Position numbers and translations under genes: made by a program | The notes under the pieces: generated by a model | What the model was told of the DNA's origin: nothing | The model's input: the letters and a program-made list of their open reading frames with translations, nothing else | Database searches by the model: none | Virus record (IMG/VR): IMGVR_UViG_3300042562_001667 | Location: 1 to 64,000 of that record | Source of the DNA: a virus | Length of the DNA: 64,000 bases | Direction: 5' to 3' (one strand) | In this document: piece by piece, positions 1 through 64,000 of the stretch | How positions within the stretch are numbered: position 1 is the stretch's first letter | Layout of the letters: each line of letters starts with the position of its first letter

Positions 1-354
1 TTGCCAGCACTTACTGTAAATAATAAAGGTGCTGCTATTCAAATAAGTTATCAACAGATCTATACAGAAGGAGATTTTAATTTTGGTCCAAGAGTTGGTT
101 TAATATATCATCCGTTAAACACGGCTTGGAATAATTTTTATTGGCAAAATATTATTGAATATAAGGGATTCTTTATCTCACCATTCTGGTTAAGAAGTTA
201 TGATAAAACAATTGGTTATCAAATTCCTACAAGTCTTGGTTATATAGCAAAAACAAAAATTGCAAATATTGAAGTATGGGGAAATTATGTTATGCATGCC
301 CGTACTTTTGATGTACAAATTATTATAGTACCTAATATAAAAACAAGATTATAA
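1..354 (+). CDS. 3' part of an unrecognised gene, cut by the window edge
   Basis: The reading frame is open from base 1 and ends at TAA 352-354. The TTG at base 1 is probably not a real start, so this is most likely the last 117 residues of a longer protein. The piece is rich in aromatic residues and shows alternating polar/hydrophobic stretches, as in beta-strands. This could suit a beta-barrel or other beta-rich structural protein, but I recognise no family. It points rightward and converges on the leftward gene that ends at 368, so it belongs to a different transcription unit from the genes beside it. Confidence 0.55.
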   Translation: MPALTVNNKGAAIQISYQQIYTEGDFNFGPRVGLIYHPLNTAWNNFYWQNIIEYKGFFISPFWLRSYDKTIGYQIPTSLGYIAKTKIANIEVWGNYVMHARTFDVQIIIVPNIKTRL

Positions 355-367
355 TTTTTGATTTAAT

Positions 368-574
368 TTATTTAAATCTCACTGCTTTTCCAACTTTAAT
401 AAATTCTTGACCACATCCTTCACAGTATAGATCAATATGACTGTATTCCAGGAGATTCCTTTTCATACAGTTAGGACATAATATGTTTGAATTAAATACA
501 GAAGAATTTTCCAACATATGTTGATCTCCTTCTTTTTCTCTAATTTCCATAAATAATTGTTTTGTTTTACTCAT
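368..574 (-). CDS. small zinc-ribbon protein
   Basis: A 68-residue protein with two CxxC knuckles (CPNC near residue 33 and CEGC near residue 51), spaced as in a zinc ribbon. The N-terminal 30 residues are charged and probably helical. Small zinc-ribbon proteins of this kind are common in phage accessory regions and may bind nucleic acid or a host protein; no specific role can be read from the sequence. It is the last leftward gene before the convergent gene at the window edge. The first ATG is used and lies in an AT-rich context without a Shine-Dalgarno site. Confidence 0.6.
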   Translation of the reverse strand: MSKTKQLFMEIREKEGDQHMLENSSVFNSNILCPNCMKRNLLEYSHIDLYCEGCGQEFIKVGKAVRFK

Positions 575-654
575 TTTAATGTGGGTTTAATAATTTCTTT
601 TTTCTAATTTTACTTGGACACAGTTATGCGTGTAAAATGTTCGCCAATATCTAT

Positions 655-662
655 GTTATCGG
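655..662 (-). other. attC-like R'' half-site at the end of the third cassette
   Basis: Read on the minus strand, CCGATAAC overlaps the stop codon of the small gene at 656-787. It is the exact reverse complement of the GTTATCGG that opens the same cassette at 812-819. Matching ends within one cassette are what an integron cassette shows after insertion. I could not find a clear L'/R' half to its left, so this last site looks incomplete or degraded where the array meets phage sequence. Confidence 0.45.
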
Positions 663-787
663 TCAGTGCTTGAAGCTGCGTTCATACATTCCCTGTAATA
701 CTTAATCTTATCTTCATCAGTCATCCATAATGCAGCGCATCCGCATAAGTCATAAAAGTCGATTTCTAAAATTTCTTTATCTGTCAT
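656..787 (-). CDS. small orphan protein in cassette C
   Basis: A 43-residue acidic protein starting MTDKEILEIDF. The frame is open further upstream to 841, but that stretch lies inside the attC-like site at 812-905, so I prefer the ATG at 787. It has two cysteines in a DLCGC segment and no recognised family. The gene sits between two attC-like repeats and is richer in G+C than the phage genes around it, both of which suggest it arrived as a mobile cassette. It could be a chance frame, because it is very short, but the position exactly between cassette ends argues for a gene. Confidence 0.45.
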   Translation of the reverse strand: MTDKEILEIDFYDLCGCAALWMTDEDKIKYYRECMNAASSTDR

Positions 788-811
788 TTTCGTTTCAATT
801 ACCGCACCGAA

Positions 812-905
812 CCGATAACAAAGGCTAAAAGCAATTGCCATTAAGCATAGTGCAAATTTTAAGCAGTATTTAAGGCAACTGCTCTTAGCCTCAACCGTTA
901 TGTGC
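812..905 (-). other. attC-like recombination site B
   Basis: Read on the minus strand it has R'' GCACATAAC (905-897), a 6-nt spacer, L'' of 17 nt (890-874), a variable loop, L' of 17 nt (839-823), a 3-nt spacer, and R' GTTATCGG (819-812). L'' and L' pair over all 17 positions, two of them G-T wobbles, and the AAC/GTT outer core with unequal spacers is the integron attC layout. The R'' is the exact complement of the GTTATGTGC that opens the cassette it belongs to (1137-1145). The wobbles make sense only when the minus strand folds, so that strand would be the recombining one. Confidence 0.68.
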
Positions 906-907
906 CA

Positions 908-1120
908 TTATACAAACGACACAGCATCACCCATATAATTGTAAGTCATAAAAAACGGCTTACCACATTCGCATTTTATTTTGGTTATTCCTTGCTTGTT
1001 TCTTTGGCATCGTTCAAGGTATTTATCATCCCTATCATTGTATTGCTTTTTACAAATTGGACATTCAAAGTCTGTTTTGGCAAAATCAATAAAGCCATTT
1101 TTTATTTGTACTCCTATCAT
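908..1120 (-). CDS. small zinc-finger protein in cassette B
   Basis: A 70-residue protein from ATG 1120; a longer TTG start at 1147 would lie inside the attC-like site and is less likely. It has CPIC near residue 21, a lone C, then KCECGKPFF near residue 52, so four or five cysteines could hold zinc. I do not recognise the family. The stop codon lies 3 nt before the R'' of attC-like site B, the usual tight spacing of a cassette gene to its attC. Like its neighbours it is richer in G+C than the phage average. Confidence 0.55.
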   Translation of the reverse strand: MIGVQIKNGFIDFAKTDFECPICKKQYNDRDDKYLERCQRNKQGITKIKCECGKPFFMTYNYMGDAVSFV

Positions 1121-1136
1121 ATTTCTAAATTTAACG

Positions 1137-1191
1137 GCACATAACAAGGGTTTTGCGTAATAGCCCTATCAAGCTGCAAAACGTTAGGTGC
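1137..1191 (-). other. attC-like recombination site A
   Basis: A 55-nt site. On the minus strand it reads R'' GCACCTAAC (1191-1183), then GTTTTGC pairing with GCAAAAC across a 19-nt loop, a CCTT spacer and R' GTTATGTGC (1145-1137). The outer repeats match at 8 of 9 positions, the inner 7 nt match perfectly, and the spacers are unequal, as in integron attC sites. Its R' matches the R'' of the next site exactly, which is expected because R' travels with the following cassette. Confidence 0.68.
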
Positions 1192-1231
1192 AAAATTACC
1201 GCTCACATCAGGCAACAGTTTCCTATTCATA

Positions 1232-1483
1232 TCATAGCCAATTTATAAAATTAAGTAATATCCATTTGTTCGCACCTTCCAAAGTGCCTTCATAATCTAT
1301 TACCGTATTTGGCTTTTGTACCCATTCTTCTTTATAATATGTTTGACAATAGTCAATCCACTTCTCCCAATCAATCAATAAATTGCCATCCGTGAAGTCT
1401 GATAAAAACGCTATTCTTACGCATGGAAGTGGGTTGGTTTCATCCCAAATCTCTTTGGATGCTGATAGTTTTAATTTGTTCAT
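1232..1483 (-). CDS. small orphan protein in cassette A
   Basis: An 83-residue acidic, tryptophan-rich protein beginning MNKLKLSASK and ending ILLNFINWL. No family is recognised; the size and composition resemble small immunity or anti-toxin-like cassette proteins, but that is only a resemblance. It starts 4 nt after the helicase stop codon and ends 40 nt before attC-like site A. No matching cassette-opening repeat is visible upstream, so the 5' boundary of this cassette is unclear; either that end has been lost or the gene belongs to the phage. Confidence 0.6.
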   Translation of the reverse strand: MNKLKLSASKEIWDETNPLPCVRIAFLSDFTDGNLLIDWEKWIDYCQTYYKEEWVQKPNTVIDYEGTLEGANKWILLNFINWL

Positions 1484-1487
1484 AATC

Positions 1488-2576
1488 TTAATTTACATTT
1501 ATAATTTTACTTTGATCTAATCCTTCCAGTGCATTGTTTATCCATTTTTCATCAATGGTATCTTTATAGCAAAGAATGTGTATATATGCAGTTTCAGTAG
1601 GATTAAGTCTGAGGAGTCTACCTATCCTCTGATTGCTTTTACGTTCATTACCATATGAATGCATAATAATTCCAACTTTTAAATTGGGAATAGTGACACC
1701 TTCATTTAATTGCATAACACATGATAATTTTTGTATTCTAGAATCTTTAAATAATTGCAAATTCTCATCAGACTTAATATTATTAGAATGAAAACTATAT
1801 TTACAAATTCTATCAGCTTGTTCTTGAGTATTAGCAAATATAATACACTTATCATTTACTTGTTTTAAAATGCTTTTAACATACATTTCTTTAGTGTTAT
1901 AATCCATCATTGCTCTCATTCTTAAAATAGAAAAAAACTGCATTTGTTTTGGTGTAGTGGCTTCTGCTAATTGTCTTGTTAAATATTCATAATCATTTCT
2001 TTCAGAAGTATACCACACTCCACCATTTTTCTTTTTCTTCTTTAATGTTTGTAATTTACTTAGTTCAATTTTATGAATAAAGATTTTATAATTATTTAGA
2101 ATTTTTTGATCAGTGGCTTGATCTACAGAAAAATTAAATACCATAGGACAATATTTATAAACCATCCTATATTTTTCACTTTCCTTTCTAATGGGTGGTG
2201 TACCGGTTAAACCAACAATTTTTCCTTTAAACTTTTTTAAAAACATTTCATGAGTATCCAAAAGACTATGACATTCATCTAAATAGACAATATCATAATC
2301 AGTTGGATCCTGCTTGTTTATAGAAAGATATGTTGTAAATACTATATGACTGCTTAATTTTTCTAGATTCATTTTTTTTAGTTCATCATCCCAAGAATCC
2401 TTAATAGATAATTTAGGTATTACAACTAAAGCTTTTACAAAAGGATGAAAGTTTTTTATTAAATGTTTTATGGCAATTCTTGTCTTACCAACACCCATTG
2501 AAATACCTACACCGCATCTTTCGTGTTTTTCTATCTCTTTTAAGGCTTGTTCTTGAATAGAGTCTTTGTTATTCAT
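1488..2576 (-). CDS. superfamily 2 DNA/RNA helicase
   Basis: A 362-residue SF2 ATPase, shorter than most two-domain helicases (usually 400-600 aa). Motif I is GVGKTR at residues 28-33, motif II is DECH at 100-103, motif III is TGTPP near 125, and motif VI is QRIGRLLR near 318. It contains both RecA-like lobes but no extra domain. Proteins of this type remodel DNA or protein-DNA complexes in phage replication, recombination or repair. The gene overlaps the start of the upstream glucosaminidase gene's last codons by 8 nt, so the two are probably co-transcribed. The exact subfamily (Snf2-like or UvsW-like) cannot be fixed from the motifs alone. Confidence 0.88.
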   Translation of the reverse strand: MNNKDSIQEQALKEIEKHERCGVGISMGVGKTRIAIKHLIKNFHPFVKALVVIPKLSIKDSWDDELKKMNLEKLSSHIVFTTYLSINKQDPTDYDIVYLDECHSLLDTHEMFLKKFKGKIVGLTGTPPIRKESEKYRMVYKYCPMVFNFSVDQATDQKILNNYKIFIHKIELSKLQTLKKKKKNGGVWYTSERNDYEYLTRQLAEATTPKQMQFFSILRMRAMMDYNTKEMYVKSILKQVNDKCIIFANTQEQADRICKYSFHSNNIKSDENLQLFKDSRIQKLSCVMQLNEGVTIPNLKVGIIMHSYGNERKSNQRIGRLLRLNPTETAYIHILCYKDTIDEKWINNALEGLDQSKIINVN

Positions 2577-3147
2577 GATAAAAAATTTCTTTTAATTTTT
2601 CATTTTTAATAATTTCTTTTAACTTCTCAGAATACTTAAATGCTTCTGCATAAGTTGCATCTAACGCATCATAATATTCTTGTTCAGAATTAATTTTGCT
2701 TAAATATCTGCATTGATAAAAAGCATAATCATAGACACTTTCTTGCCAGTTATTATAATAAGCATGATTAAGTTGTGTTCCTTTAGCAGTTTTAATTCTT
2801 TTATTGGCCATTTTCATTCCAAATAAATTATGATTCTCTTTAAACACTATAGATGTCCAATGACCGGTTTCAAGAATAGATTGTGCTAATACTATATAAG
2901 GGTATTTAACATCTAACTCTTTAATCATATCTATTAAATCGTTTTTAGAGAAGACCTGATCATTATCTCTTATTATATGAATACCACCTTCTAACTCAAT
3001 AATTTGCGCTTTTGTAATATTTTTTCCTACTACAATACCACTTAATAGTGTAGATACTACAATAATAAAGCAAATACTTCCGAATACTATTATTTCCCTA
3101 TAAACAGGTTCAAATAATAGTTTTTGTTTGTTATATTTATAAAACAT
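2569..3147 (-). CDS. membrane-anchored GH73-type glucosaminidase
   Basis: A 192-residue protein with one N-terminal membrane segment (about residues 19-40) followed by a glucosaminidase domain (about 70-190). The segment SILETGHW carries the expected catalytic Glu at residue 93, and NLFGMK and the YNNWQES region are typical of GH73 enzymes. It should cut the glycan strands of peptidoglycan, with the active domain held on the outer face of the inner membrane by its signal anchor. This is a second cell-wall enzyme in the window, separate from the amidase at 12.0 kb. It may act in entry, in lysis, or in remodelling the wall during infection. Confidence 0.85.
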   Translation of the reverse strand: MFYKYNKQKLLFEPVYREIIVFGSICFIIVVSTLLSGIVVGKNITKAQIIELEGGIHIIRDNDQVFSKNDLIDMIKELDVKYPYIVLAQSILETGHWTSIVFKENHNLFGMKMANKRIKTAKGTQLNHAYYNNWQESVYDYAFYQCRYLSKINSEQEYYDALDATYAEAFKYSEKLKEIIKNEKLKEIFYHE

Positions 3148-3201
3148 AATTATTAGTGTTTAAGCTTATAATTGAATATTATAAGCAGTGAAATTTATAA
3201 A

Positions 3202-3407
3202 AGAATAAGAAACTCTCTTGCATGTTCTACCATGCTTCTAGTTTTTATTAGACATAGTTTACTGTCTACCTGTTGTAGTGCACTACAGAGCAGGATCCAT
3301 CACAGTTCACTTTGGGGCATGTATCTCATTTGGGTAATTACTCCCAAGAGCCAAAGTTTCTTTCAACGGTGCTAATCCGTCCTCTGTAAGAGAGTTTTCT
3401 CATTCTT
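3202..3407 (-). ncRNA. unclassified 206-nt structured RNA
   Basis: The ends pair over 19-20 nt (3202-3220 with 3388-3407). Inside are hairpins GCATG/CATGC (3220-3235), TAGACA/TGTCTA (3249-3268), an arm around the palindrome TGTAGTGCACTACA (3274-3287), a compound arm CTTTGG/CCAAAG with CTC/GAG and TTGGG/CCCAA (3310-3356), and GACGG/CCGTT closing a 7-nt loop (3365-3381). Two pairs are G-U only if the minus strand is the RNA, which sets the strand. It starts 3 nt after the tRNA-like gene at 3410-3519, so they are probably co-transcribed. I recognise no known family; it has neither tmRNA nor RNase P RNA motifs. Confidence 0.65.
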
Positions 3408-3409
3408 AG

Positions 3410-3519
3410 TAGTCAGGACAGGATTCGAACCTGTAATACCAACCAGTAACTCCTTCGGTCATCATGCCTCAGGTCATCGTTGGACTTACTTGTAGCGTCT
3501 ACCGTTCCGCCACCTGACT
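3410..3519 (-). tRNA. tRNA-Leu-like gene with abnormal anticodon domain, copy 1
   Basis: The minus strand gives a perfect 7-bp acceptor stem (AGTCAGG/CCTGACT) with discriminator A, a D arm GCG/CGC with GG in its loop, and a canonical T arm ACAGG-TTCGAAT-CCTGT. The D arm matches tRNA-Leu. Between D and T arms there are about 60 nt instead of about 32, and no 5-bp/7-nt anticodon arm forms next to the D arm. Within it CCAAC pairs with GTTGG just before the T arm, and AGTAA-TCC pairs with GGA-TTACT. It may hold an insertion, or be a tRNA mimic. CCA is not encoded. Confidence 0.6.
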
Positions 3520-3537
3520 ATTTATTTTAATTACCAA

Positions 3538-3912
3538 CTACTGATTCAACTTTTTTTCTAAACCTGAAATAATATATGATGCAGTCATGTAGTTTGTTGC
3601 CAAAGGTGTGTTATACACATTACAAATCCTTAACAACATATTCACATCAACTTGGTGAGGATGAACTTCCAACGGGTCAATAAAGAATACAACACCAGAT
3701 ATTTCACCGTTGGCAATCATTGATGCAATTTGAGCATCACCACCAAGTGGTCCTGACTTCATACATTCAACATCCAATCCTGCGTGTTCAATATGTCTTC
3801 CTGTGGTTCCCGTTGCAATAACATCAACCCTTTTGAAGAACTCTAATCTCTTCATAACAAAGGCAACCATGTCAGCTTTTTTTCCGTCGTGAGCAATAAC
3901 TGCAATTTTCAT
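3538..3912 (-). CDS. mgsA: methylglyoxal synthase
   Basis: A 124-residue full-length MgsA. It carries ATGTTGRH at residues 33-40, SGPLGGDAQ at 53-61 with the catalytic Asp59, and FFIDPLEVHPHQVD at 76-89 with His86 and Asp89, matching the active site of the E. coli enzyme. The family converts dihydroxyacetone phosphate to methylglyoxal and releases phosphate, by-passing lower glycolysis. In a phage this would be an auxiliary metabolic gene; freeing phosphate or slowing host growth are inferences. The gene is richer in G+C than its neighbours and sits between two tRNA-like repeats that share a flank, which suggests acquisition as a unit. It ends with TAG. Confidence 0.94.
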   Translation of the reverse strand: MKIAVIAHDGKKADMVAFVMKRLEFFKRVDVIATGTTGRHIEHAGLDVECMKSGPLGGDAQIASMIANGEISGVVFFIDPLEVHPHQVDVNMLLRICNVYNTPLATNYMTASYIISGLEKKLNQ

Positions 3913-3927
3913 AATTTTTTAATTTAG

Positions 3928-4057
3928 TAGTCAGGACAGGATTCGAACCTGTATAATAACTTATGAGCAGGACTTTCACCGGGTTTTTCAAGGTTACTCC
4001 GCGTTATCTTTACTATTAACCTTTATTCATAGCGTCTACCAATTCCGCCACCTGACT
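3928..4057 (-). tRNA. tRNA-Leu-like gene with abnormal anticodon domain, copy 2
   Basis: It has the same acceptor stem, T arm and discriminator as copy 1, and a nearly identical D arm (AATTGGTAGA instead of AACGGTAGA). The segment between D and T arms is about 80 nt and unlike that of copy 1. ATAAC pairs with GTTAT just before the T arm, AAGGTTA pairs with TAACCTT, and TATGA just after the D arm could pair with TCATA. No standard anticodon arm is visible unless a 40-50 nt insertion is removed. Upstream it shares TTTTAATTACCAACTACT with copy 1. Both lie 15-20 nt from mgsA. Confidence 0.55.
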
Positions 4058-4068
4058 GTTTGTTTTAA

Positions 4069-4305
4069 TTACCAACTACTAATATTAGTAATACAAAATT
4101 CTGTTCCGGGATGAGCATTCATCCATTTGTCTTCATCAATGCAGAATATCTTTTTATTGCCTGAACAATTATTTCTAATTTCAATCCAATGGCAATTTCC
4201 ATCAATACCATCATTAGCAACTATACCGCAATTACATGGTTGTGGTTCTTTTTCAGAACAACTAAATGCTGATAATACGGCTAAAATTAATACTATTGTT
4301 TTCAT
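4069..4305 (-). CDS. small lipoprotein
   Basis: A 78-residue protein from ATG 4305, whose first 15 residues form a hydrophobic signal ending in LSAFSC, a lipobox. The mature part has five more cysteines and ends CITNISSW. It should be lipid-modified at that Cys and exported. I prefer this start over one 24 nt upstream because it places the charged residue and hydrophobic core as in a signal peptide. Phage lipoproteins often block superinfection at the cell surface, which is a possible but unproved role. The start lies 1 nt past the stop of the next gene upstream. Confidence 0.7.
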   Translation of the reverse strand: MKTIVLILAVLSAFSCSEKEPQPCNCGIVANDGIDGNCHWIEIRNNCSGNKKIFCIDEDKWMNAHPGTEFCITNISSW

Positions 4306-4306
4306 A

Positions 4307-4546
4307 TTATTTCTTTTTAAATTGTTCAAACCATTGTGGTATATCAGCTAATACAAAATCAGAATACTCAATTAAAGTTGCTTCTATTATTTGTTTAACT
4401 TCTTCCTCACTATACATTCTTTCTTGTTGCCATTTAGCACCCTCAATAAAACCTTTTTTCTTATCTGAGTTAATTCCATAATTATAAGGTTCTGGTAATT
4501 CATTAGCATATTTTTCAGCGGCTTCTTCTAATGTTTCTTTGTTCAT
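4307..4546 (-). CDS. small conserved phage protein
   Basis: A 79-residue acidic protein from MNKETLEEAAEKYANE, with the segments FIEGAKWQQERMYSEEEV and FVLADIPQWFEQFKKK. I recall this type of sequence from many Bacteroidota phages and prophages, where its function is unknown. A longer start at 4570 would overlap the upstream gene's stop by more, so the ATG at 4546, 1 nt past that stop, is preferred. The chain is predicted helical throughout. It lies in a run of tightly packed small genes that are probably one transcript. Confidence 0.75.
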   Translation of the reverse strand: MNKETLEEAAEKYANELPEPYNYGINSDKKKGFIEGAKWQQERMYSEEEVKQIIEATLIEYSDFVLADIPQWFEQFKKK

Positions 4547-4547
4547 A

Positions 4548-4754
4548 TTATTTTGGTTTAAAGGTTTCATTGTAGTATTGTTCGGCTACTATTCTTTGTA
4601 ATTCATTATCAGTTGCAATCCAAGCATCTATTATCTGTTGCTTTTCCATTTCTATGGCTTGTTCAAAAAATTTAATTTCTTCTGAAAGTAAATTAACTCC
4701 ACTTTCAATAAGTTTTTGTTCTAACCATTCTACTGCTGTTTGTTTATTTTCCAT
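4548..4754 (-). CDS. small conserved phage protein
   Basis: A 68-residue helical protein beginning MENKQTAVEWLEQKL and ending EQYYNETFKPK, with FEQAIEMEKQQIIDAW in the middle. This pattern recurs in Bacteroidota phages and prophages, usually beside the protein encoded just downstream at 4307-4546. No function is known to me. It overlaps the gene for a secreted protein upstream by 11 nt, which suggests coupled translation. Confidence 0.8.
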   Translation of the reverse strand: MENKQTAVEWLEQKLIESGVNLLSEEIKFFEQAIEMEKQQIIDAWIATDNELQRIVAEQYYNETFKPK

Positions 4755-5202
4755 AATCTTTTAATATTATTATACTTATACCTCTAATTTCTTCATTTAA
4801 CTCAAAATATACTTTTGTTTTTAAGTTATTTGTTCCAATAATATACCAAAGTTTTGTCATATATGATGCTCCCATTTTAATTGTTAAATCAAGATATGTA
4901 TAATCATATATATCATCAACTAAATCACTAATATGTGAATCATCAATATCTGGTTTACTGAATGTTAATCCATTATCATATAAAATAGTATTAAGTATAT
5001 TGAATGCTTGATTCATTCTATAAGCACCATCATCAAAATAATAAGTATAAAAAATATAATCTTTTCCTAAATGGCATTGCCATTTATGCAATACAATGTA
5101 TTCACTTTCTATACAATCAGAACATTTAGGAATTGATTTTAAATTTTGTGCTATAACACTTCCACCTAGTAGAAGTAATATTAATGTTATTAATTTTTTC
5201 AT
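4744..5202 (-). CDS. secreted or periplasmic protein of unknown function
   Basis: A 152-residue protein with a clear signal peptide: KK, a hydrophobic core to about residue 16, and a VIAQ cleavage region near residue 19. The mature part has three cysteines (CSDC and WQC) and is rich in Tyr and Asp. It has no lipobox. The content suggests a periplasmic globular protein made during infection. I do not recognise a family. It overlaps the HNH-like gene upstream by 4 nt (ATGA-type overlap). Confidence 0.7.
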   Translation of the reverse strand: MKKLITLILLLLGGSVIAQNLKSIPKCSDCIESEYIVLHKWQCHLGKDYIFYTYYFDDGAYRMNQAFNILNTILYDNGLTFSKPDIDDSHISDLVDDIYDYTYLDLTIKMGASYMTKLWYIIGTNNLKTKVYFELNEEIRGISIIILKDYGK

Positions 5203-5468
5203 TTTAGTTTAAGTCCTAATTCTATAGCATCTTCAGATGATAGTTTATCATGAATATAATTGTGACAGTTTCTACAAACAGAAAGCCAAGTACTTGTATC
5301 TAAATGATACTTTCCTCGGCCTTGTTTATGATGAATATCAGTTGCTTTTAAAGTACATTCAAAAATTTTAGCTTGACACATAGGATATTTATATAAATAT
5401 TCTAATCTTAACTTTGAATATTCAGAGTTAGTTTTAGCCATTTTTTTTGATACTTTTTTCAAAAACAT
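5199..5468 (-). CDS. HNH-like nuclease
   Basis: An 89-residue protein with an HNH-type layout: MCQAK...C, then DIHHKQGRG near residue 45, and VCRNCHNYIHD near residue 65. The paired His, Asn and His are the expected catalytic residues, and the cysteines could hold the structural zinc. The start ATG shares one base with the stop of the upstream gene (TAATG), a sign of translational coupling; an internal Met at residue 10 is a second option. Small free-standing HNH proteins nick or cut DNA and may act in packaging, recombination or host DNA breakdown. Here it is far from the terminase, so a packaging role is less likely. Confidence 0.75.
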   Translation of the reverse strand: MFLKKVSKKMAKTNSEYSKLRLEYLYKYPMCQAKIFECTLKATDIHHKQGRGKYHLDTSTWLSVCRNCHNYIHDKLSSEDAIELGLKLK

Positions 5469-5977
5469 TACTTCAAACTTAAGAAATTTTTTGGTAATAA
5501 ACCTTCTGCCATAAATTTTAAGATTACATCTTCATAAGTTAAACCTAAATCTTTTAAAGTTAGAGTATTCTTATAATCAGGTAGATAATCATCATCTGGT
5601 ATATCAGTAATGGCTTTAACATGTTTTCCAAAAGTATTATGAAGATAAGCATTAATTTTTTTATTTGAAATAACTTGTTTCCAAATATTAATTATTTCTT
5701 GACCTCTTTGCCATACTTTTTTAATTCTACGTTTTTTGTCCCAATGAAGAGTATTTATCTCTTCTTGAGTATAGACATTTAAACCGTGAAGAACACGTTT
5801 AAATAAGAAATGTTGATTAGGGTTTAGTTTAGTGTAATTTAATCTCATTAATTCTTCCTTAGTGTGTAGTTGATATTCTTGAAGTAAACCATAATAAGCA
5901 TATCTTTCTTCTCTAAGTTTAAGGAATTCTACTTGCTGTTGTTTTTTAATTAGTTCAATTTGTTCTAAAGCTATCAT
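5468..5977 (-). CDS. conserved phage protein of unknown function
   Basis: A 169-residue protein with a charged helical N-terminus (residues 1-45), a basic middle with KKRRIKKVWQRG near residue 83, and an acidic stretch DIPDDDYLPDY near residue 124. No catalytic motif is visible. The basic patch could contact nucleic acid. It is translated from an ATG downstream of the leftward terminator at 6006-6039, so it begins a new transcript and is the first gene of the block running down to the lipoprotein. Confidence 0.7.
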   Translation of the reverse strand: MIALEQIELIKKQQQVEFLKLREERYAYYGLLQEYQLHTKEELMRLNYTKLNPNQHFLFKRVLHGLNVYTQEEINTLHWDKKRRIKKVWQRGQEIINIWKQVISNKKINAYLHNTFGKHVKAITDIPDDDYLPDYKNTLTLKDLGLTYEDVILKFMAEGLLPKNFLSLK

Positions 5978-6005
5978 AAGTTTGGTTTTTAGTTGTGGAT
6001 ATAAA

Positions 6006-6039
6006 GAAAAAAAGAGGCAAGCATTAACTTACCTCTTTT
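6006..6039 (-). terminator. intrinsic terminator, leftward
   Basis: On the minus strand a stem AAAGAGG-U-AAG pairs with CTT-G-CCTCTTT around a 6-nt loop and is followed by seven or more U. One pair is U-G, valid only on the minus strand. It lies 21 nt past the stop of the gene at 6061-6642 and before the next leftward gene, so it separates two transcripts. Confidence 0.75.
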
Positions 6040-6060
6040 AATCATGAATTACTTTTATTT

Positions 6061-6642
6061 TTAAAGCTCAAAAGTATCTTCTACTTCATCTATAATTGTA
6101 GAATCGTCAGTTATATCAGTTATTTCATCATTTTCAGTGATATCAAAAGTTTCCTGAATTTTAACAGTTTCTTTCACTGAATTTTTAATTTTATCTGATA
6201 CAATACCATTTGCTTGACGAATTGCATCAACATTATCATGTTGCATAAATTCATCTTGCTCATCGGGATTTGTTGTATAATAAGTGATTCTATAAATAGG
6301 TTCACCGTGTAAACAACAAATAACTCCTGTATCACCAGCAATTTTTAAATGCTGATCAGGATTTTCTTCACTAAAAGGTGTAGTTGATTCTTTAACTACA
6401 ATTTTACCTGGAAGAATAGTGTCTTTTGTAAAACCGAAAACTTTAAGATCTTGCATGGTACCTTTAATAAGGGTTGTCATGTTTTGGGTTTTTAACCATC
6501 CTACATTTTTAATATTTGCAGGATTAGACTGAATCATACTACGAGTTTGCTTTAAGATAACATAGGCATACTCTGGATTGTTCTTGCTTTGACGAATGAT
6601 CATACCATTCTCATCAGGAACTACTGTAACTGGGCTTTGCAT
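6061..6642 (-). CDS. conserved phage protein with acidic tail
   Basis: A 193-residue protein. Residues 1-125 look folded, with the segments LPGKIVVKESTTPF, DQHLKIAGDTGVICCL and GEPIYRITYYTTNP; I recall similar proteins in Bacteroidota phages, where the function is unknown. From about 160 on it is strongly acidic and ends DEVEDTFEL. An acidic tail with a terminal hydrophobic tip is seen in single-strand DNA-binding proteins, so a DNA-binding role is possible, but the core has no recognisable OB-fold. It is followed by its own terminator, which fits a strongly expressed early gene. Confidence 0.75.
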   Translation of the reverse strand: MQSPVTVVPDENGMIIRQSKNNPEYAYVILKQTRSMIQSNPANIKNVGWLKTQNMTTLIKGTMQDLKVFGFTKDTILPGKIVVKESTTPFSEENPDQHLKIAGDTGVICCLHGEPIYRITYYTTNPDEQDEFMQHDNVDAIRQANGIVSDKIKNSVKETVKIQETFDITENDEITDITDDSTIIDEVEDTFEL

Positions 6643-6667
6643 TGGTTTTAAATTAAATTGTTAATGA

Positions 6668-6946
6668 TTAGAAAAGGTCTCCCTCTTCCGGAAAATAATA
6701 TAGGTCAATCCTGTTACTCAGAAGATCTATTTCATCATCTGTAAGAAAACTTTCTTCTTCTTTGCTAATATCTTCTAAAGCAATTTTTTTTGTATTAGAA
6801 GAATATAAACCATAAAAAGGATTAACATAATCTTTGGTATATAGATTACCTAATGAATTTAAATCTCGTAAATCTTGTTCAGACATATCAAGATATTCTT
6901 CTACAGATAGTTCAATTATACGCCCGTTAGGCAATTGTAAGATCAT
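6668..6946 (-). CDS. small acidic phage protein
   Basis: A 92-residue acidic protein that starts MILQLPNGRIIELSVEEYLDM and ends YYFPEEGDLF. No family is recognised. The first part reads like a short beta-hairpin followed by helices. The 100 nt before it contain TAAATTTG on the minus strand (6966-6973), a match to the Bacteroidota TAnnTTTG -7 box, so a promoter there may drive this gene and the acidic-tail gene after it. Confidence 0.7.
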   Translation of the reverse strand: MILQLPNGRIIELSVEEYLDMSEQDLRDLNSLGNLYTKDYVNPFYGLYSSNTKKIALEDISKEEESFLTDDEIDLLSNRIDLYYFPEEGDLF

Positions 6947-6965
6947 TTTATATAAAAAATATAAT

Positions 6966-6973
6966 CAAATTTA
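6966..6973 (-). promoter_or_regulatory. probable TAnnTTTG promoter box, leftward
   Basis: The minus strand reads TAAATTTG 20 nt before the ATG at 6946, in a 100-nt AT-rich gap. It fits the -7 consensus used by the primary sigma factor of Bacteroidota. No clear -33 TTTG is seen at the usual distance, so the call is tentative. Confidence 0.4.
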
Positions 6974-7048
6974 CAATTTTATAAAATTACTATACTTTAA
7001 AATATTTAGATAATATTTAAAAAGAAAAAAAATTTAGCAGATATATAG

Positions 7049-7309
7049 CTATCTTAAAGTTATAACTTTTCCAACTCTTATTAAATAACCTTTAGATTTA
7101 AGCTCTTTTATATATGAAGATACTTGTGATACACTTTTATTACTGATATCCGATAATGTATTTAATGATGGATAACATTGTCTTTGCTTATTAGCATATG
7201 TACAAAGTATTGCATATAATCCTTTTGCTTGTAAAGTTAGATCAGGATCAGTCATAATATTTTTAGTAACTATACCAAAACTACTATATTTTTTGAACAT
7301 AAAGTTCAT
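7049..7309 (-). CDS. winged-helix (HTH_36-type) replication-like protein
   Basis: An 86-residue protein matching the N-terminal winged-helix domain common in phage and plasmid replication initiators: FGIVTKNIMTDPDLTLQAKGLYAILC, then CYPSLNTLSDISNKSVSQVSSYIKELKSKGYL. The last part is the recognition helix and wing. Full-length relatives often continue into a DnaD or RepL region that is missing here, so this is a stand-alone DNA-binding domain that may act in replication or gene control. The start overlaps the upstream small gene by 26 nt. The stop lies in a weak hairpin followed by a T-run. Confidence 0.8.
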   Translation of the reverse strand: MNFMFKKYSSFGIVTKNIMTDPDLTLQAKGLYAILCTYANKQRQCYPSLNTLSDISNKSVSQVSSYIKELKSKGYLIRVGKVITLR

Positions 7310-7421
7310 TAATTAAAGTAAGAGCTTTATTTAAGTCTTGTTCAATAATTAGTTCTTCATTAGTCCAATTATACTTGGTAGACATCCATTTACCAAATAA
7401 AGGAACTATAGCGTCACTCAT
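7284..7421 (-). CDS. small protein of unknown function
   Basis: A 45-residue protein starting MSDAIVPLFGKWMSTKY. The ATG at 7421 overlaps the stop of the upstream gene (ATGAGTGA), a typical coupled start; longer starts in the same frame would lie deep inside that gene. It ends inside the start of the winged-helix gene. No family recognised; the chain is helical and amphipathic. Confidence 0.5.
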   Translation of the reverse strand: MSDAIVPLFGKWMSTKYNWTNEELIIEQDLNKALTLINELYVQKI

Positions 7422-7920
7422 TGACGTTATGCTCTTCAATGTCAGATACTCTTTCAAATGTCTCGTCAATAATTCTGGTGATATATTGGCCATTGTAATG
7501 GGGTATTTCAGATTTTTGAATTTTTTCAATGTCAAATATACGTAAATTATGTTCAAATGGTAAATCATCTCCGTAAAAAAGTTGGCATTTCATTGTAACA
7601 TAATAAGGGTCATGTTCATTATGCCAATCATTACTTTTTATTATCTTTCCAAACACATAACCATTTTCAAATAAACCTAGATCAATAAGTTTATCTTCAT
7701 AAAAGTGTTTAGCATTATGACCATATGGAACTTTTGTTTTAAAATAATCACCTGGTTGAAAAAGTGTGATACTTTCTTCAGTAAGAAGCATACTTATAAA
7801 ACCATGTAGAAGATCTGAACCAGAATTACTAACAATAAAACTAGCAATTTCAGTTGCTTTAGACGATTTAATATACTTTTCAATAATTTTCACTATTATT
7901 GATTTTTCTAGATGTATCAT
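7414..7920 (-). CDS. phage protein of unknown function
   Basis: A 168-residue protein with a helical first 50 residues and a beta-rich remainder containing FQPGDYFKTKVPYGHN and ENGYVFGKIIKSNDW. This central part reads like a small SH3-like or barrel domain, but the similarity is only visual. Its start lies inside the upstream gene (41-nt overlap) and its stop is coupled to the next gene, so it is part of an operon of small proteins of unknown role. Confidence 0.65.
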   Translation of the reverse strand: MIHLEKSIIVKIIEKYIKSSKATEIASFIVSNSGSDLLHGFISMLLTEESITLFQPGDYFKTKVPYGHNAKHFYEDKLIDLGLFENGYVFGKIIKSNDWHNEHDPYYVTMKCQLFYGDDLPFEHNLRIFDIEKIQKSEIPHYNGQYITRIIDETFERVSDIEEHNVNE

Positions 7921-8080
7921 TTATTAGTTTTTTTAATAGATTTAACTTACGTTCAGCATTTATTTTTGATTTAGTTGTTATAGAATTTGTATTAAGCACA
8001 AAATTTAAGTTGTATTCTTCTCTGAATAGTTTATCTGGAGTTAATCCTTTTAACCATTTTGTGTATTGTTCATCTATCAT
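7880..8080 (-). CDS. small phage protein of unknown function
   Basis: A 66-residue basic protein from MIDEQYTKWLKGLTPDKLF. A longer frame opens at 8119, but its extra N-terminus is hydrophobic and unlike the rest, so the ATG at 8080 is preferred. The C-terminal half is lysine- and asparagine-rich and helical. It overlaps the next gene by 41 nt. No family recognised. Confidence 0.55.
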   Translation of the reverse strand: MIDEQYTKWLKGLTPDKLFREEYNLNFVLNTNSITTKSKINAERKLNLLKKLINDTSRKINNSENY

Positions 8081-8215
8081 ATAAAAAAAATTATGAATAA
8101 AAACGGGCTGGTTAACCACTTACGCCTTACGGACCCATTAGTATTCTCCACTTACCAAACGATAGCTATATACTACTAGTGTTATTATAGTAATATATTA
8201 CTGGTATTGTTAGTC

Positions 8216-8229
8216 TCCGGTATACCGGA
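8216..8229. promoter_or_regulatory. 14-bp perfect palindrome between leftward genes
   Basis: TCCGGTATACCGGA is a perfect palindrome inside the 152-nt gap between the genes ending at 8233 and starting at 8080. The rest of the gap is AT-rich. It could be a protein-binding site or part of a transcript end; it has no T-run on either side. Confidence 0.35.
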
Positions 8230-8232
8230 ATA

Positions 8233-8808
8233 TTAAATAAGATCTCCAATATTAATTAGAGTGCATGTATGATCAAATAAATGCTGTCTATAAGCTGGAT
8301 GTTTTGAAAGCATCTCATATGTTTTATTAGACGGATTATTGATTAGCTTATTTAGATCATTGCATTCTTTAAACATGGATGTAAATTGTTTGTGAGTATC
8401 TTTCAACCTATTTTTAATTTGAATCATGTCATAAGTAGAAATAAACTTTAAACCATCCTGGGTATAGTTAACGCCATATACATATTGTATTTGCGTGGGC
8501 ATATTTATAATATACAAATAATCAGGATATTCTATATAGAAGATTAATGATATGTATTGGAATAAATAATATGGTTCTGAAGTAACTATAGAATAAATAT
8601 CATGATATTTCTTTTGCATCCACTTTGGTAAACTTGTGTGAAGTTTAAGTGATGTATAAGTTTTATCTTTTGATATATGATAAGATTGTTTTTTTGTATA
8701 GTTATAAAATCTTATGTATGTATTTATAGTTTTTTCTTCATTGTCAGTGGTGATTAATATTCTTTTATGTAACTCATCAATTGCAATAAGTCTACATTCA
8801 TCATTCAT
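8233..8808 (-). CDS. phage protein of unknown function
   Basis: A 191-residue protein rich in Tyr, Ile and Lys, with no visible catalytic motif. The middle is beta-rich and hydrophobic (SEPYYLFQYISLIFYIEYPDY) and the end is helical. Its start overlaps the stop of a 41-residue membrane protein gene by 4 nt, so the two are co-translated. I recognise no family. Confidence 0.6.
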   Translation of the reverse strand: MNDECRLIAIDELHKRILITTDNEEKTINTYIRFYNYTKKQSYHISKDKTYTSLKLHTSLPKWMQKKYHDIYSIVTSEPYYLFQYISLIFYIEYPDYLYIINMPTQIQYVYGVNYTQDGLKFISTYDMIQIKNRLKDTHKQFTSMFKECNDLNKLINNPSNKTYEMLSKHPAYRQHLFDHTCTLINIGDLI

Positions 8809-8930
8809 CTTCTACCTAGTTTGATATAAACAAATAAGAATAAAAATTCCAGAGCTTTATAGTTTGTATTATATGCAATAAAAACTCCTAAAGCAGGTAC
8901 TAATGCAAAGGATATTTTTGATTTTATCAT
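8805..8930 (-). CDS. 41-residue probable membrane protein
   Basis: A short frame beginning MIKSKISFALVPALGVF with a hydrophobic stretch at about residues 6-18 and another at 28-36. It is joined to both neighbours by 4-nt ATGA overlaps (8927-8930 and 8805-8808), which is the main reason to believe it is a gene. Probably a small inner-membrane protein; role unknown. Confidence 0.5.
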   Translation of the reverse strand: MIKSKISFALVPALGVFIAYNTNYKALEFLFLFVYIKLGRR

Positions 8931-9079
8931 TTCAAATTAATTAAGATTTTTTCTGATGTGTTCTCATGTTGCACATAAATAGAGCTTTCTATGTCTCTTC
9001 TTATAATGGCTACATTTAGAGAGACGGTACTAAATTCTTTCCCGTCTCTCTGATAATAGTAAATAGCATTCTCAGTCAT
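8927..9079 (-). CDS. 50-residue protein of unknown function
   Basis: A short frame beginning MTENAIYYYQRDGKEF and ending EKILINLK. The ATG overlaps the stop of the upstream acidic gene (ATGACTGA) and its own stop overlaps the next start, the chain of coupled starts expected in a phage operon. No family recognised. Confidence 0.5.
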   Translation of the reverse strand: MTENAIYYYQRDGKEFSTVSLNVAIIRRDIESSIYVQHENTSEKILINLK

Positions 9080-9350
9080 AACTTAAACAATAATTTAAGT
9101 AATCTTCATCATCTCTATCTTGAACTTCTGCTGCATCATGTATGATGGCTAATTCTAATAGATCTGTGTTTTCTTCCAACTCTTCTAAGATTTCATCTTT
9201 AGATAAGAAATCCACTTGTTTAGTATTTAACTTTACAGGTGAATCTCCTTCATTAAAAAACCAAGTGTAGGTTGAATTACTGAATAACGCTAGTCCTATA
9301 TCATTTTGATAGGACACAAACATTTCTGGTCTAAGTACTACAATTCTCAT
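9072..9350 (-). CDS. small acidic protein of unknown function
   Basis: A 92-residue strongly acidic protein starting MRIVVLRPEMF and containing LSKDEILEELEENTDLLELAII, then DRDDEDYLNYCLSYD. The first half may be beta and the second is helical. Small acidic phage proteins often bind and inhibit host DNA-binding proteins, but nothing here singles out a target. It lies in the leftward operon between two membrane protein genes and the coupled small genes that follow. Confidence 0.65.
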   Translation of the reverse strand: MRIVVLRPEMFVSYQNDIGLALFSNSTYTWFFNEGDSPVKLNTKQVDFLSKDEILEELEENTDLLELAIIHDAAEVQDRDDEDYLNYCLSYD

Positions 9351-9361
9351 AAATTTTGATT

Positions 9362-9610
9362 TTAAGTGATAGATTGTTTAATTATTTTAATAGTTCTGAA
9401 TTTTAAAGCTCTTAATTTGTTAGCTAAAGTAGGAACCAAGTACCACTCTATTTGAAAACCATATGCATACATTGTTTCCTCTATACATACGTCAGTACCA
9501 CATGAGTTAGTAGAGGCTTTTACTGCTTGCTTATAATTCCATTGAGCGGCAAATAAAGTAGCTAATAATACAATGTATGCTAGCCAGATTAATAAAATTA
9601 ATTTTCTCAT
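9362..9610 (-). CDS. small membrane or secreted protein
   Basis: An 82-residue protein with a hydrophobic segment at about residues 4-22 (MRKLILLIWLAYIVLLATLF) after a positive N-terminus, two cysteines (SCGTDVC) and a basic, helical C-terminus. The segment may be a signal anchor. It starts 2 nt after the stop of a two-helix membrane protein gene, so both may act together at the membrane. Role unknown; a lysis or superinfection-exclusion role is possible. Confidence 0.6.
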   Translation of the reverse strand: MRKLILLIWLAYIVLLATLFAAQWNYKQAVKASTNSCGTDVCIEETMYAYGFQIEWYLVPTLANKLRALKFRTIKIIKQSIT

Positions 9611-9612
9611 AA

Positions 9613-9855
9613 TTAGTTGTTTTTAAGTAGGCCGTGGTATGCAATAGAGATGCAAATACCAACAAGGTGAACACACCAACCCAACAGCACCCTATCAGTT
9701 AATGAACTATCCTCTTTTGGGTCTATAAGTGAGGTACCGGCACCCGCCAATATTGTGGTAAAAATTAGAATGACAGCAGCAATGTGACTCGCTACAAATA
9801 AGCTAAAAAAGGTAGGCAGGGCTGCTACCATAAGTGTGATAAATGTCCGTTTCAT
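9613..9855 (-). CDS. small two-helix membrane protein
   Basis: An 80-residue protein with hydrophobic segments at about residues 6-40 (possibly two helices) and 55-74, and an acidic loop DPKEDSS between. It fits the size and layout of a holin or other small inner-membrane protein, yet it is not next to the endolysin gene, so holin is a guess. It is the first leftward coding gene after a 379-nt non-coding stretch full of RNA structure. Confidence 0.6.
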   Translation of the reverse strand: MKRTFITLMVAALPTFFSLFVASHIAAVILIFTTILAGAGTSLIDPKEDSSLTDRVLLGWCVHLVGICISIAYHGLLKNN

Positions 9856-9912
9856 GTTGTATTTATTAATTGTTAATTACTGTTATTTTTAAAAGTTATT
9901 AAGTTTTTTATT

Positions 9913-10073
9913 CCCTCTACACTCAGTTGTAATACATAATTCAGTCGCTAAACTTACTTCTACTCCACACTTTCTACTGTTCCTCAGTATGTGGTAAACG
10001 TTTTCTATAGCTGGTTGAGCCAATATTATGTAGTCTTTGTATTACAACTGCTCACTAGTGAGTGTGCAAAGGG
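9913..10073 (+). ncRNA. three-way-junction RNA, copy 1
   Basis: Outer stem P1 pairs 9915-9923 with 10061-10073 around a one-sided CAAA bulge. P2 is an 11-bp helix, AGTTGTAATAC (9925-9935) with GTATTACAACT (10039-10049). P3 is a short hairpin on CTCACTAGTGAG (10051-10062). The P2 arm ends in a region with hairpin CCACA/TGTGG enclosing TACTG/CAGTA (9965-9994). U-G pairs in P1 are valid only on the plus strand. The same plan recurs at 10478-10585 with base-pair-preserving changes. It lies in a 379-nt stretch with no gene. Confidence 0.65.
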
Positions 10074-10086
10074 TAGTAGCTTACTT

Positions 10087-10219
10087 GTTCTATAGCAAGT
10101 TTTGATGTAGTTACTATAGAACAATTTAATAGACATTCTTTATCTATAAAGATTAAGCTCAACCTTGGCATATCTGACTAGGGTATGAAATTTAGTCTAT
10201 TGGTTTAGTCTGAACCAAT
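10087..10219. other. gene-free stretch with two hairpins after RNA copy 1
   Basis: GTTCTATAG (10087-10095) pairs perfectly with CTATAGAAC (10114-10122), and ATTGGTT (10199-10205) with AACCAAT (10213-10219). No reading frame of note is present. Together with copy 1 it fills the gap 9856-10234; these hairpins may be more of the same RNA or transcript ends, but neither has a T-run. Confidence 0.4.
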
Positions 10220-10234
10220 TCAAGGGCATCACTC

Positions 10235-10447
10235 CTAACGACCATTAATTTTACCTATTACGGTAGCTGATGCATAGCAAGCTCCTTGGTGTTGTCCACT
10301 GTTGCTGATAACTACTTTATTACCATCAATAAAGATACTACCATATTGGTAACAACAACCACAGCCTTCACTATGAGAATAATTATAACGATTATTTCTT
10401 TTGATATAGTTTTTGGCTTGTGCTCGGGTTTTAAATGTTATAAACAT
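10235..10447 (-). CDS. small cysteine-containing protein between the two RNA copies
   Basis: A 70-residue protein with a basic helical start (KTRAQAKNYIKRNNRYNYSH), then EGCGCCYQYGSIFIDGNKVVIS and a final CYASATVIGK. Four cysteines in the middle and end could bind metal. Composition and start context look like a real gene, and the opposite-strand frame here lacks such order. No family recognised. It is flanked on both sides by copies of the same structured RNA, so it may have been duplicated or moved with them. Confidence 0.55.
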   Translation of the reverse strand: MFITFKTRAQAKNYIKRNNRYNYSHSEGCGCCYQYGSIFIDGNKVVISNSGQHQGACYASATVIGKINGR

Positions 10448-10477
10448 GGGCTTAAGTATTTAAAGTTTTTAATTAAT

Positions 10478-10585
10478 CCCTCTGCACTTAGTTGTAATAG
10501 ATGTTGGGACGCGTGACATCTTGTATGTCCAACCTTAATCTATACTCTATTACAACTGCTCACCTTAGAGTGAGTGTACAAAGAG
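10478..10585 (+). ncRNA. three-way-junction RNA, copy 2
   Basis: It has the same plan as copy 1. P1 pairs 10480-10488 with 10573-10585 and has the same CAAA bulge. P2 is AGTTGTAATAG (10490-10500) with CTATTACAACT (10547-10557), where the closing pair is G-C instead of C-G as in copy 1. P3 is CTCAC-CTTAGA-GTGAG. The P2 arm is extended by GTTGG-GAC/GTC-CAAC (10503-10533). A G-U pair in P1 favours the plus strand, opposite to the flanking genes. Both copies follow AAGTTTTT and precede CTTACT, so more than the core is conserved. Confidence 0.65.
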
Positions 10586-10657
10586 AATATCTTACTGGAT
10601 AGCTATATATATCTTTAAAGAGCAAAGATATGAAGCTACCTAGAATTTTTTAATATG

Positions 10658-10680
10658 TAGGGTGTGAAGGTATCACCCTA
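10658..10680. other. 7-bp hairpin in gene-free stretch
   Basis: TAGGGTG pairs with CACCCTA around a 9-nt loop. It lies between RNA copy 2 and the tandem hairpins, in a 396-nt stretch (10448-10843) that holds no gene. No T-run follows on either strand, so it is not an obvious terminator. Confidence 0.4.
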
Positions 10681-10710
10681 ACAATCACCAACATACAAAT
10701 AAAAAAATGA

Positions 10711-10811
10711 GCAGTTTAGACACTTACTCAGGTGTAGTTCAAATTAAAGCAGTTTATACACATGCTCAGGTGTAAGAATGTATACCAGCAAGTAACTATG
10801 CTCAGTTACTT
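10711..10811. repeat. tandem hairpins with a shared CTCAG loop
   Basis: Two 26-bp direct repeats (10711-10736 and 10749-10774, 23 of 26 identical) each carry a small hairpin ACAC/GTGT whose loop ends CTCAG. A third hairpin, AAGTAACT-ATGCTC-AGTTACTT (10790-10811), has a longer stem and the same ATGCTCAG. Repeated hairpins with a fixed loop and varied stems suggest binding sites for a protein or RNA. The strand is not settled. Confidence 0.5.
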
Positions 10812-10862
10812 CTGGGTTCAACTGGGTTTCCCCAGTCCCTGCTTTAGGCAGGTTCAACCCAG
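10812..10862 (-). other. 51-nt cloverleaf at the end of the gene 10844-11182
   Basis: On the minus strand, CTGGGTT pairs with AACCCAG and encloses two hairpins: CCTGC-CTAAA-GCAGG and ACTGGG-GAAA-CCCAGT. The second has a GNRA tetraloop, which occurs only on the minus strand. The structure overlaps the last codons and stop of the gene, so it would sit at the 3' end of that mRNA. It has no T-run and may protect the mRNA end or bind a protein. Confidence 0.55.
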
Positions 10863-11182
10863 AAGAGGTCTTTAAGGGCCTCACTGGTTTTCTGATCAAC
10901 AACAGCAACGTTGCTCATCCTGAAACCTGGGATCTCATCCCCAACATTAAGCTTTGCTTGCAAGCTTTTAATGGTGGGATGATTGGCTTTCATGCTCTCG
11001 CCCGTCTTAGGGTCGGTAAGAGCAAGAATGCCAAATTGCAGATTCTGTTGTGTGCGTGCACCAACAGTGAATCCTGCAATCTCTGCCTTGGTTTGTATCA
11101 AGGGTGCAGAGGAGACAATGATGACAGCACTCTGTGTGTCAGCATTGACTTTAATTTTACGAAAAAATACAGAATTTGACAT
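10844..11182 (-). CDS. conserved phage protein of unknown function, probably highly expressed
   Basis: A 112-residue protein with higher G+C codons than its neighbours. It has KVNADTQSAVIIVSSAPL, QQNLQFGILALTDPKTGE and VGDEIPGFRMSNVAVVDQ. I recall similar small proteins in Bacteroidota phages and plasmids, always of unknown role. It is the first leftward gene at the strand switch, has a GC-rich leader with strong hairpins, and ends in a compact cloverleaf, all of which suggest heavy transcription and a stable mRNA. It contains no cysteine or catalytic motif; a nucleic-acid or protein binding role is open. Confidence 0.75.
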   Translation of the reverse strand: MSNSVFFRKIKVNADTQSAVIIVSSAPLIQTKAEIAGFTVGARTQQNLQFGILALTDPKTGESMKANHPTIKSLQAKLNVGDEIPGFRMSNVAVVDQKTSEALKDLFWVEPA

Positions 11183-11214
11183 AGTTAAATTATTTTTTTT
11201 TAGGTTAAACTTAT

Positions 11215-11228
11215 GGGGGACATCCCCC
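11215..11228 (-). promoter_or_regulatory. GC hairpin in the leader of the leftward gene
   Basis: GGGGG-ACAT-CCCCC lies 33 nt upstream of the ATG at 11182. The leader also has further G- and C-rich pieces to about 11271. In an otherwise AT-rich genome this is a strong mRNA leader structure, perhaps stabilising the transcript or controlling translation. Confidence 0.5.
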
Positions 11229-11308
11229 TGTCAGATTGTAGCCGGGGAGCGGTTCAATAGCACCCCCTAACAATGCAATATATAAATGACTTGTTGGTAG
11301 AAAGATGA

Positions 11309-11356
11309 GGGATTGGGAGGGGGGGGGTAGTTTAAGGGAGTAATTTAAGGGGGGGG
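11309..11356 (+). other. cluster of G-tracts, possible G-quadruplex
   Basis: Five runs of three or more G (GGG, GGG, nine G, GGG, eight G) lie within 48 nt at the divergence point of leftward and rightward transcription. This meets the usual pattern for a four-tract G-quadruplex on the plus strand. It is 26 nt before the first rightward promoter box. Long homopolymer runs may also vary in length by slippage. Confidence 0.55.
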
Positions 11357-11381
11357 TATTTGATTTGGATTTAAAAATTTG

Positions 11382-11389
11382 GTATATTA
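11382..11389 (+). promoter_or_regulatory. GTATATTA promoter box of the first rightward gene
   Basis: GTATATTA preceded by AAATTTG lies only 5 nt before the ATG at 11395. The same box occurs before several other rightward units (26588, 28182, 29402, 46352). If transcription starts 5-7 nt downstream, this mRNA would be leaderless. Confidence 0.5.
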
Positions 11390-11394
11390 GAAGT

Positions 11395-11655
11395 ATGAAA
11401 GAAGAGATTAAAGAAGATATAGATTTTGAAAGAGCTTATTATAGTTCTTATAGGATAGTTACTAATAAGGTTAGCTTTGAAGATTTATTAGATGAGGATC
11501 ATGATAAAGGTAATCATACTCTCCTAGTGCATAATCCTTACGGGGAGGTTACCCAAAATGTTATTAATGAACTTATAGATTACTTTGTAGAGACGGAAGA
11601 GTATGAGCTTTGTGCAGAATTAAAAACAGAACTAGACAAAAAAAATAATCTGTAA
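11395..11655 (+). CDS. small acidic protein, first gene of the rightward half
   Basis: An 86-residue acidic protein starting MKEEIKEDIDFERAYYSS and ending LKTELDKKNNL, probably helical at both ends. I chose the ATG at 11395 because the longer TTG start at 11365 would place the promoter box inside the gene. Segments such as HTLLVHNPYGEVTQNVINELIDYFVETEEYE recall small conserved Bacteroidota phage proteins of unknown role. It precedes the scaffold-like small gene and the endolysin and may be the first late gene made. Confidence 0.65.
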   Translation: MKEEIKEDIDFERAYYSSYRIVTNKVSFEDLLDEDHDKGNHTLLVHNPYGEVTQNVINELIDYFVETEEYELCAELKTELDKKNNL

Positions 11656-11680
11656 ACTTTTTTTATTTAAAGTTCTTTGG

Positions 11681-11688
11681 TACATTTG
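11681..11688 (+). promoter_or_regulatory. TAnnTTTG promoter box
   Basis: TACATTTG lies 25 nt before the ATG at 11714 and matches the Bacteroidota -7 consensus. The 30 nt upstream are T-rich but show no clear TTTG at -33. It probably drives the coiled-coil gene and the endolysin. Confidence 0.45.
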
Positions 11689-11713
11689 TAAATAAATAAA
11701 TAAAACCAAAGTT

Positions 11714-12019
11714 ATGGAAGAAAATTTCACAGAAGAACAAGTGCAATTGTCTAAGGAACAATTAACACAACGTAGAAAAGAAATCACTGAATTCTACAAG
11801 TCTAACATTCCTCATTTAAAAGCTCAGAAGGAATATGAACAACTCTTAACTGAAATTGAAGAGTTTAGAGCAAAGCGGGTACAAGCTCAGATGTTTTTAG
11901 CACAAGCCTTTGCCGCAGATAAAGATCCTTCTGTTGAAGAAGCAGCACAAGATTTTAACAAGGCTATGGAAGAATCGGAAGAAGGGGAATCTTCTCGTAG
12001 AACTCTAAGACGTAGCTGA
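11714..12019 (+). CDS. small coiled-coil protein
   Basis: A 101-residue charged helical protein, rich in Glu, Gln and Lys, with heptad-like spacing over about residues 10-75 and a basic tail SSRRTLRRS. It resembles small phage proteins next to endolysins, whose function is not known to me. It ends 1 nt before the endolysin start, so the two are translated from one mRNA. Confidence 0.65.
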   Translation: MEENFTEEQVQLSKEQLTQRRKEITEFYKSNIPHLKAQKEYEQLLTEIEEFRAKRVQAQMFLAQAFAADKDPSVEEAAQDFNKAMEESEEGESSRRTLRRS

Positions 12020-12020
12020 T

Positions 12021-12938
12021 ATGAAAATGCTAAAAAAAGGAGATACGGGTGAAGATGTAAGAAAGATTCAACAGATCTTGGGTGTTAAACCAGATGGGCA
12101 GTTTGGTGACAAGACTAAAGCTGCTGTTATTAAATATCAAATGCATCATGAACTTCAACCAGATGGTGTTGTAGGTAATGAAATGTGGACATTGCTTTTA
12201 TCTAAAGGTGGGTTTACAGAAGCTATTGACCAAGACACAGATTTATCTAGTCAGTATTATGTAACTAAGTATAACCAAACAATTCATAAGTATTTTTTAC
12301 CTAAGACTGAGTATGTACATGAGAAACTTGATAATGAGTATGTAATGTTACATCACACAGCTGGTGGGGCTAATCCTTATGCTTGTATAGATATGTGGGG
12401 TAAAGATACAAGAGGTAAGATTGCTACTGAGTTTGTACTTGGTGGTCAAGATCATAGTAATGGGAAAAGTAAGTATGATGGTGTAATGGTGCAAGCTTTT
12501 CCTGAAGGTAATCTTGGATGGCATATTGGTGACTCTGGTTCTGGTTATATGAATCGAAGAACTGTAGGTTTAGAGATATGCGCTATGGGTTATCTTGATA
12601 AGGATATGAAAACTTATGTCAAAACCAAAACTCACAGTAGTCAGGTGATCACACTTAATGAGGCATTTAGAGGATTTGTATATTGGCATAAGTATTCTGA
12701 TAAGCAAATTGAAGAGGTGGAGAAATGGTTAAGATACATCGGAGAAAGAGATGGTATTGACTTAAGAATTGGTTTACAACAATGGATTAAAAAACAAGGT
12801 GCCACTAAAGCATTTGGTTTTCAGGAAGATGCCTATTATGGAAAAGTAAAAGGTTTATTATCTCACACTAACGTCAGACGTGATAAGATGGATGTTTATC
12901 CCGATCCTAGATTGATTGATGTAATTATAAGTTTATAA
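12021..12938 (+). CDS. endolysin: peptidoglycan-binding domain plus amidase
   Basis: A 305-residue enzyme. Residues 4-60 form a PG_binding_1 repeat (KGDTGEDVRKIQQILGVKPDGQFGDKT...). Residues about 100-290 are an N-acetylmuramoyl-L-alanine amidase of the Amidase_2 type: YVMLHHTAGG holds the first zinc His pair region, and LLSHTNVRRDKMDVYPDP near the end supplies the second His and the Asp/Lys motif. It should cut the bond between MurNAc and the peptide stem. It has no signal peptide, so it needs a holin or other exit route. This is the main lysis enzyme candidate. Confidence 0.92.
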   Translation: MKMLKKGDTGEDVRKIQQILGVKPDGQFGDKTKAAVIKYQMHHELQPDGVVGNEMWTLLLSKGGFTEAIDQDTDLSSQYYVTKYNQTIHKYFLPKTEYVHEKLDNEYVMLHHTAGGANPYACIDMWGKDTRGKIATEFVLGGQDHSNGKSKYDGVMVQAFPEGNLGWHIGDSGSGYMNRRTVGLEICAMGYLDKDMKTYVKTKTHSSQVITLNEAFRGFVYWHKYSDKQIEEVEKWLRYIGERDGIDLRIGLQQWIKKQGATKAFGFQEDAYYGKVKGLLSHTNVRRDKMDVYPDPRLIDVIISL

Positions 12939-12939
12939 T

Positions 12940-13302
12940 ATGGCATTAGTAAATAAAGTTGAAAAAAAAATAAAAACTAATAGAGAAAGTGTAATTAAGT
13001 ATCAGATTCTCACTTATTGTTTTTTTAATGATGTTCAGATAAGTTTATCTGATTTAGATTGCTTAACCGAACTTGCTTTTAATAAAGATATTGAACTCAC
13101 TAAATTTTGTGATTTGATTACAGAAAAACAAATTTTTAAAAGTTCACAATCTGCAAGGAACTCAATTTCCAAAGCGTCTAAAAAGTTTTTAATTTCCAAA
13201 ACTGGAAAAAATAAAAAGACTATTAGATTGAATGATAAAATGGAAATTCAAGAAAATGGTACAATATTTTTAGATTTTAAAATATTAGGGAATGAATCCT
13301 AA
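12940..13302 (+). CDS. basic protein of unknown function
   Basis: A 120-residue basic protein with a helical N-terminus and the segment QSARNSISKASKKFLISKTGKNKKTIRLNDKMEI. The middle could be a winged-helix (helices followed by a beta pair), which would suit DNA binding, but this is a guess. It starts 1 nt after the endolysin stop and overlaps the IHF-like gene by 11 nt; crAss-like phages carry similar small genes near this point. Confidence 0.65.
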   Translation: MALVNKVEKKIKTNRESVIKYQILTYCFFNDVQISLSDLDCLTELAFNKDIELTKFCDLITEKQIFKSSQSARNSISKASKKFLISKTGKNKKTIRLNDKMEIQENGTIFLDFKILGNES

Positions 13303-13666
13303 AAAATATAAAAATTTTAAAGAGAATATTGCAGAAGAGGTTGGTGTACACGAAAATGTAGTGGAAGACTTTATAACATTTTACTATAGTCACCTTAGAA
13401 AGAATCTGAGTAATTTAACTTACCCAAGAATTTTTGTTGATGGTTTAGGTACGTTTGTTTTAAGAAAGCAGAAACTTGAAAAGACTATTAAAAGAAACAA
13501 AGATATTCTTGGGAATTTAGGTAAACAAACTTATGCGGGTTATGAAAAGACAATGGGTGTAAAAGAAAAGCTTGAAAAACTAGAACAAGCCCGTAAGATG
13601 CAGAATGAAATGATAGAACAAAAGAAAGAATTTAAAAACAAGAAGAATGAAAATAGAACTTCATAA
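13292..13666 (+). CDS. HU/IHF-like DNA-binding protein
   Basis: A 124-residue protein. Residues 1-35 are helices, followed by PRIFVDGLGTFVLRKQKLEK (residues about 46-66), which matches the beta-arm entry of HU/IHF proteins (a G-x-GTF-x-x-R pattern). A long charged helical tail follows. HU/IHF proteins bend DNA; crAss-like phages encode IHF-type proteins that may help genome compaction or packaging. Its place just before the terminase block fits that. The arm sequence is divergent, so DNA bending is inferred. Confidence 0.7.
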   Translation: MNPKKYKNFKENIAEEVGVHENVVEDFITFYYSHLRKNLSNLTYPRIFVDGLGTFVLRKQKLEKTIKRNKDILGNLGKQTYAGYEKTMGVKEKLEKLEQARKMQNEMIEQKKEFKNKKNENRTS

Positions 13667-13784
13667 TTTGGATTGTTTTTATTTATTACCTTCTATTAGT
13701 TATTGTAATGATATTAGTTGGTCTGGTTATAGATCAATTAGTCTATGTTTTTTGAAATGGGATATTTCATTTATAATTAAATAA
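13647..13784 (+). CDS. 45-residue hydrophobic small protein
   Basis: A short frame starting MKIELHNLDCFYLLPSISY and ending FLKWDISFIIK. It overlaps the end of the IHF-like gene by 20 nt. The pattern DISWSGYRSISLCFLKWDI looks like a short family I recall from Bacteroidota phages and prophages, function unknown. It ends 5 nt before the next gene, which supports a real gene. Confidence 0.5.
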   Translation: MKIELHNLDCFYLLPSISYCNDISWSGYRSISLCFLKWDISFIIK

Positions 13785-13789
13785 AAAAG

Positions 13790-14110
13790 ATGGGATTAGA
13801 AAAATTTTTAGGTGCATTTAAAAATACACCACAAATTCTTGAAGGTATTAAGAATAGTGTATTTAAAAAAGAACATGTTGAAGCAGAAGCAGCATTAAGA
13901 TGGTCTATATGTAAAGAATGTTTATTTTTGGATAAAGAAGGCAGTAAGTGTTTTGCACCGGGAACCCAACCATGCTGTAGTGAATGCGGTTGTAGCTTAG
14001 GATTTAAAACAAGATCTTTATCATCAGAATGTCCATTAGGAAAATGGAACGCTATTATGGATGAAGAAACTGAACATCAACTCAAAAAAAATATTAACTA
14101 TGAAGATTGA
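13790..14110 (+). CDS. cysteine-rich zinc-binding protein
   Basis: A 106-residue protein. Residues about 40-85 carry CKECLF...C...PCCSECGCSLGFKTRS...CPLGKW, eight cysteines spaced for two zinc sites. Similar proteins with the ending CPLGKW are common in Bacteroidota phages near head genes, with no known role. The N-terminal 35 residues form a short helical region. It overlaps the next small gene by 11 nt. Confidence 0.75.
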   Translation: MGLEKFLGAFKNTPQILEGIKNSVFKKEHVEAEAALRWSICKECLFLDKEGSKCFAPGTQPCCSECGCSLGFKTRSLSSECPLGKWNAIMDEETEHQLKKNINYED

Positions 14111-14237
14111 AGATAAAAACAAAGATAAAGCCTTGAACGAGAAAGTTGGGTATTTACAAAATGTAACTGTAACGGAAAATTTATTAATGTTTTGGATTAC
14201 AACAACATATGAAAATATTAACTTTAAATACATATGA
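14100..14237 (+). CDS. 45-residue small protein between zinc protein and nuclease
   Basis: A short frame starting MKIEDKNKDKALNEKVGYL. Its ATG overlaps the end of the cysteine-rich gene and its stop overlaps the nuclease start (ATGA). These tight overlaps support it. The chain is a charged start followed by a beta-like second half; no family recognised. Confidence 0.5.
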   Translation: MKIEDKNKDKALNEKVGYLQNVTVTENLLMFWITTTYENINFKYI

Positions 14238-15046
14238 GTATATATTTTAAAGAAGATGGTCATTTATACAAGAGTTTAGGTGATGAGAAAATAGATTGGT
14301 TAAGTGTAACTTCCTTTATTGGAATGTTTAAACCTAAGTTTGATTCTAAAGAAACTGCAAAAAAAGCATCAAAAAATAAAAAATCTAAGTGGTATGGTAT
14401 GACTCCGGTTCAAATTATTGAAGCTTGGGAATCAGAGTCAGATAGAGCTATCAAGTTAGGTAATTGGTATCATGGTCAAAGAGAAACAGATTTGCTTGAG
14501 TGTGAAACAATTGAAAGAGATGGTTCACAACTACCTATTATTAGACCTATTATTGACGGTGATTTAAAATTAGCACCAGATCAAAGATTATCTGATGGTA
14601 TTTATCCAGAACATTTAGTATATTTAAAGTCTGCTGGTTTGTGTGGTCAAGCTGATTTAGTAGAGGTTGTAAATAATACTTTAAACATTACAGATTACAA
14701 GACCAATAAAGAAATTAAAGATAAAGGATTTACAAACTGGGAAGGTATAACTCAAAAGATGTATCACCCAGTTTCGCATTTAGATGATTGTAATTTAAAC
14801 CATTATAATTTACAATTGAGTATTTATGCGTATATTATTAAAAAACATAATCCTAGATTAAAGATCGGAAAGCTTGTTATTCAACATGTAAAGTTTGTAC
14901 AACTGGGTGTTGATGAAAATGGTTATCCTATCAATGAACATGTAAACGGTGAACCTGTAATTGAAGACATTACATTTTATGAAGTACCGTATTTACATGA
15001 TGAAGTGATTAGTACAATAATGTGGTTAAAAGATAATAAAAAATGA
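14234..15046 (+). CDS. PD-(D/E)XK nuclease
   Basis: A 270-residue RecB/Cas4-like nuclease. It has WYHGQRE near residue 79, GQADLVE with Asp141, ITDYKTNK with Asp154 and Lys156, and a later HYNLQLSIYAYII helix carrying the conserved Gln. These are the metal-binding and catalytic residues of the PD-(D/E)XK fold. No iron-sulphur cysteine cluster is evident. Such enzymes process DNA ends in recombination or in concatemer resolution; crAss-like phages have one near the terminase. It overlaps both neighbours by 4 nt. Confidence 0.87.
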   Translation: MSIYFKEDGHLYKSLGDEKIDWLSVTSFIGMFKPKFDSKETAKKASKNKKSKWYGMTPVQIIEAWESESDRAIKLGNWYHGQRETDLLECETIERDGSQLPIIRPIIDGDLKLAPDQRLSDGIYPEHLVYLKSAGLCGQADLVEVVNNTLNITDYKTNKEIKDKGFTNWEGITQKMYHPVSHLDDCNLNHYNLQLSIYAYIIKKHNPRLKIGKLVIQHVKFVQLGVDENGYPINEHVNGEPVIEDITFYEVPYLHDEVISTIMWLKDNKK

Positions 15047-15561
15047 TAGTAAGATTATTTGATATTCAAAACGGTAAAGTTATACCTACAGAACATTGTT
15101 ATTCATTGTATTCATTAAAAGCAATAATGGATAATTATCCTGATACTTATATGTCTGTATATCAGTATATTTTTTATATGACTTGTCCTAATCCAGATAT
15201 GAATCCTTTTTTTAATGTTTCTGAATCAGACAAAGAAGATTTAATTATTGAAGAAGTAAGTTTACAAGAATCACCTGAAGATGAAGTGATTATTAAAGCT
15301 ATTGAAACATGCAATAGACTTTACGAAACTCCTGCTTACAGAGCTTACAAAGGAATTAAATCAATGCTTGATAGATTAGCTAGATATATGGAAGTAACTG
15401 CTATTGAACATGGTAGAGATGGAAACATAAATTCTATGGTAAATGCTGCTGCTAAATTTGAACAAATTAGACAATCATACAAAGGTGCTTTTAATGACAT
15501 GAAACAAGAACAAGAAAGTCATGTTAGAGGTGGACAAGGTTTGGCTTATGATCAAATATAA
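15043..15561 (+). CDS. conserved small protein before terminase
   Basis: A 172-residue protein with an N-terminal beta-rich half and a helical second half (ETCNRLYETPAYRAYKGIKSM and onward) that ends QESHVRGGQGLAYDQI. The helical part looks like a small-terminase-like or DNA-binding helix bundle, but it has no clear HTH. I recall it as a conserved neighbour of the terminase in Bacteroidota phages. It overlaps the nuclease gene by 4 nt. A small terminase role is a possibility from position only. Confidence 0.65.
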   Translation: MIVRLFDIQNGKVIPTEHCYSLYSLKAIMDNYPDTYMSVYQYIFYMTCPNPDMNPFFNVSESDKEDLIIEEVSLQESPEDEVIIKAIETCNRLYETPAYRAYKGIKSMLDRLARYMEVTAIEHGRDGNINSMVNAAAKFEQIRQSYKGAFNDMKQEQESHVRGGQGLAYDQI

Positions 15562-15563
15562 TT

Positions 15564-15740
15564 ATGGAAGATAAAAAAAATGAGTGGATATTTTGCTATT
15601 GGGATGATTGCTTATGGATTAATGAGATAAATAAACATAAATATAAAAATATACAAAATGAAAAATTTGAAGATTACACCAGTGGGGAAAAGAGTTCTGA
15701 TACTGGAGAAGAGTTTGGATCAGTTTTATCCAGGGACTAG
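15564..15740 (+). CDS. 58-residue protein overlapping the GroES-like gene
   Basis: A frame starting MEDKKNEWIFCYWDDCLWIN 2 nt after the previous stop. Its last 83 nt run into the first part of the GroES-like gene in another frame. The first 30 residues, Trp- and Cys-rich, lie in otherwise unused sequence, which supports translation; the overlapping part may be only a run-on. It could be a real small protein or a chance frame. Confidence 0.4.
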   Translation: MEDKKNEWIFCYWDDCLWINEINKHKYKNIQNEKFEDYTSGEKSSDTGEEFGSVLSRD

Positions 15741-15936
15741 TATTATAATTCCTGAAACATTAAGAGGTAAAGCTTATCAAGGACATGTTATAGGTATTGG
15801 TAAAGAAGTTACTGAAGTAAAAGTAGGTGATTTAATTCAATATGTTGATTATGCAACTCCTGTTGAAATGATACATAATGGTGAAAAGCATTTGCTTATT
15901 GCTCAAGGAGATATTCTTGCTATAATTAATGAGTAG
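15658..15936 (+). CDS. GroES-like co-chaperonin
   Basis: A 92-residue protein with the Cpn10 pattern: ITPVGKRVLI at residues 6-15, PGTSIIIPETLRGKAYQGHVIGIG at 25-48, VKVGDLIQY, and the final GDILAI. The mobile-loop region is present. Phage GroES homologues (as T4 gp31) replace the host partner of GroEL so that large capsid proteins can fold. Its place directly before terminase, portal and capsid genes fits that use. It overlaps the terminase start by 8 nt and ends with TAG. Confidence 0.88.
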   Translation: MKNLKITPVGKRVLILEKSLDQFYPGTSIIIPETLRGKAYQGHVIGIGKEVTEVKVGDLIQYVDYATPVEMIHNGEKHLLIAQGDILAIINE

Positions 15937-18115
15937 AATTATACCAACATATGAAAATGGTCAATGGACTACAACCGAATTTATTTCAAAAGATGAGTTT
16001 GTTGCTTTTTTATTAAGCATATTTAAAGAACCCGGTCAATATAATTTTGATGAAACTGCTTTTATTTTTAATGAGCAGGCTAAAAATTTTAATCAAAATG
16101 GTTTTTATTGTTCTGCACCTTTTAGATCAAAAGATTTTAATGAATACTGGAATGATCAGAAGAATAAATGTAGAGTAGGTGTAATTTTTAAAAATAAAAA
16201 CAACACTTGGTATTTAACTAGAGATTACTACATGTGGCTTAACTTCTTACCTATCTATGATAAAGAAGAAAAGAAATATGGTTTTGCTAAAGTTAGAGAT
16301 GCTCAATATCATATGGCACTTTATGAAATTTTAGCTGAATTAAATTATAAGCATGCTGCTATTTTAAAAAAACGTCAGATTGCAAGTTCTTATTTTCATA
16401 TGGGTAAGTTGATAAATACTTATTGGTTTGAAGAAGGTAGTGTTTGTAAAATTGGAGCATCACTAAAAGATTATATTAATGACAAAGGATCTTGGAAATT
16501 TCTTGACGAATACAAAGATTTTTTAAATGAGTATACAGCATGGTATAGACCAAGTAATCCTGAAAAAGTATTATTATGGCAACAGCAGATTGAAGTTAGA
16601 GTAGGTAATAGAAAAACAGCTAAAGGTTTAAAATCTAAGATTCAAGGTGCTTCATTTGAAAAAAGTTCTACAACAGGTGTTGGTGGTCCAACAACTTATT
16701 TTTTTCATGAAGAAGCTGGTATTGCTCCTAAGATGATGGAGACTTATGAATATCTTAGACCTGCTATGTCTTCAGGTATGGTTACTACAGGTATGTTTAT
16801 TGCTGCAGGATCTGTTGGTGATTTGGAACAATGCAATCCTTTAAAGGAAATGGTTCTTAATCCTAACAATAATGATATATATGCAGTGGAAACAAATCTT
16901 ATTGATCCAGATGGTACAATAGCATTTGCTAGTTTATTTATACCTGAGCAATGGTCAATGCCACCGTATATTGATGAATATGGTAATTCTCTGGTTGAAG
17001 ATGCTTTACAAGCAATTTATAAAGAAAGAGAAAAATGGAAATCTGAATTAAATCCGGAGCAGTATCAACTTAGAATTTCTCAGAAACCAACTAATATAGC
17101 AGAAGCATTTGCTTATAGAAAGGAATCTATATTTCCTCAAGGTATTATTTCTAAGCAGCTTAAAAGAATTGAAGATAAAGAATATTCTTTTGAGCATATT
17201 GAATTGGATAGAACAACAGATGGTGTTGATGCAAAGAGAAGTAATAAACTTCCTATTTTGCAATTTCCTGTAGATAAGAAGATGCAAGATAAATCAGGTG
17301 TACTTGTTGTATGGGAAAGACCTGTTAAGAAACCATCCTTTGGAATGTACTATGCATCTGTGGACCCTGTTTCAGAGGGTAAAACAACTACCTCTGATTC
17401 ATTGTGTAGTATTTTTGTTTATAAGACGGCTACTGAAGTAACAAGAGAAACTCCAGATGGCTATGAGATTTTTATAGAAAAAGATAAAATAGTTGCTGCC
17501 TGGTGTGGTAGACATGATGATGTCAACAAGACTCATGAGCAATTAGAAAAAATTATTGAATGGTATAATGCTTGGACGGTTGTTGAGAATAATATTTCTT
17601 TATTTATTCAATATATGATATCTAAAAGAAAACAAAGATATCTTGTACCAAAGCAGCAGATTTTATTTTTAAAAGATTTAGGATCTAATGCATCAGTGTA
17701 CCAAGAATATGGTTGGAAAAATACAGGTGTTTTATTTAAAAATCATTTGATTTCTTATGCTATTGAATTTTTAAGAGAAGAAATTGACACAGACTTAGAC
17801 AAGCATGGTAATATTATGAGCACTACATTAGGTATAGAAAGAATTCCAGATCCAATGTTATTAAAAGAAATGTTAGCTTATCAACCGGGAGTTAACGTTG
17901 ACCGTTTAGTAGCTTTTTCAGCTTTGGTTGCATTTGCTAAAATTCAGCAGTCAAATAGAGGTTTTAGTAAAAGAAAAGAGGAAGATGAAACAAAGAATTT
18001 GCAAAATCAAAATAATTTGTATAAATTAAAGTATAGTCCGTTTAAAAACTTGGAACGTAATAAAGCTATGACTTCAAGTAAATCTGGAAGATCAGCTTTT
18101 AAAAACTTTAGATAA
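15929..18115 (+). CDS. terL: large terminase subunit
   Basis: A 728-residue protein with an ATPase and a nuclease part. LKKRQIASSY near residue 150 takes the place of Walker A, as in other divergent crAss-like terminases. TYFFHEEAG carries the Walker B acids (E261-E262). The nuclease half begins with YYASVDPVSEG, where Asp479 is the first metal ligand. It drives DNA into the head and cuts it to length. It overlaps the GroES-like gene by 8 nt and the portal gene by 1 nt. The length is normal for crAss-like TerL proteins. Confidence 0.92.
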   Translation: MSRIIPTYENGQWTTTEFISKDEFVAFLLSIFKEPGQYNFDETAFIFNEQAKNFNQNGFYCSAPFRSKDFNEYWNDQKNKCRVGVIFKNKNNTWYLTRDYYMWLNFLPIYDKEEKKYGFAKVRDAQYHMALYEILAELNYKHAAILKKRQIASSYFHMGKLINTYWFEEGSVCKIGASLKDYINDKGSWKFLDEYKDFLNEYTAWYRPSNPEKVLLWQQQIEVRVGNRKTAKGLKSKIQGASFEKSSTTGVGGPTTYFFHEEAGIAPKMMETYEYLRPAMSSGMVTTGMFIAAGSVGDLEQCNPLKEMVLNPNNNDIYAVETNLIDPDGTIAFASLFIPEQWSMPPYIDEYGNSLVEDALQAIYKEREKWKSELNPEQYQLRISQKPTNIAEAFAYRKESIFPQGIISKQLKRIEDKEYSFEHIELDRTTDGVDAKRSNKLPILQFPVDKKMQDKSGVLVVWERPVKKPSFGMYYASVDPVSEGKTTTSDSLCSIFVYKTATEVTRETPDGYEIFIEKDKIVAAWCGRHDDVNKTHEQLEKIIEWYNAWTVVENNISLFIQYMISKRKQRYLVPKQQILFLKDLGSNASVYQEYGWKNTGVLFKNHLISYAIEFLREEIDTDLDKHGNIMSTTLGIERIPDPMLLKEMLAYQPGVNVDRLVAFSALVAFAKIQQSNRGFSKRKEEDETKNLQNQNNLYKLKYSPFKNLERNKAMTSSKSGRSAFKNFR

Positions 18116-20871
18116 TGAAAGTATATAATGCGTTAGATTTAAAAAAAGGTGCAAAAGGAGAAGGTTATCCTACTACTTCAAGCCTAACACAACCTATACA
18201 GTTTCTTTCATCAAAAGAAAAAGATGATGATTGGAGTGGTTGGAATATTGATTGGTTAGAACTTCAGGGTATGGAGTTTCTTAGACTTAATGCTAGAAGA
18301 CTTCTTAAGAATTATAAACTCGCAAAAGGTATTATTGATAAATCTGATTATATAGCCGTTGATGATAATGATCAAAGAGAACTTATTGAAATTTTAACAA
18401 AAGAAGATAACTCAGCTTTAGAGCTTAAGTTTTATCCAATTGTTCCTAATGTTATTAATGTACTTTGTGGTGAGTTTTCAAAAAGATATAATAAAGTTCA
18501 ATTTAGAGCTGTAGATGATTTATCATATAATGAAATGCTTGAGCAAAAAAGAATTCAAGTAGAACAAAATTTACTTGCAGACGCTGAAGCAAAACTTATT
18601 GCTAGAATGATTGAAATGGGTATGGACCCAAATAGTCCAGAAGCACAGGAACAACTAGCTCCAGAAAACATTAAATCATTACCTGAAATTGAAGACTTCT
18701 TTAGAAAGGATTATAGATCCTTAGTAGAAGAATGGGCATCTCATCAGTATAATGTAGATGAAGAAAGATTTAAAATGGCAGAACTAGAGGAAAGAGCTTT
18801 CCGTGATATGCTTATCACAGATCGTGAGTTTTGGCATTTTAGAATGATGGAAGATGATTATGAAGTAGAATTATGGAATCCTCTTCTTACTTTTTATCAC
18901 AAATCACCAGATTCACGCTATATCTCAGAAAGTAATTTTGTAGGTAAGTTGGATCTTATGACTGTTGCTGACGTTATTGATAAATATGGTTATTTAATGA
19001 ATGAGGAACAGCTTCATTCTTTACAGAATATATATCCTGCTAAATCAGCTTTATATCAAGTTAACGGGTATCAGAATGATGGTTCTTATTACGATCCAAG
19101 CAGATCTCATGAATGGAATACTAATATGCCAGGTTTAGCATATAGGCAATATGTTAGCAATTGGTCAAATGATCCTGCTAGAGGTGGTGATATTGTTAGT
19201 GCTATTCTCAATGAAAGTGATGATGTACATAATTGGGGTGAAAGTTATCTAATGAGAGTTTGTACAGTTTACTGGAAGACACAAAGAAAGGTGGGGCATC
19301 TTGTAAAGATTACTAGTGATGGGGAAATTATTCAGCAAATTGTAGATGAAACATTTAAAATAACAGAAAAACCACTTTATGACACATCTATTTTTAAAAA
19401 CAAAACTAAAGAAACACTTCTTGAGGGTGAACACATTGATTGGATTTGGATTAATGAAGTATGGGGAGGAGTTAAGGTTGGCCCAAACTTACCTGCTTTT
19501 TGGAGATCAAATATTAGTAATAATATTAATCCAATTTATATAGGAATTAATAGAACAAAACCTGGAAGAATTCCATTTCAATTTAAAGGATCTCAGACTT
19601 TATATGGTTGTAAACTTCCTGTAGAGGGAAGAGTGTTTTCTGATAGAAATACAAGGTCTACTTCATTAGTTGACTTAATGAAAGCATATCAGGTTGGTTA
19701 TAATATGGTTAATAATCAGATTGCTGATATTCTTATAGACGAACTTGGTACAGTAATTATGTTTGACCAAAATGCATTACCGAGACATTCAATGGGTGAA
19801 GATTGGGGTAAAGGTAATTATGCAAAAGCATATGTAGCAATGAAAGATTTTCAGATGTTACCTTTAGATACAAGTATTACAAACACTGAAAACGCCACTA
19901 ATTTCAATCATTATCAAGTTCTTAATATGGAACAGACTAATAGATTGATGTCAAGAATTCAACTTTCTAATTATTTTAAACAGCAAGCTTTTGATGCAAT
20001 TGGTATTAATCCACAAAGACTTGGAGCACCTATAGCGCAAGAAACAGCAACCGGTGTTACTCAAGCTTTGAATCAGTCTTATGCACAAACTGAAATATAT
20101 TTTAATCAGCATTCAGATCATTTAATGCCTAGAGTTCATCAAATGAGAACAGATTTATCGCAGTTTTATCATAGCAGAAATCCAAGTGTAAGATTAAGTT
20201 ATATTACATCTGAAGCAGAAAAAGTAAATTTTACCATTAATGGAACAGAACTTTTACTTAGAGATTTTAATATTTATGCTACAACTAAAACTAATCATAG
20301 AGCTATTCTTGATCAGTTAAAGCAATTAGCACTTACTAATAATACTATGGGATCTTCAATATTTGATCTTGGTAGTATTATTAAAGCAGATTCTATTGCT
20401 GAAGTATCTACTATTCTTAAAGGCTCAGAGCAAAAGCAAAATGCTATAAGAGAACAAGAAATTCAAAATCAAAGACAAATGCAAGAACAAGCTCTTCAAG
20501 CTAAAGCTCAAGAAGAACAAATGAAACTTCAATTTCAAGCAGATCAGAATAATAAGGATAGACAAAACGAACTTCTTATAGCTGAAATTAGAGCAGCTGG
20601 TTATGGTGCAACACAAGATATTGATAAAAACATGATGTCTGACTATAGAGATGCAATGAAAGATATTAAAGAGTCAACTCAATATCAAGAACAAATAAAC
20701 TTTAAAAGAGAGCAATCAGCTATAAATAATAGTATGGTTCAAAAGAAGTTAGATGTTGAAAGAGATAGGTTAACAACTCAAAGAGATGTTGCTAATACTC
20801 AACTTGAAATTGCTAGAGAAAATAAAAATAAATACGACATTAAAGCAAAATCTAATAGTAAAGAAAAATAA
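18115..20871 (+). CDS. portal protein
   Basis: A 918-residue protein directly after the large terminase, long for a portal but usual for crAss-like phages. The N-terminal 150 residues are helical (FYPIVPNVINVLCGEFSKR); the core has DEERFKMAELEERAFRDML and later QETATGVTQALNQSYAQTE, the helical stem region. The last 200 residues are a Gln/Lys/Glu-rich coiled coil likely to form the barrel. The portal is the dodecameric ring at the head vertex through which DNA enters and leaves. The call rests on position, size and recognised sequence pattern. Confidence 0.87.
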   Translation: MKVYNALDLKKGAKGEGYPTTSSLTQPIQFLSSKEKDDDWSGWNIDWLELQGMEFLRLNARRLLKNYKLAKGIIDKSDYIAVDDNDQRELIEILTKEDNSALELKFYPIVPNVINVLCGEFSKRYNKVQFRAVDDLSYNEMLEQKRIQVEQNLLADAEAKLIARMIEMGMDPNSPEAQEQLAPENIKSLPEIEDFFRKDYRSLVEEWASHQYNVDEERFKMAELEERAFRDMLITDREFWHFRMMEDDYEVELWNPLLTFYHKSPDSRYISESNFVGKLDLMTVADVIDKYGYLMNEEQLHSLQNIYPAKSALYQVNGYQNDGSYYDPSRSHEWNTNMPGLAYRQYVSNWSNDPARGGDIVSAILNESDDVHNWGESYLMRVCTVYWKTQRKVGHLVKITSDGEIIQQIVDETFKITEKPLYDTSIFKNKTKETLLEGEHIDWIWINEVWGGVKVGPNLPAFWRSNISNNINPIYIGINRTKPGRIPFQFKGSQTLYGCKLPVEGRVFSDRNTRSTSLVDLMKAYQVGYNMVNNQIADILIDELGTVIMFDQNALPRHSMGEDWGKGNYAKAYVAMKDFQMLPLDTSITNTENATNFNHYQVLNMEQTNRLMSRIQLSNYFKQQAFDAIGINPQRLGAPIAQETATGVTQALNQSYAQTEIYFNQHSDHLMPRVHQMRTDLSQFYHSRNPSVRLSYITSEAEKVNFTINGTELLLRDFNIYATTKTNHRAILDQLKQLALTNNTMGSSIFDLGSIIKADSIAEVSTILKGSEQKQNAIREQEIQNQRQMQEQALQAKAQEEQMKLQFQADQNNKDRQNELLIAEIRAAGYGATQDIDKNMMSDYRDAMKDIKESTQYQEQINFKREQSAINNSMVQKKLDVERDRLTTQRDVANTQLEIARENKNKYDIKAKSNSKEK

Positions 20872-20970
20872 TTTTAGATTGAACTAGTAAAATATTTTTA
20901 TAATAGCTATATACTGCATAAAATGTAGTTGTTTATTAAAATATAATAGGTTTAGGTAAAATAATTTTTT

Positions 20971-20986
20971 TATATTGTATATATAG
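20971..20986 (+). promoter_or_regulatory. possible variant promoter box before the scaffold gene
   Basis: Within a 135-nt gap, a run of T is followed by TATATTGTATATATAG, similar to the GTATATTA box but with an inserted TTG. It is 20 nt before the ATG at 21007. The gap has no terminator, so this may be an internal promoter for scaffold and capsid genes. Confidence 0.35.
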
Positions 20987-21006
20987 AAACCAACAAAAAA
21001 TAATAT

Positions 21007-22281
21007 ATGAACACACAGTCAGTAGAAACAAAAGTAGAACAGGTGGATATTAACCTGGATGAATTGTTTGATGGAGCAGTTTCAGCATCTAGCGTTACTA
21101 TTCCAACTAATTCTAATGAAAAAACAGGAGACTCTAAAAAAGTTAATATTTTTTCAAAAGAAAAAAATGTAGATTTTTCATTTGCTGATTTAACATCAAA
21201 AGATGAAGATGAAGATTCTGAAATTAAAGGAGAATCTCAAAATAAGAATTTAACAATTGAAGAATCAAATGATATTCTTAATTTATTGTCTAATACAAAT
21301 GATAATGAAGACGATGATGAAAAGATTGAGACAAGAGGTAGGAAAAAAATTGACGGTATTGCTGATGTATTTCAAAAACTTATTAAGGAAGATAAGATTG
21401 TACCTTTTGAAGATGATAAATCATTAGAAGAATATACACTTAAAGATTGGGAAGAACTGATTGAAGCAAATTTAGAAGAAAAAGCTAATCAGGTACGAAG
21501 AGAGACTCCTAAGCAATTTTTTGATTCATTGCCTCAAGAACTTCAAATTGCTGCTCGTTATGTGGCTAATGGTGGTACAGATTTAAAAAGTCTTTTTTCA
21601 ACTTTAGCACAAGTTGAAGAAACAAGAGATCTTGATGTTACAGATGAAAGAGATCAAGAATTAATTATTCGTGATTACTTGAGAGCTACAGGTTACGGAA
21701 GTATAGAAGAAATTGAAGAAGAAATTGAAGTTTGGAAAGACCTTGGAAAGCTTGAACAACAAGCAAACAAGTTTAAACCAAAATTGGATAAGATGCAAGA
21801 ATCTGTTGTTGCTAGAAAGCTGGAAGAACAAGAAATGAGAAGAAAGCAACAAGAGCAGGCATCACACCAATATATGCAAAATGTATATGATACACTTAAA
21901 GATGGCGCATTAGGTGATTTTAAAATTGATAAAAAAACACAGAACATGCTTTATAATGGTCTTGTGCAGCCTAATTATCCTTCGGTAAGTGGTAGAAATA
22001 CAAACTTACTTGGACATTTATTAGAAAAGTATCAGTTTGTAGAACCTAATTATACATTGATTTCAGAAGCTTTATGGTTACTTTCTGATCCTGAAGGATA
22101 TAAATCAAGAATTATGGAAAAGGGATCTCAAAAATCTGTTGAGGCTACAGTTAGAAAACTAAAAACTGAACAAGCTAATAGTGGAGGAAGTTCACTTGGT
22201 GTAGATAGAACCGAGGAAACTGAAAGAAATATTAACAAAAGAAAAATGCAAAGACCTAACAATATATTTAAACGCTTTTAA
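21007..22281 (+). CDS. probable head scaffold or assembly protein
   Basis: A 424-residue very acidic protein. Residues 1-120 are low-complexity Asp/Glu/Ser; GRKKIDGIADVFQKLI begins a conserved core; residues about 220-300 form a long helix EEIEEEIEVWKDLGKLEQQ...RKLEEQEMRRKQQEQ. It ends with a basic tail RKMQRPNNIFKRF. An acidic helical protein between portal and capsid genes with a basic capsid-binding C-terminus is the usual layout of a scaffold. No protease domain is seen. Placement supports the call; sequence alone does not prove it. Confidence 0.65.
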   Translation: MNTQSVETKVEQVDINLDELFDGAVSASSVTIPTNSNEKTGDSKKVNIFSKEKNVDFSFADLTSKDEDEDSEIKGESQNKNLTIEESNDILNLLSNTNDNEDDDEKIETRGRKKIDGIADVFQKLIKEDKIVPFEDDKSLEEYTLKDWEELIEANLEEKANQVRRETPKQFFDSLPQELQIAARYVANGGTDLKSLFSTLAQVEETRDLDVTDERDQELIIRDYLRATGYGSIEEIEEEIEVWKDLGKLEQQANKFKPKLDKMQESVVARKLEEQEMRRKQQEQASHQYMQNVYDTLKDGALGDFKIDKKTQNMLYNGLVQPNYPSVSGRNTNLLGHLLEKYQFVEPNYTLISEALWLLSDPEGYKSRIMEKGSQKSVEATVRKLKTEQANSGGSSLGVDRTEETERNINKRKMQRPNNIFKRF

Positions 22282-22303
22282 CAACAACTAAACACAATAA
22301 ATT

Positions 22304-23923
22304 ATGGCAACTCCAGTTTTAAACAATGGGATTTTTTTGAGAGACACTAACTACAAAGCTAGCTCTCATGTAGATTCTTATCACCTGACTCAAATGTTGG
22401 GTAGTGCCGAGCCTATGGATATGGGCCCGGTAGATTTATGGGCAATGACTCAAAAGGTTGAAATGCCCCTGTATCAAATGGCTTCCTTTGGTGGTAAAAA
22501 TACCATCATGGTAGACAATGCAAGAGGTGAGTACAAATGGCAAACGCCTATTGCTCAAGACCTTCCTTTTATAGTATTGGATTTAGATTCAACTAATACT
22601 GAAAAAGGTATTGACGGTACCACCTTTTCAATTAAATTGTCTAAGAGGTCCTTCGGTCATGGTGATATTATCACTTATGACAAGTACAATGGTTTGGAAT
22701 TATACGTTACAGCAGCTGATATTATTCCTGCTGGTGATGGTTTCATTTACACTGTGCAACTAGTGAACAACAACAATGCTGCAAGTCTTGATAACAAGTA
22801 TCTTGCTCCTGGAACTAAGTTCTTCCGTAAAGGTTCTGCCCGTGGTGAATACGGTGAAAGATTTTCTGATATGGAAACTGGTTCTGGCTTCCGTGAATTT
22901 TACAACTTTGTAGGTGGTGCTGAAGCTCACGTTCACTATTCTATTTCTAGCCGTGCTGATTTGATGATCAAAGGCGGTTTGAATGCTGACGGTACTGTTC
23001 CCGTTACTGAGATTTGGAGAAACTTTAATCAGGATGTAAATAATCCTTCAGTTTCTTCTATTGAGCAACTTGTTGCATCTATGGGTAAAGCAGGTGCACG
23101 TCAAGCATTTGAAAGTGGTCAATTGTCACGTACATTTCTTACTAATTTAGAAGCAGCTCACTTGAGCAAAATTGCTAATGACATTGAGACTTACTTAATG
23201 TGGGGTAAAGGTGGTAGAATTAAGCAAGATGGTCCAGATGATATCAGATTGTCTGTAGGTTTGTGGAGTCAGCTTGATAACTCATTCAAGCGTGTTTACA
23301 ACAAATCTTCTTTTAATCTTGATATGTTCAAATCTGAACTTTACAATTTCTATCAAGGTAAAGTTGAATTTAAAGGTCCAGATCCTCAACGTAAGCTTGT
23401 AGTACAAACAGGTATTGGTGGTATGCAACTTATTAACAGAGCAATTGCCAATGAGGTATACGGATCTGGTTTAGTTCAAAATGCTACTGATATCGGTGCT
23501 GTAACCGGAAAAGGTATGGATCTTGACTTTGGTTTTGCATATACTAGCTTTACTATTCCTTTCTTGGCTAATGTGAAGTTTGTATTAAACCCTGCGTTTG
23601 ATAACCTTCATACTAATGACATTGAAAATCCTTTGATTGATGGTCGTCCTTTGAGTTCTTATAGTTATATTATTTTTGATGTTACTGATAACGGAAATGA
23701 TAATATCTACTTGTTGAAGCTTAACTGGGATAACCAATTGAAGTGGTTCTATCAGAATGGTACTATGGATTATATGGGACGTACTCAAGGTTTTGCAAGT
23801 TCTGGACAGTTTAACGGTTACCGTGTGTATATGTCACAAACAATGCCAGCTATTTGGGTAAAAGATCCAACTAAAGTTCTTAAGATTGTAATGAGAAATC
23901 CTGTAACTGGTGGATCATTCTAA
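22304..23923 (+). CDS. major capsid protein
   Basis: A 539-residue protein with codon use richer in G+C and frequent codons, as in a highly expressed gene. I recognise LAPGTKFFRKGSARGEYGERFSDME and AEAHVHYSISSRADLM as the pattern of capsid proteins in crAss-like phages. It should adopt the HK97 fold and form the shell. It follows the scaffold gene after 22 nt and ends just before a strong terminator, which isolates its transcript. No cleavage site of a maturation protease is evident. Confidence 0.88.
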   Translation: MATPVLNNGIFLRDTNYKASSHVDSYHLTQMLGSAEPMDMGPVDLWAMTQKVEMPLYQMASFGGKNTIMVDNARGEYKWQTPIAQDLPFIVLDLDSTNTEKGIDGTTFSIKLSKRSFGHGDIITYDKYNGLELYVTAADIIPAGDGFIYTVQLVNNNNAASLDNKYLAPGTKFFRKGSARGEYGERFSDMETGSGFREFYNFVGGAEAHVHYSISSRADLMIKGGLNADGTVPVTEIWRNFNQDVNNPSVSSIEQLVASMGKAGARQAFESGQLSRTFLTNLEAAHLSKIANDIETYLMWGKGGRIKQDGPDDIRLSVGLWSQLDNSFKRVYNKSSFNLDMFKSELYNFYQGKVEFKGPDPQRKLVVQTGIGGMQLINRAIANEVYGSGLVQNATDIGAVTGKGMDLDFGFAYTSFTIPFLANVKFVLNPAFDNLHTNDIENPLIDGRPLSSYSYIIFDVTDNGNDNIYLLKLNWDNQLKWFYQNGTMDYMGRTQGFASSGQFNGYRVYMSQTMPAIWVKDPTKVLKIVMRNPVTGGSF

Positions 23924-23940
23924 TCAAATTGATAAAATTA

Positions 23941-23977
23941 AAAAGGGGAGGATTGGTCATACCTCCTCCCTTTTTTT
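23941..23977 (+). terminator. strong intrinsic terminator after the capsid gene
   Basis: AAAAGGGGAGGA pairs with TCCTCCCTTTT around an 11-nt loop, followed by a 7-T run. The A-run upstream also makes it able to act on the other strand. It lies 18 nt past the capsid stop. Confidence 0.9.
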
Positions 23978-24005
23978 ATCTTAAACTAAATAAAAGAAAA
24001 AAATT

Positions 24006-24221
24006 ATGTCAATTTATAAAAAAGCACCTTTCAAACATGTCAGTGAATTTACAAACTCTACTATTGAGAAGTTGTTTGCAAAGCCGGCATTTCTTGAAGC
24101 TTTAGAGGGATCTTTGGCTAAGAGAGCATATGTAAATAATGCAGCTGCAGTAGCGGCTGGACTTAAAGTTGGACAGTTATATATTAACACAACAACAGAC
24201 AGTATTACTGTGGTAGTTTAA
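24006..24221 (+). CDS. small head-decoration or fibre-tip protein
   Basis: A 71-residue protein that ends AAAVAAGLKVGQLYINTTTDSITVVV. The pattern 'A-x-x-AGL-x-x-GxLY...-VV' is a short trimerisation tip at the C-termini of head-fibre and decoration proteins in Bacteroidota phages. The first 45 residues are helical. It lies directly after the capsid terminator, which fits a capsid-attached protein. Confidence 0.6.
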   Translation: MSIYKKAPFKHVSEFTNSTIEKLFAKPAFLEALEGSLAKRAYVNNAAAVAAGLKVGQLYINTTTDSITVVV

Positions 24222-24239
24222 TAAACTCAAAAAACTTTT

Positions 24240-24253
24240 GCCGGGAAACCGGC
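24240..24253 (+). other. GAAA-tetraloop hairpin
   Basis: GCCGG-GAAA-CCGGC forms a 5-bp stem with a GNRA loop 18 nt after the stop at 24221. It is not followed by a T-run, so it is more likely an mRNA 3'-end stabiliser or processing signal than an intrinsic terminator. Confidence 0.55.
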
Positions 24254-24270
24254 ATTAGATTATAAAAAAT

Positions 24271-24291
24271 GTACATAATTATGTACTTTTG
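24271..24291 (+). promoter_or_regulatory. palindrome overlapping a TAnnTTTG box
   Basis: GTACATAATTATGTAC (24271-24286) is a perfect 16-bp palindrome. Its last bases begin TACTTTTG (24284-24291), a match to the Bacteroidota -7 box, 26 nt before the ATG at 24318. A repressor or activator binding the palindrome could control this promoter. Confidence 0.45.
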
Positions 24292-24317
24292 AGTTATAAT
24301 TTAAAAACCAAATAATT

Positions 24318-25334
24318 ATGAATGATTACACAATTGTAGAAAAGTATCAACAAAACAAAAACAGAGCTGTTGCAGTTAGACCTTATTTTGATCCAAACAA
24401 ACAAAACATGGGACTTGAAAACTACGGCATGGCACTTTATGATGGAGTATGGCACGAAGAATCTTTAGCATGTCTTGAACTTAATGGAGTTAAAAGATAT
24501 GTTACTGGATTAAATGAGTTTGCCCCTGATGTAAAAAGACTACCTCCTGGTGAAAGAGAAGTTAAGATTAAGGAAATTAGAAAAGTTGTAGCTCAGCTTG
24601 AAGCGGAGTTAGCTGCTAATGTAATTGATCCAGAAGACAAAGATTTTTGGAATAAAGTATCATTATTAAAACCTGATAATGATAAATTTTGGTCAAGAAT
24701 TAGTTTGAGATGTGGGAATGATCCTGTTTTTTTAGATCCAGATTCAGATCCATATGATTTAGTTAAATTGTATGCTATTAATTCTGGCGGATTTTCTATT
24801 GTTGCTAAATCTCTTAAAGATGCCAGAAAAGCGGTTAATCCTCCTAAGTTTTATTTAGATCAACTTCAGGAAACTGTTACAACAAGAACAGAAACTACAA
24901 AACTTAGGAATAAAGCTATTGCAGAACTGCAAAAACTTTATGATAAAAATACTAATAAGTTAATGTATGTGGCAAAAGTTGTAGATGGTGATAGTACACA
25001 ATATACAAAGTCTACACCAAATGACATTTTATATGAAAATATGGATGCATTTATTAATGGTAATAGTACTGAATCAAATAAAACAAGAGCTGCTCAATCA
25101 TTTGTTGAAGCTGCGAATGCAAGTATGGAAGATCTTAAAATTAGATCACTTGTAAAAGATGCTATGTTTTATAGATTTATTCTTCCTAAATCTAATGGTT
25201 GGATTGAAACATTAGATGGTAATGCAAGATTGGGTAAGAAACCTTCAGAAGTTGTTGATTTTTTAAAAGATCCTATTAATGAAGAAGTTCTTACAAATCT
25301 CCTTAATAAAGTAGAACCTTATTGGACCACTTAA
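24318..25334 (+). CDS. structural protein of unknown role
   Basis: A 338-residue protein with the segments FDPNKQNMGLENYGMALYDGVWHEE and KRYVTGLNEFAPDVKRLPPGEREVKI, and a helical middle and end. Its position between capsid and connector genes and its lack of catalytic motifs suggest a virion protein, perhaps a minor head or head-completion protein. I recall similar proteins in crAss-like gene blocks but not their function. Confidence 0.65.
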   Translation: MNDYTIVEKYQQNKNRAVAVRPYFDPNKQNMGLENYGMALYDGVWHEESLACLELNGVKRYVTGLNEFAPDVKRLPPGEREVKIKEIRKVVAQLEAELAANVIDPEDKDFWNKVSLLKPDNDKFWSRISLRCGNDPVFLDPDSDPYDLVKLYAINSGGFSIVAKSLKDARKAVNPPKFYLDQLQETVTTRTETTKLRNKAIAELQKLYDKNTNKLMYVAKVVDGDSTQYTKSTPNDILYENMDAFINGNSTESNKTRAAQSFVEAANASMEDLKIRSLVKDAMFYRFILPKSNGWIETLDGNARLGKKPSEVVDFLKDPINEEVLTNLLNKVEPYWTT

Positions 25335-25360
25335 TATAACGGAACTTTATAATATAAAAG

Positions 25361-26065
25361 ATGAATAATCAAATTCTTCGATTAAAGTTAAAGCAAAGAT
25401 TAAATAAACTGTCAAGTAATGATTATGATAATCTAGAAAATTGGCAGATTATTGAAGCATTTAATAAAGCTCAAATTGAATGGGTAAGAAGAATGCTACA
25501 TGGCAATAATCTTTATAAAGAAGGAGATGAGTTATCTAAAAGAAGAATTGATGATTTACAAATACTTCTTACAGAATTACCTTTAGTTGGGGTTTTCAAT
25601 GAGAAGTATTTTGAAACAACAAATTTTCCACCTACTAACTATTTAGAATATAAAAGAGTTAGTACTAATGCTATTACAGAATGTTGCCCTAAACCTCGGT
25701 CAATGACTGTGTATTTAGGAGAAGAAGCTAATGTTGATTTATACCTTAGAGATACTCTTAAAAGACCAGATTTTGACTGGGGGGAAACATTTTTAACAAT
25801 GATTAATAACACTATTAGAATTTATATAAGAGAATTTACTCTTTCAGATCCCACACTTACTTATTATAGAAAACCTATTAATATTGAGTTTGCAGGTGTT
25901 ATTAATCCCTATACGGGAATTGTGTCTACAGTAGATGTTACTTCTGAATTTAAGGATGATATTGTTGAATTAATTTTAGATGATACTGCTGCATTAATTG
26001 CGGGAGATATAGAAAACTTTAATCAAATGCAGAGAGAACAACAATCTGCAGAAAGAAATAATTAA
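25361..26065 (+). CDS. probable head-tail connector protein
   Basis: A 234-residue protein with a helical first half (LRLKLKQRLNKLSSNDYDNLENWQIIEAFNKAQIEWVRRML) and a beta-rich second half ending in a helix (FKDDIVELILDDTAALIAGDIENF). This helical-start, beta-sandwich, helical-end plan is found in ring and adaptor proteins that sit below the portal. It is followed 2 nt later by a helical protein gene. The call is from layout and position. Confidence 0.6.
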   Translation: MNNQILRLKLKQRLNKLSSNDYDNLENWQIIEAFNKAQIEWVRRMLHGNNLYKEGDELSKRRIDDLQILLTELPLVGVFNEKYFETTNFPPTNYLEYKRVSTNAITECCPKPRSMTVYLGEEANVDLYLRDTLKRPDFDWGETFLTMINNTIRIYIREFTLSDPTLTYYRKPINIEFAGVINPYTGIVSTVDVTSEFKDDIVELILDDTAALIAGDIENFNQMQREQQSAERNN

Positions 26066-26067
26066 TT

Positions 26068-26565
26068 ATGGATTATACAAAAAGAACTTTAAAAACAAAG
26101 TCAAGTACAGATGAAAGCATGATGGAAAAAAATAAAACTTCCACTCTAAAAAGAGTTCAATCTGGAAGATCTCCAGAAATGCAAAAAGTTGATGCAATGA
26201 CAGGTGCTTTAGTACAGGAATTAATGAATGCTGCAACAAGTTTTCATAAGTTACATTTGCAAGTAACAGGACCTGGTTCCTTTGCTGCTCATAAAGCATT
26301 AAATGAAATTTATGATGCATTGCCTGATTTATCTGATTCAATTGCAGAAGGTTATCAAGGAGCATGTGAAGTAATTTTAAAATATGAAGGTCAAGGATCA
26401 GTTGTTCTTGAAAGTGTTGAGAGTGCTATTGAATATTTGCGTCAGATGAAAGAACAAGTAGATGAACTTCAATCTGTAATGCCACACAGTGAAATTGTAA
26501 ATCTTTTAGATACTGTAAAAGATGCAATAAATTTTGCAAAATATAAATTAATTTTTCTAGCATAA
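26068..26565 (+). CDS. helical virion-assembly protein
   Basis: A 165-residue protein, nearly all helix after residue 40. The segment LMNAATSFHKLHLQVTGPGSFAAHKALNEIYDALPDLSDSIAEGYQGA has the look of a ferritin-like or Dps-like four-helix bundle (helix with His and Glu residues: FHKLHLQ, FAAHKALNEIYD). Dps-like proteins oxidise iron and bind DNA, and some phages carry one; here the metal ligands H, H, D and E appear in the right order. It could instead be a structural helix bundle. Confidence 0.6.
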   Translation: MDYTKRTLKTKSSTDESMMEKNKTSTLKRVQSGRSPEMQKVDAMTGALVQELMNAATSFHKLHLQVTGPGSFAAHKALNEIYDALPDLSDSIAEGYQGACEVILKYEGQGSVVLESVESAIEYLRQMKEQVDELQSVMPHSEIVNLLDTVKDAINFAKYKLIFLA

Positions 26566-26595
26566 TTTGGAATTTTAAATTTTTTTTGTATATTA
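26566..26595 (+). promoter_or_regulatory. late promoter with GTATATTA box
   Basis: TTTG at 26566-26569 and TATATTA from 26589 are 19 nt apart, the normal -33/-7 spacing of Bacteroidota promoters. A run of eight T precedes the GTATATTA box. It drives the gene at 26650. Confidence 0.6.
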
Positions 26596-26598
26596 TAT

Positions 26599-26615
26599 AT
26601 GTGCACGGTGCACAT
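26599..26615 (+). promoter_or_regulatory. 17-nt palindrome at the transcription start
   Basis: ATGTGCAC-G-GTGCACAT is a perfect inverted repeat beginning 4 nt after the promoter box, so it covers the expected start of the transcript. It can be an operator, or a hairpin at the 5' end of the mRNA that slows decay. Confidence 0.6.
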
Positions 26616-26649
26616 AATGTTTATTTGTAAAACTTAAAACTTAAAAAAA

Positions 26650-28110
26650 ATGGCTTATTTTAATCATGCGTTTAGCAAAGCATTTGTAGTAGATAGCTTT
26701 GCTGCTGCGGCAACTAAGACTTCCGCATTTACTCCCGGTCAGTTTGAAGTAGTTCAAAGTTGGGCTTCAGTTCAAGCTTCAGCTGGTAACCCTATCACTG
26801 CTGGTGAACTTTTTTATCTTGTGCAAGGTAGCTTTCACACTCAAGACAACATTGGTAATAACCCAGGTCATGGTGGTTACAGTGAGTCTGTAAAATCGAA
26901 AGGTATTAATGCTAGATTTATTTCTAGATTGTGGTCTTCTGAATGTCAAACTTCTGAAGCTGCAACTGTAAAAATTTGTGTAGGTTCAAGTTGCGCTCCT
27001 TGCGGATCTAACCTATTCCTTCGTTTGGATGTTAAAGGATCTCCTGCTCTTCGTTTCTTAAACCATAATGCTTATGCAATTGGTGACAGTTCAGGTAATG
27101 CAAACACTAATAGTTTTCCTGGCAACTGCTGCATAGAAGGACAAACTTATTTAGATCCAGCTGTAGCTTTGGCTAAAGCATCTGATATGTTATTGCAAGA
27201 TCCTATTATTAAACCATTTGCAAAAGAAAAGACTGGTGGTGGAATTGAGATTTCTTATCCTAATTTAAATGCTGCTGGTACTTTGGGTGCAATTGTTGGT
27301 GGTGCAGGTTATACACCTAGTAGTACTTACACTGTAGCTACTACAGGTGGTTCTGGTACTGGTTTGACTTTGTCAATCACTACTAGTGCAGGTGGTGCAA
27401 TTACAGCTGCTTCTATAGTATGTCCTGGTAATGGTTATACTGCTGCTAATATAGTTACTGCCGTTGGTGGTACTGGTACAGTAGTTGTTGCCACTATTGT
27501 TGACACTGCTGTTTATACAATTCAGGAAGTATTAACAGGCGGTTATGCTGCTAGCACTGATCCTGTTACTGATGAAGTAACAGCTTGTGTTAGTTTTGAA
27601 GGTGCTTATGTAGATACTAAGTTTGGAAATTGTTCATTTGATACACGTGATCATTACGAAAAAGAGCCTGTACAATTGATTGGTTCTGTTCTTAATGAAA
27701 CTGGTGATCCATGTAATGACTGTGGTGTTGTAACTACAACTCCTGGTACTATGCAACAAACTTCAGGTGAAACAGTGTTGAGAGACATTTTGTTAACTGA
27801 GGCTTATATGCAGTCTCCTTATAACCAAGGAAACCCTGATTCATCACGTATTCGTGAGATTGAAGGATCTAGTGATATTTTATCTGCTATTGATCGTAAT
27901 GCTCTGTATAAGACTTATTACATTCAACATAGTATCCCAAGATTGAATAATCCTACAGGAACATTTGATAATGATCAATATGTTTATAAGATTTACATCA
28001 AGTGTGACGATACAGCAGAACAAGCTTTGATGGAAACATTGATAGATGAGATTGTTACTGTTGCTGGTGCATCTGGTAATCCAATTACATTTGAATCTAA
28101 TATTGACTAA
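26650..28110 (+). CDS. abundant structural protein with an inserted Gly/Thr-rich domain
   Basis: A 486-residue virion-type protein with about a dozen cysteines. It has its own strong promoter and terminator, and frequent codons, so it is probably made in bulk. Residues about 209-284 are a Gly/Thr-rich insertion of the type GGAGYTPSSTY...TGGSGTG...NGYTAANI, a repeated beta domain found in many phage tail and neck proteins. The flanking parts join across it (EISYPN and YTIQEVLTGG). The basic role may be a head-surface or tail-surface protein. Confidence 0.65.
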   Translation: MAYFNHAFSKAFVVDSFAAAATKTSAFTPGQFEVVQSWASVQASAGNPITAGELFYLVQGSFHTQDNIGNNPGHGGYSESVKSKGINARFISRLWSSECQTSEAATVKICVGSSCAPCGSNLFLRLDVKGSPALRFLNHNAYAIGDSSGNANTNSFPGNCCIEGQTYLDPAVALAKASDMLLQDPIIKPFAKEKTGGGIEISYPNLNAAGTLGAIVGGAGYTPSSTYTVATTGGSGTGLTLSITTSAGGAITAASIVCPGNGYTAANIVTAVGGTGTVVVATIVDTAVYTIQEVLTGGYAASTDPVTDEVTACVSFEGAYVDTKFGNCSFDTRDHYEKEPVQLIGSVLNETGDPCNDCGVVTTTPGTMQQTSGETVLRDILLTEAYMQSPYNQGNPDSSRIREIEGSSDILSAIDRNALYKTYYIQHSIPRLNNPTGTFDNDQYVYKIYIKCDDTAEQALMETLIDEIVTVAGASGNPITFESNID

Positions 28111-28129
28111 GAAATAGTCATAATTATTA

Positions 28130-28166
28130 AAGAAGGTGGGGTAGAAATGTCCCACCTTCTTTTTTA
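28130..28166 (+). terminator. strong intrinsic terminator
   Basis: AGAAGGTGGG pairs perfectly with CCCACCTTCT around a 10-nt loop, followed by a T-run. It lies 20 nt past the stop at 28110 and 16 nt before the next promoter box. Confidence 0.92.
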
Positions 28167-28181
28167 TCTTTGGTTTTTTTA

Positions 28182-28189
28182 GTATATTA
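28182..28189 (+). promoter_or_regulatory. GTATATTA promoter box
   Basis: TTTTTTTAGTATATTA lies 34 nt before the ATG at 28223, directly after a terminator. As at 26588 and 29402, TTTGTAAAA follows 15-40 nt downstream in the leader. Confidence 0.6.
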
Positions 28190-28222
28190 TGTATATAACG
28201 TATATTTGTAAAAGACTTTATT

Positions 28223-28777
28223 ATGGCTAGTAAACATATTTTAAGCTTAGAAGTACCTACCGTAGCAAACTGTGAAATTCTTTCTATAAGGGATACTAGT
28301 CAGTATTCTAATTTGTTAGCAATTGATTGTGAAGAATTATTAATTACTGTACCAGGATTTAACGCAGGTGCTCTTATAAAAGTTGTTGAAGGATTTTTTT
28401 TAGATATTACAGCATGTGATCTTGGAATTCAAAAAGAAAATTGTAGTGAACATAGATCAGATCTTCCTGATGGTGTTTACATTATTAAATATAGTGTAGC
28501 TCCAAATGATAAAGTCTATGTAGAATATAATCATTTAAGGGTTACAAAAATTTTAAATTTATATTACAAAACACTTTGTGATATAGACTTACAAACTTGC
28601 GAACCTTTTAGTGAAAAGCAGTCTTTAATTCAAGAAATGCAGTTTATCAGAACTTTGATTGATGGTGCAATTGCTAAAGTTGAGTATTGCAGTAGTCCAT
28701 CTTTAGGTATGGAAATGTATAACTATGCTCTAAGTAGATTAGAAAAAATAGTTTGTAAAACTATAGGATGTCATTAA
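28223..28777 (+). CDS. cysteine-containing structural protein
   Basis: A 184-residue protein with a beta-rich first half (ILSLEVPTVANCEILSIRDTSQY) that reads like an immunoglobulin-type sandwich, and a helical end (MQFIRTLIDGAIAKVEYC...ALSRLEKIVCKTIGCH). It has ten cysteines. It starts a four-gene unit of cysteine-rich proteins that leads up to the large appendage protein and is probably a virion adaptor or fibre base. No family recognised. Confidence 0.6.
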   Translation: MASKHILSLEVPTVANCEILSIRDTSQYSNLLAIDCEELLITVPGFNAGALIKVVEGFFLDITACDLGIQKENCSEHRSDLPDGVYIIKYSVAPNDKVYVEYNHLRVTKILNLYYKTLCDIDLQTCEPFSEKQSLIQEMQFIRTLIDGAIAKVEYCSSPSLGMEMYNYALSRLEKIVCKTIGCH

Positions 28778-28789
28778 AACTAATATAAT

Positions 28790-28975
28790 ATGATTTGTAA
28801 ACAATGTAATAAAGGATTTACATGCGGTTGTCAAAAAACAACGGCAAACGATGGTTCTGTTGTACATAAAAGTTGTTTAACAGGATATCAGACTAAGATA
28901 TCTGGAGTTTCTTCTAAAACAGATTTACTAACAGAAAACATTAAAAACGCATATTCAAATATCACAAAGAAATAA
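28790..28975 (+). CDS. small cysteine-motif protein
   Basis: A 61-residue protein starting MICKQCNKGFTCGCQKTT. The C-x-x-C...C-x-C pattern recalls the N-termini of other proteins in this block (the one at 32998 begins SCNCSKCNPNKPCGC). A zinc site or disulphide-linked tip is possible. It ends 1 nt before the next gene. Confidence 0.6.
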   Translation: MICKQCNKGFTCGCQKTTANDGSVVHKSCLTGYQTKISGVSSKTDLLTENIKNAYSNITKK

Positions 28976-29272
28976 ATGAACGAGCTAATTAAAAAGATTG
29001 AGATTGAGTCCAAATTTGCTGAAGCTGTTTATAGAGAGTTTAGAGAAATTAGATTTGGTATTGCGTCTTGTTGTTATACTAATCTTATTGATATGAAAAT
29101 AAAGAAGGCAATTTGTGATTGGCAAGAACTTTTGAATTATCAACCAATTTTAGAATGCGGTGATGATTGTCATAGTGCTTGTGTTAATAATTGTTCTTGT
29201 TCATGCAATCAGGCTAATTATCAAGTTACATGTGATTATAACGATATTTATATTGTAGATAAAACAGTTTAA
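28976..29272 (+). CDS. small cysteine-rich protein
   Basis: A 98-residue protein with a helical N-terminus (IKKIEIESKFAEAVYREFREIRFGI) and a C-terminal cysteine cluster (CGDDCHSACVNNCSCSCNQ). It has ten cysteines. It ends the cysteine-rich unit before a 178-nt gap with a promoter. Its role is unknown; it may be a virion adaptor. Confidence 0.6.
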   Translation: MNELIKKIEIESKFAEAVYREFREIRFGIASCCYTNLIDMKIKKAICDWQELLNYQPILECGDDCHSACVNNCSCSCNQANYQVTCDYNDIYIVDKTV

Positions 29273-29401
29273 AAATTTAATTATATTTTAAATCAAACAA
29301 AAACTATCAGTTAAAAACTTAACGGTATACAGGATTAAACTAATATTGAATATTTTGTAAACTTTTTATAATTAACTGGTTGTTTGATTACAAAAACTTT
29401 T

Positions 29402-29409
29402 GTATATTA
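29402..29409 (+). promoter_or_regulatory. GTATATTA promoter box of the appendage gene
   Basis: AACTTTTGTATATTATAGTA lies in the 178-nt gap 29273-29450, which is otherwise AT-rich and shows no gene or hairpin of note. A TTTG at 29383-29386 may be the -33 element, though only 16 nt away. The ATG follows 41 nt later. Confidence 0.6.
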
Positions 29410-29450
29410 TAGTATGTACTAGATGTTTGTACTTTGTAAAATAAATATTT

Positions 29451-32400
29451 ATGATACCAGTAAGTAACGGTAAAACTTCACCTTGTTCTCCAATATCATC
29501 CAATTGTGTTATTTGGCAAGGTCCTGATATTCCTTGTATTAACCTTTGTAATGGTGATACTATTAGTGATGTAATAGGTAAGTTAGCAGAAGAACTTTGT
29601 ACTCTTATAGATACAGCTTGCCAATGTAATCCTGATATTTCAGGTTTAACATTAAGTTGTTTACCTGAAGAAACTCCTTTAGAGTTAGAATCTGTTCTTC
29701 AAGCTATTATAGATTATTTATGTAATTTAAATCCAGGAGGTCCTGGCACATTACCAAATATAACTCTTCCAGGTTGTTTGCAATATGATGATCCTTTAGG
29801 TAATCCTGTTTTACAATTACCTTTAGATCAATTTGCAACTTTAATTGGTAACAAAATTTGCGATATTCTTTCAGATATCAGTAGTTTACAACTTGCTGTT
29901 TATGATCTTCAGATAAGAGTAACTGTTCTTGAAAACTGTGTTTTACCTTGTGGCACTATACCAGCTTCTGGTGGTGATTTTGATATTATATCTGATTGTT
30001 TATTTGCCGGTGTATTAGTTCCTATTTCACAACTTGTTCAAGGACTTGAATCACAATTTTGCGAATTTAGAAATGCTGTAGGTTCAGTATCTTTAATTAA
30101 TCAAGCTATTTCTGCTCAGTGTCTTTTTGGAACTACACCAAGATTAAGTGGTCCAGGTACATATTCTGCTCTTAGCGGTTGGGTTAATTCTCCAAGTACA
30201 TTAGCACAAAGTAATGTTAACCAATGGCTTGCAATATGTGATTTATATGCAGCAGTATCCGATATTCAAAACAACTGTTGCGATGTTGGTTGTGATGGTG
30301 TAATATTTAGTGTTTCTTATACAACAATTGATTCAAACGGAGATGGTGTTGTAGAAGCTTTAAATTTGAATTTTACAAGCTCAAATATTCCATCAGGATT
30401 TAATGATTGTGGTGGAAATACTATAATTACTATTACAGATTCAAACGGCTCATCTATAACACAATCTTTAAATGTAACAGCATTATCCAACGATCCTCTT
30501 GGTGTTACTGTAAGTGTAGCTAGTTTAAACACACTTGCATCATTAGTTTTAAGTGTACCATTTTGTGTTACCGATGGAACAAGTCAGTGCTCTAATTTAC
30601 AAACAACTATTGTTCCTTTAAATATTCCTTGTCCAACTTCTATTTCTGCTACACCTATTCTTACTGATATTAATGTAACTTTTACAAATGCATTAGGAAC
30701 AGGTGTAACATATACAATTGTTGCAATTGATACAACTACTGGAGCAAGTTTGGGAAGCACTACAATAACAAGTCCTTCTACTACAGTAGCCCATACATTT
30801 GGTGGAGCAATACCTGGTAGAACATATAATATTATTGTTACAGTTTCTCAAGGAGCCTCTGTTAGAACATGTACTCCTATAGCTGTAGCTGTACCTGGTT
30901 CAACTTGTGTAAATTATTTTACTGCTAGCACTAGTAGTGTAAATGGAGTAAGTGATATTTATTTGGGGCATGAGGCACCTGGTGGTGATGTAAAAACTCC
31001 TTATTGGTACAATCCAATTACTCAACAAATTGTTGTAGGAACTTCAGGTACTGTTACTTGTGATGCTCCTCTTGCTACAAACTTAAGTATTAGTATATCT
31101 GGCGTTATTACGGTTGATCTTAATTACTCAATTGGTGGTACCGCAATTACAACAAACTATAGTCTTGATGGTATTTCTTGGAGTCCTAATTTGACTGCAG
31201 GTCCTGGTACAAGAAATATTGCAACAGGTGCAACATCAGGTTCTGTTTACTTTAGAGCAAAAACTCAATGTACTGTAGGTAGCACAGAATATTTAATTTA
31301 TAGATATGATTTTGCAACAGACTATTGGACACTTTTAGCTAATCCATCTGTTACACAATGTGATAATGGTTCAATTCCAGGAACATGTCCTACAGGTGTT
31401 GAAGTTGCAACTCAAGTGCTTTCTTGTGATGGAACAAATTATAATGTATTTGGAGGAGGTGTTAACAGCAAATGGTATTATGTAGGCAAATATATAAGAT
31501 CCGGAAATACAGTTTATATTTATGCCGGTTGGAAGGATACATTTACTCCAGGAACTGCAGCAAGTTCTGTAGTAGAATGTTGTGTTTGTCCTGCTTTTAT
31601 TTCAACAGATACTATTCAAATATTCTGCAATGAAAGCGGATCAACAACTTTTAGAGTACCCTATTTGTTAGGTGAGGGATCTCCTAATATGACAATTAGT
31701 GCGATTCCTGTTAATGGACTTCTTACTCAAAGTAGTTCTGTTTCAAATGAGTTTACTTATACAAATACTGTTCCTGGTCAATATGGAGATACTTTTGGAG
31801 TAACTCTTGTACCTTCAGTACTTGGTGTATGTGAACAGGCTACTGCAACAATTCAAATTCAAATAATTCCTTGTGAAGTATCTCTTTTATGGGAGAATCA
31901 ACCTATTTATGCTTTTATTGATACAGGAAGTTATAGTGCTACAGAAGGTCAAGAAATTCAAGTTGGATTAACTAATCTTGCCGCAGAATGGAATACACTA
32001 TTTGGATATGTAGGAGATATATATTTTATTCCTGTTGCCGATAGTAAGTATTTAGGTTATCAGAAATCTATTGTAGATGATGGTGCTAGTGCAACATTAG
32101 ATACAGATCCAGCTTGGGTAGCTTTACAAAATTTACCTCCTTTGTGGACAGGATCTGGGCCACAGTATAAAGATGGTGCTTTTCTTATTAATTTTGTTAA
32201 TATAGCTGCTGTAGATTATCATGCTACAACATTAGCTTCTGGATTTACCGGTCAACCATCCTCACTATATGAAGATGATTATGATGCTTTTATAGATGCA
32301 ATTACAGGTACTCAAACAAGTACTTGGGCTCAAGCATTAAATATTACTGTAGATCAATATCCTGATGGATTTAGTGCTGTATTAAATCCTTTTACAGTTA

Positions 32401-32975
32401 AAGGTAGTACAAGTGCAGATGCTGCAATGATTTTGCATGCATTAGCTGCATACACTGGAGAAATGATTCCTCCTGCTGAATATGGTATTGAAACTGTAGT
32501 TGATGTTACAGGATACTTAATGCAAGGTTTAGTTCCATCTGCTTCAAATCCATACAGTGGTTTTGTAACTACTGGCGGGAATACAATTTTTGGTTTATAT
32601 CAGTATGGTTGGTTGGTTTATTTAAACAACATAGAAAAAGCTTTAACGTATACTCATATTAGTAGTAATCAAGATGAACAATTTAATAATCAACTTACAT
32701 TAGCTATTCAAGATTGTACTGGTACATATCCTAGTACACTGCTTACTTTAGATGGTTATAGAATGCTTGATTGTAATACTGGTGCTATTATTAGGGTTGA
32801 TTGGTTAGCTAGTTCTTTACCTGTGATTGGAGAGTTTTGGAGCTTTACTGATCCTATTGCTGGATTGACTTGTGGTGAAATTATTTCTGAAAAAGAAATT
32901 TTTTCAAGTGTAGATTATACAGCACCTGTTTCTTCACCAGCATTGATAACAGGATGTGGAGATTGCGGTTTTTAA
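29451..32975 (+). CDS. large multidomain appendage (tail fibre/receptor-binding) protein
   Basis: A 1174-residue protein. Residues 1-190 are cysteine-rich helical and beta pieces, typical of the attachment end of Bacteroidota phage fibres. Residues about 275-640 hold several immunoglobulin or fibronectin-like beta domains. The stretch from about 800 on (SLLWENQPIYAFIDTGSYSA...IYFIPVADSKY) has the alternating strands of a von Willebrand A-like fold, though the metal-site serines are not in the canonical places. The C-terminus is cysteine-rich (ALITGCGDCGF). It probably binds the host surface. Secretion is not indicated. Confidence 0.65.
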   Translation: MIPVSNGKTSPCSPISSNCVIWQGPDIPCINLCNGDTISDVIGKLAEELCTLIDTACQCNPDISGLTLSCLPEETPLELESVLQAIIDYLCNLNPGGPGTLPNITLPGCLQYDDPLGNPVLQLPLDQFATLIGNKICDILSDISSLQLAVYDLQIRVTVLENCVLPCGTIPASGGDFDIISDCLFAGVLVPISQLVQGLESQFCEFRNAVGSVSLINQAISAQCLFGTTPRLSGPGTYSALSGWVNSPSTLAQSNVNQWLAICDLYAAVSDIQNNCCDVGCDGVIFSVSYTTIDSNGDGVVEALNLNFTSSNIPSGFNDCGGNTIITITDSNGSSITQSLNVTALSNDPLGVTVSVASLNTLASLVLSVPFCVTDGTSQCSNLQTTIVPLNIPCPTSISATPILTDINVTFTNALGTGVTYTIVAIDTTTGASLGSTTITSPSTTVAHTFGGAIPGRTYNIIVTVSQGASVRTCTPIAVAVPGSTCVNYFTASTSSVNGVSDIYLGHEAPGGDVKTPYWYNPITQQIVVGTSGTVTCDAPLATNLSISISGVITVDLNYSIGGTAITTNYSLDGISWSPNLTAGPGTRNIATGATSGSVYFRAKTQCTVGSTEYLIYRYDFATDYWTLLANPSVTQCDNGSIPGTCPTGVEVATQVLSCDGTNYNVFGGGVNSKWYYVGKYIRSGNTVYIYAGWKDTFTPGTAASSVVECCVCPAFISTDTIQIFCNESGSTTFRVPYLLGEGSPNMTISAIPVNGLLTQSSSVSNEFTYTNTVPGQYGDTFGVTLVPSVLGVCEQATATIQIQIIPCEVSLLWENQPIYAFIDTGSYSATEGQEIQVGLTNLAAEWNTLFGYVGDIYFIPVADSKYLGYQKSIVDDGASATLDTDPAWVALQNLPPLWTGSGPQYKDGAFLINFVNIAAVDYHATTLASGFTGQPSSLYEDDYDAFIDAITGTQTSTWAQALNITVDQYPDGFSAVLNPFTVKGSTSADAAMILHALAAYTGEMIPPAEYGIETVVDVTGYLMQGLVPSASNPYSGFVTTGGNTIFGLYQYGWLVYLNNIEKALTYTHISSNQDEQFNNQLTLAIQDCTGTYPSTLLTLDGYRMLDCNTGAIIRVDWLASSLPVIGEFWSFTDPIAGLTCGEIISEKEIFSSVDYTAPVSSPALITGCGDCGF

Positions 32976-32997
32976 TTTTAAATAAATAAAAAAAATT

Positions 32998-33561
32998 ATG
33001 TCTTGTAATTGTAGTAAATGTAATCCAAATAAACCTTGTGGTTGTGCAGATTCAGCACTTCATACACCATGCTCTTACACTGATTGTAGCATAGGTAGTG
33101 AAAGATGTGATGATATTCAGTGTGCTGAGTGTGTTAGTTACTGCGGTACTAGTTTTAGAATTGTAGATGGAACTAATATCTTTCAAATTAATGAAGGAGA
33201 TAGACTAGATATGATTCTTCAAAAACTTTCATTAATTGTTATAAATGGATTTGGTGCTTGCAACGCAGATAATGTTCATCATGCTCCTTATAATGTATAT
33301 GCAACAAATATCACAAATACTAAGGTAACGGTGTTGTGGAATGATGAATCCTCTTTAACAACAGGTATTAGTGTTTATTATGATACAGTAGCATCACCAT
33401 CAGGTTGGGTACTGGCAAATGCCATTCCTATAGCTCCTACAGTTTTAACTTATCAATTAGCAAATCTTACTCCTGCAACTCAATATAAAATTAAACTTGT
33501 GTCCTCGTATGGAGTTTTAGTATGTGAAAGTGTAGAAATTTTAATCACTACACTTCTTTAA
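32998..33561 (+). CDS. fibronectin type III-containing virion protein
   Basis: A 187-residue protein. Residues 1-50 carry many cysteines (CNCSKCNPNKPCGC and on). Residues about 97-185 are a fibronectin type III domain (APYNVYATNITNTKVTVLWNDE...LTPATQYKIKLVSSYG...). The helix INEGDRLDMILQKLSLIVI resembles the joining helix of the large appendage protein before it. It is likely an accessory fibre or surface-adhesion protein, followed by a strong terminator. Confidence 0.75.
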   Translation: MSCNCSKCNPNKPCGCADSALHTPCSYTDCSIGSERCDDIQCAECVSYCGTSFRIVDGTNIFQINEGDRLDMILQKLSLIVINGFGACNADNVHHAPYNVYATNITNTKVTVLWNDESSLTTGISVYYDTVASPSGWVLANAIPIAPTVLTYQLANLTPATQYKIKLVSSYGVLVCESVEILITTLL

Positions 33562-33611
33562 AGATGCAACTAAAGTGGTAGTTTGTTGGTTTTCTATCAC
33601 ACTCGTTGGGG

Positions 33612-33641
33612 GAGGTCCTAGTAATGGGACCTCTTTTTTTT
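33612..33641 (+). terminator. strong intrinsic terminator
   Basis: GAGGTCC pairs with GGACCTC around an 8-nt loop and is followed by eight T. It lies 50 nt past the stop at 33561 and closes the appendage unit. Confidence 0.9.
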
Positions 33642-33648
33642 AATAAAT

Positions 33649-33656
33649 ATATATTA
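33649..33656 (+). promoter_or_regulatory. variant promoter box
   Basis: ATATATTA follows directly on the terminator T-run and AATAA, 29 nt before the ATG at 33686. It differs from GTATATTA at the first base only. Confidence 0.4.
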
Positions 33657-33685
33657 TATTTACAAACAAATCTAAAATAATAAAA

Positions 33686-34864
33686 ATGACTGTTTTAGAA
33701 AAACGTATTTCACAATCATTAATGTGGAAAAAAAGTCCTGAGTATTGTGCAAACAGATTGGGTATATCAATAGATTTATACAAATCCATTAAGAAAAAAC
33801 TTAAATCTAAAAGTATTAATAAAAAAACTTCTAAACATTTTGATCTTGATAAAGGTGAAATAAAGTTTGAAACTTTTATTAATCATGAACCAAAATCACC
33901 TGAAGAAATTATAAAGCTTTTAAACATTAATATAAATGATTGGAAGCTTTCTTCATATTGGAACAAACAGGTTCAAAATGGTTGGAGAGTTTCAGCTCTT
34001 GTTACAAAGATTAAAGAAAATGATGAAGGACGTCTTTTTAAAGAGCTTCTTAAGAATTGGAAACCCAGAAAAAATTATATTACAAGCAGTTTAAATGTAA
34101 CTAATAAGTTACCTACTGTCTGCGGAATAATGTCATTACAAGATATTCATTTTGGAAAAGAAGGTAACAAAACAATTGATATAGATTTTGAACAAGCTTT
34201 AGAAGATCTTATTGTAAGAGCATCTTCATCTCATCATATTGAAGTATTGTATTTTGTTATTGGAGGAGATCTTATAAATATGGATACTTTTTCAGGAACT
34301 ACAACTTCTGGAACACAGCTTGAAAACTCAATGAAAGCAACGGATGCCTATATTCAAGCGTTTGATTCTATGCATTGGGCTGTAACAAATTTAGCTAATT
34401 TTTGTGACAAATTAGTTGTAGTCTATATGCCTGGAAATCATGATAGACTTTCTTCTTTTCATTTGGCACATGCTTTATCAAAATCAATTGAAGCAGATAA
34501 TGTTGAATGGGATGTAGAATATTCTGAAAGAAAAGCTTACATATGGGGAGAAAACTTTAATGCGTTTGAACATGGTGATGTAAAATCTAAAAGTACACCG
34601 CTTGTTTATGCTACAGAGTTTTCTCAGATGTGGGGTTATACAAGGTTTAGAACTTTATTTACAGGTCATTATCATCAAAATAGAAAAGTTGAGTATATAA
34701 CAACATCCGAAGAAGTTGGTTTTATTCATAAAACTTTACCTAGTTTATGCAAGACAGATTATTATCATTATCATAATAAATATGTAGGAAATAGAAGATC
34801 TGCAGTTCTTGAACTTCAGTCATTTACAAAAGGAACTATATGCGAACTAGTTTATTCAATATAA
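33686..34864 (+). CDS. calcineurin-like metallophosphoesterase with N-terminal HTH
   Basis: A 392-residue enzyme. Residues about 12-45 look like a short HTH (KSPEYCANRLGISIDLYKSIKK). From about 145 on the metallophosphoesterase motifs follow in order: SLQDIHFGKEG (Asp, His), VIGGDLIN (GD), MPGNHDRLSS (GNHD), EHGD, and FTGHYHQN (GHxH). These bind two metal ions. The family cuts phosphodiesters and may be a nuclease or phosphatase. Finding it among virion genes is notable; it could process DNA in the head or be a moron gene. It has its own promoter. Confidence 0.88.
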   Translation: MTVLEKRISQSLMWKKSPEYCANRLGISIDLYKSIKKKLKSKSINKKTSKHFDLDKGEIKFETFINHEPKSPEEIIKLLNININDWKLSSYWNKQVQNGWRVSALVTKIKENDEGRLFKELLKNWKPRKNYITSSLNVTNKLPTVCGIMSLQDIHFGKEGNKTIDIDFEQALEDLIVRASSSHHIEVLYFVIGGDLINMDTFSGTTTSGTQLENSMKATDAYIQAFDSMHWAVTNLANFCDKLVVVYMPGNHDRLSSFHLAHALSKSIEADNVEWDVEYSERKAYIWGENFNAFEHGDVKSKSTPLVYATEFSQMWGYTRFRTLFTGHYHQNRKVEYITTSEEVGFIHKTLPSLCKTDYYHYHNKYVGNRRSAVLELQSFTKGTICELVYSI

Positions 34865-34890
34865 AGATTTTTTTAAGTGTTTAATTTTTT

Positions 34891-34898
34891 GTAAATTA
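34891..34898 (+). promoter_or_regulatory. variant promoter box
   Basis: TTTTTTGTAAATTATAAAT lies in the 48-nt gap before the ATG at 34913. GTAAATTA differs from GTATATTA at one base and is preceded by the same T-run. Confidence 0.4.
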
Positions 34899-34912
34899 TA
34901 AATAACAACTAT

Positions 34913-35443
34913 ATGATAAATAACTTTAAAAACCCAGATTTAAATGCTCCAAGATATAGAGAAAAAAGATTAGGGCTATTAAACAGTAAAACAATAAAGG
35001 ATTTTAAAGATAAATATCCCATGTATGAAAATATTGATAATGATAAACTTAAAAGTATAATTAGAATATTCAATAAAAAAGTGTGGCAGGGTGTAATTAA
35101 ATATAGAGATGGTGTAGAATTACCGGATTCATTAGGTTATTTGTTTATTGGAACATGTAAACCTAGTAAGTCTGTAAATACTAATTATTCTCTTTCTAAG
35201 CAGTACGGAAAAGTATTGCAAAATAAAAACTGGGATACCGATGGTAATATAGGAAAGATTTTCTATACAAATTGGTCTACCAAATATAAGTTTAAAAATC
35301 GTGAGCTATGGAGATTTGAAGCACTAAGAGATTTTAAAAGAAGTGTTGCTAAAGAATATCCTGAAAACTGGACTAAGTATATTTTTATGAAGAATAAGTA
35401 TAGAGTGGCTCATTTATATTCCGCCAAAACTCCTGAAAAATAA
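34913..35443 (+). CDS. conserved phage protein of unknown function
   Basis: A 176-residue basic protein containing KYPMYENIDNDKLKSIIRIFNKKVW, LPDSLGYLFIGTCKP and NRELWRFEALRDFKRSVAKEYPENW. I recall the last pattern as a small conserved protein in Bacteroidota phages, located before the tail-ring genes. Basic and Trp-rich; it may bind nucleic acid. No catalytic motif. Confidence 0.65.
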   Translation: MINNFKNPDLNAPRYREKRLGLLNSKTIKDFKDKYPMYENIDNDKLKSIIRIFNKKVWQGVIKYRDGVELPDSLGYLFIGTCKPSKSVNTNYSLSKQYGKVLQNKNWDTDGNIGKIFYTNWSTKYKFKNRELWRFEALRDFKRSVAKEYPENWTKYIFMKNKYRVAHLYSAKTPEK

Positions 35444-35471
35444 TAGTTTTGGCACATTAATAATTAAAAAT

Positions 35472-36137
35472 ATGGCAACAATTGCGGATGTAATATCAAG
35501 AGTTAGAGGTCAGGTAAAAGCTGAAAGTCAAGATGCTTTTACAACTGATAGATACATTTATAGTCTTGTTCAAAAATTTGCTCAAGTCTTAATGAGAAGA
35601 CAAGACAGCTTAAATAAGCTAATGAAGTTTAATTCAATATGGAAATCTTTACCTTATGTTGAATTAATAGAAGTAGATAGAGTAGAAGCACAATGTTCAG
35701 GTATTAAAAGTGGTTGTACTTTTATGAGAACTAAAGAAAAATTACCTGATATGATTGAAGGTTATTGGGGTCCTCTGATTAGAATTGTATCATCAATTGA
35801 TGGTTCTGAAGAATTGCAACCTATCCAACCTTCAACTTATCTTGCAATGTCTAAAACAACTTCATTTAGATATAATAAATCAAAATACTTTTGGTTCATA
35901 GATCATTATTTATATTTTCCAAATTTAGAATGGGATGCTGTAAGAATTGAAGCAGTGTTTGATTCAGATATATCTAATTGGCAGTGTGACGATAACTGTA
36001 TACCCCACTATATGCAAGACGTAAATATTCCAGAATCTTTACTTGCGGAAATAGAAGGTCAAGTTTTAAGTATTATGACTAATACATTAAGAATACCTTC
36101 AGAAGATTCTGATAATAAAATTAATCCACATAGATAA
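35472..36137 (+). CDS. tail-ring/adaptor protein
   Basis: A 221-residue protein starting with the helix MATIADVISRVRGQVKAESQDAFTTDRYIYSLVQKFAQVLMRRQD, followed by a beta-rich domain. The start (helical, with a beta-sandwich behind) is the plan of P22 gp4-like and crAss-like ring proteins below the portal. It overlaps the next ring-like gene by 1 nt, which suggests they are made in matched amounts. Called from layout and recognised pattern. Confidence 0.7.
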   Translation: MATIADVISRVRGQVKAESQDAFTTDRYIYSLVQKFAQVLMRRQDSLNKLMKFNSIWKSLPYVELIEVDRVEAQCSGIKSGCTFMRTKEKLPDMIEGYWGPLIRIVSSIDGSEELQPIQPSTYLAMSKTTSFRYNKSKYFWFIDHYLYFPNLEWDAVRIEAVFDSDISNWQCDDNCIPHYMQDVNIPESLLAEIEGQVLSIMTNTLRIPSEDSDNKINPHR

Positions 36138-37021
36138 TGAGTATATCACATAAATATAGAACTTTTGATCAGCTTTATAATGATGTAGTTGTTGATTTTG
36201 CTACATATAATATTGAAGGCTTTATAGATCCGGGGCAACTTATTAAAGTAGCAACAAGGGTTAACTATGATCTTGGCTTGAGAATACATAGAACCAAAGA
36301 AGTTGTTTTAGATATTGAACATGGTAAAGCTAGACTTCCTTATGATTTTGCTTTCTTAAACTATGCATTTAGATGTGGTAGTTATAGCATTGCGGATAGA
36401 ATGCCTAGTGGTACTCATATTGAAACATTCAACGATGTACCTTATGTACCAGCTCCAGGTGAGTCAGGACCATGTGAAGATCCTGAATGTAGAGATGTTT
36501 GTGTTATAAAGACATGTAATGACAAAAATGCGTATCAATTAATTCAAAGAATTGGTGAGCATACATGGAGAACCTTTACAGCGTTTGTACCTTTAAGAAT
36601 AAGAACAGTCAATAAATACACATGCGATTGTCCAAATGTAAATGAACAAGCTTCTGATATTGCTGAAATTAAAGATGGTTTTATTCTTACATCTTTTACA
36701 ACAGGAAAGGTTTATATCAGCTATCAAGGAGCTATGGAAGATAATGACGGTAATTTGTTGGTATTAGATCAGCCTTACTGTAATGAATATTATGAATATG
36801 CTTTAAAACAACGTATTCTTGAAAATATGCTTTTTGCTGGAGAAAATGTTAGTAATCAAATGACACTGATTGAGCAAAGACTTAGAGCATCTAGAAATAA
36901 TGCTTTAAGTTTTGTGAATACACCTGATTTTAGAGAATTATATGAAGTATGGTGGATGAATAGAAGAGCTCAATATCATAACTATTATAACATGTTTAAG
37001 AGTTACCCTGTTATTGGATAA
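36137..37021 (+). CDS. tail tube/ring protein
   Basis: A 294-residue protein with an N-terminal helix (RTFDQLYNDVVVDFATYNIEGFIDPGQLIKVATRVNYDLGLRI), a central beta domain with a cysteine-rich loop (CEDPECRDVCVIKTC), and a helical end. The layout fits a tail tubular or ring protein as in T7 gp11 or P22 gp4 relatives, and in crAss-like phages such a gene precedes the big tail-stabilisation protein, as here. Overlaps its upstream partner by 1 nt. Confidence 0.7.
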   Translation: MSISHKYRTFDQLYNDVVVDFATYNIEGFIDPGQLIKVATRVNYDLGLRIHRTKEVVLDIEHGKARLPYDFAFLNYAFRCGSYSIADRMPSGTHIETFNDVPYVPAPGESGPCEDPECRDVCVIKTCNDKNAYQLIQRIGEHTWRTFTAFVPLRIRTVNKYTCDCPNVNEQASDIAEIKDGFILTSFTTGKVYISYQGAMEDNDGNLLVLDQPYCNEYYEYALKQRILENMLFAGENVSNQMTLIEQRLRASRNNALSFVNTPDFRELYEVWWMNRRAQYHNYYNMFKSYPVIG

Positions 37022-37029
37022 TATTTATT

Positions 37030-40000
37030 ATGGCTAAACAATATTCAAATTCATCATCTATAGATACTAATAGCTTTATAAAAGGTATGGTGAAGGATTT
37101 ATTTGCTTCATTTCAACCAAAAGAAAATTGGTCACATGCAAGAAATGCATATAATAATTCAGTTGATGGGGATACTAGAGTTATAGGTAATGAACCCGCA
37201 AATCTTCAGTGTGGTATTGTACCATATACTATAATTGGATTTATTCATAAAAGAGCTGATCAATGGTATGTATTTTCCACTGATGATACAAATTCTGAAA
37301 TTGGATTTTATGATGAAAGTACTTGTAGTTATACAACTATTGTAAATAATCCATGTTTAAATTTTAATAGGAAATATTTAATTATAGGTGCCTCAAAAGA
37401 AAATTATGATTGTACTTGGCAAATTTATTGGGATGATTCCAACAATCCATCAAGAACATTAAATGCAGATGATATACCGTGGGTACAGCAAGTGGTAAGT
37501 CCTCCTGGAGCTGATTGTGTAATTTATGCTGATACAGATGTTTTAGATTGTGAAAGATTAAGATTGGCTCCAGTTGTAGATACACCTTGTATTAAACTAA
37601 CAAGAGCTCAAGATGGTGGTTTATTAAGAAACGGTACATATCAAGCATTTTTAGCTTATGTGGAAAATGATCAAGTTGTAACTGATTATATTGGAATATC
37701 AAATTTACAAAGTCTTTTTAATCATGATAATAATGCTGGTTCATTAAATATTGAAATAACTAATCTTGATAAAGACTATTTCTATTATCAACTTGTAATA
37801 CTAAGTAATAATCAGCAGAATATTGTTGCTAAAGTTATTGGTACTTATAGCACAGAGCAATCTGTTATTAGTTTAGACTATATAGATCCAGCAACTGTAA
37901 GTGTTGACTTTACAGTTTTATTTACAAGAAAACCTGCATATGAAAAATCAGATGCAATGTATGTTGTAAATGATTATTTGATAAGACAAGGTCCAACTGA
38001 ACAGTTTGACTTTAACTACCAACCTATTGCAAATCAAATTCAAGTTCAATGGGTTGTTGCTGAATATCCTCAGTCTTATTATTATAAAGGTGGTAACAAA
38101 ACATCTTTTTTGAGAGATGAAGTTTATTCATTTTTTATTAGATGGATTTATAATACTGGTGAAAAAAGCAAGTCTTATCATATACCAGGTAGACCTCCTA
38201 GATTAGCTGGAGAAGATCAATATGGTAATGTTGTTAATGAGATAGGTTTATCTGGTGGTATTAATACTATTGATGGTCCTAATTACAATTTTGAAATATT
38301 TAATACAGCCACTATAATATCTCTTGCTACACAGACTTTACCAGATGGTGGTATTATAGTTGGTCGAGGAGACTTAGCATACTGGCAATCAACTGAAATA
38401 TATCCAGCTAGTAAACCTGAAATTTGGAACTCTACATATGTAGATCCTAATACAGGTGTAAACATTGGCGGTACAACAAATCAACAATTTGATTTGTGTG
38501 GTAAACCAATTAGACATCATAAAATGCCCACTGAAGAAAAAAGTCCAGTGTTGGGGTTATATAATCAATCTTCTGATTCTATAAGAATTCTTGGTGTTGA
38601 CTTTAGAAATATAGGAAGACCTAAATTTAATGATGGAACATATATTCCTAATGTTGTTGGTTATGAAATTTTAAGAGGATCAAGAGAAGGAGCTAAGTCT
38701 ATTTTAGCTAAGGGTGTGTTTAGGAATATGCGGGAATATACAATTCCTCAAGGACAGAATAATATTCAAGGGTTATATCCAAACTATCCTTACAATGATT
38801 TAAGACCTGATATTTATTTTCATGATGGTGCAAGTGGTGTTGGTCCTGCAAAAAGAACTGATGGTTGTGATGATTTAACAAACTCTGTTGCTAGTTTTTT
38901 ACCAATTACTGGTTACTCACAAAGTGTTTTTACATTTCATTCACCTGAGTTGATGTTTAAGAGACCATTCTTAAATGCATATGAAGCTAGAATATATGGT
39001 CAGTTAAGCGGTCAATCTGAAGGATATTTTATTGCATCTGAACAACATCCTCAATATAAATTACTTAGAAATGTAGCTGCAATACTATCTGGAATTATTG
39101 GTATTGGTTATGCAATTAATGCAATACAGGGTGTTAGAAAAGATAAAATTAATTATGCATTTCCAACTTGGGAAGCAGGAAATGCATCAAGTTGGACTTT
39201 TGCAGGCCCTGCAGGTGCTGGCCTTACTTTACCTCAGCAAACAGCAAACGTACTCCTTGCCACACCAATTATTACAGCTATAAATACTTTAGGTAACCCA
39301 GGAGAAATTCTTACAGATAGTGCTTTTGCCGTTGGAGCCCTTTTAGCGGGAACAGGTGTTAGACAACTTGCAAATACTCAACAAGCTACTGTTCAAAGTC
39401 TTCTTGGTTTATCACCATTAATAAGAGGTGGTAGTCTTGAAAAAGAATTTAATTTAGATAGTAATACAGGAGGACTTCCTAGTCTTATTCAAGGTTTACT
39501 AGGAGCTTATACAGCTAGACAAAAAATTGCAGAAGGTGCTCAAGAAATTATTGATCTTATGTATAATTTTGTTCAACCATCTGATTTTGCTTTTAAACAT
39601 AATTCACATGCTGATATATTTAATTATGCATCAACAATTTTTGGAAATAGATATAGATCAAGAATAAAAGAACAAAATTATATTGGATCAGCGTTTCAAA
39701 TTTTTGATAGTCAATATAAAATTAATAATTTATTTAGACCAAAAACAGTTGCAATATCAATTGCTAATACATTTAATGATCCGACAGTCACTGATGTTTC
39801 AAGATATGTAATTGGAGGAGGATATAATGCAACAGCTACTAGCATTGTACCATCTAATAATTTTTTAGAGACTCCGGGTGTTAGTAGACTTACTGATGTT
39901 TCCATGTTATATGGAGCACTTAAGTTTAATTTTCAAAATCAATATGGTCAAATAGAAGGAATTAAACAGGTGCCTATGAGAGGCTGTATTAATTTTTTAG

Positions 40001-43000
40001 ATCCAACCAAACCTGATATCTTTAAATACAGATCTGAAATATTTTTTTCAGGAGATACTTATGTGGGTAGATATACAGAAAAGGTGATAATGCCTATATT
40101 TTCTGATTTCTTATTTGGTCAACCTGATGGTTATACATACAACTATTTAAAAAGAGTAAATATTCCTTATCCAAGATTTTGGATGAATACTCAGAAGTTT
40201 GATACTACCAAACTTGCTGATGCAATAATGACGCTTGGTATATCTTCCGCACTGAATACTGGAAGTGCAGATGGTCTTTTACCAAATGATTTGTATTATT
40301 TGGATAGAGGAAATAGCTGTAATGTATTTGCTACATTATTTAGTGGTAATGATCCAAATCCCAAATTTGCAATGAGATATGCTTATATGTATACTCATTG
40401 TAATGGTGTATTAGATTTCTTTACAGAATCTGAAATTAATTTAGTACAGAGAGATTGGGAAGATAGAAAAAAAGATAGACATTATGATTCTTATGAATAT
40501 AATAATGTAGATGATTTATTTGATGCTGAAATTATTAAAGAAGATAATTTTTATAAGTATGATTATTCTTTAAGTGCAAGCAGATTTGTTACAAACTTAA
40601 CATCATTTGGAGAAATACAAACAAGAGATTATAATCCTCAAATTGCAGAGACTTGTTTTGATTATTACCCTAAGAGACTTATATATTCTTTGCAAGCACA
40701 GGAAGAAGCAAAAAAAGATTTTTGGAGAGTTTTTTTACCAAATAACTATAAAGATTTTAAAGATAAGGTTAGTGTAATTAAACCTATAAATAAAAATGGA
40801 GCAATTATATTTTTTCCTTATCAGTCTCCGCAGATGTTTCAAGGAGTTGATACATTACAAACAGATCTTGGAACTAAGATTACTATAGGTGATGGTGGAT
40901 TATTTGAGCAACCTTTTCAAAATGTTGCAAATTCAGATTTACCTAATGAATATGGATCTTGTGAAAGTGCAAGAACTATAATTAATACACCTCTTGGTTT
41001 ATTTTATTTATCACAAGCTCAAGGTAAAGTTTTTCAATATGCAGATGGTTTAGAGAATATTGCAAATAGAGGTATGAAGTGGTGGTTTAATAAATATTTA
41101 CCATCAGTTCTTATAAGAGAGTTTCCTGAATTAGAGGAAACACCTTTGGCTGATAATACTGTAATTGGGGTTGGTTGTCAAGCTGTATATGATATTAATG
41201 ATGATATTGTTTATTTCTGTAAAAAGGATTATAGTGTTAAACCTCAATACAAGAGTGGTATGCGGTTTGATCCTGTAAGTTACAGATTTATATATACATA
41301 TCCTTCTGGTTTAGAAATTTCAATTGAATTAGGAGATCCATTTTATTTTGATGATGCTTGTTGGACAGTATCATATGATCCAAAATCTAAAGCATGGATT
41401 TCATTTCATGACTGGTGCCCAGAACTTACTATTCCAAGCATTAATCATTTTTTAACAACTAAGACAATTAATTCTGAAGAACCATACTGTCCTCCAGGAT
41501 ATGCCTATAATCCGAGTACAGGAGACTGTGAAAAATTAATTGATGAATCTGCACCAGCTGTAGTTACAGTTGATCAAATTGAAGCTTTAATAACAGGTGG
41601 TCCGCAGGAATGTCTTATTGATGTTATTATTGCCGTAGATACATCTGGAAGTACAGGAGGACCAGGAGGACCCACGAATCCAATTGGTCAAGCTGAATTA
41701 ACTTTTGTTACAGAGTTTATAAATAATTCTAATATTCAATCTGGGTTAATAGGGGGTTTTATTCAGATAGGTATTACATCATGGTCAAACGTTGTACCTC
41801 CTGTTCTTAATAATGTTAGCATGAATCCAAATGGATTTTCAATGAGTAATACATTAACGGCTACACAAGTTAATACATGGCTTACAGCTAACTGGCAAAT
41901 GGGGGGAACAGAAATTCCTCCTGCACTTGCTTTTGCTGAAAATAGATTAAATGCAAAGGTTAGTTCACAATTAGGAGATAGAAGTTCTTTACCAAACTTT
42001 AGACAATATATTATTCTTGTTACAGATACAAATACATATCCGGGTTTAGATGTAGGTTGCGGATATCAATCATCTACACTAGGTGGTTCATGTGTTGGTC
42101 CAGCTAAACAATTTGTAATGGCTGTATATGCTAGTCCAAATAATCCACCAATACCAACAGCTGGATATCTAGAAGAAATCACCTGTGATCAACCGCAGCT
42201 TCAGTTTGCTGTTTCAGGGGTTGATTTACCTGGTATTGCCGTTGTAGCAGAAGCTGTTATAGAAAAAACTTGTGGTGAAAATTATGAATGTAATTGTCCT
42301 CCTGGATATACATTAGTTTATCCTAGTACAGCAACTCCACCTATTCGTTGGACATTAGCAAACGGTGAATGTTTTCCAAATGGGCAAGGTACTTACGCAC
42401 CTATTTGTAGAAAGGTAACATGTAATTGTCCTCCACCACCTGTTCCTTGGGCTCAAACAACCACTACAGGTCAGTGTGATAATTTATATTTGACAGGTCC
42501 TAATGGGGATCCTGATTATATAAATATGAATCCGTTAATATGTAATTACTTTAGTTTAGAAACAACTCCTCCAAGTTTTAGAGTTGGTTCAATCTGGAGA
42601 CACAATTATCGTTGTGATCTTTATGCAAATTACTATGGTGATGATTATCCTTGGGAAGTAGAACTAATTGAGAACACTGGACAAATAGTAAACACTGTAA
42701 GAAGTGTTGAATATCAATTAGAGTCTTATGTTTATAAAGGGGATCTATATCATGGCTGTGGTGATGATAGATGGCATGATCTTGATTTTAACTTTGATGA
42801 AGCGATTCTTTATAATACAGAACAAGTATCTGGACTTTTAAGATTAGAACTTAATCCTAAAGAAGATCCTTATAATATACTTCAATATCCTATTATTGGA
42901 ACAAGTGATATAAGAATACTTTATTCAAAAGAAGAACAAAAGTATAGATTCAATCAGTTTTGGGATATTACAAATGATAGAGGTGAGTTTACAAACAGCG

Positions 43001-43200
43001 AGCAAGAAATCTTTATAACAAGATTAAATGGTTACATTAGAGATCTTAATGCAAATAATTTAAACTATCAAAAACCCGAAGAACAAAGAAAAAAACTTAG
43101 ACACTATTATAACAAGTTAATTTTAAGAAGAAAAAATTCTGGAAATAGGAAAATGCTTCTTAAGTTAAATAACACTAAATTACTTTTATCTCTTAGATAA
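37030..43200 (+). CDS. very large tail (stabilisation/nozzle-type) protein with a von Willebrand A domain
   Basis: A 2056-residue protein. The first part (NSSSIDTNSFIKGMVKDLFASFQPKENWSHARNAYNN) is the pattern I recall from crAss-like P22 gp10-type tail stabilisation proteins. Residues about 700-830 are hydrophobic and Gly/Ala-rich. Residues about 1530-1730 are a von Willebrand A domain with a full metal site: DTSGS (D1537, S1539, S1541), GGTEIPPAL, and ILVTDTN. Cysteine-rich EGF-like pieces follow (CNCPPGYTL, CNCPPPP). The usual family has no such insert. It likely forms the tail nozzle and may bind the cell surface. Confidence 0.78.
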   Translation: MAKQYSNSSSIDTNSFIKGMVKDLFASFQPKENWSHARNAYNNSVDGDTRVIGNEPANLQCGIVPYTIIGFIHKRADQWYVFSTDDTNSEIGFYDESTCSYTTIVNNPCLNFNRKYLIIGASKENYDCTWQIYWDDSNNPSRTLNADDIPWVQQVVSPPGADCVIYADTDVLDCERLRLAPVVDTPCIKLTRAQDGGLLRNGTYQAFLAYVENDQVVTDYIGISNLQSLFNHDNNAGSLNIEITNLDKDYFYYQLVILSNNQQNIVAKVIGTYSTEQSVISLDYIDPATVSVDFTVLFTRKPAYEKSDAMYVVNDYLIRQGPTEQFDFNYQPIANQIQVQWVVAEYPQSYYYKGGNKTSFLRDEVYSFFIRWIYNTGEKSKSYHIPGRPPRLAGEDQYGNVVNEIGLSGGINTIDGPNYNFEIFNTATIISLATQTLPDGGIIVGRGDLAYWQSTEIYPASKPEIWNSTYVDPNTGVNIGGTTNQQFDLCGKPIRHHKMPTEEKSPVLGLYNQSSDSIRILGVDFRNIGRPKFNDGTYIPNVVGYEILRGSREGAKSILAKGVFRNMREYTIPQGQNNIQGLYPNYPYNDLRPDIYFHDGASGVGPAKRTDGCDDLTNSVASFLPITGYSQSVFTFHSPELMFKRPFLNAYEARIYGQLSGQSEGYFIASEQHPQYKLLRNVAAILSGIIGIGYAINAIQGVRKDKINYAFPTWEAGNASSWTFAGPAGAGLTLPQQTANVLLATPIITAINTLGNPGEILTDSAFAVGALLAGTGVRQLANTQQATVQSLLGLSPLIRGGSLEKEFNLDSNTGGLPSLIQGLLGAYTARQKIAEGAQEIIDLMYNFVQPSDFAFKHNSHADIFNYASTIFGNRYRSRIKEQNYIGSAFQIFDSQYKINNLFRPKTVAISIANTFNDPTVTDVSRYVIGGGYNATATSIVPSNNFLETPGVSRLTDVSMLYGALKFNFQNQYGQIEGIKQVPMRGCINFLDPTKPDIFKYRSEIFFSGDTYVGRYTEKVIMPIFSDFLFGQPDGYTYNYLKRVNIPYPRFWMNTQKFDTTKLADAIMTLGISSALNTGSADGLLPNDLYYLDRGNSCNVFATLFSGNDPNPKFAMRYAYMYTHCNGVLDFFTESEINLVQRDWEDRKKDRHYDSYEYNNVDDLFDAEIIKEDNFYKYDYSLSASRFVTNLTSFGEIQTRDYNPQIAETCFDYYPKRLIYSLQAQEEAKKDFWRVFLPNNYKDFKDKVSVIKPINKNGAIIFFPYQSPQMFQGVDTLQTDLGTKITIGDGGLFEQPFQNVANSDLPNEYGSCESARTIINTPLGLFYLSQAQGKVFQYADGLENIANRGMKWWFNKYLPSVLIREFPELEETPLADNTVIGVGCQAVYDINDDIVYFCKKDYSVKPQYKSGMRFDPVSYRFIYTYPSGLEISIELGDPFYFDDACWTVSYDPKSKAWISFHDWCPELTIPSINHFLTTKTINSEEPYCPPGYAYNPSTGDCEKLIDESAPAVVTVDQIEALITGGPQECLIDVIIAVDTSGSTGGPGGPTNPIGQAELTFVTEFINNSNIQSGLIGGFIQIGITSWSNVVPPVLNNVSMNPNGFSMSNTLTATQVNTWLTANWQMGGTEIPPALAFAENRLNAKVSSQLGDRSSLPNFRQYIILVTDTNTYPGLDVGCGYQSSTLGGSCVGPAKQFVMAVYASPNNPPIPTAGYLEEITCDQPQLQFAVSGVDLPGIAVVAEAVIEKTCGENYECNCPPGYTLVYPSTATPPIRWTLANGECFPNGQGTYAPICRKVTCNCPPPPVPWAQTTTTGQCDNLYLTGPNGDPDYINMNPLICNYFSLETTPPSFRVGSIWRHNYRCDLYANYYGDDYPWEVELIENTGQIVNTVRSVEYQLESYVYKGDLYHGCGDDRWHDLDFNFDEAILYNTEQVSGLLRLELNPKEDPYNILQYPIIGTSDIRILYSKEEQKYRFNQFWDITNDRGEFTNSEQEIFITRLNGYIRDLNANNLNYQKPEEQRKKLRHYYNKLILRRKNSGNRKMLLKLNNTKLLLSLR

Positions 43201-46200
43201 TGAAAGATAAGTTTAATCATATTGAAAGAAGAGGTTTACCCGGAGGACCTAATGAGCAGTTTACTTATGTAACGGGTGTTTTTTCCACGGATGGTTATAG
43301 ATATGATTCACCAGATGTAAATAATATCCACAACGTTATTCCATCTGGGAATATTTCTATGAGAGAAAAAAACGGAGAACCTTTAAAAAAAGGACCTATT
43401 TTAGGTATAGACAATCTTGGAAATAGAGAATTAATGCAGCCTGGATTTGATTATCAATTCCCCGGTGACCAAGTGTTTGAACTACCAATGGCTCAGATAG
43501 GAAAAGAAACTAAAAAGAATACACCTATATATGTAGATGATAAGAATGACCCAAGATTTAAGGCTTATAATGATAGTTTAAATAACTATCAATATGGTGA
43601 AGATTGGAAAAATGCTTTATCTTTTGATTATATTAAAACTAAACAAAAACCATATATTGACAATTCTTTAATAAATACGTTTTATAAAGAAACAGATAAA
43701 GAGTTATTACAAAAACCTAATAAAGTTGTTGTTTATCCAAGTATAGTAACTAAAAACGGTAAAAAACAACAGGAAATTAGACCAGAGTACGATTCTCCTA
43801 TTCAACCTATTATTTATAAAGAACCGATACCAAAACAAGTTTTAGGAAACATAAACGTTCAAGGAAAAAATATACCATATCATTCTAAAGAAGAAAAAGA
43901 ACAATACTTTAAATTATTTCAAGATAACGGAATAAAAGTAGAAGGTAATAATGGTAATTATGGTGTTTCAAGAAATAATGAATTGACATCAGGATGGAAT
44001 GGTAATAAACTATATTTGAAAGGGAATAAAGAACTTTTAGATTTAGACAAAAAAGCACTAGGTGGATTACTAATGGCTCAAAAAGGAAAATATATACCAC
44101 CTAATTTTTCAGATTTTAATTATGGACAAACAGCATCAGAATCAACATCAAGAACTTATAACTCAAGAGAACTTAAAAAACCAGTATCAACTGCAACACT
44201 AAGTGTATCTAAACAACAAGTAGCTAAAAGTGTTCAAGAAGCACAACGGTTAAGAAAAATACAAGAAGACGAAAGAAGAGCAAGAATAGCTGATGCAGAA
44301 GCAGCTAAGAAAATACCATATACTTTACAAAACTTTCCAGAAGTTATTGCAAGAGAAACTCAAGCAATAGGAGATAAATTACAATCAGATTACATACCAG
44401 ATGCAATAAATCCTGGAGTATGGTTTGGAGACTTTGCATCAGGAATAGGAAGGGTACCTTTAAACCTTCAACAAGGCAATTATGGAGAAGCAGCTTTAAG
44501 TATAGGTTTACCTTTAGCAATAGGAGCATTTGCAGGTTTAGGTGCTAAAACAACAGGACAATTTGTAAATAATCTTGTTAATCCTTTGGCAGGTACTGGT
44601 CAGTTTTTGACAACACAAACTCCTTTAAAAAATGCTTATAAAATTAATCCTTGGGCATTTAAACCTAATCCCGAAGCTTATTATAGAGGTATAGGAAGGA
44701 CTGGATTAGATGATGCTTTAGAATCTAGATTAATAAGAACACCTGAAGGATCTTTTTATAATGACATGTATATGTCACCAGATATTAATATTGCTAAAGA
44801 CTATAGTAGAAATAAACCAACATGGACGTGGCAAGAAGTTGAATCAACAATTCCAGGTAAACCTTCTGAAATTAAACAAGTTTTTTCTCCAGTAGATAGA
44901 ACAAGTTATATTGCAGAAATACCAAAATCCAGTTTATCTGATGTACGTAATATTAACGAACTTGTCTCTACTACAAGAAATCAAATTCCTTTAGATCAAG
45001 CTAGATTATTAAAAGAAGATTGGTTAAGAGGATATAAACAAGTAAACACACCTACTCAACTACCAGGATCTCCTAACATACAACAAGCGGGATTTTTTGA
45101 TACTAAAGGAGCTTTACAAAAATACCCTAAAGGTAAATTGACTCAAGAAGAAATAGAGGCATATAAAAACTCTGATTATTATAAACAAAATACAAAAGAT
45201 CATTTAGATGCAAAAAATAAATATGGTGATTCTTGGACTTTACCTAATTATGCAGAAGAAAATCTTTTAGAAGCTTTTGTTACAGGAAATAGAAGTAAAA
45301 TAAATCCTATTTTATATGGAGGTAGAAATTGGAGAACTTCTGACTATGTAACTGCAGGATTGGTTGGAACTGCATTTCCTGGTGTATTAGGACTACACAG
45401 TTTAGTGTGGGCACCCCCTGCAATAAGAAGTAAAGCTTTAAAAAGTTTAGGAATTCAAGGTGTGCCTGGTGGACTTAGTTCACAAGATACTACTATTGAT
45501 ATAACTAATAGACCAATGAGTTTTGCTAAAGTTAATCAAACGACAGATGGTGATATTATTATAGGTGGAGAATTTATAGAAGATGTAAATAACACAGTCA
45601 GAAAAGCAAAAGATTGGTTAGTAGCAAGTGATACGTATTCTGATAAAAAATATTCCTCAAAAGATATTCAATCTTTTTATGGTATAGAAGATGGTAAATT
45701 TAAAGTAGGAAAGGCTGATGAATTTAATGCTGAAACAGAAATAGTACCAAGAAGATTCGGTGCTATTAATATTGATAAAGCTACATTAAATGGTGAAGAA
45801 ATGAGATTATTGGATAAACAAGGAAATCCAATTTATCAAAATACACCTAATACTGGAAAGTTTATTCTTTATTCCCCATCAACAGGAAAAGCAGAGTTTA
45901 CATATATTAATACAGGAAAAAGTGGTGTTAATAAAGTAAATAATTTTTTAAAGAAAAATAAAGATGCTCAATATATTCATTTAGATAATGGTAGATATGA
46001 ATATTATGGTATTAATCCTGAAGGATTAACGGAACAAGATTTTAAAAATTATTATGAACAAGATTTTAAAAGAAAAGGTAATCCTGGTTATAATATGGTA
46101 ATAAAACAATATGGTGGTGATATAAACCAACCAAAATATCAGACAGGTAATGAAATTGCATTTGATATATACAAAAAATATATTAACGGTGACTATATTG

Positions 46201-46325
46201 GAACGCTTGAAGAAGGTAAAGCTAAAAAAACTTATGATAGACTAAATAGAATATATTATAAAGATGCTAAAAGTTCAGGTATGTCTGTTCCAAATTATAT
46301 AATGACAAATGTAGTAACTCTATAA
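43200..46325 (+). CDS. large virion cargo-type protein, possible ADP-ribosyltransferase-like region
   Basis: A 1041-residue protein that overlaps the tail gene by 1 nt. It has the segments VFELPMAQIGKETKK and IYVDDKNDPRFKAYNDSLNNYQ, familiar from internal proteins of Bacteroidota phages. Around residues 490-610, YYRGIGRTGLDDALESRLI, then YMSPDINIAKDYSR and YIAEIPKSSL, look like the Arg, Ser-Thr-Ser-like and Glu strands of ADP-ribosyltransferases, but the core catalytic set is not certain. It is probably packed in or around the head and ejected. Confidence 0.6.
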   Translation: MKDKFNHIERRGLPGGPNEQFTYVTGVFSTDGYRYDSPDVNNIHNVIPSGNISMREKNGEPLKKGPILGIDNLGNRELMQPGFDYQFPGDQVFELPMAQIGKETKKNTPIYVDDKNDPRFKAYNDSLNNYQYGEDWKNALSFDYIKTKQKPYIDNSLINTFYKETDKELLQKPNKVVVYPSIVTKNGKKQQEIRPEYDSPIQPIIYKEPIPKQVLGNINVQGKNIPYHSKEEKEQYFKLFQDNGIKVEGNNGNYGVSRNNELTSGWNGNKLYLKGNKELLDLDKKALGGLLMAQKGKYIPPNFSDFNYGQTASESTSRTYNSRELKKPVSTATLSVSKQQVAKSVQEAQRLRKIQEDERRARIADAEAAKKIPYTLQNFPEVIARETQAIGDKLQSDYIPDAINPGVWFGDFASGIGRVPLNLQQGNYGEAALSIGLPLAIGAFAGLGAKTTGQFVNNLVNPLAGTGQFLTTQTPLKNAYKINPWAFKPNPEAYYRGIGRTGLDDALESRLIRTPEGSFYNDMYMSPDINIAKDYSRNKPTWTWQEVESTIPGKPSEIKQVFSPVDRTSYIAEIPKSSLSDVRNINELVSTTRNQIPLDQARLLKEDWLRGYKQVNTPTQLPGSPNIQQAGFFDTKGALQKYPKGKLTQEEIEAYKNSDYYKQNTKDHLDAKNKYGDSWTLPNYAEENLLEAFVTGNRSKINPILYGGRNWRTSDYVTAGLVGTAFPGVLGLHSLVWAPPAIRSKALKSLGIQGVPGGLSSQDTTIDITNRPMSFAKVNQTTDGDIIIGGEFIEDVNNTVRKAKDWLVASDTYSDKKYSSKDIQSFYGIEDGKFKVGKADEFNAETEIVPRRFGAINIDKATLNGEEMRLLDKQGNPIYQNTPNTGKFILYSPSTGKAEFTYINTGKSGVNKVNNFLKKNKDAQYIHLDNGRYEYYGINPEGLTEQDFKNYYEQDFKRKGNPGYNMVIKQYGGDINQPKYQTGNEIAFDIYKKYINGDYIGTLEEGKAKKTYDRLNRIYYKDAKSSGMSVPNYIMTNVVTL

Positions 46326-46351
46326 TAATTAGTAAAATGTTTTATTTATTC

Positions 46352-46359
46352 GTATATTA
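46352..46359 (+). promoter_or_regulatory. GTATATTA promoter box in cargo operon
   Basis: TTTATTCGTATATTAGTAGTATAAT runs into the ATG at 46370, 10 nt after the box. It would start a second transcript for the later cargo genes with almost no leader, as at 11382. Confidence 0.5.
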
Positions 46360-46369
46360 GTAGTATAAT

Positions 46370-48259
46370 ATGAGCAACAAAAATTTAAATAAAAAAAGTT
46401 TATCTTATATGCAGGAAGGTGGTGAGGATATGGAAAGTGGACAACAATCCATTACTCAGCAGATTCAAAGTTTATTAGATTCGGGAGCTTCTTTTCAACA
46501 AATAGCACAAGAACTTATTAATCAGGGTTATGATGAAACTACTGTTAGAGAAATCTTAATGGATTCTGGTATTTCATCAAGTGAGTTAGATGAGTTTTTT
46601 GAACCAGAAGAAGAATCAGAAGAAGAATCAGAAGAAGCATTAGAAAATAATCAAGAAGCAAATTATGAGGAAGAATATGATGAAGCTGAAGATGTAAACT
46701 TTGGTATGTTTGGTAATGCATTACCAGAAGCACAAACAGGTTTTGAGTCAATGTTTCCTTTAACCGCTAATCAATACTTTGCTTTACAACAAGAAAAAAA
46801 TGGTTATTCTAGGAATCCAATGGCAAATTATTTACCAATGGATCTTGGTACTAGAGGTGATGTTGCAGGTGCTGGATTTTTTTTAGCAGAAGCAGCTGGT
46901 GATTTATTTGGTGGTAAAGAAGATCCAAATACAGGATTGAAAAAGGGTTTTTATAGAGATATTAAAGCTAAGAGAGCTAGAGCTAAAGAAGCAAGACCTT
47001 CCTATTATAATTATAAAGTTACTACTGCGCCTGGAGATGAAAACACTTACGCTGGAGATCCCACTGATTTATATAATGCTGCAAGAAATAAAGATCAGCT
47101 AAGAACTGAACAACAATATAAAGATGATGTAAATAGATTTTCCCAATTTGATTTTGATAAAGATAAAAATCAATATGTTGGACAATTTTCTAGTAGAAAG
47201 ATTGATCCAGGTTCTTCTATATATTCAAAAAATCAAAAAAAAGATTTAGAAAAATTTCTTCAAAATAGTACATCATTAGGGGATTTGGAATCTAGATTTG
47301 ATCCTAAAACTTTAAATATGTTGATTGGATCACAAAAAGAAGGAATGGGTTCATTAGGTATTAATCCAAGTGGTGAAGCATCATCATATAAAAGTGCTCA
47401 AGAAAATCCATATTTGTATGAAACAATGATGGGATTAAATACACTTACGGGTAATACAAGTAATACATCAAATCCTTTATATCTTGGTGTTCAATCTAAT
47501 TTTCCATTAGCTACATATAATCAAACAAATTTTAGAAATACCCAATCACCTGTTGTTAATACTACTAATTTAGTTGATCAACCATCTAAGATAAAAACGC
47601 TTCAAGAATTTATAATAGAAGATCCAATAATAAGAGGTGGTGCAAATGCAAGTCAGTTATATAATGATTATGTAAGACAACAAACTTCTATGAAATATGG
47701 TGGTGATCTTTTAATTGCAGAAAACGGTATTGAAAAACAACAATTATCTTATGATGAATGGTTAAAATCTACAGGAAGAGGTATGATAGGTCAAGAACTT
47801 CAAGATTATCAAGAATATGAAAACTATCTTTCTTCTTTACCTTCACAAACAAACGAACCTTCTGCACCAAAAGTAGATATTACTAATAAACTTGCTGGTA
47901 ATTTAAATAGATTTATGGATTCTAGATTTATGCAAGGTTATGGAAAAATTGGTAATCTTGCAGTACAAGGTGCTGGATTTGCAAATGAAATGTATCAAAA
48001 CAAAAAAGCAAGAGAAGCGGAAGGAAGGTTGTATGAAATGACACAAGCTGATAACATGTTTGGTTATTATGAAGATCCTTTAAATAAACAAGGTACTTGG
48101 GATGTTAATACAGGATTGGCTGAACAAGATAATAGAGTTGAGTACATGAGACAGTTTGGTGGTGAAACTGTAGATGACGAGTTTTCAAATGAAATAGATT
48201 TAGATCCTGACACAATTGCTCAATTAATTGCAGCAGGTGCTAACATTCAAATATTATAA
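46370..48259 (+). CDS. virion cargo-type protein
   Basis: A 629-residue protein. Residues 20-75 contain helical repeats (QIQSLLDSGASFQQIAQELINQGYDETTVREILMDSG) and a Glu-rich run (EESEEESEEALENN). It also has MQEGGEDME and MKYGGDLLIAENGIEKQQ, the 'GG' linker pattern shared with its neighbours. It has no catalytic motif. With the two genes after it, it forms a set found in crAss-like phages, whose products fill the capsid or tail. It starts at a near-leaderless promoter. Confidence 0.65.
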   Translation: MSNKNLNKKSLSYMQEGGEDMESGQQSITQQIQSLLDSGASFQQIAQELINQGYDETTVREILMDSGISSSELDEFFEPEEESEEESEEALENNQEANYEEEYDEAEDVNFGMFGNALPEAQTGFESMFPLTANQYFALQQEKNGYSRNPMANYLPMDLGTRGDVAGAGFFLAEAAGDLFGGKEDPNTGLKKGFYRDIKAKRARAKEARPSYYNYKVTTAPGDENTYAGDPTDLYNAARNKDQLRTEQQYKDDVNRFSQFDFDKDKNQYVGQFSSRKIDPGSSIYSKNQKKDLEKFLQNSTSLGDLESRFDPKTLNMLIGSQKEGMGSLGINPSGEASSYKSAQENPYLYETMMGLNTLTGNTSNTSNPLYLGVQSNFPLATYNQTNFRNTQSPVVNTTNLVDQPSKIKTLQEFIIEDPIIRGGANASQLYNDYVRQQTSMKYGGDLLIAENGIEKQQLSYDEWLKSTGRGMIGQELQDYQEYENYLSSLPSQTNEPSAPKVDITNKLAGNLNRFMDSRFMQGYGKIGNLAVQGAGFANEMYQNKKAREAEGRLYEMTQADNMFGYYEDPLNKQGTWDVNTGLAEQDNRVEYMRQFGGETVDDEFSNEIDLDPDTIAQLIAAGANIQIL

Positions 48260-48261
48260 TA

Positions 48262-50757
48262 ATGGCAAAAGTAAAAATTAATAGCTTACCTCCTGGTCTT
48301 ACTATAAAGAATGGTAAGATTGTCAGTATGATGCAGCAAGGTGGAATGACTACAGGAGACCAGTTTGATTTTGGATTAGTTACAAATGTTAAAGATCCCA
48401 ATAAAAAAAATCAAACTAGAGATATAAATGTAAGACATACGTTAAATGCTGTACCAAGAACACAAGCTAATATTGAAGCTGAAGGTGGAGAAACTGTACT
48501 TACAGATTTAGATAATGATGGTTTGTTTGGTCTTTATGATATTAAAGGACCTAGACATTCTAGTGGTGGTGTACCTTTAAATCTTCCTGAACAATCTTTT
48601 GTATTTTCTGATACTAAAGATATGAAGTTAGGTGGTTCAGATTTAAAAGCTTTTGGTATTAATTCTAGAAAAAAAATGACACCGGCTACCATATCTAAAA
48701 AGTATGACCTTAATACTTACTATGGTTCTATTAAAGATGAGTATGCTGATGATATTCAAGTAAAGAGTGCAGAGTTAATGATGGATAAGAATAAGAAAGC
48801 TTTATCTAAACTTGCATTTGTTCAAGAATCAAAGAAAGATTTTGAAGAGGGTGTACCAGTTACGGCATATCCTTATTTAGCTTCACAAGGAATTGATCCA
48901 ATTGATTTTACAGCAAAGGTTGAGAGAATTTCTCAAGAAAAAGCTCAACAAAAAGCCATTGCATCTCTTCCTCCAGAACAACAACAAAAATTAATGATGC
49001 TTCAGCAAATGATGCAACAAGCACAAGCTTCTGAACAACAGATGGCTCAACAACCATCTCCTGAAGAAATGGAAATGGGTAGGTATGGTAAAGAATTAAG
49101 AAAAGCACAAGATGCAGATGAATCAACATATGAGGAAGAAGAACCTAATAACTATTATTTACCAGGAAGACTTATAGGTAAACCAGTTGAAACAACTAAT
49201 GTTCCAACGACATTTGAACAACCTCCAGTAGAAACTAGAACAAAGCAACCTGATAATACACCTGCTAAAAAAACACAGTCAAAAGGAAATATTGCTGTAG
49301 ATCCTAATATCATAAAGAAATATGAGGATCGTAATATTGCAATTGATTTTAAAAATGTGGGTGAAAGAACTTATTCTGATGTTCAACGTTCTGAAGTAAA
49401 AAATCAAAAGCAATTACCTGGTAGATATGGTGATGCTTCTTTAAATGAACAAGGCTGGTTAAAAGATTGGGGACAAATATATCCAAATGCATCTGATCTA
49501 ATTGCATCATTAGAAACATATCAACCTGCAGCAGATGAAAAATATAAAAATCCTGAAGTTTTAAAATTTCAAGCTTGGGTTAACAATGAATATATTCCTC
49601 AGTCAGTAAATGATATTAATGCTAAGTTAAAAGCAGCTGGTTATAATGAACTTACTGAACAACAAAAACTTGATCTTACAACAGATTTAAGAAATGACTT
49701 TGGTTTTGGTGCAGGAACTGGTAAAGACTTTGATGGTAAGTATGGTACATTTACTTCATCTAGAAGACCATTAAAATATGATGTTAAAAAATCATTCTTA
49801 CCACCAGCAGAAGGTTGTCCATGTGAAGATGGTACATATTCACAAAATTGCTGCCCTAAAAAAAGTATAAAACAATTTGAAACACCAAAGTCGGCAAGAA
49901 GACCAAATGCAGAATGGTGGTTACAAGACTTGCTTCAGTTAAATGCTGTTGCCGCTAGGGAACGAGATATGTTTTTTCCTTTTCAACCTGCAGTAAATAA
50001 TATTGATTTAGGATATGTATTGGAAGAACCCACTAGAGGTATTGCTGCTATTAATGAACAATTAGGTATTCAGACTATGGGTGCTGGGGCTTTTGGTGGT
50101 CCTCAAGCTTTAGCTGCTAGAACTGCGCAAGCTCAAGGTCAAGCCGCTCAAGCAATTGCTAATGAAGTGGGTAGAGTAAATCAAAGGAATGTAAGTACCA
50201 TAAATCAAGGTTTGGCTATGCAAGCTCAAATGGATGCAGCAACTCAAAGAGAAAGACGAGATAGAGTTGTAAGAGAGTATGATGATACACAAGCTGTTTT
50301 ACAAAACTATATGGACGAAAAGAACTTTGATAGAGAACAGTATGCTCAGTTAATGTCTAATGCTATTACTAATAGGGCTAATACTTACAACTTAAATTCT
50401 ATTCAAGATTATTATCAAATTGATCCCACTACTGGCGGTATGATTGGTCAGTTTAGCGGTAAAGCATTTGAACCTGCACCTTTACCAGATCCAATGTCAA
50501 AAATTAAGCAGTATGCAGAAACTGCAAGAATGTTAAAAGCAGCTGGTATTGAACCAACAGCAGAATTGATTCAAGGTATAATCACTCAATCTGTTGCTGT
50601 ACCTCAAGAGACTAATATACAAAAAGAGTATACTAATATGCCGCAAGGATATGGTTATTCTTATAATCCAGGAAAAGCTCAACAATCTAAATCAAGAAAA
50701 GGTACAGAAATAAAAGAAACAATTTTTCCTTTTTATATTGGACAAATTGGCAAATAA
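48262..50757 (+). CDS. virion cargo-type protein
   Basis: An 831-residue protein. The region NIEAEGGETVLTDLDNDGLFG followed by DIKGPRHSSGGVPLNLPEQSF is one I recall as strongly conserved in crAss-like and other Bacteroidota phages. Residues about 235-275 are a Gln/Met-rich helix (PPEQQQKLMMLQQMMQQAQ). The last third is helical and Ala/Gln-rich (AARTAQAQGQAAQAIANEVGRVNQ). It starts 2 nt after the previous gene. Likely an internal virion protein; no enzyme motif seen. Confidence 0.72.
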   Translation: MAKVKINSLPPGLTIKNGKIVSMMQQGGMTTGDQFDFGLVTNVKDPNKKNQTRDINVRHTLNAVPRTQANIEAEGGETVLTDLDNDGLFGLYDIKGPRHSSGGVPLNLPEQSFVFSDTKDMKLGGSDLKAFGINSRKKMTPATISKKYDLNTYYGSIKDEYADDIQVKSAELMMDKNKKALSKLAFVQESKKDFEEGVPVTAYPYLASQGIDPIDFTAKVERISQEKAQQKAIASLPPEQQQKLMMLQQMMQQAQASEQQMAQQPSPEEMEMGRYGKELRKAQDADESTYEEEEPNNYYLPGRLIGKPVETTNVPTTFEQPPVETRTKQPDNTPAKKTQSKGNIAVDPNIIKKYEDRNIAIDFKNVGERTYSDVQRSEVKNQKQLPGRYGDASLNEQGWLKDWGQIYPNASDLIASLETYQPAADEKYKNPEVLKFQAWVNNEYIPQSVNDINAKLKAAGYNELTEQQKLDLTTDLRNDFGFGAGTGKDFDGKYGTFTSSRRPLKYDVKKSFLPPAEGCPCEDGTYSQNCCPKKSIKQFETPKSARRPNAEWWLQDLLQLNAVAARERDMFFPFQPAVNNIDLGYVLEEPTRGIAAINEQLGIQTMGAGAFGGPQALAARTAQAQGQAAQAIANEVGRVNQRNVSTINQGLAMQAQMDAATQRERRDRVVREYDDTQAVLQNYMDEKNFDREQYAQLMSNAITNRANTYNLNSIQDYYQIDPTTGGMIGQFSGKAFEPAPLPDPMSKIKQYAETARMLKAAGIEPTAELIQGIITQSVAVPQETNIQKEYTNMPQGYGYSYNPGKAQQSKSRKGTEIKETIFPFYIGQIGK

Positions 50758-50815
50758 ACTATAAAAGTTTATTAATAAATCTTTAAAACCTAAAAAATTT
50801 TATTAACTTAAAAAT

Positions 50816-53800
50816 ATGGCAACATACACACAAGGATCACAACCATATATGCCGAATTGGCAACCTTTTACTCCAGATTATAAATTTTTGTCTGATGTAT
50901 TAGATGTAAAGACTAATAGGTATAATACAAACTATAAAGCTCTTAATGATCTTTATAGCAAGGTTGTATATTCAGATCTTTCTAGAGCAGATACTCAGGA
51001 TATTAGAAATCAATATGCTGAAAATTTGGGTAAGCAACTACAGCTTATTTCTGGTATGGATTTATCGGTAGCACAAAATATTGATTCCGCTCAACAACTA
51101 TTTAAACCTTTTTATGAGGAGGATCTTGTTGTAAAAGATCTTGTATTTACGAAGCAGTATCAAAATGAAATGCAATATGCTAATATGTTAATGAACTCTC
51201 CTAACAAAGATCAGAGAGAAATGTATTGGCAAACTGGTGTTAAAGCATTAGAGTATCAGATGCAAGATTTTAAAAACGCATCTCAAGATAAAGCCTTGAG
51301 CATGGGTACACCAAGATATATTGGTGATGCTGATTTATATCAGAAATCTATTGACTTTTTAAAAACTTCAGGATTAGATGTTACACAGGAATATGTAGAT
51401 GAAACAGGATTTTGGATAGTAAAAGATAGAAATGGAAATCTTATTACAGAGCAAGCATTTCAAATGGCTCAAAGAGCTTTGTCGGATGATCCTATAGTTC
51501 AACAGGCTTATTATGCAGATGCCTATGTAAGATCAAGAGATTTTGCCGAAGAAGGTATTAAAGTTGGTCAATTTTCTTCTGTTGATGAAGGTCAAGCTAT
51601 TTGGGCTAAGGAAACTATTAGTGCTTTTGAATCACAATTAGCTGCTAGATCTATTCAACAACAGGAAAAGGTAAATGAACTTAAAAATGTTAATATTAAT
51701 TGGGAACAGTATTCAAAAGAACAAGGTATCATTCCTGGGTCAGATGAAGAAAAAATATTTATTGCTCAAAAAGGTTCATTGGATGCGGCACTGCAAGGGT
51801 TAAATGCAACAGAGCAAGTATTAAAAAGTTCACAAGGTAGTCCTGATCAAAGTACACAAGGTCTTTTAAATAGAGCATATAATCTATTAATGGGTTATAA
51901 CTTACAAAGTGATTTATCTGCTGCTGCTATTTCATATTCAAACATTAATAGAAGTAGAGAACTTAAAGTTAATGAATATCAAAAGCAGAAATTAGACTTT
52001 AAGTATGACATGGCTGAAATAGCACAGCAATCTAAAAATCAAAAAGAATTAGAAGGTATTAAACAAGATAATAGAAAAGATCTTGAGAAATATAAATATG
52101 AACTTGAAAATCCTTATGCTTCAGCTATAAGTGGACTTTTTAGCAATCTTGAAGGTGATTATACCAAACAAGGAACTGAGGCTGTTTTAATTGATCCTGC
52201 AACAGGTCAAGCAGTTGATCCTACAACAGCCGATTATGTTGGAATTAATAATACAAAGATTGAACAACTTAGAGAAAATGTTACAAGTGAACAGGTTGAT
52301 TTATATCTTAAAGCGTTGGAAATGCTTGAGAATAATTCTAATAACTCTTATAAGGTAAATGAAAATATTAAAGGTGACCTTACTACTATTAAAACAAAAT
52401 TATTAAAACCGGAGAATGAAGATATAGTAGATACTAAGTATAAAGAGATGGCTAATCGGTTTAGAGATTCTGCCCAGCTTTTCGCAAAATATCCATCATT
52501 TGTAAAAAGAGATGGAGGTGTTAAGTATCACGAAATGGTTGAAAATTTTAATGACGTAACTGCAAAAAGACTTCAGTTTGATAATATGATTACAACTGGT
52601 AATGCCGTCATGCTTCAAAACTTTACAAAGGCCCTTCAAACAGACTTATCAAAAGAAATTAATAAGGTTAAGGAAGAATTACGCTCAGGACCAAATATTT
52701 TTACCGAAGATAAAACAACAGGTTCTGTTGATTTTATGACAGAAGATGAGTTTATAAATGCGTATGTAGCAAAGGCGAAACAAGGTCAGATTGCAGGTCA
52801 AGAGTTTATCGTAACCCGTACTAAGCGTATTCCTGTTTATGATGATCCTGCTGTACGTTATACTCAAAGAACAGTTACAGAATTTGCAAAGGATAAAGCT
52901 ATTAAATTAGCTAAAGAATCATATGCAAATCAAAAGAAAATAGTTAATAGTACACTTAATGGTTCACTTGAAACTATTGCTGAACAAGAGGATAAAAAGA
53001 CAGATGCTCAAGTGCGAATGTTTCAACCTTGGGATCCAAACGCATATATGAGAGGAATAAGTATGGAACAAATGGAGGTAGGAGATGCATTAAAATCTCC
53101 ATATTATAGTATTGAATTTAATCCTACTATGATGAGAAAAAATCCAGGACAGATTACAGCATTGGCGGAAGTTATGAATCAAGTAAGAGGAACACCTAGT
53201 TCGGAACTTATATTTTATAAACGTGATATAGGTACAGATGAGACTGCTGATTCAGATCCAAAAGCTAGACAGATTTATAATTTATGGATTCAAGATGTAT
53301 CTAAATTTCAGGATCCAAAAGCTAGTACACAAAATCTACCAAATGCAACAATTGGATATGCTCCAGTTTATGGGCCAACAGGAAAAAAAACACTTGGTAA
53401 AGATAAAGCGGCTTATGTTATTTCATTTTCACCAGAGTGGTTAAGGACTCTTCAAAGTACTACTAATAAACCTGGTATTATTGATGCAAATGAATTCAAT
53501 GATTATACAACTATTACAATTTCTTTTCCTCAAACTAAAGACATCAATCCTAGAAGAGTAGGTCAATATAATTTTTCTGCTGTTTATAGTAATATGGTTA
53601 GTAGTCCTCAAAAACAATATGTTCAATCTATTGATGCAGGTGGTAAAATTAGATTTTATCAAGATGCTAATAGTAACATTATTATGGAAACTACACCTTT
53701 GCAGTTTAATAAACAAACAGCTGGTTTTGATCCAATGTCTCCTATAAGAATGAACATTACTCAAATGCAAAATGAAAGAGGTGAAACAATTGGATTTTAT

Positions 53801-53899
53801 GATAAAATATATCAAGAAGAATTGAGTAAGATGTATAGTATTGCACAGCAAAATAACTTTGATCAGAACAATAATAAAAAAACTAAATTAAAAAAGTAA
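50816..53899 (+). CDS. virion cargo-type protein
   Basis: A 1027-residue, mostly helical protein that starts MATYTQGSQPYMPNWQPFTPDYKFL and continues VLDVKTNRYNTNYKALNDLYSKVV. I recognise this opening from crAss-like cargo proteins. Residues about 270-460 are long helices. It has no cysteines in the main body and no catalytic motif. It probably sits in the head or tail lumen and is ejected with the genome. It starts 58 nt after the previous gene and ends 9 nt before the giant gene. Confidence 0.72.
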   Translation: MATYTQGSQPYMPNWQPFTPDYKFLSDVLDVKTNRYNTNYKALNDLYSKVVYSDLSRADTQDIRNQYAENLGKQLQLISGMDLSVAQNIDSAQQLFKPFYEEDLVVKDLVFTKQYQNEMQYANMLMNSPNKDQREMYWQTGVKALEYQMQDFKNASQDKALSMGTPRYIGDADLYQKSIDFLKTSGLDVTQEYVDETGFWIVKDRNGNLITEQAFQMAQRALSDDPIVQQAYYADAYVRSRDFAEEGIKVGQFSSVDEGQAIWAKETISAFESQLAARSIQQQEKVNELKNVNINWEQYSKEQGIIPGSDEEKIFIAQKGSLDAALQGLNATEQVLKSSQGSPDQSTQGLLNRAYNLLMGYNLQSDLSAAAISYSNINRSRELKVNEYQKQKLDFKYDMAEIAQQSKNQKELEGIKQDNRKDLEKYKYELENPYASAISGLFSNLEGDYTKQGTEAVLIDPATGQAVDPTTADYVGINNTKIEQLRENVTSEQVDLYLKALEMLENNSNNSYKVNENIKGDLTTIKTKLLKPENEDIVDTKYKEMANRFRDSAQLFAKYPSFVKRDGGVKYHEMVENFNDVTAKRLQFDNMITTGNAVMLQNFTKALQTDLSKEINKVKEELRSGPNIFTEDKTTGSVDFMTEDEFINAYVAKAKQGQIAGQEFIVTRTKRIPVYDDPAVRYTQRTVTEFAKDKAIKLAKESYANQKKIVNSTLNGSLETIAEQEDKKTDAQVRMFQPWDPNAYMRGISMEQMEVGDALKSPYYSIEFNPTMMRKNPGQITALAEVMNQVRGTPSSELIFYKRDIGTDETADSDPKARQIYNLWIQDVSKFQDPKASTQNLPNATIGYAPVYGPTGKKTLGKDKAAYVISFSPEWLRTLQSTTNKPGIIDANEFNDYTTITISFPQTKDINPRRVGQYNFSAVYSNMVSSPQKQYVQSIDAGGKIRFYQDANSNIIMETTPLQFNKQTAGFDPMSPIRMNITQMQNERGETIGFYDKIYQEELSKMYSIAQQNNFDQNNNKKTKLKK

Positions 53900-53908
53900 T
53901 ATTGTATA

Positions 53909-56900
53909 ATGGCAGATAATATTAATCAACAGCTTCAACAGGAAGGTGCATTACCAACATTGAATCCAATGGTTCCTTCAAGTGGTAAGTTTGAATTTCA
54001 ACCTATTAGTGATTTTACAGTATCTCCAGACTTACCTGAATATAGTGAGTTGATGAGTCCTGAGTACAAGGCTATGTTGGATATTCATGCTAAAAAGATC
54101 AATAGTGCAATACCAACACCTATTGGTAACATGAATGATCCTAATCCAACCCTATCAACTAGTACCTATAATCCTTATAGACAAAGCGTTGGTTTAGATT
54201 TATCTACACCCGAAGGTAAACTTCAATTACTTTCTAATACAGGTAAGTTTACAAAACCCACTGGAGAAGTTAAGATTGCTAATCCGATTTATGCCGGTAT
54301 TAGATCACACAACTTTGATAGATATTATAAGCATCCTGAGTTTTCTAAATTAGGATGGCATCCTTATGCTGATAATGAAGAATACTACAATGCTAATTCT
54401 ACTTGGTGGGATGATGCAAGTAGAATGAGAGTTCAGTTTGCTAATCTTGCAGGTACAGGGTTTTTATCTGCATATAGATCTATTGGTGATTTATTTGATA
54501 GTGATGATTATTTTACAGGGAAAGATTTGGAATCTGCAAGCGAGTTTGCAGATGCAATGAGAATTGGTAATTCTACAAGAGGCGGTGTAAGTGGTTTTAC
54601 TAATAACTTGGCACTTCAGTTTGGTTACACGGCTGGTGTAATTGGATCTATTGCTGCAGAAGAACTTGCTCTTTGGGGTGCTGCTGCCGCACAAGGTTTT
54701 TTAAACCCTGTATCTGATGTTGTTGCTGCAGAAAGAACGGCTTTTAATATTGCAAAACTTGGAAAAACAATTCTAAATACATTTGATTTATCTAGATTAG
54801 CAAATGCCACTAGAAATATGTACAGAGGTTTGCGTTCTGTAGATGGTGCAAAGGATTTATATAATACAGTTAAAGCTGGTGGTAATTTTTTAGGAAACAT
54901 TATTGCTCCAGAAACAGTACAAGCAATTAAAACTTTAAACAGCACAGCAAATGGAGCACAAAACCTTTCTAATATGGCAAAGGTTTCTAAGACATTTGGT
55001 GGTTTTTATAGAGACGTAAGATCTTTAAACTTAGCACTTGCTGAATCTAAGATGGAAGGAGGTACGGTTTACTCTCAACAATTAGCTAACGGATATGCTT
55101 TACAGAGTCAACTTAATAATGGTTCACCAATTACAACGGACCAAATGCAGAACATTGAAGAAAAAGCTTCAAGAGCTGCATATTATACAACCCTATTAAA
55201 TGCTCCCACTATTTATCTATCTAACCAACTTGTTTTAGGTAATGCATTTGGCGCATATAATAGAACCTTATCTAGAATGCTTGGAGATAACATTCAAGGT
55301 ATTGGAGGTAGAATTTTAAAAACAAAAGGTTTAAGAGATGCTGCAGGTAAAGTTGTAACAAGACCTTTTGAATATGTTGGAGATGGTGTAAAAGGTTATT
55401 TAAAAACTTTAAAAGCAGCTGGTATAAAAGGAAGTGCAAAGTTAGCTGGACAAGCTTCATTGAGATATTTTGCAGCAAACCTATCTGAAGGTCTTCAAGA
55501 AATTACACAGGAAGCGATTGCTGAAGGAACTAAACATTACCATCAGACATTGATTGAACATCCTACTGCAGGTGGTCATGACTTAATGTCTGCTTCAATT
55601 GCATCAGCTGTTGGATCTCAATTTAGTGCTCAAGGATTTGAAACATTTATGTCAGGTTTCTTAATGGGTGGTATTGCTCAAGGTCCTCAAAAACTTTTTT
55701 TTCAAGGTGTCCCATCAATTTATAATTATGGCGCACTAGGTTTTGGTACAGAAAAACAAAAAGCTAATCTTGTTGAGTACAAGGAAAACAAAGAAAAACT
55801 TATAAAAGGTCTTGTTGATTCACTTAATGATGTCTATGAGGTTACTGCGAATAACCCAATGGAATCAATATTTGATACAAATAAGGTAAATCATATAACA
55901 CAAAGTCAGGCTAGTATAGATATGCTGCAAGCTGCATTTGACCAATCAAATTTTGACTTTGTTGATGCTAAAGACTTTTCTAAGTTTCAAGCAATTTATA
56001 CAGTTCTTAATAATAACAAAAGTGGTGAGTTTAGACAGCAGTTTGAAGATTATTTAAAACTTACAGATGTTGAATTAATAGAAGCTTTTCCATCATTTAA
56101 AGCTGACATTAAATCAGGTAAAATTAGAACTAGATTGCAAGATATGATTACTAAAGTTGATCAACTTGAAGAATCATATTATACTAATAAATCTAAGTTT
56201 AATAATCCATTTGATCCAAATATTTATAAATATGGATCAAGAGAATGGAATGAAGAAAAGATTAAACAGATGTCTTTTGAACATGCAAGATATCTTTACA
56301 TGTTTACAGAAGATGGTTTTAAGAGAGCTTTAGAAAGATCACAGTCAATATATGATGAATTAGCAGCTGATCCTATTGTAGGTAAAATGGCAGCAAGTGA
56401 TATTACCGTATTGCTTGATGAAAATTCATTGCAAAAAGAAATTGCAACTTTAGTTAGTGAAATTGCAACATTAGATCCTAAAGAAGCTAAAGATATAATT
56501 GAAGCTAAGACTGCAAAGCTTGAAGGTCTGAGTGGAATCTTATCTGTGTTATATGCAGAAGAGAATCTCACCAAGGATGGTGGCTTTGATAGACGTAAGG
56601 TTGATAAACTAACATCAGCTTTTGAAAAGTATGTGCAAAAACTTGCTAAGTCAAATGATACATTTGCCGATTCAGATAAAGTTGGAGAAGCTCTTAAGAA
56701 AATTGTAGACTACCGTGAATTAAAAGGTAGAGCAATTGCTTATAATAAGTCTATTGAGTACATGAATAATCCTGAAAGATTTAATGAAATTACACAAAGA
56801 ACTTATGATTTCTTTAAAAATATTTACAAAAATAGGATAGAAGTATTTAGAAACTCAATTAAAAAGTATATAGGTAAAATTGAAATCAATCAGTTTTTAA

Positions 56901-59900
56901 ATGAGTTAGCAAAAATTGAAGTTTATCCAGATCCAAAACAGGTTAAAGAGTTTATGGAAAATGGTAATATTGATGTGCTTCAAGATTTTTTTACTGAAAA
57001 AGGTGCAGTAAATCAAATCTCTGATAAAGATATCTATAATCAAATTCAAGCTTTAATTGGTATTTATAAAGCTGCAGTTACTCCTCAAGTAACAGAGCAA
57101 ACTTCTGAAGAAAAGATTGATTCTAAAGAAAAGCAAACTAGAAAGAAAGATACTGCTGAGATATTGGAAGAAGCTGACTTAGCTGAGGATACTCCCGATG
57201 TGGAAATCTTTGGAGGTAAGGAAACAGATAATCCAATGATCAAGCAAGTGCTTGAAGAAAAATATAAAGAGTATGCCAACCGTCAAGTTAATTTAGGAAA
57301 AGCTCCTATTGCAATGGACAGTTGGGTGAATAGTGCTGAGGCTGCAAAATATATTACAGCATATGATGCATTGAAAAAATTATGGTTCAAAGATTTACAA
57401 AAGTCAAAAGATAAACCTGAAGCAATCCTTGCTAAGTTCAATGCTGATAACGGCTTTGATAAATGGTTAGAAAAGCAACAGACTAATGACCTTGTTAGAA
57501 AGGTGCTCCGTAGTACTGAAACAAACTTCTCTGACTTCATTGATATTGAACAAGACTTTGAAGCTGGTGATGTTGAAGATGCAGATATTGGAGACGTTAA
57601 GGCTGTAGGTAAAGTTGTAGATAATACTTTCAACAGTGTACAAATTGTTGAGACTAAAACTTCAACAGTTGATCCAGATACAGGAATGCCTGTACCTGTA
57701 ACATTGTATTCAGTTAGAGACAAGAAAGGTAAACTACTTACAGAAGATATGACTTCTGCAGCTGGTGTACCTGTAGGTGCAACCTTTGACAATATAAATA
57801 AAGCTAGATCTGCCGCTAAGAAATTAGATGATGTATCAGTTGATACAACAACTTTCACTTTTGGTGGTAAGGAAGTATCATATGGATCTACTGTAACAGA
57901 TGCAGAAGGTAACCGTTACATGGTAATTGGTACTCCGGCAGAAGTAGAAAAAGGCAAGAAGCTATTCTTGTTGCCTGTTGATTCTATTAAACCTGGTCAA
58001 TCTAAACAAGATAGACATAAGCTGTCTAAAAAAGTTACAGAGCCTGAGTTTAAGTCAGAGTACAATGTAGAAGGATTTAACTTTAATAAAGTTCCTGAAG
58101 ATGCTTCAAGACTTTTAGTTGATGAAGCTGTTGCTGTTTATGCATTAGAAAATGGTATGGGAACAGCTGCTGCTGAAGGAATCATGATGGCTAATGCCAG
58201 ACTTCAGACTATTCTGGATAATTTAACTCCAGAAGAAAAGGCAACTCTTACTTTAGTTATTACTAGAAATCCTGCTGGTGGTAAAACTACAGGAAAGAAA
58301 TATCAAACAAAAGATAAAGAAGGTAACTTCAAAGAAGCAAACCCTTATATCAATAGAGTTGCTGAACCATTTGCTGTAGGTATTGCTTTTGGTAATCAAC
58401 AAACTTCAGCAAGAATTAATCAAATCATTTCTGAAAAAGGGATGCCTGTTAGTTCTCATCCTGATGGTATATTTGCTTTTGTAAGAACCGGTTCTATACA
58501 ATTCTTAAATGAAAAAGATCAGGTTGTAAATCCTGTTAATCTTACTAAGGAGATCATTGAGAATACCTTTACAATCTACCCATTACAGCAGGCTAATGCT
58601 GTGAATACTATTCTAAACAACTTTGCAATTCAACAAGCTTTTGTTGATCAGGTTGCTGATAAAATGGAAGGTAAAGATGCTGCTGTTATTCCTATGAGTG
58701 ATTTTGCAGAATTTGGTTTTAATCTTGGATCAAGTGTTGATTTAAAAACTAATCCAAAGTCAGTAAAAGAACTTAAGCATAATACAGTTGATGGTGTTAA
58801 AGTTGTTATGATTAATGACAAACTTAAAGATGGCACTATATCAACACGTATCTTAACTGACATTGAAGATATTGATGATAGAGAAGCTTTCATAGAAAAG
58901 CTTAAACAAGATTTGGCTGTATCACAACCAAGTTTATTTGAAACCCTACAAAAAGCACAGAGATATGTTGCTTTAATTAAAACACCAAATGGTATTTATA
59001 CAGGTGCCCCTTTAAAAAGTAGACAACTTGAAAAAGAAGAAATTTTTACTTTAAGCCGTGAACTTGTTGAAGAGGGTGTTAGAACTATTAATGAAAACTT
59101 AGTCGGTGAAGGTTCTGTAGAAACAAAGAAAATTAAAGACTCAAACTTTAACGTAGAGTTTAATCAGGCCTTTAACAAGAAACTTTACATTACAACTAAT
59201 ATTGAAGGATACACAGTTGAAATTAATGTTAACGCTGATGGTACATTTAGAGCAGAACTTTATGATAAGAAACGTAAATCTGTTGTAGGTAGTTCATATT
59301 TGGCTGAAGGTAGACAAGGTACTCTTGATTATCAAGGTGCTGAGAAACCAGATATCATTGAAAGACTTTTAGATAATCTTCAAAAGAAAGGTATTGATAA
59401 AGCTGCTGAGGAATTTAAAGCAAAGAAGAAAAAAGATTCTTCTGTAGAAATTCCTGAATGGACTGAGTTAAAACTTTTTAGTAAAGAAAATTCTGCAATT
59501 TATAATGTAAGAGCAAGTTTTGCTGAAGATGCAAGCATTGATACAGTTCTTGATAACACTGTAACAACTCTTAATGAAAATGTAAGAACTAATTATAAGC
59601 TCAGATTAACTGCAGATTCAAATACTATCCAAGAAGCTTTATTGTTTGCTGCAACAACAGCTGCACAACAAGAAGTTGAAGTAGTTGAAGATCCTGTAGC
59701 TGACTTAGAAACTTCTGAGGAAGCTTATGATAGTGTTCTTGATATGTCTGATGAGGTATTTGAAGAATTTGCAAAAGCAGATTTCAAAGAGTTACCTCTT
59801 GAGATGAAACAGCAAGTTGCAAATAAGATTGCAAAAGGTGAAAAGCTTTCTCCGCGTGAGGAAAGAATGGTAAAGAATGCTGTCTCTGGACCTGTGATTC

Positions 59901-62900
59901 AATTACTTGCTGGCAAGATTCAAAGAAATAACAATGTTGATTCTGACACACAGTCTCTCAAGAAAGAGTTGCAACAGAACTTAGCAAGAATTAAAGAGAT
60001 TGAAACAGAGATTGATACTGCTAACCCGAAGGACATAGTTAAGGCAAGTGAACTCATGGAAGACAATCCAGAAAGACAAAAGTTAATTGCCCGCAACAGA
60101 GAGATACAAAGAAAGCTACTTGCTAACAAGATTGTAAGTGACAAACTTAGTGAGCAAGAAGTGGCTGATATTGATGAGTTTGTAATTTGGGCTAATGATA
60201 ATTTACCGGACTTTATTAGTATTGAGGATATTTCTAATCTTAGAGATAACCTTGTAACTAATGGTGTACGTGTAGGTGCCTTTGTTTTGTCAATGAATCA
60301 AATTGCTGGTGGAATGACTGTAAAAGGTACATTGTATACTGGTGTAAAATCCCCATACAAATATCACGAAGCATTCCATGGTGTATTTAGATCTTTACTT
60401 TCTAATGCACGACAGGATAAACTTTACAAGATTGCTGAAGCAGAAGTAAAAAGAAAGCTTGGTGATAAGTTTGAAGAAGAGCTTGGTAAGTTTAGAAACT
60501 CTGCGGACTTATATAAAGCAATGAGCAGAAAAGCTCTTGAGAAAGAGTTCTATGAAGAATACATGGCTGATGAGTTTGAAAAGTTCAAGAAGGATCCTAG
60601 ATCTACAAAAGCTAATCCGGCAATTAAAAACTACTTTACTATACTTATTGAATGGATTAAATCTTTGTTTAACAGATATACTCGTAATGAACTACAACAA
60701 CTGTTTAAAGATATTGATTCTGGTAAATTTAAATCAGCATCTCCAATCAATAACAGATTTACAGATAGTCTTGCAACAGGTATTACTTTAAATGCCAATA
60801 AGATTATTCCTGTAGAGATGATTGAAAGTGAAACAGGTGCTTTTGGTTACAGAACTTTAGATAATGACTTTGCAAGAAGTGTAGTGTCTTCTATTTCTGC
60901 AAGAGTTATTATGCTTGAGCAAGAAAATAAAGATTCTAATTTCAATGTAAAGAAAGCGGTTAATGATTCTTTCAATAGATTCAAAGCTCTTTACAGTACT
61001 AAGAGAGAAGCTTACCGTAATATGGAGCTTACTCCTGAGCAAAAGAGAAATCTTAGAGATATTGAAAAATCTTTTTCTGAGTTCTCAGACTTCATCAAAG
61101 AAGCTGTTTATGATCAGTTAAAATATTATGAAATTAAATCAAGAAAGATTGAAGAAGATCTTGAAGATACAGATGATCAAGTAGGAGATAGACTTAGAAC
61201 TACAGATCAGTATGATAAAGATGTAACCAGCATTGGTGGATTCTCTTCTTTGTCTTCTTTCTTGAGAAAATATATTGGGACAACTCCTATCTCAGAAAAG
61301 GATCAGTTTGGTAATGATTACTTGATTGCTCCTGAAAGAGATGAGAATGGAGAGATTGTACCGGGGACTGGAGAGAAGTTAATGATTACTGTAGATTTTG
61401 CTACAGCATACAATGGTTTCTTAAAGGCCGTTAAAAACTTGAATGATCCTATTCAAATTTTACAACAGCTTTACTTCTTTGGAATTAACAATCCTCAGAC
61501 AGAAGCAGTAGTAAATAAATTATTCAATGACTTAGGTATTACTTGGGAAGATCAACTTGAAAACGGAGAACTTCCTCAGTATACAGCAGAAGTAATTGAG
61601 AAGTTTAAAGCTGGTGCTGAAATAACTGTTGAAGAATTAAATCAAGGTATCAAAAGACCTTTACTTCTTCAAGCAGTATTAAAAGGTTTTGAGAATGCTA
61701 AGGTTGACTACCTCTTTATACATAGAAGTAGTGGTGACCAAGTGTACACTTATACTGCAGCTAATAGAGATGACGCTCATACTCAAGTAGATAGATGGGG
61801 TCAAGCCTATGTGCAAAAGTCTAAGAAACTACGTACAGATGAAGGAACTAGAAAAGTAGTAGCAAATACTTTAGATAAGCTTTTAAACAGACTTCAGTTT
61901 GTTGCTGGTGATTCTATAACACAAAAAAGTCTTAAGACATTAACTGATACTAAGCTTGCAGAGTTTGCTAAACAAACAGCAAAAGTTCTTGAAGAGAATT
62001 TAGGTATCAGCTTGAGTCCTAAGTTTATTGAATTTAGTGTTGCTAAAAATATTGAAAGACCTACAAGATATCAAAAAGCTTTATTGAATGCTAATGCAGA
62101 TGAGAAAGCTTTGAACTATCAAGATATTGTAGAAATTAAAAAGATTGTAGAAGGTAATCAAGATCTATTCAGTGATACAGATGATGGTGCAAGAAACAGA
62201 CTTAGAAGAATTGCATTAGGTAATGCTGCTTTTGATGAGAATGTTGGAGCATCTGTATTTAAGAATCCAAATGGAGACTTGGTATATGCTCACCAATTAC
62301 CTTCATTTCACCTGAAACAAATAGCTGCATTGAATGATGTTGCCGGTGAAGGTTCTAAGATTGAAGAACTTAAGAATTCAGATGAGTATCTTATAAATAA
62401 CTTTTTATTAAACAGTGAGGCTTTTAAACAGCTTTCTGCAGAAGGTAGATTAAGAATTCTAAGAATTGCCGGTTCAAAAACAGGAAATATAGATGTAGAT
62501 GAAAATGGTTTGATGTCTGAAACTTCAGGTAGAACTCCGTCATCAGGCACAACCTATGGTGATTCAACTCCAAGAGAGTTTATTCTTAACTTGATTAACT
62601 CTTACACATATGCTGTAGATCCTTTGACTGGAAAAGTTAATACTGTTTCCTGGACAAAAGAAGATGGAACTATAGAGGTTGCTACATTAGCTCCAGTACT
62701 TTTACGTGTACTTGAAGCATCAAATACTGGTGACATGATTACTCTTCCTGTATTTAAAGCTGTAGATAAAAAAGGGGGGAAAACTATTTTAACAGAAGAA
62801 GCTCTTGATGCTATATTGAATAATGTTGCTGTAGAATTTGCAAGAATACAAAGAGAATCTAATCCTGAAACTGCAACTCAAGAGTTACATGTTGGATATA

Positions 62901-64000
62901 ACGCACTCGCAATTCCAAATGCAGAGACAGGAACTGAAGAAATCATTCCTATCAATGTAGCAAGTGATAGTGTAAATAAAGCTAGAGCTTTCAACTTCCA
63001 TAAAACAGGTGTTCTTTTAAGTCCACTAGGTCAGAAGAAAGAAAGCCGTCAAGGTATTGTTACAATTCAAACTTCTGATATCAAGTTAGCGAGAATTGAA
63101 AAAGGAGATCAGACTTCTCTTGTATATGATAAAAAAGCTGCAGAACAGTTTATTGGTTTTACATCTACAGGTGTTGTCCGTGATGCTATTGTAAAAACTA
63201 AAGATGGAGATAAGAATGTACCAAAGAGAATTATTGGTAGAGGTTTGGTAAGAGTTACTCCTGAGAATAGAGAAAGAATCTTTGAAGATCTTAAGGGTTC
63301 TATTTCACTTATTCAAAATGATCAGTTCAAATATGAAGTACGTATTGGAACTAAGAAGTTCTATGTAGAGTCAAGCAATGAGCAAAATTTCTTACAAGGT
63401 AAGAAACCTATGTACATGTATGATTTGATGGAAGCTGGAGAAGCTAATTTAATGGAACAAGTTGCAGGTCTTGTTGGTGGATTTGAAGTAGAAGGTTACG
63501 TAAATAAACTAACCGAAGCTGCACGTTCTCCAGAGTTTGCAGGATTAACTTTTGCTGAAGCTATCCAAAAGCTTGGTATAAAGGAATCAGAGTTGAAAGC
63601 ATTCTTGCAAAATAGAATGGACCAAGAATTTGCAGAGTTTAATATTACACTAGATGAACTTGTTGGTTCAAAAACTAACAAGAAAGTTGTTGATTCACAA
63701 GGTGGGTTAGGAACTTTCTTAACCAATGGTATTCAGACAGCAGGTGGTGCAGTAACTGGAGATGCCCAAAAATCTGCTAGATTACTAAACATTATTCCTG
63801 AAGATACTGAATACAACTTAAAGCAGATCTTCTTTAATGATTATATTAATACCACAGCTATCAATCAGATTTTGTTAGGTGATAGTGCTTATAGTTTGAA
63901 AGATGCTGTTGATGAAATTAAAAGAGCAAAAGCACAATCTGCATCTTACTATAGTGCTGCAAGTACAGTAGCTGCACCAGAGTATGGTATTTTTAAACCA
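53909..64000 (+). CDS. giant virion polyprotein with a zinc metallopeptidase motif, 3' end beyond the window
   Basis: The frame opens at ATG 53909 and is uninterrupted for 3364 codons to the window end. Residues about 170-600 are Ala/Gly-rich helices (possibly membrane-active) with the segment ANLSEGLQEITQEAIAEGTKHY. A metallopeptidase motif HEAFH lies at 2153-2157, and EEYMADEF at about 2216-2223 can give the third ligand. Beyond are long charged helical regions. Giant proteins of this kind in crAss-like phages include virion RNA polymerases; no DxDGD-type polymerase motif was seen here. The peptidase may cut the chain itself. Confidence 0.8.
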   Translation, partial: MADNINQQLQQEGALPTLNPMVPSSGKFEFQPISDFTVSPDLPEYSELMSPEYKAMLDIHAKKINSAIPTPIGNMNDPNPTLSTSTYNPYRQSVGLDLSTPEGKLQLLSNTGKFTKPTGEVKIANPIYAGIRSHNFDRYYKHPEFSKLGWHPYADNEEYYNANSTWWDDASRMRVQFANLAGTGFLSAYRSIGDLFDSDDYFTGKDLESASEFADAMRIGNSTRGGVSGFTNNLALQFGYTAGVIGSIAAEELALWGAAAAQGFLNPVSDVVAAERTAFNIAKLGKTILNTFDLSRLANATRNMYRGLRSVDGAKDLYNTVKAGGNFLGNIIAPETVQAIKTLNSTANGAQNLSNMAKVSKTFGGFYRDVRSLNLALAESKMEGGTVYSQQLANGYALQSQLNNGSPITTDQMQNIEEKASRAAYYTTLLNAPTIYLSNQLVLGNAFGAYNRTLSRMLGDNIQGIGGRILKTKGLRDAAGKVVTRPFEYVGDGVKGYLKTLKAAGIKGSAKLAGQASLRYFAANLSEGLQEITQEAIAEGTKHYHQTLIEHPTAGGHDLMSASIASAVGSQFSAQGFETFMSGFLMGGIAQGPQKLFFQGVPSIYNYGALGFGTEKQKANLVEYKENKEKLIKGLVDSLNDVYEVTANNPMESIFDTNKVNHITQSQASIDMLQAAFDQSNFDFVDAKDFSKFQAIYTVLNNNKSGEFRQQFEDYLKLTDVELIEAFPSFKADIKSGKIRTRLQDMITKVDQLEESYYTNKSKFNNPFDPNIYKYGSREWNEEKIKQMSFEHARYLYMFTEDGFKRALERSQSIYDELAADPIVGKMAASDITVLLDENSLQKEIATLVSEIATLDPKEAKDIIEAKTAKLEGLSGILSVLYAEENLTKDGGFDRRKVDKLTSAFEKYVQKLAKSNDTFADSDKVGEALKKIVDYRELKGRAIAYNKSIEYMNNPERFNEITQRTYDFFKNIYKNRIEVFRNSIKKYIGKIEINQFLNELAKIEVYPDPKQVKEFMENGNIDVLQDFFTEKGAVNQISDKDIYNQIQALIGIYKAAVTPQVTEQTSEEKIDSKEKQTRKKDTAEILEEADLAEDTPDVEIFGGKETDNPMIKQVLEEKYKEYANRQVNLGKAPIAMDSWVNSAEAAKYITAYDALKKLWFKDLQKSKDKPEAILAKFNADNGFDKWLEKQQTNDLVRKVLRSTETNFSDFIDIEQDFEAGDVEDADIGDVKAVGKVVDNTFNSVQIVETKTSTVDPDTGMPVPVTLYSVRDKKGKLLTEDMTSAAGVPVGATFDNINKARSAAKKLDDVSVDTTTFTFGGKEVSYGSTVTDAEGNRYMVIGTPAEVEKGKKLFLLPVDSIKPGQSKQDRHKLSKKVTEPEFKSEYNVEGFNFNKVPEDASRLLVDEAVAVYALENGMGTAAAEGIMMANARLQTILDNLTPEEKATLTLVITRNPAGGKTTGKKYQTKDKEGNFKEANPYINRVAEPFAVGIAFGNQQTSARINQIISEKGMPVSSHPDGIFAFVRTGSIQFLNEKDQVVNPVNLTKEIIENTFTIYPLQQANAVNTILNNFAIQQAFVDQVADKMEGKDAAVIPMSDFAEFGFNLGSSVDLKTNPKSVKELKHNTVDGVKVVMINDKLKDGTISTRILTDIEDIDDREAFIEKLKQDLAVSQPSLFETLQKAQRYVALIKTPNGIYTGAPLKSRQLEKEEIFTLSRELVEEGVRTINENLVGEGSVETKKIKDSNFNVEFNQAFNKKLYITTNIEGYTVEINVNADGTFRAELYDKKRKSVVGSSYLAEGRQGTLDYQGAEKPDIIERLLDNLQKKGIDKAAEEFKAKKKKDSSVEIPEWTELKLFSKENSAIYNVRASFAEDASIDTVLDNTVTTLNENVRTNYKLRLTADSNTIQEALLFAATTAAQQEVEVVEDPVADLETSEEAYDSVLDMSDEVFEEFAKADFKELPLEMKQQVANKIAKGEKLSPREERMVKNAVSGPVIQLLAGKIQRNNNVDSDTQSLKKELQQNLARIKEIETEIDTANPKDIVKASELMEDNPERQKLIARNREIQRKLLANKIVSDKLSEQEVADIDEFVIWANDNLPDFISIEDISNLRDNLVTNGVRVGAFVLSMNQIAGGMTVKGTLYTGVKSPYKYHEAFHGVFRSLLSNARQDKLYKIAEAEVKRKLGDKFEEELGKFRNSADLYKAMSRKALEKEFYEEYMADEFEKFKKDPRSTKANPAIKNYFTILIEWIKSLFNRYTRNELQQLFKDIDSGKFKSASPINNRFTDSLATGITLNANKIIPVEMIESETGAFGYRTLDNDFARSVVSSISARVIMLEQENKDSNFNVKKAVNDSFNRFKALYSTKREAYRNMELTPEQKRNLRDIEKSFSEFSDFIKEAVYDQLKYYEIKSRKIEEDLEDTDDQVGDRLRTTDQYDKDVTSIGGFSSLSSFLRKYIGTTPISEKDQFGNDYLIAPERDENGEIVPGTGEKLMITVDFATAYNGFLKAVKNLNDPIQILQQLYFFGINNPQTEAVVNKLFNDLGITWEDQLENGELPQYTAEVIEKFKAGAEITVEELNQGIKRPLLLQAVLKGFENAKVDYLFIHRSSGDQVYTYTAANRDDAHTQVDRWGQAYVQKSKKLRTDEGTRKVVANTLDKLLNRLQFVAGDSITQKSLKTLTDTKLAEFAKQTAKVLEENLGISLSPKFIEFSVAKNIERPTRYQKALLNANADEKALNYQDIVEIKKIVEGNQDLFSDTDDGARNRLRRIALGNAAFDENVGASVFKNPNGDLVYAHQLPSFHLKQIAALNDVAGEGSKIEELKNSDEYLINNFLLNSEAFKQLSAEGRLRILRIAGSKTGNIDVDENGLMSETSGRTPSSGTTYGDSTPREFILNLINSYTYAVDPLTGKVNTVSWTKEDGTIEVATLAPVLLRVLEASNTGDMITLPVFKAVDKKGGKTILTEEALDAILNNVAVEFARIQRESNPETATQELHVGYNALAIPNAETGTEEIIPINVASDSVNKARAFNFHKTGVLLSPLGQKKESRQGIVTIQTSDIKLARIEKGDQTSLVYDKKAAEQFIGFTSTGVVRDAIVKTKDGDKNVPKRIIGRGLVRVTPENRERIFEDLKGSISLIQNDQFKYEVRIGTKKFYVESSNEQNFLQGKKPMYMYDLMEAGEANLMEQVAGLVGGFEVEGYVNKLTEAARSPEFAGLTFAEAIQKLGIKESELKAFLQNRMDQEFAEFNITLDELVGSKTNKKVVDSQGGLGTFLTNGIQTAGGAVTGDAQKSARLLNIIPEDTEYNLKQIFFNDYINTTAINQILLGDSAYSLKDAVDEIKRAKAQSASYYSAASTVAAPEYGIFKP

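Follow-up and report, generated by a model that had tools for sequence, protein, structure and literature searches.

The minus strand of positions 655-1483 carries a small integron cassette array without an integrase (CALIN). The window, i.e. the whole stretch of 64,000 nucleotides that was analysed, comes from the IMG/VR record IMGVR_UViG_3300042562_001667, which comprises 93,479 bases (93 kb) and has the cassette locus near one of its ends. Small genes alternate with two attC sites, 811-905 and 1137-1191, which share the minus-strand orientation (a CALIN being defined by at least two such sites), and the block is very probably the remnant of a three-gene cassette array, carried as a passenger by a tailed phage of a probable Bacteroidota host. 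An earlier note, made from the letters alone, had read the sites as attC; this reading is supported by a covariance model built without the window, by the register of the cassette cores, by sequence blocks shared with another phage, and by relatives that lack the block.

Genes for a large terminase subunit (phrog_6681) and a major head protein lie in the window, hence the record represents a tailed phage. Read along the minus strand, the locus comprises the end of a helicase gene, gene A, site A, gene B, site B, gene C, a closing core, a junction, and a zinc-ribbon-like gene. The left neighbour is a phage DNA helicase (ResIII/Helicase_C, 1488-2576, minus; Pfam ResIII 1e-10, Helicase_C 3e-9, PHROG 16 DNA helicase 6e-31), whose stop codon (1488-1490) lies 4 nt ahead of the ATG of cassette gene A. 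On the right, an 80-nt junction (575-654, minus) separates the array from the zinc-ribbon-like phage gene (368-574, minus). A 22-nt piece of the junction is present, among viral contigs, only in G001, a contig of 114,929 bases whose locus L008 is 100% identical to positions 1-3200 of the window, cassettes included. Among isolate records the helicase is closest to Flavobacterium phages, to which all 29 of 29 related records belong (about 30% identity among the matches listed); these relatives, together with Bacteroidota plasmids that match the attC family (see below), suggest that the host is probably an aquatic member of the Bacteroidota.

Some neighbouring elements deserve mention in their own right. 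An Rfam search of the whole window at gathering scores returned a freshwater-1 RNA and one tRNA only, with no attC. The freshwater-1 RNA (3243-3304, minus; RF02979, 78.4 bits, full length), for which the Rfam output states no function, is close to two similar tRNA-like genes with large inserts (3410-3519 and 3928-4057, minus; 38 bits each), at neither of which ARAGORN calls a tRNA; a gene with an MGS-like domain (3538-3912) sits between them.

Both attC sites lie on the minus strand where they had originally been placed. Site B (811-905) consists of R'' GCACATAAC, a stem, and R' GTTATCGGT; it does fold as an attC, with about 19 pairs including three G-T pairs as read from the sequence, and not with the 17-nt stem and two G-T pairs described earlier. 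Site A (1137-1191), with R'' GCACCTAAC, arms GTTTTGC/GCAAAAC and R' GTTATGTGC, lacks the inner 5' arm and loop when aligned with a site of the viral contig G002 (L044:8188-8287, alignment A2); since it corresponds letter for letter to the 3' half of a G002-type site, we regard it as a shortened attC. The attC core consensus is RYYYAAC/GTTRRRY. The invariant AAC and GTT are present in the cores of the window, while the degenerate positions fit in 4/4 cases only in R'' of site A (ACCTAAC), in 3/4 in R' of A and R'' of B, and in 1/4 in R' of B and R'' of cassette C; these cores themselves recur in G002. The folded strand exhibits inner L''/L' arms and unpaired spacers, weakly so in site A with its 7 bp. 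Compared with shuffled sequences, the single-stranded DNA folds of sites B and A have z-scores of -2.9 and -2.4, respectively (2/200 shuffles as good in each case), and the plus-strand folds are equal or better (-3.2 for site B, -3.3 for site A), so that folding provides no orientation, which comes from the covariance model instead. With a custom stem finder, site B obtained the top score of the window's minus strand (16.4, the runner-up having 13.9), and site A was missed because its 7-bp stem is under the threshold.

As the R' of each site is part of the cassette that follows, the opening core of a cassette should match its own closing core. This register rule, proposed in the earlier note, holds at 9/9 letters in cassettes B and C: the opening core of cassette B (1137-1145, minus; GTTATGTGC) is the exact complement of its own R'' GCACATAAC at 897-905, and that of cassette C (811-819, minus; GTTATCGGT) is the exact complement of the closing core ACCGATAAC at 655-663 (minus). 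Cross-cassette pairings match at 6/9 (R' of A with R'' of C) and 5/9 letters (R' of B with R'' of A). The note had taken the register as a signature that chance would not produce, which stands for cassette C and carries little weight for cassette B: the two cores of site A already match each other at 8/9 letters, so that the register is weak by itself for cassette B, while the cores inside site B match at just 6/9, which makes cassette C the better test. The same rule can be read by eye in the homolog of cassette C in contig G005, where the opening GTTGTAGGT matches the closing ACCTACAAC.

The closest counterpart of the array was found in G002 (IMGVR_UViG_3300020051_000030), a phage contig that also contains a terminase, a DnaB-like helicase, an SSB, and an exonuclease. 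It carries 16 attC sites in one orientation (L044:2331-8987, i.e. G002:22331-28987), and two of its cassettes are DNA methyltransferases. Comparison of its stretch L044 with positions 600-1520 of the window (exact matches of at least 14 nt) revealed identical blocks at the cassette boundaries: 41 nt that extend from inside site A into cassette B, 37 nt where cassette C opens, and 16 nt (AGCACTGACCGATAAC, L044:4428) where it closes, the identity with the G002 cassette end stopping exactly at position 655. The other exact matches are 14 nt at the closing of cassette B and one of 15 nt elsewhere; the genes inside the cassettes differ between the window and G002. In G002 itself, the opening and closing cores agree in at least 4 of the 5 variable letters for 14/15 consecutive cassettes, compared to 21/225 other pairings, and 0/20,000 permutations were as good.

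For a model independent of the window, we used the string TGCAAAACCCTTGTTAK from a G002 attC as a seed. It matches 30 stretches of the viral collection, of which 17 lie by reading in a complete attC (one of them, L062, runs off the end of the extracted stretch and is complete in its contig), three in a 3' half only, and ten look unrelated. The three halves (L064:860, L066:1490, L082:829) stand behind other DNA, like a broken cassette end. Alignment A4 combines 15 distinct complete sites with 7 more from G002 (15 contigs, window excluded); an earlier alignment, A3, was discarded, as it had lost the register of the arms. In the A4 structure of 26 pairs, 90% of cells are paired, compared to 36-56% when the pairing partners are shifted by 1 to 3 columns, and 15/26 pairs contain double changes, with 0/500 shuffles reaching the observed values. 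The covariance model R1, built from A4, was used to search the whole record of 93,479 bases, and its top two matches are site B (42.0 bits, E 1.7e-7) and site A (25.0 bits, E 0.0021), followed by one of 15.7 bits; these E-values are rough owing to a short calibration. With the filters off, both strands being searched as the earlier note had proposed, the minus strand is preferred over the plus strand for site B (42.0 vs 7.0 bits) as well as for site A (25.0 vs 10.7 bits). R1 found one match at E up to 1 in phage P12002L (26.1 bits); over the initial 50 kb of H101, a phage whose CALIN may lie outside this part, it found none. There was likewise no R1 match in contigs G004 and G005, though inspection by eye shows attC-like sites in both; the coverage of attC by R1 is incomplete.

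The search with the helicase yielded 29 related viral loci, one of which is the identical L008. The 28 others, which span 287,391 bases and include near-duplicate contigs (L005/L006, L007/L030, and others that look alike), so that not all are independent, contain nothing above 16.6 bits with R1. In five of them, the nearest relatives without cassettes (60-63% identity of the zinc-ribbon-like protein), one gene of 79 aa lies between the helicase and zinc-ribbon genes, in eight the two genes are 2 nt apart, and in one they enclose another small ORF; the zinc-ribbon matches in the latter nine loci are weak (28-35% identity, E 9e-7 to 6e-4), and in the remaining 14/28 this neighbour was undetected. 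A search for the 79-aa gene in the rest of the record gave no match (best E 0.16). In the comparison with related phages suggested in the earlier note, 14/28 loci share both flanks without cassettes, and 0/28 have an attC match. The layouts of the flanks indicate a spot of gene gain and loss, at which the cassettes are a local acquisition.

The three minus-strand genes and the sites that bound them were found as first described, except that the starts of genes B and C lie further downstream than those of the longest ORFs, which include translated attC. Gene A (1232-1483, minus) encodes 83 aa with no family found, and the scan of viral contigs yielded no relative of it other than that in the identical contig G001. 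Gene B (908-1120, minus) encodes a Cys-rich protein of 70 aa, zinc-finger-like by sequence; its homologs in G003 and G004 are 79-80% identical, and a homologous gene starts at the same point. The homolog in G004 (79%) also ends in an attC-like core, as read by eye. Gene C (656-787, minus) encodes 43 aa with no family found; it has a relative in L041/L050 (G005; 63% identity over 35 aa) that lies between attC-like cores, and the one in L041 indicates the start of gene C. The dN/dS values against these relatives are about 0.13 for gene B (70 codons) and 0.18 for gene C (37 codons), based on few sites and with dS above 1 in both comparisons, near saturation for C. As both genes differ from their relatives mainly at synonymous sites, they probably encode real proteins.

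Function predictions for the cassette proteins remained sparse. Pfam gave no family above the cut-off for A, B, or C, all matches of B being below the cut-offs (e.g. CRIPT with 20.7 bits, cut-off 25.5), and there was no PADLOC or NCBIfam match for any of the three and nothing better than E 0.027 in PHROGs. By sequence, protein B matches zinc-finger chains in the PDB (best E 2e-7). The AlphaFold models are poor (mean pLDDT 51 for B and 43 for A). A tblastn search of plasmids with proteins A and B gave no match, and a blastn search of phages with the region gave 18 records with matches of 28-51 nt (E 0.02 to 0.9), which we took as chance.

Both outer ends of the array are broken, a feature absent from the earlier note. 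The opening core GTTAGGTGC expected for cassette A is absent upstream of gene A, and the only GTTAGGTGC in the record is the complement of the R'' of site A itself. After the closing core of cassette C at 655 there is no attC arm; the remainder of that attC is missing, and the segment 600-670 folds no better than shuffles (z -0.84). From these two observations we infer that the array was cut at both ends. The ends may have been lost by the capture event itself or later. Judging from the sites, only cassette B still has one at each of its ends, and a host IntI that acts on the folded strand might in principle cut it out in circular form, while A and C would be locked in. The array as it presently stands is, given its frayed ends, not a clean integrase insertion.

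No integrase was detected: the record of the window has no match to PF00589 or TIGR02249, in agreement with the earlier note, although the record may be incomplete. A tyrosine recombinase (PF00589) was likewise found in 0/7 of the records G001 to G007, including the longer, identical G001, with the same reservation as to completeness. The cassettes were likely captured from a host integron, as originally suggested. We propose that a cassette stretch from the array of a bacterium or of another phage would have entered the interval between the helicase and zinc-ribbon genes through recombination that was not site-specific. The cassette genes, which run in the direction of the helicase right behind its stop, are probably transcribed from the phage operon. 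Alternatively, intact cassettes may have entered a secondary site in the phage genome directly through a host IntI, with decay of the ends afterwards. Off-target insertion by IntI is a proposed origin of CALINs (PMC8618304), and the place is one at which relatives gain and lose genes. Against this, a clean integrase insertion should leave half-sites, of which both outer ends are devoid (GTTAGGTGC before cassette A and an attC arm after C), so that nothing remains to mark a clean G|TT insertion, and we consider such a course possible and rather unlikely.

It is also conceivable, but doubtful in our view, that another phage, and not a bacterial chromosome, was the donor of the array, with attC or cassette ends serving for homologous recombination. 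The closest boundary sequence for cassettes B and C in our scans is indeed that of a phage contig (G002, 37-41 nt identical), and the homologs of genes B and C were encountered in viral contigs (G003 and G004 for B, G005 for C). The difference in the genes inside the cassettes of G002 speaks against this source, and the coverage of bacterial genomes, by a single DNA pattern and a single protein alignment with no match from either, leaves bacterial sources under-sampled: the pattern, made of the 20 nt that open cassette C, gave 0 matches in bacterial genome contigs, and the protein B alignment A1 gave 94 pattern stretches, none of them a relative. Within these two scans, no bacterial integron or genome with these very cassettes was found.

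An assembly chimera of phage and bacterial DNA might be imagined for a metagenomic contig with frayed ends, and is nevertheless highly improbable, as the same junctions are 100% identical in the longer viral contig G001, possibly not an independent sample, and the DNA of G001 continues on both sides. Equally hard to credit is a chance resemblance to attC of ordinary inverted repeats or terminators between phage genes, which could draw on the good folding of both sites on both strands, the many weak stem matches in AT-rich phage DNA, and the nearly palindromic cores of site A (8/9), and is contradicted by the exact register of cassette C, by the exact blocks common to the attC array of another phage, and by a model trained elsewhere that scores the sites above the rest of the record and the 28 relatives. 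We therefore retain the reading of the block as the remnant of an integron cassette array.

The attC family of the window extends to other viral contigs and to bacterial plasmids. R1 matches an attC at E up to 0.001 in 18/20 further viral records, which is not a prevalence, as 16/20 were chosen for holding the motif. A large terminase (phrog_2) is present in 10/19 records tested (G001, whose terminase belongs to another family, phrog_6681 in the window, is not among the 10), and a tyrosine recombinase in 1/16. In the 57-kb viral contig G003, an 18-kb stretch (L046:16778 to L047:14453, i.e. G003:16778-34453) downstream of the homolog of cassette B has 11 R1 matches with E up to 1, all of them on a single strand, and six matches in the contig pass E 0.001; G015 has a weak match of 25.4 bits, a half attC. 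In G022 (17705-20255; L079, L083) two attC sites are followed by a tyrosine recombinase gene within about 0.5 to 0.8 kb. Its product, considered as a putative IntI, scores 154 of the 265 bits required with the integron-integrase model and reaches no NCBIfam cut-off; its best NCBIfam model, the description of which also names integron integrase, is of the XerA type (194 of 220 bits). A member of the family from L069 had no match by blastn among 50,697 phage records, and as a query matched five plasmid records, all from Bacteroidota (Empedobacter, Chryseobacterium, Adhaeribacter). In the Empedobacter plasmids NZ_CP043636 and NZ_CP043637 the family occurs at a lincosamide nucleotidyltransferase gene.

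These observations suggest that phages may move cassettes among Bacteroidota. We tentatively advance the idea, which we think may well prove wrong, that uncultivated Bacteroidota phages form a recurrent, integrase-free reservoir of cassettes, in which many unrelated phages share one attC family. If so, phages would swap cassettes with one another and with their hosts, relying on a host integrase in trans during infection, and the array of the window would be a decaying sample of a shared phage cassette pool. The IntegronFinder 2.0 paper names one complete integron in Bacteroidetes proper (PMC9024848). Our literature search, for which most subscription papers and bioRxiv were outside reach, found no paper on integron attC in viral contigs; judged by titles and the starts of abstracts, the sole screen of phage genomes found was that of Qi et al. 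(2023). The array of the window demonstrates, from raw sequence, integron cassettes in a phage outside culture collections, on evidence beyond attC prediction, namely the register, the boundary blocks in common, and the block-free relatives.

Compared with known systems, the array resembles complete integrons in the layout of cassettes and attC and differs from them in that no intI gene was found (PF00589 and TIGR02249, record of the window). The attC of the plasmids Adhaeribacter NZ_CP055152 and Chryseobacterium NZ_CP033916 belong to the same family (106 and 84 bits with R1), but each plasmid has one strong site (with one further R1 match of 28 bits in NZ_CP055152) in a bacterial plasmid context with other genes. 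The G002 array is alike in attC family, in the 41-, 37-, and 16-nt boundary blocks, in the register rule, and in that no tyrosine recombinase was found, and unlike in having 16 sites instead of two, longer attC, and other cargo; its two DNA methyltransferase cassettes fit the published idea that cassettes supply phages with anti-restriction genes (PMC9892861). In the same study, Qi et al. (2023) screened 10,705 phage genomes, in which they detected 17 CALINs, and report recombination with attI1 for 5/6 attC from virulent phages, including one of the two sites of Polaribacter phage P12002L (PMC9892861). These phage CALINs, some of them in virulent phages such as P12002L, share with the window clusters of attC, small cassette genes, and the lack of an integrase, whereas the window represents an uncultivated phage with a helicase nearest to those of Flavobacterium phages and an array with frayed outer ends. 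The array of the window belongs to this already published kind, and the more interesting lead is that several uncultivated phages carry arrays that lack an integrase and belong to one attC family.
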